64,000 nucleotides of DNA from Tubulanus polymorphus (taxonomy: Eukaryota; Nemertea; Palaeonemertea; Tubulaniformes; Tubulanidae). Below are positions 1 to 64,000 of this stretch, in pieces. The position numbers were made by a program, and so were the translations under genes. The stretch spans positions 23,590,001 through 23,654,000 of the forward strand of contig NC_134025.1 of assembly GCF_964204645.1 (NCBI RefSeq), given 5' to 3'. Position 1 is the first letter of the stretch. The number at the start of each line of letters is the position of its first letter. The notes under the pieces were generated by a model. That model searched no databases. It worked only from the letters and a program-made list of their open reading frames with translations, and was not told the origin of the DNA.

Positions 1-251
1 ATAAATGAATTCCATCATAAATAATTCACAATACTAACACCACACTCATAATATCATTGCATTCATCATTTTGCATGATAAAATACCACTTGTGATATAT
101 TTGTTTTATATTCACCTCAATTGAAAAAAAGGAAAAATCTTGAAATTAGGATTTCTTTGGGATAGACAATTCTAGGAACCTTCAAATTTAGGGGGGAGGT
201 CTAGACCCCTCTAAATCGGCCCCAGATATGGAGTTCATATTTCTTCGGAAG

Positions 252-601
252 TAATATCGTTGTTAAAAGTTCTCCCGTCTATTTTTGATTCGGTTCAACT
301 AGGAACGGAGGCAGTGCTAAACAATCTAAAATGGTATGGTGCCCGAGAATTTATCAATGCACATACGAACTATTTCAAAACTCCGGGCGACAAAGATAAT
401 TCCGGTTTCGTCAAAAGATACGCTGGTCTTTCGTATTACGTCGTCTACGGAGCAGGTCACTACGTAAGTTAGTCGATCGCCTGTTATCAGGTTTTCTCGT
501 CAAAGTGTGTTATTCTCGTTTGCGTTTGCTGTTTTCAGGTATTTGCAGAGAAAGGAATGGCAGGGTTGAAAATACTGAAAGACATGGTTAACGAAAAATG
601 A
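252..601 (+). CDS. Serine carboxypeptidase, C-terminal two exons (partial)
   Basis: These are the last two coding exons of a serine carboxypeptidase of the SCPEP1/vitellogenic type, a lysosomal or secreted peptidase that removes C-terminal residues. Exon 252-463 follows an acceptor AG at 250-251; exon 539-601 follows a TTTTCAG acceptor. The donor GTAAGT is at 464. The join reads through GAGHYVFAEKGMAGLKIL to a TGA at 599-601. The GAGH motif holds the catalytic-triad histidine, usually written AGHMVP in the family. The block WYG, then a linker, FVK, aromatic residues and AGH is the usual C-terminal order. The Pro that normally follows AGHxV is Phe here. The catalytic Ser and Asp lie upstream of the window, so activity cannot be judged. 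Confidence 0.8.
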
Positions 602-1282
602 TGTACATTTTGACATGAAATGTTTATATAGCTGCACTTAAAAACCATTTTTTGTTCAATACATTACCCCAAACTTGAAATATACTGATCGTATCTATTT
701 GGGTTTACCTGACTTGGTTTCTTTTAGGCTTTTTTTAAAGGTAATAATGTTCTATGCAACATACACACTAACCATCATCGGGTTTAAAGTTGTGTCATAA
801 ACTGGCCCTCATAAGACAATTATCGAGGAGGTACTGGTCGAAGCTGGACTCCCAGTCGACAGTCTGACCAACTCCGCATTGAACACTCTGGGAAAGGTAC
901 AGCGCTGGGAAGCGATATTTGCAATAATCCCCAAGGAAAATTACTTAAACCGGGTTCCGCACGAATTTCTAGACGACGGAGTGACATAAAAACCAACGAC
1001 CGAAATATACGAAACCCGTCCATCAGAACGAATCAGTGGACAATCCATTGGATATGTTCTGCTGCCTTCGCACCACCTTTCCTTGTATCGTTTATATCTG
1101 CGATCGTGGATCAGATGCAGTCTGCCTCGGTAGGTGTATGTCGGCAATTTACAATTTACCTATAATCCCATTGGAATATGAGATTCGAACCTATTGACTC
1201 ATTCTCTTCGTAGACTGGTTGCCGGTCTGAATGGGGACAGGCAACCAGTCTCATTCTCTTGGCTTCATATATATATATATAT
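602..1282. other. Intergenic stretch with an open fragment and a small hairpin
   Basis: No complete gene was seen. Frame 801-989 (+) stays open for 62 codons without a start codon and ends at TAA 987-989. Its translation (for example VQRWEAIFAIIPKENYL) looks protein-like but was not recognised. The same frame stays open for roughly 55 more codons after the stop. It may be a decayed exon or transposon fragment. A perfect 12-bp inverted repeat, 1212-1223 with 1240-1251, is flanked by the 11-bp direct repeat CTCATTCTCTT (1198-1208 and 1250-1260). An (AT)n run lies just before 1283. Confidence 0.35.
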
Positions 1283-2104
1283 ATATGAGCCATCCACGTT
1301 CCCGTCTCGACCCGTTACTGTCTCGACCCGTTCCCGTCTCGACCCTACCGTACAATAGCGCCACCACAGTCGATTATTTGAACTAAAAGACTACGGCGCG
1401 TATCGGATTCGTTTTTCGCATGTGAACCTACCAACAATTTTAAAAAGTCAAATTAGATTTTTGAAAACTTTTCATTGAAAAGATCGAATGAAGGAAACGG
1501 TATAAGCTTAAGTGCAGATCCGCACCTCTCCGCGTAAACGGTTCAATCAATTACATTTGATATCAATATTTCAGATTCAAAATTCAGCAATTCAGTGGTT
1601 TGCCATTGGTTAATTTTTAGATATCTTCACTAGAAAGATTTTATCCTGGATTCTGTCATTCAGCAGATTGCGTCAATCACGAGAGGTGTGGATCTGCACT
1701 TTTACCAAGAAAACACCTCCAATGTCAACAGAAGTAAAAGTTCAAGATGCGAAGTAAGCAATTTCCCGTCGAGATTTCCTCCCAGAAATAATATATATTT
1801 ACTGGTAAAGCTAAACTAATTTCAAATATAAACTTGAATGAATTACACGAGTGTAATTATTTTGGTTTCTAAAAAATAAAATCAACTTTCTTTAAATCTC
1901 TCAAACCGTTTTTTCAAAAAACGACCCGGCCCGGGGCATTTTGTTTGGGGCATGTTTATTGCCATTAATCAATTCAAATTCATCAATTCATTTATGAAGA
2001 AAATTAATGTATGAATTTTGCACAAAAAAAAATAAAGATGATTGTTAAATTCATGACGCGTTATCTTTCTCTACAGAACCCGTGGGTCTTTCTCCATGGA
2101 TGCT

Positions 2105-2534
2105 ATGTTCCTGTCTCGACCCTTCAAAACTGTCTCTACTCTCTACACAGTCCCGTGGACACTATGTTCCCGTCTCGACCCTTCAAAACTGTCTCTAGTC
2201 TCTACACAGCCCCGTGGACACCATGTTCCCGTCTCGACCCTTCACATCTGTCTCTACTCTCTACACAGTCCCGTAGACACTATGTTCCCGTCTCGACCCT
2301 TCAAACCTGTCTCTACTCTCTACGCAGTCATGTGGACACTATGTTCCCGTCTCGACCCTTCAAACCTGTCTCTAGTCTCTACACAGTCCCGTGGACACCA
2401 TGTTCCCGTCTCGACCCTTCACATCTGTCTCTACTCTCTACACAGTCATGTGGACACTATGTTCCCGTCTCGACCCTTCAAACCTGTCTCTACTCTTTAG
2501 ACAGTCCCGTGGACACCATGTTCCCGTCTCGACA
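2105..2534 (+). repeat. 59-bp minisatellite, seven full units plus a partial (left arm of foldback element)
   Basis: The units start at 2105, 2164, 2223, 2282, 2341, 2400, 2459 and 2518 (partial), exactly 59 bases apart. Each begins ATGTTCCCGTCTCGACCC and ends near GTGGACACC. The core TTCCCGTCTCGACCC is the same motif that repeats at the very ends of the element. The unit lacks stop codons in all three forward frames, which creates long spurious ORFs. Confidence 0.9.
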
Positions 2535-3122
2535 TTTTTAGTGGACACAGGTTTAGTGAAGCCATTAAGATGGTGGCTGTGTGTTACGTATCTTGTACCA
2601 AGATATTTCGATATAAGTAATGATTTGTCATCACGATTTGTCGGGCTACAACAGGCAGAAAAAAAAAGAAAATTAAGATGAGAATGAAAGCCTTTCGTAT
2701 TGAAGACCATGGGATTCAGCCATTCAGGAACATTGTAGCCTAGTTATACTTCTGATATACCTACCGAATTATCGATTATCAAAAATCTAGAATTTCGACT
2801 ATTAGGACAATGTCGGTTGTAATCTTCTGGTTCTTTGAGTTCGTTCTAATGAGTTTTCATTGTAATGTGTATGGTACATATTCCTGAAAATTTCACTGAG
2901 TTTGATTGAAAATTGTAGAAATTGTCCTTATGTATACATGTATCAATATTCAGTCCGTCGGCATCGATTTTGTAGATTTCTCATCTTTTTAATCAATGAA
3001 TATTCGATCAATTTTAATATTAATTTCCATCTTTTTTAAAGGCTCGTCCCACTGAGTGGAAATATTACAAGCCGATTAGATATGTCAGAGTATCCCAGAA
3101 ACTGTCTAGAAACGGATGTGAT

Positions 3123-3262
3123 GGGTGGAGACGGGAACATGGTGTCCACGGGACTGTGTAGAGAGTAGAGACAGGTTTGAAGGGTCGAGACGGGAACATG
3201 GTGTCCACATGACTACGTAGAGAGTAGAGACAGATGTGAAGGGTCGAGACGGGAACATGGTG
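3123..3262 (-). repeat. 59-bp minisatellite, about two units (right arm, inverted)
   Basis: The reverse complement carries the same units as 2105-2534 (GGGTCGAGACGGGAACAT on the plus strand). The lower copy number than in the left arm shows that the two arms expanded or contracted independently. Confidence 0.85.
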
Positions 3263-3852
3263 TGGGGACCAACGTGATCTAGAAATCAACGCGTCATAAA
3301 ATTGAACAAGATCTTTATTTTTTTGCAAAATTTATACAATTATTTTTTTTCATAAATTTGATGAATTACATTTGAATTGATAAATGGCACAATGAAACAT
3401 GTCCCAATTAAAATGCCGCGGGCTGGGTCGTTTTTAGAAAAATGGTTTGAAGGATTTAAATAAAGTTGATTTTATTTCTAAGAAACCAAAATAATTCAAC
3501 TCGCATAATTCATTTGAAATTAGTGTAAAGCTTTTAAAACAGTGAATATATTCTTCCCAGATTCTGGGAGGAAATTTCGACGGGAAATTGTTTTTCGCAT
3601 CCTGAATTTTTACTTCTATTCACATTGGAGGTGATTTCCTCATTCGATCTTTTCAATGATAAGTTTAAAGAATCTAATCAAGTTCTAAAATTGTTGGGAA
3701 GTATCACTGATCGTTCTGTGACAACCGAATCCGATACGCGCAAGTGTTATGGTTCAAATAATCGACTGTGGTGGCGCTATCGTACGGTAGGGTCGAGACG
3801 GGAACGGGTCGAGAGAGTAACGGGTCGAGAGGGGAACGTGGATAGCTCATAT

Positions 3853-4293
3853 GCAACTCCATGGCTTACAGCCTAGGCACTAACACCATTTTCTCTTCTG
3901 CTCATCGCTTACGAATGCAGCTATAAATTTGTGATTAATTACCATAATTTTGTGAGTAAACTTTTATTTAACGCTTTATCGGCTAAATCATGTGTAATAT
4001 TTCTAATGTTCAGTTTTTGTGATAAAAAGTTATTCGTTTGACTGTGAGGGAAACACTAGAAATAGAAAATGATATGTGAACATGGTGGCGAATGTTGATA
4101 TTTTACCAATTGGGTTCGAATCCCGAATTAAAAGTAAAACGATATTGGTATATACAAAATATTCTTCCGCTCTTGTTAAATGTGTATTATTTAGCTGAAG
4201 ACAACTAAATTCTAGGCACGGCAAGTAATCTCATTCTCATCATATGATTCATTTCCAGACTGGCCAGAGAAACGTACAAAGTTACGGCTATAA
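3853..4293. other. Intergenic, MRPL11 upstream region
   Basis: No gene was seen. A TTTCCAG acceptor-like site just before 4260 could end a 5' UTR intron of the MRPL11 gene. GGTTCGAATCCC near 4112 resembles a tRNA T-arm, but no cloverleaf surrounds it. Confidence 0.3.
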
Positions 4294-4884
4294 ATGGCAG
4301 GCGGAAAAAAACTAGTTCGCGTAGTGAAAAAGGCTGTCGACAAAGTCATCCACTCGCCGTATATGAATACTCATATTCCAGCTGGACAAGCTTTACCGGC
4401 ACCACCGCTGGGACCAATGTTAGGTCAAAGGAATATACAAATCCAAGAATTTTGTAAAGATTTCAATGAGAAAACCAAGGATATCAAAGAAGGCACACCG
4501 ATACCTACAAAAATATCTGTAAACCCGGATCGTTCCTACATCATGGAGTTGGGAAAGCCCCCTCTACCGCATTTTCTCAAACTAGCCGCTGGTGTGAAGA
4601 AAGGAGCTATGTCCCCAGGTCGTGAAATCTGTGGTAAAGTTTCGTTGAAACATGTGTACGAAATCGCATTAGTTCATAAGCAACACGAATCGTTACGTCA
4701 TGAACCTCTAGAAAACGTCTGCAAAAAAGTAATTCACGCGGCTCACCGCTGCGGCATTCAAGTGACACGTTCATTAGACGCTGAGGAATATAGACAATTT
4801 CTAGAAGAACGAAAAATTGTCGTTCAGCAACAGCAAGAAGAACTAGCAGAACAAAGAGCGGCTAAAATGTTGCGTATAAGCTAA
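4294..4884 (+). CDS. MRPL11: Mitochondrial ribosomal protein L11 (uL11m)
   Basis: The protein is 196 residues in a single exon, close to the usual length of animal MRPL11 (about 190). It belongs to the mitoribosome large subunit and binds the GTPase-centre rRNA at the L7/L12 stalk base. The uL11 N-terminal signature is clear: [18 protein letters not shown] (residues about 28-45), then FCKDFNEKT. The rRNA-binding C-terminal domain holds [12 protein letters not shown] and a G[11 protein letters not shown] stretch, and is followed by a Glu/Gln-rich tail. The ATG at 4294 is the first in frame and starts MAGGKK. No long presequence is evident; the basic N-terminus probably serves for import. The lack of introns in an intron-rich window is notable, but no retrocopy marks such as a poly(A) tail or flanking duplications were seen. 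Confidence 0.95.
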
Positions 4885-5941
4885 TCAAAAGTGTGGCCTT
4901 CATTAACTTATGAGGATAAATCTGGCTAATCTGCGATATCTGTTAAACCTTAATTGACGTTTTATGGAAATGTCAATTAAAATTTGTAGACTGTAGAAAA
5001 TTGGTTGTACACGTGTTATTCGATTCAGTTAATGTAATTCTATCACCAATTAAAAAAAATTTTTTCAATGAATGCTGGTGAAATGAATTATATATAAGTA
5101 TTATCAAAGTAAATTTCTATCTTGAACTTGTCTTGCTGGCTACCATTTCTGCTTATTTATCGAAAAGATTTTGTATTTATGTGTTGAAATGGTCTCATCG
5201 AAACATCTGAAATCTTCCACGTTCTGAATTTGCAGTCCCCTTGAAAGTTCCCACCAAACTATCCCCATAAATCGATTGGTAGATATAAAGTAGAACCTCG
5301 TTATAATGAACTCGGATACAACGATTCATCGGATACAACAAATATAGAATTTCGTCTCAAATAAGAAAATTTAATCAATTTCATACTGGATATACGAACT
5401 ATCGCTTGTAATGAACATATTTTCTGGTCCTATGAAGTTCGCTGTAACCAAGTTCCACTGTATTTAGGCTTTGAACATCACCGCTGGCAGTGAATACATG
5501 TTACAGCCTGCGCCCATTGCTCCATGAACGAAATTCGCGAATTGCTCAAAGCTCTTACGTAACCGATATCTATAATTTTATTTTTACCAGTATATAATTC
5601 ATGATAACTTTTTTCACAATATATATTAAAACGATGTCAATTCCATCGCTCCAGAAGAAGATCTGAAAAGGAAATGAATATCCTTAATTGAGGAATTAGC
5701 ACAAAAAAGTAAAAGAAATATCACTGAGCGCCTGGGCTAAGTTTCCACAAGACCATCTGTCGGTGATCTTGCGAGTGAAAAAGAGCAAAAACCTAACTCC
5801 AAAACTTCCCGATTTGCAAATACACTTTGAGTTCACTCTAAATTCATGTTTGAATTCCAAACTGCATGAAGGCAGGCAACTTATGAGATGGGGATCGTTT
5901 TCGTATTTTGTCGTTTGAACCACAAAGCCTACCTTCAGTGA
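4885..5941. other. Intergenic between MRPL11 and the fucolectin gene
   Basis: This holds the MRPL11 3' flank, a small MITE (5288-5460) and the 3' flank of the minus-strand lectin gene. I see nothing else that can be supported. Confidence 0.5.
5288..5460. mobile_element. Tc1/mariner-pogo type MITE, 173 bp
   Basis: Terminal inverted repeats of about 24 bp read AAGTAGAACCTCGTTATAAT (left) and CAGTGGAACTTGGTTACAGC (right, reverse complement). TA dinucleotides flank both ends (5286-5287, 5461-5462). The 'CAGTRGAACCtCGTTATAaYGAA' end style is typical of Tigger/pogo-derived MITEs. There is no coding capacity. Confidence 0.7.
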
Positions 5942-8900
5942 TCAGAGACGCACTCCTGCGATTTCAACTTCACACAGAGTCAGATGGTCGTTATGATAGT
6001 GCACCACCGTAACGTATCTTCCGTTCATCCCAGTTGGGCAACTGAACGGGACTATAGCAGCCACTCCCAACGGTGCATCTTGCTTGGCACACACATGTCT
6101 ATCGGGAATGCTCACGAAATCTGTCAAGGGTGCATTCGTGACAACTATCTTAAAATTCCTCAGGCGATCGGCTGGAAGATACATTCAGTCGATAACCGTT
6201 TATTTGAGAAGTGAGTTGGTGCCCAGTATATTCAAACTAAGGTATTTCTGTTAATCGCCGAACTTAAACTAAAAAGCTAAAAGATATTTGACATCGTTAT
6301 TTCGAATCGGTAAAATGCCAAACAAGAGCACTTACAGCAACAATCACCACGATTCACCAAAGCGACGTACGAGATACGGTATCTGTGCTGAAGATCGACA
6401 TACCACCAGTTGGGTTTCGTTGGAGAACCTTTCAACAAAGTATGTGTACAACTCTTGTCCCTGAAATTTCGATTGCCATCAACCGCCTGACTTGATACTG
6501 CCCCACTTCGAGTCGAACTTTGTTTGGTAGGTTTGCCTTTCAGATTGATCAGTGTTGTTGATGAGGATGGTGGCGGTGCAGGTGCTGGAACATAAAGTAG
6601 ACAAAAACTAAGCAGGTATTATATACGAGGAGATCGTGAGAGTTAAAAACCATCTTTTCACTTTTACCTGGGGAAACAATATACCTTCTATTTTATGCAG
6701 CTGTATGCACAGATATTGGTTAATTTAAGTCTCGTGAAAACTTACCTTTTTGAACAACATTTTATGAATTGTAACATGATGATGTATATATGGAGACCGG
6801 AATAGAAATAAGTATTATTATCATTATAATAATAATAATATTGATTATTATCATTATCTTACGCGCAAGTATTACTCGGCCGCCAGTCACCCAAACTTCG
6901 CACAAAGTCAAAAAATCCCCTGAAGGTCGCGTGATTGATACATATCGACCTCGGATGGGTTTATCGCATTTAAATTCTTTCTTTTCGCCAAGGCCCATCG
7001 CTTCCATCTGCGAATTGCAAATTTGGTCATCGTCGACGTCATCATACTTGGATGGTTTAGTCTTTGTCACGAATATAGTGAAATCTTTCAAACGCCAATC
7101 TATTGAAGACATTCAAAAAGTGTAAAAATACATGGCAAGGAATTTGATACATATTTTACGCATGTGCTTAATATTTTGAAGCCATTTTGAAAAGTTATAC
7201 TTACTACAACAATCTCCTCGATTTAAGAGGGCCACCTTTGTGACGTCATAAAGTCCACCAAGATCTACTCTCCACCAATGCTCCGAACCATCGGGAGTTT
7301 TCTGTTTCGTGTGAGTGCAACTATGTGCCTTATTAAAGTCTGTGTTCAGGTTTCCATCGATGGCTTTGTTTGGAGTACCTACGGAATACCTAGGATCATC
7401 ATGGACGCTACTTTGTTCCACATGTTTACCCTTGAGATTAATATTTTTAGGTGGCAGGGTTTTTGGTTTGTCTTCTCCTGCATCTTTACAACCACTACCT
7501 AAAATATATTTTGGTCAATCAGAGCATCGCGTACTGCTTTTTGATCTCCAAGTAATACGATAAGAAAGACTTATATTTCAAAATTGTAATAGCACTTCAT
7601 ATTGTGTCTCTTACCGATCTTTCGTCCTTTTATTATGACTTCACACATCGTCAGAAAGCCAGAATCCTTAAGTATGGTAACATAGCGACCTCTATATCTG
7701 AGCATATTATAGGTTTTCCTGTTTTCAACCTTCCCAGGTTCATTAACAGCAAAGCAGCTGTCATAACCGACATCAGGGTCTATTGGATAATCCGTCACAA
7801 TAATCTTAAATTTCGAAAGACGTTCAGCTAAAAGAAGGAAAGTGCGAATAATAAGTCGTAACTATACTTCAAACATTCAATAATGTAATGGACATGTAAT
7901 GTAATGTAATGAAATATGTTTAATCCATCGGATTTATAAGCTGACAAGGTACAACGTGGTAAAGTTATCTACGTATCATCATTTCAATTAGTAAACGTTT
8001 TCTTCCGCTAGGATAAGTATTTGCACGGGATGATGTTACATGCAATATCAAACATCGAATACTTTCCGATGGTATGATAAGTCGGCGTAATTACGACAGA
8101 AACTTACGACAACAGTCGCCACGATTCACCAAAGTGATCGACGAAATTTCATACCGACAACCGAGGTCGACCATCCACCATGGACTTCTGGTGTTTTGAG
8201 TACACATACAACTTCCATGCGCAAATTTCGGATCTTCTTTACCATCTATGGCACGGTGTGGAGTCATATCATTATATGTGCTTGACTGGAAGGATGGCTT
8301 ATTCGTCAGATTAATGATACCATATGTTACTTTTTCTGTAATAGAAATGCAGTGATATAAAAAAATTTGATCATCTATTTTCTTTAGAAAAACAACGAAC
8401 CACAATTTTTTCTTACCGATCTTTCTTCCTTGTATTTTGACTTCACAAAGAGTCAAAAAGCCGTTGTCCTTAAGAATGGCCACATAGCGACCTGTGACTG
8501 GAGGACTTAATTTGTAAGTTTTCCTTTTACCGACGGCACCGGCTTCTGTTGCGCGAACATTACAGGAATCATGGCCAAAATTCAGATCAATTGGATAGTT
8601 TGACACTATAATCTTGAACTTCGACAGTCGTTCAGCTATAAAAAAGATGTTTTCAAATTTGTCCATTCATAACCCAAAATACATAAGTTAAGATTGCTTT
8701 AACTGTAAGTCGTCCAAATTTCTCTCCCAATCACTTTTCTTCCAATTTTATATTTCAAGTTTATATCTAAGATGCGATCAAAATCTTCCTTCCAGCGGAA
8801 AGAGCTATTCAAAATTAGACTCACGGCAACAGTCGCCGCGATTCACCAAGGTTATCGCTGATATTTCATGCGTAGTCTCAAGATCGACCATCCACCACGA

Positions 8901-9309
8901 ATTCTTTGTGTTTTTGGTACAAGTACAACTTCCATGACCGAAGTTTGAGTCTTCATTTCCATCCACGCCACGGTTTGGGGTCATGTGACCGTAAATGCTT
9001 GATTGGTAAGTGGGGCTGTATCTTAAGTCTAGAAAACCTAAGGAGGTAAATGAAAAGAAATGTCTAAGATACGCACGCTTCATATGATTAGAACTAATCA
9101 AACCTACATTGTTTTCAATTATAATTACGTTATTTTTAATTATAAGCTAAGCATATATAATTCAAAGCATTGGAGACGAGAGACTTACCCCACTCAGCGG
9201 TTGAACTACCAGCATCTTGGGCTCCACAGCCGCTAACACCTACCTGTCCGCAGCTAGTTACGCCACGAAAGATGACAATCACAAAGGTCAGAACCTGAAG
9301 CAAGATCAT
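5942..9309 (-). CDS. Secreted lectin with four fucolectin (FTP/F-type) domains
   Basis: Nine coding exons give about 667 residues: 9309-9189, 9037-8825, 8635-8417, 8335-8108, 7827-7615, 7498-7205, 7099-6863, 6584-6336 and 6171-5942 (TGA). Exon 1 encodes a hydrophobic signal peptide (MILLQVLTFVIVIF). Each of the four domains is split over two exons. The first half has the W-W-x-V-D-L core and ends NRGDCC; the second half runs from x-x-R-L-x-x-F through GRYV to LTLCEV. All internal junctions are phase 1, so whole domains duplicate in frame. The fucose/Ca2+ motif R-x-D-x4-R is intact in all four. Domains 3 and 4 keep the SCTHT-type histidine, but domains 1 and 2 read CTC and CMC there. The protein probably binds fucosylated glycans outside the cell. 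The ATG at 9309-9307 is chosen because the upstream 5' UTR exon hits an in-frame stop when joined. Confidence 0.85.
6811..6860. repeat. AT-rich ATT/ATA microsatellite
   Basis: Short runs of ATT and ATA triplets occur in the intron just downstream of the domain-3 exon of the fucolectin gene. They create spurious ORFs on both strands. Confidence 0.7.
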
Positions 9310-9448
9310 AACTGAAATACAAATCACACGAACCATCAGATATTTGCGAAATAAACAGACCAATATAATATTCGGTATTGCCAATTATTGGTCTCAAAAG
9401 TAAAATTTGTAATCTAGAAATTTTGGATGGAATTGTCAACATACTTAC

Positions 9449-9490
9449 TATCTCTGTAAACCTTATCATTGCAGTATTCGCACATTTATA
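9449..9490 (-). promoter_or_regulatory. Putative TATA box and 5' UTR exon end of the fucolectin gene
   Basis: On the minus strand TATAAAT (9490-9484) lies about 40 bases before a GTAAGT donor (donor G at 9448). The coding exon begins at 9311 after a TATTTCAG acceptor and carries the start codon two bases in. This implies a very short non-coding first exon. It is inferred from motifs only. Confidence 0.4.
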
Positions 9491-10505
9491 CTAAACACGT
9501 CATTACCATACGATTAACACATAAATTTATGAGACAGGCAGACAGGTAATGAATCCTACATTTACGCATAATATTTATTTCTAAAGTTGAAATTATACCA
9601 CTTTACCAATTTAATCATCGATATTATCATATTCATACATTTTTAATTAAAAAGCAGTCAACCATAGTGATGAATAAAAAATGGAAAATGTTTAATTTTA
9701 GAGCAAACATGTTTAACCAAAAACTATATCCATAGCTGTTCGAGGCCATAATTCCAAAAACCACATGTTGACACGATTAACTTAGTTTGGCGAGTTAGGG
9801 CTCTGACCAAATAACACTGACATCAATTCGAAATGAAATCATGTGTTTTATTGTTTTATGTACGATTCATCTGACGCTTATGAAAAATAGATGATTTTAT
9901 GGTATTTATCACTTTTCATTATATTACCGGAGCACCTGTTTGATTATCATACTTGAATATTCAAATTTAATTCCCATTGCAGGTTCCTCGTGTTGGAGAA
10001 TTCTATTCGTAAAAATGGTCTGTTGTCTCTTAAAAACCTTCTTTAATAGGGGCCTCTCGTTTGAGACCAGTTTTAACTTCGGGGTTAACACGCATAACTT
10101 ATAGATTAGATTAGATTCGATCACTACTGGTAAGGTTATAGCGTGAAGACAAAGTGAGCTTGCCTTTTTAATAAGATTAACTAGACTTATCCAGGGTTTT
10201 TCTATTTGAATTTAAAGAGGGTAACCAGTTTATTAATAGTTGGGGATGAAATGAAATAGGTCCCTTTATATTTACGTCTTAGCGTTTCCAAATATGGGCA
10301 TACATACATTCCACCGGTTATTTAGTGTTACAGCAGCGAAATCTACACACTGTCTTAAGTAGATCTATTAACTTCTTTAGATAATTTTCAAATCAATTGA
10401 AAACAAATTTTGTACATACTGATCTTGCATTCCTTGTTCTAGAGCCCGTTTGACAAAGGTTGGGTTTTCAATTACGTATAATGGTTGTCCCAGTAATGGC
10501 CAAAG

Positions 10506-10718
10506 CTATCTGGCAGTAGTGCGTCTCAAATTCAAAAGACGTTTTATGAAAGTCACTTTATTTAGAATATTTATATTTTCAAAACCCAAAACTTCGCATC
10601 TGTAAATTAGGATTGATACCACTATACTGTCAAACAGTTCTATAGCTTGCTCCATACCCATAGAATGCTTACGGACCCTTTTCAATACAAAATATTGCCT
10701 TGCTGCCTGTTCTGTCAA
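10506..10718 (-). mobile_element. Non-LTR retrotransposon reverse transcriptase relic
   Basis: The minus-strand translation contains AARQYFVLKRV, then AIELFDSIVVSILIYRCEVL-GFENI and a ...LLNLRRTT end. This is the layout of the region after the RT catalytic core in CR1/RTE/Jockey-like LINEs (usual form: 'LFDSLVxPILLYGxEVWGF'). An in-frame TAG follows directly. Beyond it, QPLYVIENP-like residues continue, so it is an inactive remnant. No ORF1, endonuclease or YADD box was found nearby. Confidence 0.6.
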
Positions 10719-11374
10719 GTCTTTTCTACAAATAATAGAGTGCCATTTTAATTGAATTGTACCCTAAGATATCTAATTCTCACCTTTTATCCTATAAAGC
10801 TACTAAAATACTCAGACAATTTACCTTAATGCATGATTTTATGTCGCTAAGTTTCCTGATCACACGAATTACTTGACAGCTGCGTTTATGAACTTGTGCC
10901 GAAGGGCTACGCCATATCGTATCAAAATATGCAATATAATTAATAGATTTTTACAGGCAGAGAATATTTGTTCATGGGCTGTTCATCGAAAAAATTCCAG
11001 TAAGCCTTAACCGGGCGATCGAAATCATGGACCTCAAAATCATCAATAAATTCAAAAATGCTGGTGATACAATCATATAATCAATCAGATATCCAGTGAT
11101 ACTCGTTTTGTGTATTTCCCCCATATTAGGATCTTTCTACTCTACCATTAATAATAAGTATTATAGTTTTTACAAGTATCTAGTAATACCCAGGTTTAAC
11201 AAATCAACTGAGAATCAATCAGGTGTGAGATATTGTCGTTGCGTTGAAATCCCCACACAGGAACTCATCGTTTAATCAAATAGAAACCATACACCAAAAA
11301 GAGTATTAACTAATAGTCGAAATAAGCTGACTGCTAAAACTGCTAAAAGAATAGCATACCCACAAGCCTTATAG

Positions 11375-11417
11375 TGACAGTGCTAGGTAACGAACATTGC
11401 GTTACCTAGCACTGTCA
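11375..11417. repeat. 18-bp inverted repeat hairpin
   Basis: TGACAGTGCTAGGTAACG (11375-11392) pairs perfectly with CGTTACCTAGCACTGTCA (11400-11417) around the 7-base loop AACATTG. It lies about 170 bp upstream of the first recognised exon of the coiled-coil gene. It could be a terminal-repeat dimer of a tiny transposon, a small structured RNA or a protein-binding palindrome. Confidence 0.8.
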
Positions 11418-11585
11418 ATATTACATTGAAATGCTCGAGAGGAATGCTTCACTATGACGTGAATAACATTTCAAGAGCAAAATAGGGTAAAATGGGGAAA
11501 GGTATAGTTATATTTTTCTTAGTATGATAGTATTGGACATCTAAGAGCGTTCCAAGTATCATTTAGAAAATTCTTCCTTTTTTAG

Positions 11586-14500
11586 GCGAGGGACCGACGA
11601 AACCGATACGAGTGAAACCACCACCACCTAAGAAGTTATCTGCGTCATCGAGCTCCAGTGAATCAGATAAGCGACGCAGCAGCATTGCTGGTGTTTTCCG
11701 CAGGGCTAGTATAGCCCTAGAACATGTCATAAAACCAAAATCGTTATCCCAATCAAATAAGAAAGATCAAATTCGACTAGACATTCAAGAAAATAATGAC
11801 ACAATTGCAATCTTACAAACACAACTAGAAGAAAAAGATGTCGAAAATAGTAAGTTGATCATAAAATCTATAGTTTCATTGATAACTGAATATATGCCTA
11901 CTTTTAAGATAAAGATACCGGGTTTTTCATTTTCTCCAAACTTTTTCATTTTCATTTATGTAATATCCGCATTTAGATCGGTTGATGTTGACCGTTGATG
12001 AGATGCAAAGTGCAATCCATGTCTTACGATCGGCCAATGAAAAGATGCAACGCCAAAACGTTTTCATGGACCAAAAACGTACGAAAACTATGTGTAGAAT
12101 GGAACAATTGATGATGTACATCATGGAAATGGAACTAGGAATAAAACAGTTTGAGGATGAACGACAGAGATGGAAGGGAAAGGTGGAAGAATTGGACAGT
12201 CTTATCCGGCAAATCGAACCCAATAATGATTTATTGAACCCATCCTCAGATTCTGACTTGTCAGAAGATGATCACGGATGCACAAAGATAAGAGAACTAG
12301 AACGAGAAAACCAGACTTTAAAAATCCGCAAAGACAATATTTCTTCTTTGTGGCAACGTGTTGTTGAGTTGGAAGAACTGAACAATAATCTGCTTAAGTG
12401 TATGGCGGAAATCTCTAATATAATGGCCAATGAAAATGAATTGAACGGATTCCGTGTGTTCCTAAAGCGTAAAAGAGCAACAGGATGTTTATTGGACGCT
12501 GATACTTTACCAGAAAATATAGACCATATTATATCGAGTGAAATTCCTCCCGAACTATTTTTAATATATCTCCAGGAAAGGCTTAGCGAGCTACAAAGAC
12601 TCAATTTGACAATATCTGAAATCAAAGAAAATAATATTTCATTAGAGGAAGAGAACAGCAAATGCAACAAAATGATTCAAAAGTTGGAAGAAGAAAAGAG
12701 CGAACGTCTTGAACTAACAACAGACGAAAGTTCAGAAAATCGGGCGTTATCGTCTCAGATTAAAGGGTTCAAACAGGAATTACAATGCCTTCGTGACGTG
12801 GAATTAGAAATGACAAATGAAATGGAAGAGAAGGACAAAGCCATTCAAGAACTAACTATGAAAGTGCGTAGACTAAAAGGGGAGGTATACGATGAGAAAA
12901 ACAAGAAAATAAGTACACTAGAGCGTGAAAACGAAACGCTACGAAAATGTGAACGTGAATTTAAAGAATTGCAGAAGGTATGCAAGGATAACGCAGAGGA
13001 AAAACGGGATCTGATTACTGATTACGAGGAAATGCAACTTCGTATTACTTCGCTGATATCAACAAATTCATCCTTAGAACGTGAGGTCGAAAGGCTACGG
13101 ACGTTAGCCATCGATAGAACAGACGAAAACGTTGAACTGGAAAACGTTGAACATCAGTGTCAGACTCTGAGAAAAGAAAATCACGAGTTATCGCGTGAAA
13201 ATTCTCGATTACGCCAGGAAAATAGAGAACAACAAGTCATAATTGAAGACAATTCGGATGTAGTTGAGAAACTTCGAGCCGATGTTAACCATCACGAATC
13301 CGCCAACTACGATCTTCAGAACAAAGTAACAGAATTACACAAAGAGAACGTTGACTTGGTTGACGATCGTCTTGAATCCGAGAAAATACGCGGTCAACTT
13401 ATCAAAGCTCTTATGGATGGTGACAGACTTGAGGGTGAACTTAATCTTTGTAAGGAGAGGCTGGTTGAATTGCAAGGAACATCTGATGTGCTGGGAGAAC
13501 AAAGCAAACGCTTACAAACGGAAGAGAATCGGGTTAACAAACTGGAGGAATATACCTCAAAAATAGAAGAAGAAAATCGAGGTCTGAAAAAGTCTTTGAT
13601 TGATAATGACGATATCAAGCGGAAATATGAAGATTTGGAATCCGATTACAGGAGAACGCTAGCTAGATTGAAAGAAGAAAGGGATAAAGGGGAAAATCTC
13701 TTGACACTGACTGAGGCTTTGGAAAATGACAATAAATCTTTTACTAATCAGTCGGAGCATATAGTACTTCTTATGACAACTATCGAGAATCTGAAATCAG
13801 AAAATGAGCATTTTCTGGAAGAAACCACACGTCTTCAACAACAGTTGAATTCGACGCAGCACATTTCCGTGGAAAGTGATAAACTAAAAGAAGAAATTCA
13901 ACGGGGACGAGAGAACTTAAGAGACGCGATGCTGGCAATAGGGGATTTGACTGCTGCTAATAGGAAGTATCACACACAAGAACAGGAAGCGATTATAACT
14001 CTAGCGAAATTGGACGAGTTTGAGCAAGAAAATATTGAATTGAGATCTAAAATCAATGAAATTCCGATACTAAAGTCGTATATACAGGAATTAGAACTGA
14101 AAAATACGGAGAATGTACGAACGTCCTCGGCAGAAATTGAGACTTTAAAGGAGGAACTAAAACGGGGTCGAGACAACATATGTCAAGCTATGCTAACAAT
14201 AGGAGATCTCACAGCTACCAATAAAAAGTATCAAGCAGATGAAATGGAGCTTATCAATAGTAAACATCAGATGAATTCATTGGAAAACGAAAATCATAGA
14301 TTGGAAGCTGTTGCTTCAGATCTACAGTCTCAGTTGGAATTGTTACAGCAAAACAATAGGCAATTGGCATCTGAGGTCCTGGACACACAGAAAAAACTAT
14401 CTGAAGAATACAATCGTGCGCGTAGCTTATTGGTCCAAGTTCAGACTTTAAAAGAGGTCGAAAAACAATTTGTAAAACTTAAAGATGAAAATGCAAGTTT

Positions 14501-17500
14501 AGCTTTAGAACTTAAGATGCTGAAAGAATGTAAAAGAGAGACAAAGGGTGAACTTGATAATGTTGAAAGTAAACGTGATGACGAATGTGCGAGTAATACA
14601 ATGAAGGAGGAAAATACCGCTTATCGTGAACAGGTTTCACAGAGTATTGAATGCGGCTTACGCGGCACGGTAACAGATGATTTGACGAAACTAATAAAAA
14701 ATGTCGTATTCAATATCGAAAAAGACCGAAGTGTACTGGAAAGCTGTCGTGTTGAGTTGGGCCGACTGCAGCATCATTTAAATCACATTGAAAGCGAAAA
14801 TAAATCAACCCGTTCAGAACTTTACGATCTCAGACTGGACGTAGAACGTAATCGAAAGGACCAGGATAGTACCCTAGAATTTGAGACATTTGACGAACGT
14901 CTTCGAAAATTAGAGCGAAACTATACGAATCTGGACGGATTTTATGATAAACTGACAGACATAGAGGAAAATCTACTCGATATTGATAGGTTTAAACTAA
15001 AGGTTATTGAGAAAGCTAATATCATGCAGCAGAGTTTAGATCGTCTGACTGAGCAGCGAAATGAACAAGAAATGGAAGTAGATAATCAGACTGTTGAAGC
15101 ACCTCTAAACAAACGTCTTAGTGGTCGAATTCGTAAGGCACCTAAACCTGTCCAGCTACAAGTTAAAATCAAATCCCTTAGTGTAGATGATATAGAATCG
15201 GCATCTGGCGGCAGTCGTGATATTGCCACTAAGATGAAAAAGAAAAATCCGCTCAATTGTAAACGGACAACCTATGGCAAAGTTTACAAGCAAACGCCGC
15301 ACCGGCTTCATTCATTGTTTAGATACAAGCTGATTTTAAGTCGAATCGAAGAAAAACTCCGTACACAAGAGAAAGGCCTAAAAGAGGTTGGGTGTAGTGG
15401 ACCTCTCAAACACAAAAATCCTTGCTTCGAATTAGAAACACTGAACAAAGAGTTGAAATCAAAATTAGAAGATCGTGAGATTGAGGTAGATTTACTGATT
15501 CACGGAGAAACCGAACTGGAAAACACCAATCGCAACCTCTCTTCTGAAGTTCACGAATTAAAGGAATTTAAAATCAAATATGGTATGTATAGTCTTCTTA
15601 GTAGTTATTTTTTCGAAGAACAAAATAGACCTGACTTATGATGTTTATAGAACTTCTGAAGCAAGATCATGCTGGACTGATGATAGAATGTAGTCGATTA
15701 ACGAGCGATCTTAGAGTTTTGGAAGTAGATCGTAACGCTATTGAATCAGAACTTAACCGCATGAAACAGCATTTAGAGTCCACAAGGCTTGCAAAAGGTA
15801 TATAAAATGCAAACCAATAAAAATGATGTTTTAAACCTAAAGAAAAGCTAATCCAAATGAAATACTCTACCGTCAGTTGGGGTTTAAAAACATGTATGTA
15901 ATGTTATAGATTTACTGGAGACCGATAGAAAGGAGGCAGAAAATGAGGAAAGACGGCTACTACAAAACACTTTAGATATGAAAGTCGAGAAGAGACAACT
16001 TCGAATGCACATTGAGAGAATTGAAAATGAAATATCACAACTTGAACGACACAGAAGTTGTTTTATTGATCATTTGTAAAAAAGCATATTCAAATATATA
16101 TGTTTCCATTGAATTATATGGTTAATCGATGTTTCAGGAAAATTGACCAGAGCCCTGATGACGAAAGACGAACTAATGTTTAAACAACGAGGTATCGTGA
16201 AACGATCTCTGCAGAAAAACGAAGAACTAACTGTAAGTTAACTTCGCCTTCAGTGTCGAGGAATTGGCTTCACTTTTTAGGTTCATGAATGTGTTTCGAC
16301 GAATGTAGGATCTGGTAAAAACAATACAAAGACGAAACAATCGTGTATTTTCCCAGTATCTTGACGAACTGAATCGAACTGCTGAGGAAAAATTGAACGT
16401 CGTTAAAAGTCGTTCTCCCGGTAAGGGTTTTATTGATAGCTCGAATCGTTGATCCTGACTACGTCCGGCCAGTGGGAAACTGCCACCAGGGTGCCGTTTC
16501 ACGAACAAGTTTAAGGCTTAAACGGTTAAGTTTGAATTGTTGTCCTCATTGAAGAAATGAAGTAACCAATGGCAATTACACCAAAAATTTGAGTTTATTT
16601 TTTTGTGAAACTGGGCCCAGTTCTTAAATTATTCATACAAGACTTTGAACGTTCATGAAACTAACTCCCATCCGTATTGCGACGTTGTATCAACAGATTT
16701 GCCTAAGTTTCTACGAGGAATGTTTCACAGATCCGAAGAAAAGGCAATGAATTTAGAAAAACAACATATTCATCAGCTGGAGAAGGTACGGGTTTAGAAA
16801 TAAAGTTTTGAATATTAGAAATATAATTCTTAGCTAAGCAACGTTAAACGTATCTGATTTATAGAACGAAGAGTTAGAAATGATAAGAGTTGAACAGCAA
16901 GCGATTATAGATCGGCTAGAACTGGCTTTATCTTCGACGCATATAGAAATCGATCAGCTACAATCAATCAAAGATGTTTCTGAAATAATACTGCTCATAT
17001 CATACCGCGATGCCGAACGGACATTAACTCTTCAACCGTCCAACGATTTCTTATCACCGATTACATCGAAAGACTCGATGAACTGCACAAAAGAAAGCGA
17101 TTCCATTCGACTCACTACATTCAATGAGTTCGATGCTGATGATGGAAATGGGAATGATCTGAATAAAGTCGATGACTTACTGGTTGACAATAATATCACT
17201 CATCCAGTTGTGGTGATTGGAGACGCGCACGATGGGTCGATGTATCCTTCAATGATTATGCCAGTAGCCACCAGCACTCCTAAAAAGAGAGTGGCATTTG
17301 CTAGTAATGATGAAATATTCACAGGTATATCATGACTGCGATTGAAGATTGATTCTTGACTAATAGTTTTATTTTTGGAGAAATTGCGATCCAATGCAAT
17401 ATCCGTGGCGAAAAGAGTAGAATGAGATGATTTTTTCAATGGAGCAAGAAATTGAAATTGAAACAAGTATAATATATAACGTAAAATTCGTAAATGATTA

Positions 17501-17663
17501 AGTAAGATTTCGTTCTATTGATTTAGATAATGAAGCGTATGAAAGAGAGACAGTGAAACCACCGCCAAATTCACCAGAAGACCAAGCGCACAGCATTCTC
17601 ACGATATCTCCGCCACAACCTTCCCCACGACAAAAATCGAAAGCTGACTCACCAGATTCATGA
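11586..17663 (+). CDS. Large coiled-coil protein, function unknown (5' incomplete)
   Basis: I do not recognise this gene. Exons: 11586-11849, one very long exon 11977-15582, 15651-15797, 15910-16075, about 16140-16232, 16309-16420, 16697-16785, 16865-17324 and 17527-17663 (TGA 17661-17663). The total is roughly 1,690 residues. A basic, Ser/Pro-rich head (SASSSSSESDKRRSSIAGVFRRAS) precedes about 1,200 residues of almost unbroken Glu/Lys/Leu-rich coiled coil. Then comes a basic break (LSGRIRKAPKPVQLQ...KMKKKNPLNCKR), more coil, and a disordered Pro/Ser tail with TPKKRVAFAS. This suggests a cytoskeletal, centrosomal or scaffold role, as inference only. The 15910-16075 to next-exon junction is uncertain: the obvious TTTCAG acceptor gives a stop, whereas an AG at about 16150 restores frame. 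AATAAA signals at 17802 and about 17835 fit the 3' end. The initiating exon was not found. Confidence 0.75.
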
Positions 17664-18122
17664 CAACTTTTCAAATTTGCGTTTGAATAGAAAAAGAACG
17701 CTCTAAAATTTGATGCATCATTCGATTAATGACTTTCGTCGGCCATCATGTTTCGGATGAGTAGCCTTATTTAGCTCGATTAAGAATTTTATTACTCGAA
17801 GCAATAAACTGAACTAAATTATTGATAGTTCCGTTCAATAAAGTAGGTGAAATTTTATGATTCCGGTGGTCTATTTATTGGGGAAGATGAAAGAAGTTGA
17901 TACCGCACTATATCTTTCATATTCACTACAAACGTTCTGTGTGTATCATGGATTGGAATTCCGTATTTCTATGTCAGATTTTTACATATATCATGATTGT
18001 GAGTATTCTACGTTGCATATAAGATGGTAAATTGACGCAAAAGATATTAAGGATAAAAATTAACATTTGCTCGTGTTTGACTCATGGATAACCACTCATT
18101 TATATTGAAAATTTGTATGTAG
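17664..18122. other. Intergenic between coiled-coil and isthmin-like genes
   Basis: This holds the 3' UTR and AATAAA signals of the coiled-coil gene. It should also hold the first exon or exons of the isthmin-like gene, but no signal peptide or thrombospondin exon could be identified. Confidence 0.4.
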
Positions 18123-19482
18123 ATATTGGTTTCACCGTTCCCAGTATACGAAGTGGTCGAGTACGGTCTAACGGATAGTGATTTGGAGGAGGGGAACTTT
18201 GTAGAAGTAGATAGTGATAGTAACATTAAGAAGCAGCTTAATTCGGAAAGTACCGAATATAATTCATCGTCTGATTTACTGAAAAGGGAATCCGTGGAAT
18301 TAGTCGAGTTCAGTGACGACGATTGGATCAATAAATGGGAACAAGATCTTGAAAATGATCCTTGGTGGAATGAAAGCGATTATGATTACAATCTTGAATC
18401 AGATGACGAAGAACATGGTGTAAAAGATACAAGGGCTGCAGTTAATGAATTAGGATTGCCATCGGGTGAGTGGGATTAACATCTTCCTATTCAACATGGC
18501 AAATGCAACGCATAAACTGATAAGACTATCCAATTATGTGTAGATAATGAACAAGGAAAGGATGCTACAGATTTTTCGCCGATGGAATCAAATCAAGACG
18601 AACAAAAAAAGGATGAAAATAAATATTTAGATTCGTTTCTAGACGGCAGTGGATCCGGCGACCAAGGTCTAGTATTCAAAATACGAAAAATAACAAAATA
18701 TACAAACTGCGCCTTGACCTTTTCAATAATGATTTCAGGTAGTGCTTCAGAACCACAAGCTTTCCTAGATCCAGGTAGGTATTCTAGTGAATATATACAT
18801 TCTGTAACACGTTTAGTGCAGTGAAAGTTTCAAGGTGCATGTATTCATTCAATTAACGATTTTTCTTATACACAGAAATAGATAATTGCGGAATTTGGGT
18901 GAAGTGTCAGATTGAATTTTTGAAGTCGTACGAATCATTCGTGAACGCCCTCCCGCGATGCCCATGCTATTATCCGATGGGGTTGAAGTATTTCAGCGAG
19001 GTATGGGACAATGTGTCCGAAAGATACATCAGGTGGAAAGACATTGATGGTAAAAATGAACGTATCGATGTTTACAAACCGGATGCGGTGAACTGTATCC
19101 GATCGGAATCACCGGGTTCATCCGTATTATCTGCTCAGGTTTGTTGCTACGATACATGGATGATGCTGATAACAAGGGGTCGAGGGGCCGGTACTTTGAA
19201 TCTAGTAAGCCCAGACATTTCTTATACTTTACATCAGAAGATGGATATTCAACCGTGGGTCGTCTGTAAAGGTAACTGGTCAAAGTAAGAAATGATTTGA
19301 TTATGTGCATTGAATTTCTGTCGAGATGTCCAGAAGTTGTTCATTTTCATCTGGAAAGTATTTCCTGTTTTCTCATTATCAGGTACCAACTTGGGCGACC
19401 GACCGACAAACAAAATAACTGTTTGCCAAACCCAGAAGATACGGAATTTAAAAAGCAATTTAAAGAATTGATGTACAGATGA
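18123..19482 (+). CDS. Isthmin-like protein with C-terminal AMOP domain (5' incomplete)
   Basis: Exons: 18123-18465, 18544-18666, 18739-18774, 18876-19284 and 19383-19482 (TGA). Most junctions are phase 1. The first two exons encode a very acidic Asp/Glu/Ser-rich region. The last two encode a clear AMOP domain of the isthmin type: a Cys-x-x-Trp-x-x-Cys start, ALPRCPCYYP, YIRWKDIDG, a YKP...NCIRS block, AQVCCYD, LITRGRGAGTLNLVS, then WVVCKGNWSKY and a final NNC. This order matches vertebrate ISM1/ISM2, secreted regulators of morphogen and growth-factor signalling. Isthmins normally have a thrombospondin type-1 repeat before AMOP; none (no W-x-x-W-S-x-C) is visible between the acidic exons and AMOP. 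The signal-peptide exon was not found. The 18667-18738 intron is open in frame and could be retained. Confidence 0.8.
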
Positions 19483-20548
19483 TTATTGACGATAAATGTA
19501 ATGATTCTTACTGCCAATTTAGTGCAATGGTGCCTGTAATACACGTTGACTGAAATGATGAAGAAAGACGTCGAATGAGCAATGAATCATAAACCATTCT
19601 GTGGTGTAGTGTAGCGTAATCCTCCGGATGTTATAAACCAAAAAATTTAAATTCTCTTTTAGTAATAAGCATTTATTATACAGTCTTATTGTACAGTCTT
19701 CAAATGTTCTTTGACAATATAGTTTGATTCGAAATTTCACAACGTTTCCGTTTTTGATACCATTCCCTGTCATGTCCAAAGATTGTGCCACATTTACTAA
19801 TAGATACAACAATCTTCACTTGATATATGTAACATATTTTCATCAATTTTGAAATATTCTAAAAATCCAGTTCAAAACCCTTCTTTTAAAGACTGAGGCC
19901 ACCCACAGTGAAAGAGTCTGCTCAACAATTGTCAACGATCTCATGAAATCACCAGAAAGATACAAACAATATAGAAATATGCTCACCAAAGAAAGGAAAG
20001 AGAATCAAATTCTAAATATTGATCAAGAACAAACTTTGGAAAACAATTTCATAAATTTGCATATTAATACAGTATTAAGTACAACAATGAAATGATAGCA
20101 GATAACATCATAAACATGAAAAGTAATACAACTAATATGATAAAATTTTCCAGGATAATTGAGCATATAACAGATATGACATACTAAAAGGTAGAAATCG
20201 CGGCATTAGAACACATTGAGGTTTGAAAGCTATAATAAAATAAATACAAATAAATACTGTGCATATATATACATATACACATACATTTATTTCAATAAAA
20301 TCTAATTAAAACCATAAATAACATTCATAAAGGAACAGTACAGACCAAATAATTATATCTTGATGAAGATTATCTGCATTCGTAATATCATCTGGATCTA
20401 TCTAGAGTCAATTCATCAGAAATAGTAGATCACAAGTAAAATCAAACTACAGTAAATCTTGTGTATGTCGGATTAGTCTGAACCGGAAATAATAATTTCT
20501 GTCTCTAAATTAAGGAAATGAGTTTCCATGTTTCGGATTTTCATTTTT
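19483..20548. other. Intergenic between isthmin-like and ankyrin-GH20 genes, with an ORF remnant
   Basis: Frame 19892-20095 (+) is open for about 67 codons to a TGA. It contains ERVCSTIVNDLMKSPERY and KERKENQIL, follows an acceptor-like TTCTTTTAAAG and looks protein-coding. I do not recognise it. It may be a transposon remnant or a lone exon. The rest is AT-rich with a short TA/CA run near 20260-20290. Confidence 0.3.
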
Positions 20549-23500
20549 CTAAATCGGATCTTTTTCAAAGAAGTCCCTTAATCCAACTAGTTCATAATCA
20601 AATTTTTTCGAAGGTCTGACATATTTTACCAGTCCCACATTTTCCAACTTACACGAGTTATACTGTAATTCCAACACCATATTTAACATAATATCTAATT
20701 TGTCATGTGCGGTTCCTGATCTGGTATGAAAAGTTTCAGAAGCATGTTCAGCAGTGTTATAGTCTCTTGACAACCATTTGGTAGCTGGCGCAATGTCCAA
20801 ACTAGCTGGAATTGTTCTTTTAAGCCCAATAACCTTAATAAATAAATATGATATCGTATTATATCATACAATTTCTACACATAACAATACATAGGGATAT
20901 GTATTGATATATCTGAAGAAGTGCCAAATAGAATTAAATCAGTATTTGGGTAAAGATTAAAACCGACTTGTCGCTGCCCGTGCAGATATGCCAGTATTCA
21001 AAACAAATGAACCAAAACGCACCTGTTTGCCAGATCAGTTTTTGCAGTTGCTGGTAGATTTGATATACCAGCGTTTATAACTGCAACCCCTGCAGATGGA
21101 CAAGGATTACGGCCACAGTTTGATAAAGCACGTCCAATCCTGAATAATGAGATACCATTTTTCAAACATTGTTATGCTCAAATTAATGAATAATATGCAC
21201 AAAATTTCTATTAGGTGAAGCATCAACGATTTCCTTACCTATTAGCAAACATCATCAGATCAATTGTAATATTCAGTTCCTTAATAATAGCCTCATTTTG
21301 GATGCATTTAGGATGAGCAGACATCAATTCACTGGCACATTTTCGAATATGACGCATTGCTTTCTAAAAAAAAAAAAAACTAACTTGGGGTCCAGGGGTG
21401 CCATTGGTCTGAAATGCTCGAAATTCTGACAATTTTGATATTCAACGCCCCCTTGCCAACAAATACAGAAACCTTCATAAAATATGTGATGGGCTATAAC
21501 TTTGCAATTGATTGTGGTTATGCAATATGCATGATTGTATGATTTAACATCTTACTCCCTTAGTGTGAAGAACAAAAAACTTTATAATCCCAATCCCACA
21601 TGAAGTGTATGTCCTATGACAATGCTGACAATAATGCAAAACCAAGACTTCACCCAGTGTGTCAAAACCTTTTGATTTTATAATTTTATCTATGAATGAT
21701 GACTGATGAAAGTAAGATGGCTGCCATTTGCGTAACAATCCACTGATCGAAAATGTTTTATGGATCAATTGCTAAACTATACCCAACTCAAATTTCAATC
21801 AAATATAGCGAAGCATACAAAAGCTACAGGCCTATGATTTCAGAACAACCTACTTGGAATATATCTGCAGGGAGATTTTCAAGATTCACTTCATTTGGAT
21901 GTACCAAAAGCCGGAAAAGTGAAGAACCCAATTCTGCTGGTAAATTGTTCACATCATTTTCTGCAAAAGAGTTTATTAGACTTTGTAAACTTGTTAGTAA
22001 TGAATCATTAGTCTCTCTAGTCCGTAGCCGTTTTTATACCTGATTGCTTTTTTGAACAGCGCAGCACATAAGTTTCCGCCCGTCCCAGTTCTACGATCAC
22101 ATGCCCAAGTTTATTATTGTCGTCATTAAACACATGCATATTCATCAGTTCAGCCAAGTTAGCATGCATAAAATCCTGTCAAAAGATACCAACAGAAAAG
22201 TCTGATTAGAGGATATCATTACAAATATTCATTCTTTTTTAATCTAAACTCATGTGTTAGTTTGAAGTACAGTAAAATGTATCTCCGGAAATTTTCTTTG
22301 TGTTTAACCTGATGAATGATTGAATTCCATGAGAGTCCAGCACCAACAACATATCCCGACCAGCTAATGGATTGTGGGGTCATATGACCAATACCCGACC
22401 AGTTACACAGCAACATTCCTAATGCATTATGATTAACAGCAGCTTCTATTGCACCAGTAACATTCGATAAAGCAGCTTCTGGGCAGCCAGCCAGACTAAA
22501 AGTTATAATTTGTAAAAACTGTACGCGTTTTGGCTATTTGCAACCTAAGCTTATATATAGGGTTGATATATCAAATTTTGTAATTTGTGTAACGATACAC
22601 ACCTATTCCATGCTGAAGTACCAGGACAAACCATAAATGGCAGGCCGCTTTCCTCATATTCTTTGCAATACTTAGAAAAATTGTAGTCAGCCTGTGAGAG
22701 GTGTAAAAGAACCACATGGATGAATTGATCCAGTACCAGAACAAGCATTTTAACGGAGTGTTAGGTATAGAATATTAGAGTAAACTTCAAAGATTTTGCA
22801 ATGAGTCATACATGTACATGTACAACAATTTGGTAGTTCTGATTTTGAGTAAGATACCTGAAAACCATACTCCATCAGTATCATATTCAGAGGCAGATGA
22901 GGCATTGTGTCTATGCCGCCATGAAAAACAAATCCACAAAGTTGTACAGTGTGATCAGCTTTTAATGGCAACAACCGATGAGCATCATCCAAAAATAGTG
23001 CATCATCTTCAGTTGTGTTGAGTAGAAAGCTGCTTAGTCTAGGACCAACATTAACATAACTGAAGAAAGTCAAAGGTTAAAATAATTTTTGAAAGAACTA
23101 CGGTATCTTCTTCTGAGATGGTATATGTTCAGAAAAGTTAAAACACTATTCAGCTAAATTCATTCGGGTTATTATGAAATCTCTGAAGATAAGTGGTTTA
23201 CTGATTCGACTGGTACGGAGCGATAGCAGTCATTAACTGAAATCAATTACAAACCTGGATGATGGGAATGCATTTAGAAATTCTCCAAACGTATAGTAGA
23301 GTTCCGGTATGTCATTGAATGCAACAGTAGGACACACATCTAACACAGGAATCAGTGTTATGAAAAGTAATGTACAAAAAGATTCTAAATCAACCAACTC
23401 CCTGGAAATATAGAGCAAACATCACACTTAACCAATCCACAAAGAGTGAAATTCAATGATTGTTACAACAGGACTCATGTAGTTTTGGACTCGTTTAATT

Positions 23501-26500
23501 TCATATGCAAGATGTAACACTGATAATTGAAATCTAAAATAACTTTTTTCCCGGATTTTCAAGCCAGTATCTTGTATGCCGTAGCTATAGCTACATCATG
23601 TAATAAATACGTACATTACCGAGTATGGAAGTTGCCAGCCATGATTGGTTGGTTTCGTAAATCTAGTGTAGAAATGCACCTGAAATATAAAACACACCGC
23701 TAGGCATCAAATTGCGAATAGTTAATTTTGACCACAAGAAACATAGCAGCAGGTAGCAAGGTAACGGTTTATATGGAAAGATCTCTACAAATCTAAGCAG
23801 TTGTGTTGAATGGATAAGATTCACAAGCATTTTTTCCCCACCAACAAACCCTTCAAGGGTAAAACAGCTATCGTTCATACCTGATTAATTTTTAGAGTCG
23901 CTAACAGCTGAATAGTTGACTTAAGAGTTTCCTGAAATGCAGCAAACATATTCACAATGAATAAACAAAAACAAGCCAAACAGAAAAATTTCATATACTT
24001 GCATACGCACCACAGTAGGGAGTCTTCCTTTAGATAGGTCCAATAGCACTCCTCTGACTGGCAATGCCGGGTGATCTAGAATCTGAAATATTGATTCAAA
24101 CACCGTCAAAGACTTTGGTAGACTGGTATTAAGCGTACAGCTATTTTTGTTGCAGCAGAAAGTCAACAAAATCAGTTTACCTTTAAAGATGGAATTCCGT
24201 CGTCTTTAGTACACATAACTAGCATTTGACTGAATGTACATATTGCATAATATAACCCAGCTAAATCGTGTGATACAATTTTGATCTGTAAGAATAATTG
24301 AAAATTACACAAACATAATGAAGTAGATCGAGTGATATAAACGTCCTGAACTTCATCGAACTGGATTAAGCAAGCTAGAACAAATTTGTCACTGAATTCT
24401 GGATTCCTGTTCGGAACAAATGATACGGTGATAAATCAATCTACATACCACATCATTATTAACTGATAATGAATATCCCTCGGGTTTGTTGACTAGACGG
24501 GGATTTATATGACACATAATGTGCGGTTCATCTAATTTAACCGATGCATGGTGTAAACTCAATTCTAGAGAATATCCGAGTGTTTTTAGATAGTCTCGTT
24601 GTGATTCCCATATTCGTTTCATTTGCTGAACTGATTCTGAAATTTTGATATCAGTCGGTCACACATTTTGTGTATTTTCAGAACAAATTACTCCTCTACC
24701 TGGTTGTATTCAATTACTGGCACTTTGAAAATTACCAGACTTACCAGAATGTGGTCCTGGAATGATACAAATTTTCAGATTTTCGGCAGGTTTGAATGGT
24801 TTTCCTTCTCTTTGGATGATTTTCTGAGGGGTTGGCCATAATAAATGCAGTCTGGTATCTGTGACTATGTTCGGCAAACTGGAATTGCTCAAACGTGGCT
24901 GAAATTGAATTAAAACCATGAAAATGTTCGAAGTTTGCATAAAAAATTGACTGATTGAAAAACCCATCTGGATATGTCAAAGATCCTTTCTCAAAGTATA
25001 CCCATCATGGATTTCAATAAAAATGGGAAATAAAGTGAATAATAAGTAGGCTAAAAAATCATAAGAATATTAAATGATCTAAATACTTTTTCACTGGAGA
25101 TAGTATTTTGTTCTATTGGAAGTATTTTAGCAGGCAGTTCCGTAGGTGAATTGCACTTGTTCATATTCAGATCATTCAATTCTGAAAAACGAGATTACAG
25201 TGTTTTATTGTTAATTACCTTCGTAACCTTTTCTGGTTACTTTGATAAATTCAACGATTAAAGCTCGACTCATTCAGGGGTCAGATTGCTGATTTTTCAA
25301 ATTTTTTTTTCACATCCTTACGACTGGCTTTTATATCACAAAAATTCCACGCTTTTTCATTTTTTTTCCACATAACTTTTTTACAGATTTTTCTAATTTA
25401 TTCACAATCCACAGGCAGAATCCACAGTTTTTACATCAATCTGACCCTTGCTCTTTTAAGTTGAACTTTTTCCACGAAGCTGGGACCAACAGGTAAAATT
25501 AATCACAAGCTTACCAGAAGCGAGGTCATCGGTTGAGACATTTGTTATAGGACTTTGACCTCCAAGCTCAATTATTCTTTCCATGTTTGTGCCTTTGGCC
25601 ATTTCAAGAGCTGATAAACCAGCATATTTGCTTGAAAATTATTTCATAATCATAACATATAAATTTTCTTTCTATGATTTAATTACTAGTAAAGATTATC
25701 AGGAATGTTATCATGGTATTTGTCATACCCGAATTCAGCTTTGATTGAAGAATCAGCACCATAACTGATCAGTTCCTCCACTATGCTAATATCTCCTCTA
25801 CAAACTGCATCATGAAGCGCAGTACTCCCTTGAGCATTTTGTACATTTATGTTAGCTCCATGTTCTATAAGAGATAATATAACGGTATCATTAGAGAATG
25901 GATGAATATTAAAATCTCTTAGGAAAAAGCCACACATATAGGCCTATACCATCAAAGATTATCATTTTTCGTTTAATTCACTGACCACATAGACATTGGA
26001 TCATTTCTTTGTCCGCAAAGCTAGCTGCCCAGTGCAATGGTGTGTTCTGACTTTCAGCACTATCTATCAAGTTTATATCAACACCAGCATCCAATATCTC
26101 ACAAACACGAACAACACTAATAAAGGAAATATAAGGAATTAGTAAGATTTCTCATTGCTGTTTTAATATCTCCGTCTATAAATCTTACTTTGATTGAGCC
26201 ACTGCCTGCAAAAGTTCAGTGTTGAAAACCTCTAATACTTTATCCATGGTAGCGCAATTGAACGGCGACACGCCGTTCTTGTTCCGTAAACCGGGATCAG
26301 CACCAGCGGCAAGTAATGTTCGGACAATATCAGGTCGACCAAGCTATTGGGAAATAACATATTGATCACAATAATAATGATAGTAAATTTGTATATGTTC
26401 ACCAGCGCTTTTATTATAGTGATACTGAATTAGATCATAACAACTGGAAAAAAGAAATGTCCCAAACTGTTCATTAATTCTATTTACCTTGGACGCTAAA

Positions 26501-26829
26501 TGAAGGATTGTACCATCATCATTAACATCGCTATTCAAAAGCGCATCCCGATCAAATAAATCCGGATTTGTCTCAGTAGCTGAAATAATAACAAAAATAT
26601 TTGGCCATGAGAACATCTACAAAAACAAACGGATGAAATACTCCAAGGCTATAGGTAATACTAGTAGAGATATTGCTAATATAGACTTTATTTGAATTGG
26701 ATTTATTCATCATCGTGTAATTTGTCTCTCACTCTTACAATAATTGCTCAGAAGATTGGCGATTATATCGGCTCGTCCAGATTCGACAGCTGTCGTTAAG
26801 CTGTCAGCCAGTTCCTTGTCCATTTTCAT
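20549..26829 (-). CDS. Ankyrin-repeat protein fused to a GH20-like (hexosaminidase) region
   Basis: This is one minus-strand gene of about 20 exons, from ATG 26829 (MKMDKELADS) to TAG 20549-20551. The N-terminal exons (26829-26739, 26579-26488, 26343-26189, about 26121-25986, about 25869-25729 and on to about 25515) encode ankyrin repeats: TILHLASK, NTPLHWAASF, STALHDAVCRGD. After a Ser-rich linker come a GH20b-like region (SLHHASVKLDEPHIM, GYSLSVNNDV, GLYYAICTFSQML) and a GH20 barrel start (LPVRGVLLDLSKGRLPT, LLATLKINQVHFYTRF). The barrel continues through YVNVGPRLSSFLL, PFMVCPGTSAWN, GMLLCNWSGIGHMTP and GYVVGAGLSWN. GH20 enzymes use an Asp-Glu pair in the motif N-[IV]-G-x-D-E; here that place reads NVG-PRL, so catalysis is probably lost. 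No signal peptide is seen, which fits a cytosolic ankyrin protein. The C-terminal exons (20832-20549 last) are not assigned. Confidence 0.75.
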
Positions 26830-27547
26830 CAGGAAAGTGGCAGAAATCTAAAATCCACCGGCAACGAACGTGGACCCGGAAGTATAGCAGCTGTCATCTA
26901 AACGCACTAATTACCGACGTACACCTGGGGCGTACTCTTTTATGACCTCCGAAGTCTCCGGTTCGCTCCACACAAAATCCGAATCACACCACCTCGACAG
27001 AAAGGTTTCGGAGACTCCAAAAAGTCACGTGACCAATAAAAGAGTACGATTGTAGGCAAACGGATTCTCCGATCCGATAAAAGAGTTCGCCCCTGTGTGC
27101 AAAATATTTTTACACACGCGCATCATGATGAATTCAGGTTCGAATCTTGGCCAAACTCAAGATTTGAGTCAGTTAAGTTCTTCCGGATTCACATTTCACT
27201 AAATAATAGGAATAAAATCCATAATAATATAAAAACAAAAATCCACTATTGATATCATGGGTTATTTATTATGCCATATGGTGGAATAAAACAACAATAC
27301 CACAATTCCATGTATAAATTTATATAATTTGATATTGTAATATAACATACATATATAAACAAAACAAAATTGCTATTCACTACAAAATAAATAAATACAG
27401 GCTCTAGATGCACTGAAACTCTAATAGGGTATCTATCCAAATTTCTAATATCTTAGAAACATTGAGAGTGGATGGTTTTGAAGATATTGATGTGACTGAA
27501 TAAAAAGACAATGTAATTGTGACCTTAAGCAAGAAAAAAAATTCCAT
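26830..27547. other. Intergenic between ankyrin-GH20 and CCDC28 genes
   Basis: This contains the promoter side of the ankyrin-GH20 gene and the 3' flank of CCDC28, both on the minus strand. It includes an AATAAA on the minus strand near 27265. No gene was seen. Confidence 0.5.
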
Positions 27548-29437
27548 TTAATAACTATGCGACTTGGATAACTGTAGCTTAAGTAACCGTCTAGCTTCAT
27601 TCTTTGTATTCAGTTTGCACATTAATTGCTTCTGAAAGATGGAATAAAGGCCTAATAGCAATAATACAGGCAACTAAATTAATGAGATTCTCAAGTGTAC
27701 AAAAAGCCAAGTTAAAATAAACCAAACAGCTCATAGTTAGTTATAAATAGATCCAAATATTAGATGTGTTACAGGGTCCAATCTAAGGAATAAAAACCAC
27801 TTGCCCGGAGCCAAGCATATCTGAAATCTTACTTGCCCTCTCAAAAATCTACTTGCCCTTTCAAGAATCTACTTGCTCTACACAAGCAGTGCAACTGTTG
27901 TATCGATTGGGAAAAAGCTTTGAGACATTTAAATGCACCAGCCCGGTGGACAAGTGATAATGAGAACCTACTAGCTCTAATGATAATATACTTGTCCCGG
28001 GCAATCGGACAAGTGCTTTGATCGGACCCTGATTTAATCATCATAGAATCTCTCGATCACCAGTTTCACAACTAATAATACCAGTCTTTTCTGCAGTATA
28101 CAGAGGAATGAATTATAATTCATCGGGTACAGTGAATTTTGTATATTTTTCGAGGAGGAATGTCACAATCGCGGAGAATTTTTCGCTTGCAGACGAGATC
28201 CCGAAGTCGTTATGTTGTTCCTCTTTAAACTCAATCTTAACAAAAAGTTAAGAATCATAACAATACCTGTAAATACTGGCCAAACAACTCAAAACCGACT
28301 TAAATCCAGAACACGTTCAAGAGATTTAAAAGGATACATCGAATCATTCAGTTCCTTGAGCTGGAAAATAAGAAGTGATTTACCTAGAATCATGGGTCTA
28401 TTTTTCATATAATTGAGATCAAGCTGATCTAGTTCTTCGCACTGAAATAAGCAGTTCCTTACCTTATCCATGAGCTTATCTATATTCTTATTTGAAGTCT
28501 CACCGGAATTTGCATCCTTTTCTGGTCTAGTAATAGAAAATCCGTACAATTGTTGTTAAAATACGGTACTCATAAAGGGAAAATGCAGTGAACCACAAGT
28601 CTCCAGTTAGCAAAAAATAATGAACATACCCAGAAATATCCTGTTGAGTATCAATTTCAAAATGCAGTTTTGCTAATCTCTCCTGTTGTTCTCTGATGCT
28701 GTCCATTTTTTCAAAAGTACAATCTTGCCCTAATCAAACAAAAAATTAATGTTAAACAAGCTGACACGGCAATAACAAGTGGTAACCTGGATTCAGAACT
28801 CACCAAATGCTTGAAGTTTTCCCGAATGGAAATCATCGAGAAGCTGAAGCAAACCCTGTTCCATTTCGCGTACATCTGCTACATCAGTTAGGAATGTGTG
28901 CTCTTTGCAGGGGCGATTGCTGCCGCCACTATCAACGTGTTTACCTGGAAAAACAATCAGATATTTCGGATAATTATTCATAAAGTATGAACGTTTGTCA
29001 AACCATATGTTGCAGGCTTGAAACATACACAGGCTTGAAATGAAATTTTTTTCTGCAATTCTGGGTAGACAAATCCGATATCAGATGATTATAGCAGTAA
29101 ACATGAATATGACTCTATGAGAAATTAAAAGGGCATCGTCTGCCTGCCAAAGACATCCTTAGACAGCATTTAATAGAACAAGAGCTTGTCTACTTGAGCA
29201 TGTATTTCAATTTTTAAATTTTCGCAAGCTATGTTCAATACCATGATTAGGGAAACTGTAGTTTCAACCATTACCTGAACTCAAATGATGATGTTGCCTC
29301 TGCAAACTGCCATGAGATGATTTTCTACTTGAAAGGCCTGGTTTGGGATGACCGGGAGACTGCGCTTTCAGATCACTGTTACCACTAGTGTTTGTGCCAT
29401 GCCATGGAGATCGAGATACAGAGGGATGTGTTTCCAT
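27548..29437 (-). CDS. CCDC28: Coiled-coil domain-containing protein 28 (CCDC28A/B-like)
   Basis: Five coding exons: 29437-29275, 28944-28804, 28729-28630, 28526-28463 and 27631-27548 (TAA). They give about 183 residues, near the 200 or so of human CCDC28B. The N-terminus is Ser/His-rich (HPKPGLSSRKSSHGS). The conserved core is FLTDVADVREMEQGLLQLLD, then DFHSGKLQAFG, TFEKMDSIREQQERLAKLHF and an Asn/Asp-rich stretch ending NIDKLMDK. CCDC28B modifies BBSome and mTORC2 function and affects cilia length in vertebrates; a similar role here is inferred from family only. The last exon (KQLMCKLNTK...) is phase-consistent but its sequence is less conserved, so that exon is less certain. Intron 4 carries a hAT-like MITE. 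The gene is divergent with UTP20; about 1.35 kb separate the two start codons. Confidence 0.88.
27772..28031. mobile_element. hAT-like MITE, about 260 bp, in CCDC28 intron 4
   Basis: The ends are inverted: CAGGGTCCAATC on the left and CAGGGTCCGATC on the right (reverse complement), both leading to CACTTG[TC]CCG. CAGGG starts are typical of hAT elements. Inside are three roughly 21-bp tandem copies of TCTACTTGCCCTTTCAAGAA (about 27825-27885). No matching 8-bp target duplication was seen, so it is old or the ends are off by a few bases. Confidence 0.6.
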
Positions 29438-30785
29438 AATTTCTTTCTTCGATGATCAAATTCAGCTTAAATCTTAATGCTACAAAACAGTAAAACACTA
29501 TTACTCGGCGCAATTAGAAATAACATTTCCCTAATATGTGTTCCTAGTCTAGCTCTAAAACCTTTGCCTAACCCTAAAATCTTTATACCCTAATTGTTAA
29601 AACTAATTTTTTTCTAATCAAATTTAATCATTAGGTCAGCAACATAGCGTTTAGTGGAATATATGCCTTATTTGCAAAGAATCGACCCCTCAATTTAAAA
29701 TTATGATTTAATCTTCATTATCTTAAGTATGACATTGCAGGATAAGTGTCACCAGGGTCACATGACATAATGAAGCCGTTGGGCTGGGAATGGGTTAGAA
29801 ACAGGGGCCAAGGGAGATTGGGAGGATGGACCACCACTACTTATTCGTCCTGTATCAATAAGCTTAAGGCATTGTTTCCAAGAACCCGTAAACGACTGGT
29901 ATTCAGAGACTCGACCAGCGCACACAGGGCCCAGCCTAGTCTGAATAAACCAGGCAATGTACGGGTTCCCCGATGTTTGGGAACAATGGCTAGATACTCG
30001 ACTAGGCCCAGCCAGGAGAACGGTTGTCATAATTTACGCGCCCAGCAAGCAGCGACTCGTACAGCATACACAGGAGAGCGGGGTCTTCTTATCTTTTCAG
30101 GTCTGAGTGAGAACAAATTCAATGTTTTCTGTATTCTAGAAAGTCAAGAACAATGTCGAATACAACATGCATTTACAGAAATTTAACATACCAAGCTCAA
30201 AAAGTAGTAGAGGTTCCACTTCTGTTTGACATTTTCAATAATTATCCCGCCAGATGTCGCCCTGTCAGATAATATAAGGCGCCACCTACTGGCTAAAAAA
30301 ACTGTATACATTTACAAAGTTCTTTGCTAAATGCGCATTGTACAAACAAGAGACCGAGAATATTTTTCAATACGCAAATCTACCCTTCTTTGCTATCCTA
30401 TGATGTGGTTGACGTCCACTGCGAAGAATTGAACAAAGCAGAGTAATCTAAATCAAAACTTTCAAGTTGCGAAGTTTTTCACTTGTTAGTTGGAGCTAAG
30501 ACGAAAATGATTTGACGAAACGTCGTGTAATTAAGAAATTGCGATTTACCTCTTGAGACCGCGGCATTTGATCAACCTCGATGTTAGGTAGTTGCTTTGT
30601 GTATGTTTAATGAGAATGTACTTTTGATAAGATTTACGTTCATTTTGAAGGGAAATTATCGCCTTGTTGCGGAAGATATATCGGGTACAGCTTCTGCGTT
30701 TTCGATGTTTCCAAAGATGGCGCCGATGAAAAAGCAGGCATGTGCGCGGAATTAGCCTGTAAAATATACCAACACAAGCGTCACA
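29438..30785. promoter_or_regulatory. Shared upstream region of divergent CCDC28 (-) and UTP20 (+)
   Basis: About 1.35 kb between two start codons pointing apart. A GC-richer block at about 29750-30080 contains an imperfect inverted repeat: AGGCATTGTTTCC...ACCCGTAAACGACTGG (from about 29868) and its approximate reverse complement (to about 29995). This looks like a foldback or MITE insertion rather than a gene. A bidirectional promoter is likely nearer UTP20 (30400-30780), but no core element was recognised. Confidence 0.4.
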
Positions 30786-33700
30786 ATGCGTAACAAGTCT
30801 TCGAATCACAAAGAACAGAATACGTTTAAGGTACCGGTACCGCAGAATCAAAATAGACGTGGCGTAGAATTATCTTTCAGTAATCATTTGAAAAGAATGA
30901 AGATAAAACTTCTAAACAGTTTCAAATTCAATTCAACGAAGAACTTAAACAGTGCGATGTTGCGGGAGTCAACAGGTATAACATTGATGCGTTTGAATTG
31001 AGCATCACGGCAGCAATTCACTTTGGTAATAAAATGCATTCTCATGACCTCAGAGGGTTTCCGTTGTTTTTCTGACTTAAAATACTGAGAAAACTTGAAC
31101 TTCCATCCCACCCACGGCCACACAGCACAAATGCTTCCATGACCAGAGGCGGGCATGCAACAGGATTTTTTCAGCAGAATACTTCTCCAAAATATTCTTT
31201 GAGAAAATTACTACTACAGACTTTGTTTTTGCACGGTACATGAAATGATAGTTTCCATGGGGTATGAAACTGAAAGGTTAAAAAGGCTTCAATATTAAAA
31301 CTATATTGTTAGGGCCCAAAAAGATGACAGACCTCTATAATGATTTTTTTCTGGGGCCCCCTGGAATTTTCACGTCAGGATTCTGGGAACTCAGCCTCAG
31401 ACTTGGAACTAACATGCAACAACTTTTATGGACATGCAATGTTTCAACAGTTAATTTGTTGTTTCGTTTTTTAGTTTCAGACGTTCACTGATCGGATTGC
31501 GAGTATCAATGTTGATGTTATCCGCAGGATAGGCAAACGTACAGAAACTCCTGAGGTAAAATTATTAAGCCACTTGCATGAGATTGGCTGCTGGATTGTA
31601 CATTGTCTCCAGTTCCAGTTAGATTCAACTCTTGAGTTGAAATGAATTCATCTTAAGTTAGTCGAATGAATTCCTAACTCAGAACTATGGAACTGAACCC
31701 CTGACTCTCTTGTATTTCAGGATGCAGATACATTTTTCAGCGAGAACCTTCAAAAATGGATCGATTTGAATTGCACTCAACACTTTAGTAAGTGATCGGA
31801 TTTATTCAGTGCGTTTATATTCACATAACTTGAAAGCTAAGACACTTCCTAAAGGCCTGTAGAATCAGTTTGTTGTAGCTTGATTGTTGATCAGTTTCTT
31901 TCATTTCCAGCGACCTTCCGCAAAGAGATATCTAGTCAAGTCCAAAGTCTACCTCAACTTCTGTTCCACGAGGTGATTCAAGAAAACAAGCAGAAAATTC
32001 AACTGCATTATTGAACCAGTAATGGAATAATCGATATTTTAACTATTTTCAGGCAACTATTGCAGAGGCTTTAAAAAGACATCTGCAGGTTCCAGAATCT
32101 TTGGCATTAGAGCCCCTTCTTGAGTAAGTAAAGGAAAAACATGAATTATTACCTTTCTCTGTTAGAAATAATGAAATTTATTTAACTTTCCCATGTTGCA
32201 TTGGAACCTGATTTAGTCAGAGATGGAAAATTCACTTATGATACCAAACTAGTATATATCAAGACAAAAATAATGAGGTATATGTAGTCATACGGTGCTT
32301 TTAACCCAATTATTGCTTTGATTTCAGTCTTACAGTGCATCTAGCTCGCGATTTACAGCAAGACTTCTACCCAAAATTTGCCAGCTTCTTTCAAATTATT
32401 ATTGGGCTTTTAGAAAAACACCATAAAAATGCGGAAGTATTGGAACAGCTTTTTACAACGCTGTCGTATCTGTTCAAATTCCAGTGGAGATATATGACAT
32501 CGGATATAAAAACAATATTTAGGTGAGTATGGAAATATAATTGGACATTAGAATAGATGATTGTGACATTCACATTCATTAGTCAGACTACATGAAACCC
32601 TATGTTGGCCTCCATTGACGCTTGTGACTATATGAAACCCTGTTTTTGCCTGCTTTGTAGCTTATATCTGCCACTATTGGATGGAGACAAGAAACACTAC
32701 ATTCGTCGCTTTGCCGCTGAGAGTTTTGGATTTCTTGTGCGCAAAGTAAGATATGGATTTTGAGACGTGTTTGCTATGAAAATTGACAAGGCAAGTGAAG
32801 AAGAAAAATATTGATTCCTGTATTTCCAATTTCAGTGCAGAGACCAGGATGAATTTTTCTTGTACATATTGAAATGTATAGAAGAAAACAAATCAGTAAG
32901 TTTCCCCTGAATCCAAATTGTACTGAAAAAAATGAATTGTAGAATTTTTGTAGCTTAAAACTATTCTTGATTTTCAGTTAGTGGATGGTATCGGTCGAGT
33001 GATATTTGAAGTGGTGAAAGGAGTAAAAGAAAAATTGCATAGCAACGCGGAAACTGTTAGTATCAGCCTTTCTGTTTTCCCCAGTGGTTAGGAGTTAATT
33101 GCTGTGATTTGATTTCTTGAACATTTCTCACCTAGGTTTTGAAGTTATTGCTATCAAGGCTGAAGCCATCAACTGAATATTCTCCTGATTTGGCGTATGA
33201 ATTGCTTGAAGTGACTTTACAGTGTATTCTAGAACATACCACAAAAGATAATTTGGCTATTGTTTGGAAAGTGGTGCAGGTATGATGAGCATTACAAATC
33301 TTCTGGTCAGTATTGCGCAGTGTAGCAAACTATGTTTCATCGTTCTTTCAATTCTTACAGAATTGCGTCGAAAGTCAGCACGAGGTTCATGAGAAAGCGC
33401 GAGGAAATAAACGCATCGAACAAGGCCAATATAAACACAGATTGCTGCAAGTGCTGCTGTTACTAGTCTCTCATAAAGATGGCGTCGTTATTTATGACGT
33501 GGAATCATTGTGCATCGTAAGTTCAGGAATTATGCTGAAGAATGATTATCGCACCTAGTTCTCGGTAGTTAAACATTGAATTAATCAATGGAATTATTTG
33601 ATTTGTGCTAGTTGTTGGTGAAGTTGCTACAAGGCGATCATCAAGATTATGAAGTCACTGACGTTCTTTTCAATGTAGTGTCTAGTTTATTAATGTCACC

Positions 33701-36700
33701 TCATTGCAAGCTCTCTATTACTGATATTCCGAAGCTCATTTCATTAGTAAGTTTTGTACATTCTTTTAAAACCCCTTTGTATGCGATGACTTAGTTAAAA
33801 TTGATAGTGCTCGTTTCTAACTCGTTCAGGTGTTCAAGGCAAAATGTTCTCGTCATTTACAAATCGCATTTACTGGCCGAATGTTTTCGATGAACATGTT
33901 CGAGAAGGATATGTTACCACCGCTGCTTAATTTCTGTCACACGATCATCAGCGCGAAAGATGAGGAAGCCCACATCGATGTTTTAGCCCTTGTGACCGAG
34001 CTCCTGTTGTTGAAAGCTCCGTTACATGTGGATAGTTCTACGTTGGATACCTTTCACTCTTACATGCTTGATTTTAGCGTCGTTCAAAAAGGGTAAGTTC
34101 ATCTGAACATCCGATAAACTGGATGCATTTGATTTTGATTACAAAATGACTCGCGTGAATTGATTGTAATTCTTCATTTGTTTGTCGTCGATGGGTGGTC
34201 ATTTAGTCCCATGAAGAACGTGTTATTATCATGACTAGATGCACACTCATCGCTGACTTGCAAAACTTGCTGCAGATAAAAAGTATATGATGTTGGTTGT
34301 TAAACTTAACTAGCTTTTGATACGGTATTTTGCTTCTTATTCATGGATTAAGTATGTTTTGATGTATTGATGTTGTCAATGGATGGGTGAATGTCTTGTC
34401 CATGTCCACGTAGAAAGCATGACTAGATATACACTCATCCCCTTACAATATTCTAACCTTCATTTCATTGCCTGTTTCTTGCGATAGGAGTTACGTTGTA
34501 TTCTGAGTGCTCCACATATTGGCTGAATTTATGGTTACGATGATGGGTATTCATCTAGAGCTTGTGGCGTATGTTTCATGACTAGATGTATACTCATCCT
34601 TGTTATCGTAAGAAATCTACTCGACTGGAAAATGCTTATTGTGTGAATGCGGTTTGAGATAGATGTGTACCTCGCTAGTCTATGTAGTGATCGTTTCATG
34701 ACTAGAAAGTTACTCATCTATGTCGAACTGAAAGAAACGCTGGAAGGAAGGTACTCGGCCAGAACTGCATTACCGATTCTTGCCTTAGATGAATGTCTAT
34801 CTAGTCCATGTTCTAAGATTTCATGACTAGATGAACACTCATCCCGGGCATGAATCCCCATCGTTGGTCGACCTTTGAAAATTCCTTCAAATCTCTTCAA
34901 CGATGAAATTGTCGTATGTGCTGGGTTTATGTCTAGTCCATGCTTTATCGAACACATGACTAGATGTATACTCATCTCGTAAGGCTATTATAAACGGCTA
35001 ATGATTTGATCGTTTATTAAGGCGCTCAGTGCGATGAATGTTTGTCTCGTCCATGAATCAAAATGACATGACTAGATATACACTCATCTCTTATGTCCCG
35101 CCATAATCAACAGTGGTGAAAGAATAGAAAGGATTTCGTACTTCTCTGTCCAGATCTGCTCATAGCTTTGATTTATTTAGACTCTTTTGATACTTTGAAT
35201 TACAGTTCATTTGAATATTTCAGGATAGTGCGTCGTGCGCGTACATTTCCGTCATACATTCTGTCAGTAATCGATGAATGTAATCTCGATCAGCCGCTGA
35301 ATATCTGGGCTGCACTTGTCTGTTTGCCTCATATCCGTCCTATCGATGATAAACAATATAACGAAGCCGTGTCAACTGCAATAGATAAGTTGCTAACTTC
35401 TCTTGAGACTACACCCGAGTCAACTGAAGGTATTTGAGTTGTTTATTATGTTCCTTTAAAGGTGTATAATTTTGGCCTATGATATTCCATTATATGGTAT
35501 TGTATGGTTTAGTAAACAGGCAAAATGTGTGAAATAAAAGTTAGTAACTATAGTTTTAATGAATATTCACGAGTTTTTGGATTTCACGCTTTTACATTTT
35601 AGATGTCAAAGAGGCATTATTATTTCAAGCTATCCATTGTCAAATGTGTAAACAATGTCCTGGAGAATTCTATAGTTCGATTGAGTTTTTACGCCTATTA
35701 GATTGGCTTAAGTATGTCTGCAGATATTGCGAATTTAATAATCCAACTCAACATACGGTGTTCCAAAAATTGAAATTCTTACATTCATTTATGTTGCAGG
35801 AGAAATCCCACGTCAGAACATGCTCTGAGAAGTTTTGATATCTATCTGTATTATACCGTTACGAATGGACATGAAGAGAATATCAGTAATGAAACATTCC
35901 AAGATGTTTATTCCATATTGAAATGGAATCTAGCATCATCTAGTCACCAAGTAAATATGATATTATATATTTGATGGATATCTAGACTTATCGTTAACTC
36001 GTCGGTTTTCTGATGTATGTCCTTGGTACGTTTAGGTGCGTTTGATGTCGTTGCGAATTTTATCCCAGTTTCCTCTACGCTACCCAACACTAGAAGATCA
36101 GGGCGCTGAACAGCTCGGTGTATTTCGTATATGCCTAGAAGCAGAACTAGTACCGCTGACAGTGCACCACTATCGCACTAAATTGATGTACCTGCAAAAA
36201 CTAGAATGTAACATTGTTTACATTAATCTTCCAGTTATTGAGGGAAACTATATGGAGGTAACTTATACGAAAGATATTTGCTGAAATATGAATTAACTGA
36301 TCAGTTTTCCTTTGAATGTTTGAAAAAGAGATTCTTTGCTAAATGTACTATAATTTTCCTATTTTTCAGGCTCCACTTCTTTTCTTGCTTGGTAATTTGT
36401 ATATCAATTTTACCTTGATATGGCAACCAATAAGCAATTTGATTGCGTCATACTCGGAAGGAATGGACAGAGCACCATTCTGGAAGTTATTTGCCCAACA
36501 ACTCAAAAAAGCTACTGATATTGCAGGTAATAAAACAGATCAGATCACAGCTACCCTTTATTTACGCACAAAGTTTCCCTAATAAACTAAGTTCGAGTTA
36601 AAAATGTTTTGATCTTATAACCAGCACTTTTAATGGAATTCATATTTTGGGACCAAGATGTAGACTATGATTAAGGCAAGTTTCTCAGGCAAATTGATCT

Positions 36701-39700
36701 GAAATAAGAGGGGAAAATCAGGACTTGTTGTAGTATGATTTGTCAGTTGACCTGACTGATCGATTTTACTCATTTTCAATGTTATAGAAATAGTCAGCTG
36801 AATGGCTAGTATTCTATATTTTTATTGCTATTTTCAGAAGCTATGGTTGGTGTCGGGGGATCTGCTGTATCTAGTACACAATCATCAAAATGCATCAACT
36901 CTACCCAAGCACCAGATACTCTTCGACAGATTTATACTAGTCAATACCATTCTGAGTTAACGGCTCCCTACCGACCAGATCATTGTAACTATCGGCAACT
37001 ATTGTGGCAGACGATGCACCTATTTTCAGATGTTTGTGAAGCGAAATCACGTGACCTAGTACCTCTACTAGTTCGATTTTTGCAGTGAGTATTCGCTCTA
37101 AGCTTTTTGCTGACGCGATTTTTCTTGCGTGGTGAGATTTAGTGAAATACGTGAATTGACCTAATCACTTACAGAAATGAGTTCTACAGCGCTGACCACA
37201 ACAGTGCTCCGACGCAAGATTTAACCCGAAAGGTTGCTTCAGATATGGAATCGTCCGAGAAAAAAACTGACGAATGTATGGAGACTGAGAAGGATGTAAG
37301 TTTTGCAATGGAAGATCAGGAAGAAACAGAGGAGGAAAAAGAAGATGTGAAAACAAAAAGAAGTCGTAAAATGGTGATAAAGTAAGTTTTTGTCCGTGAT
37401 ATAATCTGGATGACTGGTACCATAGTAGAAAAATGAATATGCCCAAAGCCTCCCTGTTCATTTAGATAATATCATTTTCTCTTATTAGGTTAATGATTGC
37501 CAAGTTACGACTGCTTGCTAAATTTCACAGTCCTTTATCAGTTTATTTGGAACCGAAATTAAAGGAGCTTTATTTTGAAGTGAGTAGTTGATACCAAGAA
37601 TGTAAGAATCTACGTGATGAAACTTTCTGACACTTCATAACAATTTATATCCCTCCTTTTGTAGCTATTAGCCCATAGAAATTGTGAATTACAGAAGGTT
37701 GCGTTTGATTGTATTATGACATACAAGTACAAATACTTGATGCCATACAAGTGAGTGGGCGTCTGATTTTTTGTTCCTTTTCCAGTTTACAGAGTTCTGT
37801 CATATGAAAAGATTTTTAATTCCAGAGAAAACTTCATGCGGTTATTCGATGACAGGAGGTTCAAGACTGAAATTGTCATGTTCAGCATCGACAGTGAAAG
37901 CAATGTAATTCTTGAAGAACATCGAGAGGAACTTCTTCCAGTTCTGATGAGGTAAACTTCCGAAATATACAATTGAACTTCTAATGTGCAACGTTTTATG
38001 TTCAATTTCATGTAAATTCATTTCGATATTCAGGATCTTATACGGAAAGATGCATAGCAAAACTGGAAAAGACACATCAGGGAAGAGTAACTCCACCTAT
38101 AGAAAGAGTATCGTGTTTAGATTCTTAGCTGGCTGTCGACAGAAGGAATTGAAAGTGTTCATTGATCTTATCTTCGGACCATTTCAGAAATTTACTGTTG
38201 GTTAGTATTGAAAAAGTTAAGTCCAATCTGAAGGTTTTATCTTTTCTTCCCACTTTTACGTATTGCCTAATGTGTTGTCTTTCATTCGCAGGTGATGTAT
38301 CTACTGTGATCTCTGAACTTGTTGATAATCTTGATCTAGAAAAGATGATCCCCATCAGAAGGCAACAGAGGTATGTTGATGCAAATCGTTTTTCTCTCCT
38401 TTAAATAGATCATATAAAGCGAATTTACCAATGTCACTTATATGCACCCGGATATCTATATTTCAGTATTCTTTCAACGATGGATGTTGTTTTCAAGAAG
38501 TTGGGTAATTTAATTGATGTTTACTTGCCTGATATGTTGAGGATAGTGTTGTGTTTGACGGCGATAACTCAAGCCGTTTTGGATCGACGGGTTCAGGTTA
38601 ATCCCAAAGCCATAACAATGTTGAAAACTCTCAGGATGCTCGGTTTGACGCGTATTATCCAGGTTTGTCCTGCTCCGAAATCGATTTCTAAGCATTTGTA
38701 TTTTAGGAAATTTATTCTGAAAATATATCTATAAATTTTAGTTCTTTGCTTCTTTTGAGACGTATAATTTCACCAAAGAAGAAATCGATGCAATATTCCA
38801 AGCAGCCATCTGGCCTCAGGTTTGTGAAAAGTTTAACAGAATATTTTATCTCGGGGTATTTGTATTGATCGATAAGTCGAAATTTATTTGAAATTTATTC
38901 GATATTTTAGTTGAAGAGATTACCGGTCGAAGGGGTTTATCATCCGACAGCTTTACTGAAGCTTTTGAATGTTTGGAGCCGAGATCCTAGGTATGTAAGA
39001 TATACCTGTATCTCAGGATTCTCAATTCAAATACTGGTTCGTGCGATCGATGTACGTTTCTTCTACGCTCGCATTCTCTCATTTAGATTCTTGCCGTTAT
39101 TGGGTAAATGCCTCGATGACGATCGAAGCGTGTACCCTGTACCGTTTATCGTGAAACTTCTCGTTATGAAGAATGTCAGCAAGACAGTGGTTCAGGTAGT
39201 AATGGAAATCGTCGAAAGTTTACTGACAACTGAAGATTTTGAAGAGACCGAAGAATTGAAAGCCATCGGCGATATCGGTTCAAGCGCGGAAGTCGCAACG
39301 GACAGTAAGTTCTTAATGTTAATCGTCTTGATTGTTGTCGACGAAAAGAATTTTCAAATAACTTTTTGGTTTCGTGAATTTCAGTTGAAGTGAATTACGG
39401 CAGTCGTCTGCTGCTTCCACACGTTCCAGTTGTGCTCCAGTATTTGAGCAGCGTTGTTCGTGAAATGACTTCTCAGAAACCGAAGAAATCTGCACCAACC
39501 AGAGATCTTAATATTCTGTCGCAGTAAGTTTAATGCATTGATATGTTACCATGATTGTCAAATTTTACTTCATTGAATTTATTGATGTAAGTGTTTACTC
39601 ACCTGATATATTTTCAGTATAAGTCAATACGTAAAAGATGCCCAGCAAAGCGGTGTCATCATCAATTTGTTTTTGCCGTACCTTGCCCGTCTAGTGGTCA

Positions 39701-42700
39701 AAGATGAAGATGCAGAAGTGCACATTATTAATTCGTTAGCGAATCTGATCAAACAAGTTGATCAGCCTGTCGACTTCGTGATGTAAGTCCATCTACTGTA
39801 AAAACGATGAATATATGCTATATCTGGCTTTAAGCACTTAAATATCACGTGATTTGATTCTGTTACAGACCCGTCTCAAAACTTTTCTCGGTCATTATCA
39901 ACCGGTTGTCTCGGACTGCTTTGTGCAGTATTGTTTTGGTATGTATCGAATATTTAACATTCAGATTCACCTTGATGTCGATTGCTTTAAGTTACGGTAT
40001 TATTGTCATAATAAACGTCATTTCTCTTGTATTTTTTCATCAGTCTATTGCTGATAAGGCACCCTGGTTGAAAGAAGCAGCTGAAATTGTTGATAAGGTA
40101 TGTACGATTAAGATATGTGAATTACAACTATAGATTCAACAGGTGATGCTAGATGATGTCTCCCACTTATACTTGTATCTTGATTGTGGAGCCTTTCTAG
40201 TGGAAGACATGAGTGTTGGTTATAAGATAAATGTTTTCCAAGAAAAATAAGGCTCCATTCATTTAACTGCCCTCCTCTCTCTGATGATAAGAACAGTCTA
40301 GTTGGATTGAGTGATAATGAAAATCATATTTCTTTCAGTTGAATTCATGGGATCCACGTCGCGTTGAAGAACCAGATTACAACACGAGATTAGATGCGTT
40401 CGAAACAATCAACAAGATTGTTCGCGAGATGAAAAAACTGCGCGAACATTTCATTATTCTAGTCATGCATAACTGCTCTTATTTTATGGCTAATGTAAGT
40501 TGTATCATCTTGATTACTTCTAATTCAAGAGTAAATTGCGGGTGAACGAGGTATGTCTACATGTTCATTCTCTACATCTGTCATTTTTCAGCTGGATGAC
40601 ATTTCGATTAGGGCAAGCTCGTCGTTTTGTATGACGGAAATTATCAAAAAACTGTCGTCGATGTCGATAGAATCTTCGAAACGCCAAAACTTCCTCAACA
40701 ATGTATTGTTACCAGAAATTAGGTCTGGTCTGAGAATTAAAAAAGAGGTAATGATAGTTGAGTGACCATACCCTGCATCAGTATTTACAATCGTACATTT
40801 TCTGTATATGATAATTCCTTCCGTCGTAGGCTCCTCGTCATGAATTCATCAAGATTTTAGCGTGCGCAGTAAGGTCCTTCCCTAAACACGAAGTATTCGC
40901 CGAATTGTCGCAATTGTGCGACGCCGAAGACATCGAAAAAGACTATTTCGAGAACATACAACACATTCAAATGCACAGGCGATCTCGCGCAATGAAACGC
41001 GTCATGTATCTCCTAGCTGAAAAGTCGATCAGTCACAAGATATTGCTGGCGTACCTGATGCCTATGGCATCGGCGTATCTCCAGGATAGGACATACGCGG
41101 CGACGTCGCATTTGATCGACGCTGCCATTGAAATGGTCGCCGCGATTTGTAAACGTCTCCCGTGGAAACAGTACAATCAAATATTACGCCACTTTCTGGC
41201 ACAGCTTCCGAAAAGTCTGGAAAATCAGAAAATGATCGTCCGGTAAGATGACCTCTTATTTTCATGAATTTAGAAGTGACGTATTATTGCATAACAGTTC
41301 ATTAGATATGAAATATTCACTTTTGCAGGGTTTTGGTGGCTATTCTGGATTCATTCCATTTTGATCTCTCGGCTGCTCCAGAGTTGGGTCTTTCCGGAAC
41401 GAATGTAGCTCCACCGAAACAACTGGATGGTCGAGGTTAGTTTTTCCTTTGTTGAATTTTTGACCTGATTGAGCTGGTAAATGATATCCAAAACTCTTTT
41501 TATCTCGTGTAGATAATGTAGAAGATGAAGATGACGTTGAAGATGAGGAGAAAAATGAGGATTCTCACTCGGCTGTTGAGACTAAGTGTACTCCGGACGA
41601 GGCGCTGAGGATCCATAGCGCTATAATCGGCTCAATTCTGCCGCAGTTACGTGGTATCCTTACGCAAAAAGTAAATGTTCATTTTCTCTCATTAGTCTTT
41701 GCAATTATACCGCTTAACAAAGTCTTACATTTGCATGTTCTAACAAATGATATTTTCTATAGTTGAATATTCATGATTGTAGGTCAAAGGAGATGACATT
41801 CACAAAATGGCGGGGAGCAAGTATGCTGAAGATGCAGAGATTCTACGTGTCCCGATTGCTATAGCGATGGTGAAACTACTTCAGCAGCTTCCAAAGAGTA
41901 CATTCAGAACATATTTACCAAGGTAAATGAGAGAATAAGAGGGGACGGCTCTTAACATCTGGACTGAATTATTATGTCATCTGTAACATTGTTTTTCAGT
42001 GTTCTTTTGAAAGTTTGTGAATTTTTACGATCGCGGACTATAGAAATCCGTGATACGGCACGCGATACGTTGATGAAGATTTTGAAATCGCTCGGTCCGG
42101 CATACTTCGTTACTATATTAAGTGAACTGCGAACAGCTTTAACAAGAGGTTACCAGTTGCATGTGCTTGGTTATACGGTCCATGCCCTTATGAAATCGAT
42201 CGAATCTGATTTGACATGCGGCATTCTTGATAAAACTCTCGCAAGTCTTGTACAGGTAACTATTCTAGCCGAGTAACTCGGAACTCCTCCAAACATTTCC
42301 GTTGAAAAAATAATTATTCCGATTGAAAGGTATTTCAAGAAGAACTGTACGGTGAAGTTTCGAATGAAAAGGATGTTCGCGGAATAACCGAGAAATGTCC
42401 GGAAGCTCGTAGTGTAAGGAGTTTCGATGCGTACGAGATGGTTGCTACGTATGTTGGTAAAGGCATGATCACTAAATTACTTACTCCACAGAAAGAGGTG
42501 AGTTACCGATCGGTGTTAGAGGCATGAATTGTATTAAGTCGAATCGCTTGATTTAATTTCTATCCAAATAACCTTGCTCCATCTAAATTGGAAGAATATA
42601 CAGTCATGAAATTGGAGTGCAGATTTTGAAATTATTCATATATCGTAGATACTAGATACGACTCATAATCGTAAAACAGTGCAACGTGTACATGAAGTCT

Positions 42701-45700
42701 TACAGCGTATTGGCAACGGTTTATTAGAGAATAAAGATCTTCCGGTTGATTCGCTATGTATGCTTGCTCACGGTCTCATTATGGAATCTCTGCCATTGAT
42801 GACTTCAGTTGCGAAGTAAGTGAAAATGTTCAGTTCAAGAAATGATTAACTAATGACTAGTTTTGTCAATTTTGATTACCAGGTTGTTGTAAACGTATTT
42901 ACTTCCCCTATTAGAAATATTTTTAGTTTTGAAAATGAGATTCTTTTCTGGTTATGGTAATATCCCATTTTGTCTTTTTGGTACGCATAGGGCAAAGCAA
43001 GCTGAGCCGGCACCAGTTGATCCAACTAAAAGACCGCCAAGCTCTCTCCTGATAACTCATGCTGCACCTAGAGGTGGAATCAAACCTAAACATAATACAA
43101 AAACAAACATGCACATTGTGGTGGAATTTGGATTACAGGTAACGATTAATCATTGCTTGCTTACATGAATTTCAGTTAAATATGCCACATCTAACCTGAG
43201 ACCTGAAATAAGATTTGTGACTTTAAGAAAATCAATGTATCCGATAATGTATCCACAGGTGTTGTATATGCTGCTGAAAAGAGGCCGTTTGATTGCTTCT
43301 CAAGGCAATAATATGGAACTACTTGACCCATTTGTTCCGATCCTTACTGACTGCTTAGAATCTAAACATATCAAAGTAGGTTGGATGTAAATGACTGTAT
43401 AATTTTCCTGCACTTTGCGAAATAAATCTTATGAAATGCTTGTGGTTATCTTTCAGATCACAACTGTTGCGTTGAGGTGTTTAGCTTGGATTATCAAACA
43501 GCCTTTGCCTTCTGTCAAAGATTGCATCACACGAATAACAAATGCCATATTTGTGCTGCTGAAAAACTATGCCGTACCTGGCGCAGCGAAGGGTGATAAC
43601 TTTGAAATGGTTTTGATGTGTTTCAAGGTACATCCATCATCTTAGATTTCAAGAACATTTTTCCTTGAATTTTAATATTCTAAAGAACTGAAACAACACT
43701 GTTTGTTAATGGCTTGTCGTTTATTATTAATCCTCTCTTGATCTTGGTTATTATAAAGTCCTGTTTCTAAAGATATGGCCACATTAAGTTTTTAAATCCA
43801 TTGTTTGGTTTTGTTTAGGCAGTTACTGTTTTAGTGCGTGATGTTCAACACCATACAATTTCCGATGAACAACTTCAAGTATTGCTAAATTATGTTGAAG
43901 CTGATATGTATGATTTCACCAGACAATCAACTGCTTTCACTCTCTTCAAGGTACTGAAAAGCATCATTCGTAATTATGTAATTATTGATTTATTTGCTAA
44001 AGGAAATTAATAAGGTTTCCATTTTATGATTTAAGGCAATTTTGTCGCGGAAATTAACGTTGCCAGAATTGTACGAAGTGATTGAAAAAATAGAAAAGAT
44101 GTCGATAACCGATGAGTCGCCATTAGTTCGTCTGCAGTGTCGACAAGTCATCTTACAGTTCCTACTCGATTACCCGTTCACTATCAATCAGATGAAAAAA
44201 CATTTGGATTTCTACGTTACGCAATTGAACTATGAACGCGAAACCGGGCGAGAGTCGGTGTTGGAGATGCTCGCGTCGATATTTATGTCGTTTCCTAAGA
44301 AACTGTTGCATAGCTATTCAGGATATTTCTTCATTCCCATGGCTGCTCAGCTGGTGAATGATGATTCGGCTAAGTGTAGGAAATTAACGGCGCTTGCTAT
44401 GAAGTCATTAATGGAAAAGGTAATGTTCAACTTTACTCAACGACGAGAGATGGAAAAGCACTAAAATAAAATCTCAGTCTCCATATCCTGTATACGGAAC
44501 AAGTGGTTAGGGTACCCCAATAACTAGTACACTTTATCTCATTTGATGTAAGACCTTTCGAGCTTACTAAAGTATAGATTCTTTGCAGATCGAAGCATTT
44601 AAACGCGATGAACTGTTCGCTATTATCAAGCTCTGGTGGCACGATGAGAAAGTGGTTCACAGACGTCTCGCCGTTCAGTCAGTTGGACTGATGGTTGAGG
44701 TTGAGTCTGCAACATTTGAACGACGTCTGCCGGATGTTATCCCGATTATTCAGCAACAGATCGAACCAGGACGTTATTCTGAGGTATCTACCTAGACATT
44801 TACAAGCTTTTTCAGCTACGTTTTAAACTATTGGTTGCATTGTATAAAAAATGTTGTTTTTGACGCTCAAATTTCAGACTGATACGGAAAGTGAAGCTAA
44901 AGTCATGGATCATGTTCTTTTCAACCATCTGACAACATTAGCAAAAATCCTCAAGGAATGTTACGTAATCGGCAATGCCAATCATGCAGCAGATATGGCT
45001 GTAATATGGGGTAAGTGGGCATTTTGTATCTGAACTTAGTTACTTGGATGTTTAAGTCTAAATGTAGCTTTGGAAATGATTGAATTTTATAATTGCAGAT
45101 TATGTACGTAGTCACTTACGATATTCACACACTTGGGTTCGCTTAGCTGCTGCTCAGCTATTCGGTATTCTGTTTGCCTCGCTGAAAATAGAGGACTTTA
45201 ACAAATCTGATGTGTCCAGCAATGAATACATGTTTGTTGATTCCAAACTGAAGGTATGCGATGAAAATGGTCTAATGTCTAACAGACAAGTCTGAGAAAT
45301 CAAATTATCTGCTACACTATTGCAGAAATATAAGCGGATATACACTTACCTCTTACTCTTATATATACTTGCCTCTTCAGATTCGTGAGCTTACCCGAGA
45401 ATTTCTCCATCAATTCAAGGGTTTCTTTGATGATGAGCTAGGTGAACAGGTAAATTGTGTTGAACATTAAACAAAAAAATTGCGTTCCACCTTGAGAATG
45501 TTGTCGAAAAATTGCAACTAATATTTTTGTTAATGTGATGTGCTTTTAGTTAGATTCGATTACAATACAATTTTGTTTGCTAGGTCATAAAAAATCTAGT
45601 CTTCCTAGCGAAAGTTACCACTTCAGTAAATCCCGACGATCCTGTTCCTGAGAATAAGGACGACGATGAGGAGGTTGATAAGACAAAGAGAGTTCCGAGT

Positions 45701-47058
45701 CTGCGTTGGCTGATCAAAATGATGTGCAAAGAAGCTACATTTGAGGGCGCTCAGAATCAACTGACAACTGTGAAGGTAGGAATCAAATAATTATTGACTT
45801 ATTCATTATGAAGTGGTTTAACATGTTGGTTTTTCATTTGGCTTCGATTTATTTTCAGCGAACATTAGCTTTTAAATTTCTGGGTGCTATCGCCACTCAG
45901 CTGGACAAGGAGAAGCTGTCTTACTATCTGAAATTCATGTTGCCGCCAGTCTGCAGGGCCGCAACTGATAATTCATCAATTTCTGGTAAATTCTGATGAA
46001 TATTGAATACTTCGAAGTTATCGGCTTTCGTGTATTTTCCAACGTCGAGAGTTGAAAGAAAGAAATAGAACTGTAAGGTTCGGTCGTTTCAGATGAAGCC
46101 CTGAAGCTGTTGGCCCAAGAAGTGCTCGAGGTGATGAAGGGAATTGTAGGTGTAGAAGCATTCACGAAAATGTACGCTACAGTTTACAAAACGATGGGCG
46201 AAAAACGTGAAGAAAGGAAGAGAAAGCGAGCAATGGATGTACGTTATTCAGCAATATACTTCACGGAAAATTTAAAATGCCTGTGTTGCCTATTCCCTTT
46301 ATTAAAATCTTCAAAGCTGGGAAGAGATTTTAGAATTGCTTTTACATGGCTTATACAATTTTGGGTACTAATGAATGCTAATCACGAATGATTAACAATT
46401 CGTAATAATTTCATTCCACTTATGGCACACTTTACCCCCCATTAAATAATGTGCAAACAGTGGATGTGGCACATTGTTTTCACAATAATTGTCGCCGATT
46501 ATTTGAAGTAGTGGATAATTATAGCATTACATCGGATTGTTGTGATGTCAGCGTAATTGTGTTCAGCTGTGACCGGAACCGATTACGGCGCATTAGCCAG
46601 TCTGGTCTTTGTGCATGGAGAGATTTACACCTGTTGAAAAAGAGCTTTGTTTTTCAATGCAAAGTCACTAAGTGTTGAGCACCAGCCGCTTCGATAAACA
46701 ATGGTTATAATCACTTAGCTCTTCAAAATTACTAATTATTTAATCCTTTGCAAAGCGAATAATTCTTCCCAATACAGTGTTTATTATTATAATTCTCTTA
46801 CTTCCTCTAAAAATCTTTATGTGTGATTTATGACAGGTTTCTTAGAAGTTAGAATGTCAATACTACGTATCAATTACTGAATTTTCTTGCCTTATTTTTC
46901 TATTTCTATAGGCTATTTCAATGCCGGAGGTCGCCGCACGACGCAAGATGAAGAAGCATTTACAGAAGCAAAACTCTAAAAAACGAAAAATAGTTGAAAC
47001 GCGTACTACGAAAACTTTCAAGAAGAAAAAATTGTCCGATAAAAAGTCTGAATATTAA
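30786..47058 (+). CDS. UTP20: UTP20, small-subunit processome component
   Basis: A giant gene of several dozen short exons spanning 16.3 kb. Early exons: 30786-30830 (ATG CGT AAC...), 31475-31555, 31721-31787, 31911-31972, 32053-32123, 32328-32522. The last exon is 46912-47058 (TAA). UTP20/DRIM is a HEAT/ARM-repeat nucleolar protein of roughly 2,800 residues in human. It is needed for 18S rRNA processing in the U3 snoRNP/90S particle. Diagnostic stretches are FQTFTDRIASINVDVIRRIG at the N-terminus, HLARDLQQDFYPKF, IRRFAAESFGFLVRK, LDWLKYVCRYCEFN, an acidic low-complexity exon near 37165-37380, and a very basic C-terminus (MPEVAARRKMKKHLQKQ, FKKKKLSDKK) that fits nucleolar targeting. All exons share strand and joinable phases. 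The 34093-35223 intron hosts seven miR-279-like hairpins. The 46239-46911 intron has no recognised content. Confidence 0.93.
34189..34253 (+). ncRNA. mir-279: miR-279 family precursor 1 (UTP20 intron)
   Basis: The 5' arm (34189-34212) pairs with the 3' arm across a short loop. The predicted mature 3p is 34232-34253 and begins TGACTAGATGCACACTCATC. The seed GACTAGA is that of miR-279. Confidence 0.82.
34382..34441 (+). ncRNA. mir-279: miR-279 family precursor 2 (UTP20 intron)
   Basis: The 5' arm is GATGGGTGAATGTCTTGTCC (from 34382). The 3p is 34420-34441, TGACTAGATATACACTCATC plus two bases. The arms are complementary with a few mismatches and the loop is about 15 bases. This is one of the best-formed hairpins. 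Confidence 0.87.
34542..34600 (+). ncRNA. mir-279: miR-279 family precursor 3 (UTP20 intron)
   Basis: The 5' arm GATGGGTATTCATCTAGAGC (from 34542) faces the 3p at 34579-34600, which starts TGACTAGATGTATACTCATC. The loop is short. Confidence 0.82.
34660..34720 (+). ncRNA. mir-279: miR-279 family precursor 4, divergent body (UTP20 intron)
   Basis: The 3p is 34699-34720 and starts TGACTAGAAAGTTACTCATC. The seed is kept, but positions 9-12 differ from the other six. The 5' arm TAGATGTGTACCTCGCTAGT (from 34660) has changed to match, which supports a selected hairpin. Confidence 0.82.
34788..34845 (+). ncRNA. mir-279: miR-279 family precursor 5 (UTP20 intron)
   Basis: The 5' arm GATGAATGTCTATCTAGTCC (from 34788) pairs with the 3p at 34824-34845, which starts TGACTAGATGAACACTCATC. 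Confidence 0.85.
34919..34978 (+). ncRNA. mir-279: miR-279 family precursor 6 (UTP20 intron)
   Basis: The 5' arm GGGTTTATGTCTAGTCCATG (ending 34942) pairs with the 3p at 34957-34978, which starts TGACTAGATGTATACTCATC. Confidence 0.85.
35033..35090 (+). ncRNA. mir-279: miR-279 family precursor 7 (UTP20 intron)
   Basis: The 5' arm GATGAATGTTTGTCTCGTCC (from 35033) pairs with the 3p at 35069-35090, which starts TGACTAGATATACACTCATC. It is the last copy, 133 bp before the next UTP20 exon (35224). Confidence 0.85.
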
Positions 47059-47129
47059 TGATTGTTTTGTAAATAGATATTTTATATCTGTATTGGAAAT
47101 TGTAAATATGAGAAAAAACTGATGGTTTA

Positions 47130-47763
47130 TTAAATAGAGGGAATATTAAGCGAATTTAGTATCGTTGTGTTTTCAAATTCGAAAGGATCTGGTATTATGT
47201 CAGTTTTACGGGGTACGTCTTGGAATTTATCGGGATCCACGAGATGTTCGATTTCGAGGGCGGTTGAGATGACTCTGAAACAACGCCCCAGAACTAAATT
47301 ACACAGTGCGAAGGCCACTTAACGTCGAGAATATCATCAGATTTTCAACGAGTAGCCGTAATTTGCGCCTAGCCCATCATATGTTTGTTAGATCAGTTAC
47401 AATGGTTTCCAAGTAAACGTTTCATTCTTTGACCAGTCTAGACTATCATTTCAAGTTAAGTTTTTAGTAGAAATATTTAAATTACTTGTATCCTATATAC
47501 TGTATTGTTATCAAGTTTTAATAGTTTTGCTATTGAAAAACTTAGAAGTTATCCATATTCATATTATCTACACTAAAGAATATTCTTTGCACTTATTTCA
47601 ACTGTGATAAAATGTGATATCAATTTTAAGATGAAGTAGAGTATTACAAGTTAAGTGTCTTTATGGAATGATTGTCTTCGATATATTGCACTGTTACAGT
47701 ATACGAACCCCAGTATACACCCATGCTGTAGTTGGGTTCCACTCTGCTTCCATTCATTTTCAT
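47130..47763 (-). CDS. Possible small two-exon gene, unknown product
   Basis: Exon 47763-47648 starts ATG AAA ATG and contains SMGVYWGSYTVTVQYIED. It ends in phase 2 before a GTAATA donor. Exon 47274-47130 follows a TTGTTTCAG acceptor, fits the phase, and reads ALEIEHLVDPDKFQDVPRK to a TAA that overlaps an AATAAA signal. The product would be 86 residues. Both exon sequences look selected, but I do not recognise the family. Upstream on the same strand, in another frame, FKVPQYCFTDADPQRRYIDG ends in stops within 15 bases of the ATG, so a frameshifted longer gene is also possible. It is tail-to-tail with UTP20, and the 3' ends nearly touch. Confidence 0.4.
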
Positions 47764-49860
47764 GACAAGTGAAAAACCGTAATAAAAAACGTTCCATCGA
47801 TATATCGACGTTGAGGATCAGCATCTGTGAAGCAATATTGAGGGACCTTGAAATATATTCCATAAGCGCTCTAGATTTAATAGCTGATACATTTGTTTTA
47901 TCTCATAGACCTAAAACTTTTGAAACTGTGAATTATGATTGACTTGAGTAGATGTCTGATCATCTTAATCGAAAACCGGTAATTCAATCATGCAGACGTT
48001 CGGTTAATTAGACTGATTGATTAGTTAGTGCGGACGATAATCGATTAATTAGGCACGACTCGGCGGCGCTAATACCAACACGCGATATATTATGTCGCGT
48101 CAATGGAAAAAACAATTCAATGAACAGTCTTTCGTTGACAAGTTGCGAAATTTACAAGCATGCAAGAATTTACAAGAACTATGCAATTTCGATGCCGCTT
48201 AGTGGGAGCTGGCGTTATTTATGGCAGAATCACCATCATACGGCTCTGGGAGCGTCAAGGGCATCGTGCTTAGAAAAATCGAATTTGTTCTTATGTCGAG
48301 TTATATCTCAACATGAAGTCATTCGCGACCAATAAAAAGTTTTGCTGATTCAATGAAGTTGAGCTAATACATTCACATGAATCAATTTATGATTCACACA
48401 TGTTTTGCCGATTCTATGTCAGATACTGTCTTTTTCAATTTAGAATTCTATTTTTCGTCGAGTCCCACTGCCGATTAGGGGAAACCATTTACGAAAGCTG
48501 ATAATTCGATTCTACGTGTTGAGTTATGATCTCGTCATTAAATGAATCAATGCCGAGGTGTGATTCTCGATATAAAATCAAATTTTTTATCAATCGCAAA
48601 TGATTCGACATTCATATACAATTCTATTCTTTTTCCATAAATGAGATGTCCTCATGACGCTCCGGGCAGCTATAGCATTCCCCGATTTTCCCTATTCGAT
48701 TCAGGTCGTTTGTTACCGGTCCTACGACACGGCACGGCAGATGCGGTATTTACCCGAATCCAGGCAGGCGCAATCTATTATTATCCCGCTACTCTACCTT
48801 TCACAATATTTCCCTATATTAAACAACTATGCATCTTTACTTGAGAGCGCAGAGAGAACTATTTTCAGTACCAGAAGTTAATGACCAAAAGCCATCAAAC
48901 AGTATAGGCTTACGTGTAGGTGTAACACGAAACAACGCGAGAGGAATGAAATAGAAATAGACGCATCCCTCGGTATAATTTTTGTTCGCGTTTAACGCAT
49001 AACAATTCTGGTAAAACCAGACAATGATAAAAACAGATCTTTCAAAGACGTGGAGGTTGTTGTAATGGGTACTCCTCCAAGCACAATATGGCCGAATAGA
49101 AAAATCATTAATGAAGTCTTCGTGTAGTTTACTGAACAAACATTTTGCACATGATAATATTTTTAATCATTTGTGTATTTTCTATACGAATGCAGTTAGG
49201 TACATTAGCCATTCGGTACTAATTGAGAACAGAAAATAAAAAATACTCAGATATCTATCACTAATCAAGTTATACATTCTATACATAACTGACTCTTGTA
49301 TCGATAAAAACGCACTCCGAGCAGGTGCATGCAAAATATAAGTTTTACTTTTCTTTTAAGATGTAAAAAATTACTCAGTTTCAGGCACAACTCGAAATAT
49401 CGATAAATTGTCAACTTAAATTTTGCAAATGGAGCTTTGATCCAAAGCTTCACTGCAACGATGCATTACACACAGTCATTTGAATTAAGGATCTGATTGA
49501 TTAATCTGCTCACGCGCTCATAAAGACTTTCATAAGATTTTCATGCTCATTTTAACACGTGAAATGCACTGAGCTATATAGGCTGTTACACTAATCCGGG
49601 TTAATTCCGGCTTTTGATCATCGATCAGGCGTCTCAAAAACCAAAATTGTACCCAAATCCCGACACAAAACCCCGACCGTTGGCAAACTCAGACTATTGT
49701 TTGCTGTAAACAGATTAATTAGCGGTCGCTGGCGTAAACAATAGTAGATTAGCTGACTAGCGATCACCGGCTCTCCGTCGTGTGATGATCTCATAACAAA
49801 AGTGTCAAACAATCACTGACCAATCACTGCTTTGGCGTGTGACCAATTTTGGTTGGCCTG
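47764..49860. promoter_or_regulatory. Gene-free region upstream of the homeobox gene
   Basis: About 2.1 kb without a supported exon. It has homeodomain-type sites: ATTAGACTGATTGATTAG and ATCGATTAATTAGG cluster at about 48006-48052. Near the promoter, the inverted pair ACTATTGTTT (49693-49702) and AAACAATAGT (49736-49745) surrounds TGTAAACA (49705-49712) and GATTAATTAG. These look like forkhead/SOX and homeodomain sites. A regulatory role is inferred from motif and position only. Confidence 0.4.
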
Positions 49861-49868
49861 TATAAATA
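49861..49868 (+). promoter_or_regulatory. TATA box of the homeobox gene
   Basis: TATAAATA stands about 125 bases before the start codon at 49986. The expected start site, about 30 bases downstream, falls at ATCATTC (about 49890). No intervening ATG exists in the inferred leader. Confidence 0.7.
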
Positions 49869-49985
49869 CCCCGCAATCGATGGGCGTCTAATCATTCGGA
49901 GTTTTTCTCTTGGACTGTACAGAATCTTAAATCTATCTCACTGACCACCAACGTAAATCAAAAGAAGGAATATATCATTTCAAAG

Positions 49986-51527
49986 ATGGTAAGTACATGG
50001 ACTATAATTGGTTTCGATCGTGAATTTCTTAATCTTCTAGAAATACTTGACACAATTCCAAAATTTAGGATAATGCTTTTGAATATTGTTTTCAACGTTA
50101 TCAAAATATCTAGGTTTAACTAGACGAATAATAATGTCCATAATCAATCATATCATGTTTGATAATTGATTTAATTTCATATTTATTTCAGATCCTGTCT
50201 GCTCGCAAACCTTCCGTCAACTTTCATTGCGTAGAGGATCTGGCGCGTTCAGCTGTCCAAATAGATTATGACGGTAAATATGATCTCTAAGTAAAACGTT
50301 TGAAAAAATTTGAAGTAAATACAATCCTTAGTAGACAAATACAATCCATTCGTACGCGTTAAAAATCCTCATATTCTACTTGTATTTGCTTTAAACGATT
50401 GAATGATCGGTAACGAAAATTCGCGAGGACCAATCCTAATACATAGTTTCCTACCATTTAGATAATAATCTTTTCTTTATTTTTTCAGAATATCCAATTC
50501 CATCGTCGTCACCGGTCAATAGCGTATGTTCTCAACAGTCTATAGACGAAACGCTGTCGTCCAGTCGAAGTTCAACGCCGCCTTCCGAAAATTCGTACGG
50601 AGAAAGCGCCGATGAAAAAACGCCAGCATCCAAACAGAAACAGCAGAAAAAATCCCGTTCACTATTCAAAAGCCAGCAAACAACCGTACTAGAAAGTTTC
50701 TTTCTTCAGAATCGCTATCCCGATATCAGCGACATTGAAAATCTAGCCAAAAAACTTAATGCATCAGAAAGTAAAATCAAGGTACGGTATTCCAAAAAAT
50801 ACATACGATCTTATTATATTAGGGGGTATCTTACGTTACCCCCTAAAACTATGATTTAATTTTTCTCCTGCATCATTTGCCCAAAACTGTATAATGATAT
50901 ATAAAAAGATATTGGTATATAAAGATCAATGAACTTTAGATTTGATTGGAAAATAGGTAATCATCTTGACGACACACTAAATTCCCGTTGAAACCATATT
51001 TCAACAAAATCCCGCTATGCATTAAGAAACGTTTCCCTTGAGCTATAGGCTAGTTAACTCTAGCTCCAGGAAACCTCCACGACCTTTATTGTATTGTGGT
51101 GTTTGACTGTTTTGATATAGAATATTTTCACAACAATTGGAAAAAAATTACGGAATACAAAACTGTTGCATATTTTGCTTTTCATCTAACGATATCAATT
51201 GTATATTTACAGGTTTGGTTCCAAAACAAACGCGCTCGTAACAAGCGACGTTTGGCACAGCAACATCAAGACGGGACGACATCACCGCCGTTATCTCCTC
51301 CGATTAGTGATTCCTCCGCGAAATACCAAAAAACCATCGCATGTTCGTCGCTTATGAAGAATATCAATCCAGTGTATCAACAACAACCTCAAAAGCAGCC
51401 GAATTTTTACCACCATTCACAACAGAGCCACCACGCTCAGCGACTTTGTCATAATCAGACCTACGGATTTCAGTATCAAATTCCGAACTCTCAATTTTTG
51501 TATGGATACAACTTTTATGGACTATAA
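49986..51527 (+). CDS. Divergent homeobox transcription factor
   Basis: Four coding exons: 49986-49988 (only the ATG, then GTAAGT), 50192-50273, 50489-50781 and 51213-51527 (TAA). The product is about 230 residues. The homeodomain lies mid-protein. It begins near KKSRSLFKSQQTTVLESFF, continues NRYPDISDIENLAKKLNASE and ends KIKVWFQNKRARNKRR. The invariant W48, F49 and N51 are present, with Q50. The intron between KIK and VWF, at about homeodomain 46/47, is a position common in PRD-class genes. The N-terminus is Ser/Thr-rich and the C-terminus is Gln/His/Tyr-rich, a possible activation region. No homeobox family could be assigned; helix 1 and 2 residues are unusual, so it may be a fast-evolving lineage-specific member. 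AATAAA at 51653-51658 fits the 3' end. Confidence 0.9.
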
Positions 51528-53336
51528 CTGCAAAGGTTACGAATAATCCCCGGATAAATCAGACGTGCTCCTGTGGAATAAAGTGTGCTATTGGTGCTAT
51601 TAATAACGTTCTTTTCGCTTATCGCGAATGAAAACTGTAAATAGAATATGATAATAAAAACACATTTGAAAATAATACATACTTCGTATATTTTTGTTCG
51701 GTTTTACAACGGTACGGTAGCCTTAAGTTGTATGCATAGCAGGTTTTATGGTTAACTTATGGGTCATTTTTCTACTAATTTTCGACTCTAAACTCGGGGT
51801 AGTCATTTGACAAATGAATACTCCAAGCTCAATTCGCATCAAATCTCTAAATCGAAATGTATGTAGCTTACTTGCACTGCAAAATTCATTTTCATTTCGA
51901 AAAAGGTCCGTCGTTCCCCTATAACTCACATCCGCTAGTAAAAAGTATCGCTGCTAAAAAGCATCACTGAATCTCCTCCATTGTGGACAGAAATGGCAGA
52001 CAATTTTAGCCATCAAAAGGTGGATGTGAGTGATACGATATAAGCCGCGATCACACGGAGACGATTTGGCCCGGGTCAAATTAGCACGGATCAGGATTGG
52101 GCCAAATTTTGTCCGTGCCTAATTAGAGAGTTTTTCACACGCAAACCATTCACTCGATACTAAATGCTCAAAGCGGAGTGGATCTTTTCCGGTGCTAGTT
52201 GCAATTAAAACGCAATCATTTGTCTGGTGCTAAAATTTGGCTCGGTGTGATCGCGGTTCATTTTAGCCCGGAACCACGGGTGCCAAATGAGCCCGAGCCA
52301 AAAATGCTCGTGTGATCGCGACCATAGTGAAACCCAATGTGATATGGTTAACCATCCTGACGTGATCCGTTTGTTTCTCGACATGACCCGAAGTTGCTTA
52401 AAAACAACTCATTTCTACAACACAGTGCAGCCTGGTTCCGAGGTCTGATACGAGGACAAATGGCAAGATTCCATACGGTGATATAGTCTGACGATACCAT
52501 TCAATCCTCATTAAATCCTCATGATCTTCAATCATTCAATATCATAAGCCAACGAAAACAATGTTTTCAATTTTCCAGTTACATGCGGCATCATAAAGTT
52601 AATGTATGAAATAAAATAATATAAAATGATATGATTTTCATTGATTCTCTATCTCGCGAATATCGACAGAAATTCGGTAGACCAACTGAAGTTGCGGATT
52701 TGAATCAGATTTACTGTAAACCATGTTCCCATCCAGGTTTGAAAATAATTGAGAACATTGAGATGAATCATATTTAAATTCTGTAAATTCGACCGATCAC
52801 ACAACTGTATATCTGTTCTTCGATCAAAATCAAACCCCCCGTTTCGCTCGTGGGAGGTGTGGTGGGTTTGTAAGGGACACTAAATCAAATTTGTTCAAAA
52901 CAAATTCACCAATCAAACAAACAAGAGGAACAACCATCCCATCGAAACGAAACGTCCAAGATCTGACATAGCGTTGATCTAAAATGTCCAAATGTGGTTT
53001 CAATCGCGTAAACACCATCTGAATATACAAGTGACGTGGTTTGAAAAATGTTTGGAATCTTAACCCTAAAAAGAAATTTAACATGTCAACATCTGTTCTA
53101 TTGTTTGCTCAATGCGCGAATATGGTTCTGATTTCTAATCATATTGAATTGTGGCTCGGAGTCTGTCATAGCATTTTGGTCATCAGTGTCGCGAGGATCC
53201 GAAGTCACAAGCATTTCACTGCAAAGAAGGTAATAAAATATTCATTTTCTCTAATTCTTGCGTTAAAGTGACAAAGTATGTTCGATTAAAGAACTGGAAA
53301 AGAGGAATTAGCCAATTTCTTTTACACATTAGGATT
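51528..53336. other. Intergenic between homeobox and C-type lectin genes
   Basis: This holds the homeobox 3' UTR and AATAAA signal, then a MITE (52043-52324). No gene was seen in the rest; the open frames at 52830-53271 have no coding character. Confidence 0.5.
52043..52324. mobile_element. MITE with nested CGCGATCACAC inverted repeats
   Basis: The left end AGCCGCGATCACACGGAG and the right end (reverse complement) TGGTCGCGATCACACGAG form terminal inverted repeats flanked by TA. A further inverted copy, GTGTGATCGCGG, lies inside at 52245-52256. Versions of GGCYCGGGC/TTTGGC follow each copy, so it may be two elements nested or an internally duplicated one. There is no coding capacity. Confidence 0.6.
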
Positions 53337-55622
53337 ATGAAGTGCTTCATCATCGTTATTGCGCTCATTGCGTCAGTGTACAATGTCGGTAAGAATACTT
53401 TTTGTAACTTCTACAGTAGACCCCGCTCAAGTCTGACCTCTTGGGACCGTAAAAATGTGTCCTAATTGAGATCGATATCCGAGTTGGGGTGTTATGTATT
53501 TCTTAAATAGTGTCACAAAAATATTTCAACAAACATCCAAGTTAAACGATTATCCGAGTTGATCAGATCCGACTCGAACGGAGTCTTCTGTATCTATTTC
53601 TGTATATTTCCCATACCTTTGTTATGAATCGGAATTTTGACTATTGAACTATACTTAAAACCCCTCTTCATTACATTTCACCGTCTAGAATATACTCAAC
53701 TTCACATCTATTTTCTCTTTATATTCGTTCCTAAATGAAATTCGAATTAATATATATCGCAATGAAAATAATTTTAACAATTTGAAATACGAAAATGAGC
53801 AAACTTGTTCTTTGGAATAGACGGAGTTTGTGATTGCGGATGGAAGCAGATCGGTAACCGTTGTTTCATCGTTATAAACGAAGCGAAAAGTTGGAACGAA
53901 GCTCGACAAAGCTGCAAATCATTGGGCGCAACCTTGGGTATTATTTACCGAGCTGTAGAAAATCAACATATCGCAAGTACGTTCGTCGATGTCGACCGTT
54001 GAATTTCTGTGGTGTCGTCATGATTGATTTTCTTTTTTTGTTATATAAATATCATCTGCAATTTCCTCTCACGGGTGATAACTTTTCCAGGTGAAGCGAA
54101 AATTATCGGACAGAGTAGTTGGATCGGCTTAAACGATATTTCCGATGAAGGATGGTTTGCATGGAAGGTGAATAAGAATTATTTCATTTTGAGTTTAAAC
54201 CATCATTTTCTCATCAAAGCTGTACAACAATTAGTGAAATAAAACATTATGTTTTGTGCATGACGAATTAAACGTTTTGTCTTCGAATGATACTTCGTTC
54301 GAAGCTTTGTTATCGTAAATCGTTTTATATTTTTACATATTTCCGATTCTGTGCAGCTATGATTCGAGTTCAGAACTCAAAAATATTGTGTACTTAATGA
54401 TGGGCAGGAAATTATTCAAATTTTGCTCCATAGATCTGCATAGCTGATGATTCTTTTGTTTCAAATGTTTTTTTACCGTTTACGGTAGATATCAACTTTA
54501 TTTATAGAAATTAATTAGCTATAATTGGTTCTTTGTTTACAGGATCAATACACATATTACCACGCGGGTGAACCAAACAACAGTGGTAACGGTGAACACT
54601 GTAACGTTTTCAATTGGGGTAGCGGTACCGGAAAATGGAATGATATCCCGTGTCGTTTAATTCGTTATCCATATCTTTGTCAAAAATTTGGTATGTCGCA
54701 TCGGGTTTTTCGTATTATTTCAAGTAAACAATTATCGTATTGGCCCTATATACAGTAAATAAAATCAGTATATCATCTTGTTTATTTTTCTGAATGAAGG
54801 TCACCAAATCCTCTTGATTAACAAGTGATGCTCCTTTAATGATATTATTGGCACATTTATATTCTATGAAGCTTGATTGTCTTATTATCTGATACAATAT
54901 TTCTAGCAAGTGTATGCCCAACTGGATGGAAACAACATGGCGCCAAATGCTTCCAGATATTCCGCGATCAACAGTTTAGCCAAGATGCAGCTGCTCGATG
55001 CCAGGCGCGTGGTGGTGAATTAGGTAGAATCGAAGGACCGAAAGAACAAGCAGCCGTGAATAGTAAGAGAAAGCAGGGAGGATATCCTTGGTGAAAGAAA
55101 GAAACCATAAATCTTAGGAGTTTATAGTAACTTGCCATAGTTCAATGCTCGTATAGTATATACAGATACACAGAGAACCTTGTTTCACGTATGCAACTAC
55201 ATATTTCTCTGACTTGGGCTACGAGGACAAACGAATATATTTAGCGAATCGAAGCACATATCTTTCTTTTTTATCAGCAGGCCTCGTAAAGAAATCCTGC
55301 ATCCTGCAGTAATTTTCTTGTTCTTATTTTATAGGTCTCTTGTCTGGTGGAGAAACGCCAACAATTGGGTATATGGAGGATGGCACCAATGGAGCCAAAC
55401 GCCACTGGTATTGGAAGGTATGCATACGTCTGTACTTAAGCGACCGTCAATTGTGTGAGAAGTCAATATTGTTTCTTCTATTCACAGCCGAGGTACACCA
55501 ACTGGCAATCCGGTCACAGGAATGCGGCTACCAAAGATTGCGTTTCGCTCAATGTTTCGGGCAAATGGGACAATGCGTATTGCACTAGTAAACTTCCTTA
55601 CTCTTGTTCCAAAGAAGCTTAA
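53337..55622 (+). CDS. Secreted protein with two C-type lectin domains
   Basis: Seven exons: 53337-53388, 53821-53976, 54091-54167, 54543-54690, 54907-55062, 55335-55417 and 55488-55622 (TAA). They give 268 residues with consistent phases. Exon 1 is a signal peptide (MKCFIIVIALIASV). Each C-type lectin domain spans three exons with matching boundaries, so one arose by duplication. Domain 1 has CGWKQIGNRCF, WIGLNDISDEGWFAW, the mannose-type EPN triplet (GEPNNSGNGEHC) and KWNDIPC, a complete Ca2+/sugar site. Domain 2 has CPTGWKQHGAKCF and KWDNAYC, but NWQSGH stands where EPN/QPD should be and the WIGL core is altered, so Ca2+-dependent binding is doubtful. It is probably an extracellular pattern-recognition or mucus lectin. 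Intron 1 contains a MITE. Confidence 0.9.
53414..53590. mobile_element. Tc1/mariner-pogo type MITE, 177 bp, in lectin intron 1
   Basis: The ends CAGTAGACCCCGCTCAAGTC and CAGAAGACTCCGTTCGAGTC (right end, reverse complement) form terminal inverted repeats. TA flanks both sides (53412-53413, 53591-53592). It has the same end style as 5288-5460, but the body is different. Confidence 0.75.
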
Positions 55623-57549
55623 ATGTTTTGAATATGATGTTCGATTTCAGTTTCGACCTCAATTTGCGTAAATATCCCTGGAAAAACATGAACAACTAAA
55701 ATTACAGTGCACATGGTGTATTAATAAAGATGGACCATCCGCCGACTCGTCGTTTCATTCCCTTTTTCGTGTTGTAGCAGGTCTTTTTGTATAAAAGCCT
55801 CTCAGTATCTGGTTTTAAAGTCCATGGTATTACACAAGCTTAGTGTTCATTCCTCGCGTTAAGATGCTAATAATTGGGCTGTTCTAAGTGTAACTGCGTG
55901 TAATGAAAATTTACTAATATTGATAAATTAAAAGAATTATTAAGTTCCAATGTGTTGAAATCGCCAAACTAATAATATCAGTAATGATAATACACCAATA
56001 CGAGCAGGGTAGTTCACTTTTTGAAGTACATCTAATACGTAGATATCCAGAATTTAAACTACTACAAGAATATAATTTGAGTACTGCTGCAGGTTTATCA
56101 AACGAAGATAAATTCGTTGCATTGCACGAACGTTGAGTGTTTGGAACTAAAATAGAACTACTTCGGCTATATTCTATTGCGCTGAGAGTTGAATCTACAT
56201 GAAGATATTTTTTTATTACCATACATCTAGGGTAACCATATTTACCTGTAAGAAGAATACTTCTTCAGGTCTACATATTTTGCGTATAAAAATTAAGTCG
56301 ACATTGTGATTATTTGCCTCGCTATCTTGCTGAGGAATCATTCACGTACTTTAAAATGTTATTATATCTTTTTCTCTAAGATATCAAAGATTCATAATTC
56401 TATACGGTAAATTCGATATGCATTAAAAAGCTTGCTGAGTGCATAGGAATATGTTCATCGTTAAAACTACCACGAAATACTGAAAAAGAAATACGCTCTT
56501 GCGCACCGGTTGCAAAGGAATGTGTGCCGATCGAAAAAATCGCAAATTACAGTAGGTTGTATGTAATGGTGAGGCAATGGTTTATACACGGGAAAAGAAG
56601 TGTTTGAAAATCTTTGTATTTCCACAAATGCCGATTCGACAGTGAATTCTTAGGAAATCCTTAGGTTTGGAAAATCCTTTCAAAACATGCAGTGTTCCTG
56701 GATATCCTGGTGGTTATCTGAAAAAGGACTATCGAAAATGGATATTACGAACATAAAAAACAACATTTCACATAATATAAGTCATTATTTAACTCGCATC
56801 TTCAAGGAATTAGTTAACTTTATTTCACCAATGCATATGTGCCAACAAAATATCTTTAACAAATTAAGTTGTGATATCAAAACAAATACACGTATATACT
56901 CATCAATAGTATAATTACACATATTAATAGTGTTTATTCGAGGAAACCTTCGAGTTTTAGAATCAAACATTTGATTGGATCAAATTCCTCGGGTTGAATA
57001 GGTGACTCGTTACCATAGACGCTTATTGAGTTATCTTATAACGCTGAAAGATTAGTACCGATTCAGTATAACAGCAAAATTAATGAACATGAGAAGGTTG
57101 CCCACTTGCAAAACATTCCTGACCAGATGTTGAAAATGAATGATTATGAACATAATGGTTATCAAAACAAAAAGTTTTTTTTATAGTATATGCTGTATGT
57201 AAAACATAATTCTATAAATTGGCAGTTAGTGGGAATCCAAAAAGTTTTCTGGAAAAATGTATATCGTGAAATCAGAGCTAACAAACGGAAAACATTTAAG
57301 TTCTAACTAAGCAAAGTATATATTAAACTTTCGAATACGAAGTGATAGACTATTACTATTGTAACAAAATAGATAATTACTAGTATACGTAACAAAATCT
57401 TAATCTAGTTGTGAAAAAGGTAATTTTCGAAAAATCTATCACAGCCTTTTTCGGGCGCTTTGTTAAACCGAAAACAATACACATGTTAAAGTTCTTCGTT
57501 TGACTGCTTTTACACAAATTGTAGTTGTTTCTTATTGATGGACCATCAT
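55623..57549. other. Intergenic between C-type lectin and repeat-protein genes
   Basis: About 1.9 kb, AT-rich. An AATAAA near 55721 fits the lectin 3' end. I see nothing else that can be supported. Confidence 0.5.
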
Positions 57550-60500
57550 TTAGTTCGCTGCTGCCAATTTTCGATCGGTCATTGTATGATAAGCAATGAT
57601 GCCGGCAATTCCTGTTAAACCACAGTTGATTAAAGTATCACCAAACCTGAAATATAAACCTGTTCACATTGATTTTTGGAAAAAGCTTAACATATCTATG
57701 TAAGTAGGGAATAACAATCGAAAAAGCAGATGTAATACGTATTTTGATATATATATATAAGATTAATTGAACCCGCATTGAGAGAATTTTTACTTACCCA
57801 AATGCTTTCTTCTTTTGGAACTTATCGACATCATTGTTTGTAGAGGCAGGTTTGATATTTGTGTATCTCTGAAATGCAAAAGACATTCCATTCACCATTT
57901 CATTTGGAGAGATTGTGAGATGATATACATGTATGCAATGTGAAATTAGCTTATTAATTTACTTACACGATCGTTCTCCTTTCCAAATACCACACGGGTA
58001 TCTCTTAGGTCACTAAGTTTGTTGAGACGAATATCTCGTCTATCAGCACGGGTATCCCTCATATCAGCACGGGTATCTCTCATGTCTCGTCTATCAGCAC
58101 GGGTATCCCTCATATCAGCTCTGGTATCTCGCATATCTCGTCTATCAGCACGGGTATCCCTCATATCAGCACGGGTATCTCTCATATCAGCACGGGTATC
58201 TCTCATGTCTCGTCTATCGGCACGAGTATCTCTCATATCAGCACGGGTATCCCTCATATCAGCTTTGGTATCTCGCATGTCTCGTCTATCAGCACGGGTA
58301 TCTCTCATATCAGCACGGGTGTCTCTCATGTCTCGTCTATCAGCACGGGTATCTCTCATATCAGCACGGGTGTCTCTCATGTCTCGTCTATCAGCACGGG
58401 TATCTCTCATATCAGCACGGGTGTCTCTCATGTCTCGTCTATCAGCACGGGTATCTCTCATATCAGCACGGGTGTCTCTCATGTCGCGTCTATCAGCACG
58501 AGTATCTCTCATATCAGCACGGGTGTCTCTCATGTCTCGTCTATCAGTACGGGTATCTCTCATATCAGCACGGGTATCTCTCATGTCTCGTCGATCAAGT
58601 GACTGTGTGCTGGCTCGGGTATCTCTTACATCACGTCTATCAGCACGGGTATCCCTCATATCAGCTCTGGTATCTCTCACGTCCCGTCTATCAGCACGGG
58701 TGTCCCTCATATCAGCTCTGGTATCTCTCATATCTCGTCTATCAGCACGGGTATCTCTCATATCAGCTCTGGTATCTCGCATGTCTCGTCTATCAGCACG
58801 GGTATCTCTCATATCAGCACGGGTATCTCTCATATCAGCTCTGGTATCTCTCATATCTCGTCTATCAGCACGGGTATCCCTCATATCAGTACGGGTGTCC
58901 CTCATATCGGCACGGGTATCTCTCATGTCTCGTCTATCCGCACGGGTATCTCTCATATCAGCACGAGTATCCCTCATGTCTCGTCTATCAGCACGGGTGT
59001 CCCTCATATCAGCACGAGTATCCCTCATGTCTCGTCTATCAGCACGGGTGTCCCTAATATCAGCACGGGTATCCCTCATATCGGCACGGGTATCTCTCAT
59101 ATCAGCACGGGTGTCCCGCATATCGGCACGGGTATCTCTCATGTCTCGTCTATCAGCACGGGTGTCCCTCATGTCAGCACGGGTATCTCTCATATCAGCT
59201 CTGGTATCTCTCATGTCGCGTCTATCAGCACGGGTATCTCTCATATCTCGTCGATCAAGTGACTGTGTGCTTGCTCGGGTATCTCTCATGTCTCGTCTAT
59301 CAGCACGGGTATCTCTCATATCAGCACGGGTATCTCTCATGTCTCGTCGATCAAGTGACTGTGTGCTGGCTCGGGTATCTCTTACATCCCGTCTATCAGC
59401 ACGGGTGTCCCTCATGTCAGCACGAGTATCCCTCATATCAGCTCTGGTATCTCTCATATCTCGTCTATCAGCGCGGGTATCTCTCATATCAGCACGGGTA
59501 TCTCTCATGTCTCGTCGATCAAGTGACTGTGTGCTGGCTCGGGTATCTCTTACATCACGTCTATCAGCACGGGTATCCCTCATATCGGCACGAATATCCC
59601 TCATATCAGCTCTGGTATCTCTCATGTCTCGTCTATCAGCACGGGTGTCCCTCATATCAGCACGGGTATCTCTCAGATCGGCACGAGAATCTCTCATGTC
59701 TCGTCTGTCAGCACGGGTATCTCTCATATCGGCACGAGTATCTCTCAGATCGGCACGAGAATCTCTCATGTCTCGTCTATCAGCACGGGTGTCTCTCATA
59801 TCGGCACGGGTATCTCTAACATCACGTCTATCGGCACGATTGTCCCTTATCTCGGCACGAGTATCTCTCATATCGGCACGGGTATCTCTTATATCTCGTC
59901 GATCAGCACGGGTGTCCCTCATGTCAGCACGAGTATCCCTCATATCAGCTCTGGTATCTCTCATATCTCGTCTATCAGCGCGGGTATCTCTCATATCAGC
60001 ACGGGTATCTCTCATGTCTCGTCGATCAAGTGACTGTGTGCTGGCTCGGGTATCTCTTACATCACGTCTATCAGCACGGGTATCCCTCATATCGGCACGA
60101 ATATCCCTCATATCAGCTCTGGTATCTCTCATGTCTCGTCTATCAGCACGGGTGTCCCTCATATCAGCACGGGTATCTCTCAGATCGGCACGAGAATCTC
60201 TCATGTCTCGTCTGTCAGCACGGGTATCTCTCATATCGGCACGAGTATCTCTCAGATCGGCACGAGAATCTCTCATGTCTCGTCTATCAGCACGGGTGTC
60301 TCTCATATCGGCACGGGTATCTCTAACATCACGTCTATCGGCACGATTGTCCCTTATCTCGGCACGAGTATCTCTCATATCGGCACGGGTATCTCTTATA
60401 TCTCGTCGATCAAGTGACTGTGTACTTGCTCGGGTATCTCTGACATCACGTCTATCAGCACGGGTGTCCCTCATGTCAGCACGAGTATCCCTCATATCAG

Positions 60501-62097
60501 CTCTTGTATCTCTCATGTCTCGTCTATCAGCATGGGTATCCCTCATATCGGCACGAGTGTCCCTCATATCAGCTCTTGTATCTCTCATGTCTCGTCTATC
60601 AGCACGGGTATCCCTCATATCAGCACGTGTATCCCTCATATCAGCACGGGTATCCCTCATATCAGCACGGGTATCTCTCATATCTCGTCTATCAGCACGG
60701 GTATCCCTCATATCAGCACGGGTATCTCTCATATCAGCTCTGGTATCTCTCATATCAGCTCTTGTATCTCTCATGTCTCGTCTATCAGCACGGGTATCTC
60801 TCATGTCTCGTCTATCAGCACGGGTATCCCTCATATCGGCACGAGTGTCCCTCATGTCAGCTCTGGTATCTCTCACGTCTCGTCTATCAGCACGGGTATC
60901 TCTCATATCAGCTCTGGTATCTCTCATATCAGCTCTTGTATCTCTCATGTCTCGTCTATCAGCACGGGTATCTCTCATGTCTCGTCTATCAGCACGGGTA
61001 TCCCTCATATCGGCACGAGTGTCCCTCATGTCAGCTCTGGTATCTCTCATGTCTCGTCTATCAGCACGGGTATCTCTCATATCAGCTCTGGTATCTCTCA
61101 TATCAGCACGAGTATCTCTTATATCTCGTCGATCAAGTGACTGTGTACTTGCTCGAGTATCTCTCACATCACGTCTATCAGCACGGGTATCCCTCATATC
61201 GGCACGAGTATCTCTCATATCAGCTCTGGTATCTCTCACATCCCGTCTATCAGCACGGGTATCTCTCATATCAGCTCTTGTATCTCTCATGTCTCGTCTA
61301 TCAGCACGAGTGTCCCTCATATCGGCTCGGGTATCTCTCATATCTCGTCTATCAGCACGGGTATCCCTCATATCAGCACGGGTATCTCTCATATCTCGTC
61401 TATCAGCACGGGTGTCCCTCATATCAGCACGGGTATCTCTCATGTCTCGTCTATCAGCACGGGTATCTCTCATATCAGCTCTGGTATCTGTCATATCAGC
61501 ACGGGTATCTCTCATGTCTCGTCTATCAGCACGGGTGTCCCTCATATCAGCTCTGGTATCTCTCATGTCTCGTCTATCAGCACGGGTGTCCCTCATATCG
61601 GCACGAGTATCTTTCATATCAGCTCTGGTATCTCTCACGTCCCGTCTATCAGCACGGATGTCCCTCATATCAGCTCTGGTATCTCTCATGTCTCGTCTAT
61701 CAGCACGGGTATCTCTCATATCAGCTCTGGTATCTCTCATGTCACGTCTATCAGCACGGGTATCTCTCATATCGGCACGAGTTTCTCTCATATCAGCTCT
61801 TGTATCTCTCACGTCCCGTCTATCAGCACGGGTATCCCTCATATCAGCACGGGTATCTCTCATATCAGCACGAGTATCCCTTATATCAGCCTGAATTTTT
61901 TTCATGGCGATTGCTGTATTGAATCGTGTTTCCCGTCGAAAGGGGCCATAGCTAGCCAATTTGTTTTCTTTCATCTGCGCAAAGGTTTCATGAGAAGTAC
62001 TTCTCCATTCCAATTTGGTGTTGACTGCATCTGGGACGACAGTGGTAATACATATAAGTACTACAATTAGACTTAACGAGGCACGTTGTCCTTCCAT
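57550..62097 (-). CDS. Giant RDTRAD-repeat secreted or membrane protein
   Basis: Three coding exons: 62097-57967, 57868-57798 and 57646-57550 (TAA). They give about 1,432 residues. The ATG at 62097-62095 is chosen because it starts a signal peptide (MEGQRASLSLIVVLICITTV) right after a TTTCAG acceptor in the 5' UTR. A short unique region (EWRSTSHETFAQMKENKLAS) is followed by about 1,290 residues of tandem MRDTRAD (7 residues) and RRDMRDTRAD (10 residues) units. Seven interruptions read RASTQSLDRRD. The C-terminus is unique: a Lys-rich patch (DKFQKKKAF), then a hydrophobic stretch (LINCGLTGIAGIIAYH) and a charged end, so it may be membrane-anchored. The alternating Arg/Asp pattern suggests a charged helical rod or disordered polyampholyte. 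No family was recognised. A structural or mucus role would be a guess. Confidence 0.8.
59399..60412 (-). repeat. 507-bp in-frame tandem duplication inside the repeat gene
   Basis: 59399-59905 and 59906-60412 are head-to-tail copies, offset by 507 bp (169 codons). I found no difference between them by eye. Each contains one STQSLD interruption and the rare variants RAEIRDNRAD and RDSRADLRD. Confidence 0.85.
60755..61090 (-). repeat. 174-bp in-frame tandem duplication inside the repeat gene
   Basis: The marker ACGAGTGTCCCTCATGTCAG recurs at 60841 and 61015, 174 bp (58 codons) apart, with near-identical flanks. The outer limits are approximate. Confidence 0.7.
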
Positions 62098-64000
62098 CGT
62101 TGCTCTGAAATGATGAAGATTTCTTATTTCAATTATCAATTAGATATACGACAGGTATTATATCATTTAGATTTACAATGCCCGACCTAGCATTCCAAAA
62201 ATAGAAACAAATTTAAAGTTTTATGAAATATCTGTCAGTGTAAACAATTTTCGTTTTTGGATCAACCATTTCAATGCACTGATATTGACGAGTCAAAGTA
62301 CATTGACCACACCTTTCTGCTCTCAGAGAAAGTGTCTTATCCTGTCCAATTTTAGAGTCCTCGTGTAGAGATTAATCAATATCTGCTCAAGGTTTTTGAA
62401 CGATGATTGAATACGATTTCATATTTTTCTTGTGTCCAATTACGATTATAAATTCTGATTAACTTGTGAATGTTTGCGATAGTTGCGCGGTTTACAGAGA
62501 GTATGCAAGAAAAAGATGGTCAGAAAGATAGCACACGATCTTTAAACACACCTTGTGTGTGAGGCGAAATGGAAGTTGATATCAGTACTGAGACACATTG
62601 ACGGGTCAGTTCACCAGAGGGGTAGCAAAGCGTTCATTCATAAAGGAAACAGCTCGTAACCACACAACAGCGTGTTAGTTACCATAATCTTAAAAGGACT
62701 AAGCAGCCAATGAAATAACTGAATTTCTGAGTCCTTTCAAAGCATGTTCTTCTTGACCCCTTAATGAATCTTTCACCACGATTATCTATCACGCTTACTT
62801 GCTTGCGCGTCCGTTAGTTCATAGACACACGTCAATTACAGTTAGGCCTAACTGTGACTGTGCAGTTCGCCACTTACACATTTGACTTAAGTTTATTTTT
62901 TCTCTGGGATCGGTTTTTGGATATTTCGCTCAATAAAACGAAATGTCTTTTGAACACACACCTCAAATTGGTAAAGAGGCTCAATTTTATGAACTAAATC
63001 AGTTTCCATTCCTGGCATTCAAAATCAAATCACATTATCAAATTCTATTCAATTAAAAGATCATGGTTCGTAGGCATGGAAACACAGGAAATATATTGTT
63101 TAAAACCAAAAAATGACCGGTCATTGCTCTGTAAATATGAGAAAAAAGAGTTTCCGCAATCCTTCAGTACAATTTGTGCATGTTCAAAATTTAAGAGAAA
63201 TACCCCCAGACAACCCCCTGCAATCACAGTGACATTTTGAAAGAATAGTCTTGCTCCCTTTGAAAAAATTGGCAAAAGTTACTCAATAAGGTGATCTGAA
63301 TTGGTGTTGTTCCGTGTATGAAAACGTTACGAGACTATTACGTAGAAACCCCCTGCTTTCACACAAAATTATTCTCTGGATGTCTTTGTAGCCTAAAGAT
63401 TATCATTGTTAAGAATAGTTATAGAATTCAGAAAGGTATTCTAACAGGTTCTGTTCCATTGATAATATGTTATAGACATATTACATACTGATTGGAATAA
63501 TTCAATTCAATGCGGAGATAGAGCACATTTATAAAACTTTTAGGTGAGAGATTTAAAAAAAAACTAAAAACCTCGAAAATTGAAATAACACGATACAGGG
63601 AGCCGCGAAACTGCAACATCGCAACAAATGATAATTATACATCCGTTTTCACATTAAGAAAATTGTGTATAGATTTTTTTTATCTATACGTTTATCAATT
63701 ATGCATACGAGAGAGTTGCGCGTTATATAAATGAGCAGGAATCACTAGTAGGTTATGATCCGGTACGTAATTTTAGTGTAATTCGACTCCTCACTAGAAG
63801 TATGGAATGTCTTAGAACAAAAACACGAAGGTCAGAAGAAGAACAGAGTGGAATGCATCTTTAACCAAAGAGAGCTGAAATCTATTTTATGCGGTGTAAA
63901 ATGAGAACAACATAACCGCTGTTGCAGGTGTGGTAAACTTCTCGATGAACCCTAAGTGAAAAGCTCGTTCATTATTGCGTTACTGTAACTTATCAAACAC
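62098..64000. other. Upstream region of the repeat-protein gene, no gene seen
   Basis: The TTTCAG acceptor at about 62105-62110 (minus) shows that a non-coding first exon lies somewhere upstream, but I could not place it. The remaining 1.8 kb is AT-rich with only short, non-coding open frames. Confidence 0.5.

Follow-up and report, generated by a model that had tools for sequence, protein, structure and literature searches.

The window analyzed here, a 64-kb stretch of the Tubulanus polymorphus genome, carries a UTP20 gene on the plus strand, which we delineated with a simple exon-chaining model. The model includes one spurious exon (34706-34750) and missed another near 35800-35945, which was added by hand. 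Across an intron whose splice sites can be read directly, exon 33830-34092 continues in frame into exon 35224-35429. The spliced exons align to human UTP20 (PDB 7mq8; E=1.1e-88) in a single alignment spanning the intron junction, and match the Pfam UTP20_N domain (2.3e-35). Seven mir-279 hairpins lie within this intron, the first beginning about 83 bp 3' of the donor site. The initial annotation had placed seven hairpins in one 1.1-kb UTP20 intron, in host orientation, and the splice sites and exon matches bear this out. The features are as follows, with 5p and 3p strands as predicted, Rfam mir-279 (RF00754) scores in bits and minimum free energies (MFE) in kcal/mol.

31481..47058, plus strand: UTP20 host gene, first recognized exon to stop codon, about 54 exons in the model
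34093..35223, plus strand: UTP20 intron with the whole miR-279 cluster, 1,131 bp, GTAAGT ... TTTCAG
34176..34265, plus strand: hairpin 1; 5p 34190-34213, 3p 34232-34253; 58.7 bits; MFE -35.9, z -5.64
34368..34453, plus strand: hairpin 2; 5p 34382-34404, 3p 34420-34441; 57.1 bits; MFE -31.6, z -4.94
34528..34612, plus strand: hairpin 3; 5p 34542-34564, 3p 34579-34600; 49.1 bits, E 1.6e-8; MFE -31.6, z -5.58
34648..34732, plus strand: hairpin 4, with a divergent middle of the 3p arm; 5p 34662-34684, 3p 34699-34720; 40.6 bits, E 3e-6; MFE -34.6, z -6.13
34774..34857, plus strand: hairpin 5; 5p 34788-34810, 3p 34824-34845; 58.9 bits; MFE -35.7, z -7.75
34906..34990, plus strand: hairpin 6; 5p 34920-34942, 3p 34957-34978; 59.0 bits; MFE -25.7, z -3.41
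35019..35101, plus strand: hairpin 7, the weakest; 5p 35033-35055, 3p 35069-35090; 35 bits, E 1e-4; MFE -23.2, z -2.60

Elsewhere in the window, the region downstream of UTP20 (50440-51524) holds a divergent homeobox gene, recognized by a weak Pfam homeodomain match, followed by C-type lectin-like exons. Further on, the minus strand has an open frame of 1,397 aa (57946-62139) that overlaps long plus-strand open frames and is possibly repetitive sequence; a Pfam search of this frame returned no match.

The 3' arms TGACTAGA were found on the plus strand at all seven of the 5' ends first proposed for them (34232, 34420, 34579, 34699, 34824, 34957 and 35069). Folding had been suggested as a check, and each 3' arm pairs with a GATG... 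5' arm, with MFE values from -23.2 to -35.9 kcal/mol and z-scores from -2.6 to -7.75; none of 200 shuffles folded as well for six of the copies, and 2/200 did for copy 7. Against the RF00754 gathering score of 56, copies 1, 2, 5 and 6 score above and copies 3, 4 and 7 below, all seven matching at E<=1e-4, and the antisense strand of every copy scores lower than the host strand. The seed of nematode miR-44 is related to that of miR-279, and some mir-279 copies show weak similarity to the corresponding Rfam family (RF00710); in the window, sense-strand scores of 22.2 and 20.3 bits lie far below its threshold of 54, and membership in the miR-44 family was rejected.

The consensus UGACUAGA.....ACUCAUC is intact in all seven copies, and nt 2-8 of each 3p arm spell the seed GACUAGA (as in 18/18 copies genome-wide). 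Nucleotides 1-8 and 14-20 of the 3p arm are unchanged throughout, and variation falls mainly on nt 10-13; over nt 9-13, copies 2 and 7 are alike, as are copies 3 and 6. In copy 4, where a changed 3' arm had been described as matched by a changed 5' arm, some compensatory pairs are indeed present, but a 2x2 internal loop occupies a position where the other copies pair.

We then searched the genome (267.8 Mb in 77 contigs) for further copies. The 16-base motif ATGACTAGANNNNNACTCATC, counted exactly, has 17 matches, all of them within mir-279 hairpins, while the reversed motif used as a control has 0, which excludes chance. A search allowing one mismatch added five places, one being a known divergent copy on C10; no miR-279 hairpin forms at the remaining four (L048-L051). 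Altogether, 18 hairpins were found at six loci, including one variant copy (ACTCACC), a count that may omit more divergent members. UTP20 accounts for seven; C10 has four close to 11.68 Mb (a group of three and a single one) and five more close to 12.48 Mb, and C8 and C7 have one each. Ten of the 11 copies beyond UTP20, which occupy five loci, are intronic. The intronic loci outside the window are:

C10:11677477-11678120, minus strand: three mir-279 hairpins in a gamma-tubulin intron (L017); host matches tubulin gamma-1 at E 2e-202
C10:12479095-12479891, minus strand: five mir-279 hairpins in a PSMC3IP/HOP2-like intron (L018); host identified by Pfam LZ3wCH and a TBPIP-family chain at E 4e-4, the rest by eye
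C10:11684270-11684351, plus strand: single intronic mir-279 hairpin (L014)
C7:4538223-4538308, plus strand: single intronic mir-279 hairpin (L020)

Hosts of these copies were placed by reading the surrounding exons. Of the two single intronic hairpins, one has as its host a gene encoding a CDCA7-type zinc finger (PF10497), the other a centriolin-like gene with leucine-rich repeats and a coiled coil, named by eye from a Pfam match to the repeats only. Thus 17/18 hairpins occupy sense-strand introns of five genes (UTP20, gamma-tubulin, PSMC3IP/HOP2-like, CDCA7-like and centriolin-like); around the canonical C8 copy, no host gene was recognized. The gamma-tubulin host had no match in NCBIfam, and its intron contains minisatellite-like repeats between the hairpins. 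The host strand carries the hairpins in 5/5 recognized hosts, an outcome with a chance of 1/32, which lends weak support to host transcription. A tree of the 18 hairpins did not resolve and showed no grouping of copies from the same locus. By function the hosts belong to ribosome assembly, the centrosome, meiosis and the cell cycle, and we infer a link of the copies with genes that are active in dividing cells or the germ line.

Comparison of the 18 copies, in an alignment built from sequence and not fitted to structure, clearly points to selection on the precursors, acting on structure, seed and 3' end. Identity is 96% over nt 1-9 of the 3p arm and 98% over nt 14-20, against 46% over nt 10-13, 65-69% in the 5p arm, 30% in the loop and 28-30% in the lower stem. 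At this level, nearly all sequence likeness in the lower stem is gone, while pairing is still kept: standard pairs make up 86.9% of the structure, compared with 71.9% for shuffled partners and a maximum of 44.8% for slid ones, and 15 pairs have changed on both sides. The covariation score of 0.441 compares with 0.167 for shuffled and at most 0.135 for slid structures, and none of 500 shuffles scored as high; the seven UTP20 copies considered by themselves score 0.423 against 0.186 shuffled.

Covariation spans a lower stem of 11 bp (alignment columns 3-13/81-91), which is the length that Drosha measures. With the predicted Drosha cut fixed beforehand by the 22-nt 3p strand, a CNNC motif lies 16-18 nt beyond it in 12/18 copies, where 2.75 are expected from flanking positions (binomial P=1.2e-6). 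It is present there in 5/7 UTP20 copies and absent from that position in 6/18 overall and 2/7 in UTP20; away from this peak, no window holds the motif in more than 6 copies. A CNNC placed 16-18 nt into the basal segment on the 3p side is a known SRSF3/Drosha element (PMC7174388).

The sequenced miR-279 strands of Biomphalaria are a 22-nt 3p, ugacuagauccacacucaucca, and a 23-nt 5p, gauggcuguuggucuggugcaug, the latter of the form gaug...caug (PMC7328434). The C8 copy is identical to this 3p strand at 22/22 positions, and the strand ends and lengths of the Tubulanus copies equal those of the snail, which supports the 3p as the mature strand. Overhangs of 2 nt at the 3' side of both duplex ends would be compatible with the predicted fold and with the conservation of the arm ends. 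The initial annotation had read the locus as a real, expanded miR-279 cluster, and several lines of evidence argue for it: the match to the family model, the folding, the specificity of the motif across the genome, the compensatory changes and the place where CNNC falls. Judged from these sequence features, the seven UTP20 hairpins are very probably canonical MIR-279 microRNA precursors housed in one intron.

Other readings of the intron account for parts of these data. Tandem copies, like the minisatellite-like repeats that separate the gamma-tubulin hairpins, are what a repeat family such as a MITE-like element or minisatellite merely resembling a microRNA would leave. The motif is however specific to the hairpins and absent elsewhere in 268 Mb, identity is limited to the two arms and does not extend to flanks or loops, the lower stems covary, and the C8 copy matches miR-279 perfectly; we reject this reading and give it practically no credence. 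Inverted repeats of different copies could also pair with one another, arms 263-348 nt apart, so that the intron would be a long hairpin RNA (hpRNA) or endo-siRNA locus and not a set of microRNAs. This we reject as very improbable, as each unit folds locally with a pre-miRNA geometry of about 60 nt, an 11-bp lower stem and a CNNC at the canonical distance.

Two alternatives that accept the hairpins as MIR-279 carry more weight. MicroRNA duplicates commonly decay, and only part of the seven copies may be active, copy 7 and perhaps 4 and 3 being decaying duplicates: copy 7 has the lowest score and the only shuffles that fold as well, and copies 3 and 4 fall under the gathering score. Against this, nt 1-8 and 14-20 of the 3p arm have stayed unchanged in all seven while loops and lower stems drifted to about 30% identity, and copy 4 still folds at z -6.1; partial decay is unlikely on balance, though worth keeping in mind. 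Many intronic microRNAs have their own promoters, and a promoter within the intron or ahead of it could likewise drive the cluster uncoupled from UTP20 expression. PMC4053815 treats such promoters as an open problem. Here, the entire cluster sits within 1.1 kb of intron in the host direction, its first hairpin close behind the donor site, and the family is sense-strand in every recognized host, so that independent transcription is a possible but minority explanation.

If the hairpins are canonical precursors, the UTP20 pre-mRNA, or a local transcript of the same direction, would carry all seven. Drosha would cut each hairpin at its base, some 11 bp up from where the lower stem ends, and Dicer would then leave a 5p strand of 23-24 nt and a 3p strand of 22 nt, of which the 3p (UGACUAGA.....ACUCAUC..) would be loaded. 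Since the seven copies have the seed GACUAGA in common, one target set is expected, and the mature copies would together repress genes with UCUAGUCA sites. Co-transcription with the host, the choice of strand and a proliferative or germ-line site of expression are what we infer from this arrangement, which would also raise miR-279 dosage and link it to UTP20 transcription, as the initial annotation had suggested. In all, members of an 18-copy family have come to sit sense-strand in introns of five genes, and the UTP20 cluster is one of these placements.

UTP20 itself contains candidate sites for this microRNA in its coding exons:

31931..31938, plus strand: TCTAGTCA 8-mer miR-279 site, candidate feedback site 1, UTP20 coding exon
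35939..35946, plus strand: TCTAGTCA 8-mer miR-279 site, candidate feedback site 2, in the hand-added UTP20 coding exon
40458..40465, plus strand: TCTAGTCA 8-mer miR-279 site, candidate feedback site 3, UTP20 coding exon

These are the only three occurrences of TCTAGTCA on the plus strand of the window. Three sites were reached in 0/4,000 synonymous-codon shuffles of UTP20 (mean 0.10), although the excess was noticed ahead of the test, so the P value is post hoc and optimistic. An overlapping word, ATCTAGTC, is the top over-represented recurrent 8-mer in the UTP20 coding sequence. The centriolin-like gene has one more miR-279 8-mer in a coding exon, and the recognized exons of gamma-tubulin and PSMC3IP showed no such site. 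Target sites in coding sequence are usually weak. In a cross-species study, intragenic miRNAs targeted their own hosts above chance (PMC7016697). The three perfect 8-mers hint at a possible feedback of miR-279 on its host.

Related microRNAs within an intron of a proliferation gene have a precedent in mir-106b~25, carried by MCM7, but that family and lineage are unrelated, and here five hosts carry one family. Like bgl- and lgi-miR-279, members of the same MIR-279 family (RF00754), the Tubulanus hairpins have the seed GACUAGA, a 22-nt 3p ending in ACUCAUC and a 5p that starts with GAUG and ends with CAUG. They differ from Biomphalaria in number, with 18 hairpins against a single miR-279 entry in its table, and the UTP20 copies diverge at nt 10-13. 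Drosophila also has several members with a common seed, the functionally redundant mir-279 and mir-996, which form an operon, and the unlinked mir-286; the operon comprises two hairpins on a noncoding transcript, whereas seven are found here in the intron of a protein-coding gene (PMC4456407). In Tribolium, the mir-279e~2944c cluster and related insect clusters group MIR-279 paralogues (miR-279a to e), some clusters being high in oocytes and early embryos, but they mix several families where a single one is present here (PMC4691753). The MIR-279 family, intronic microRNA clusters and clusters of insect MIR-279 paralogues are thus already known, and the 18-copy expansion is an expanded set of members. 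A partial literature search, outside MirGeneDB, returned no report of the UTP20 cluster or of a lophotrochozoan MIR-279 expansion.

Another family is multiplied in the same genome. To our knowledge, miR-1992 is limited to lophotrochozoans; it has been recorded in molluscs (PMC7328434). Its presence marks the animal as a probable lophotrochozoan. It occurs here as two identical hairpins 277 nt apart (L046 and L047, C1:25379119 and 25379396), and a second cluster is indicated by four one-mismatch matches at C7:4272953-4273862. Tandem growth of microRNA families may therefore be common in the genome of Tubulanus polymorphus.

A broader, rather doubtful scenario would be that MIR-279 multiplied and settled repeatedly, each time in the host direction, in introns of cell-division and germ-line genes (ribosome biogenesis, centrosome, meiotic recombination), so that seed dose would rise with proliferation; the miRNAs would also feed back on UTP20 through the three 8-mers in its coding sequence. 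A conserved protostome microRNA family has grown in one animal to 18 identical seeds, 17 of them in introns of five recognizable genes. If these copies are expressed with their hosts, they would offer a natural system for asking why animals multiply one seed, for dosage, tissue or timing, and for testing whether intronic microRNAs settle by host function. Nucleotides 10-13 vary whereas the seed and the 3' end on either side of them are fixed, and the family can also serve as a natural experiment showing where in a microRNA selection conserves the sequence.
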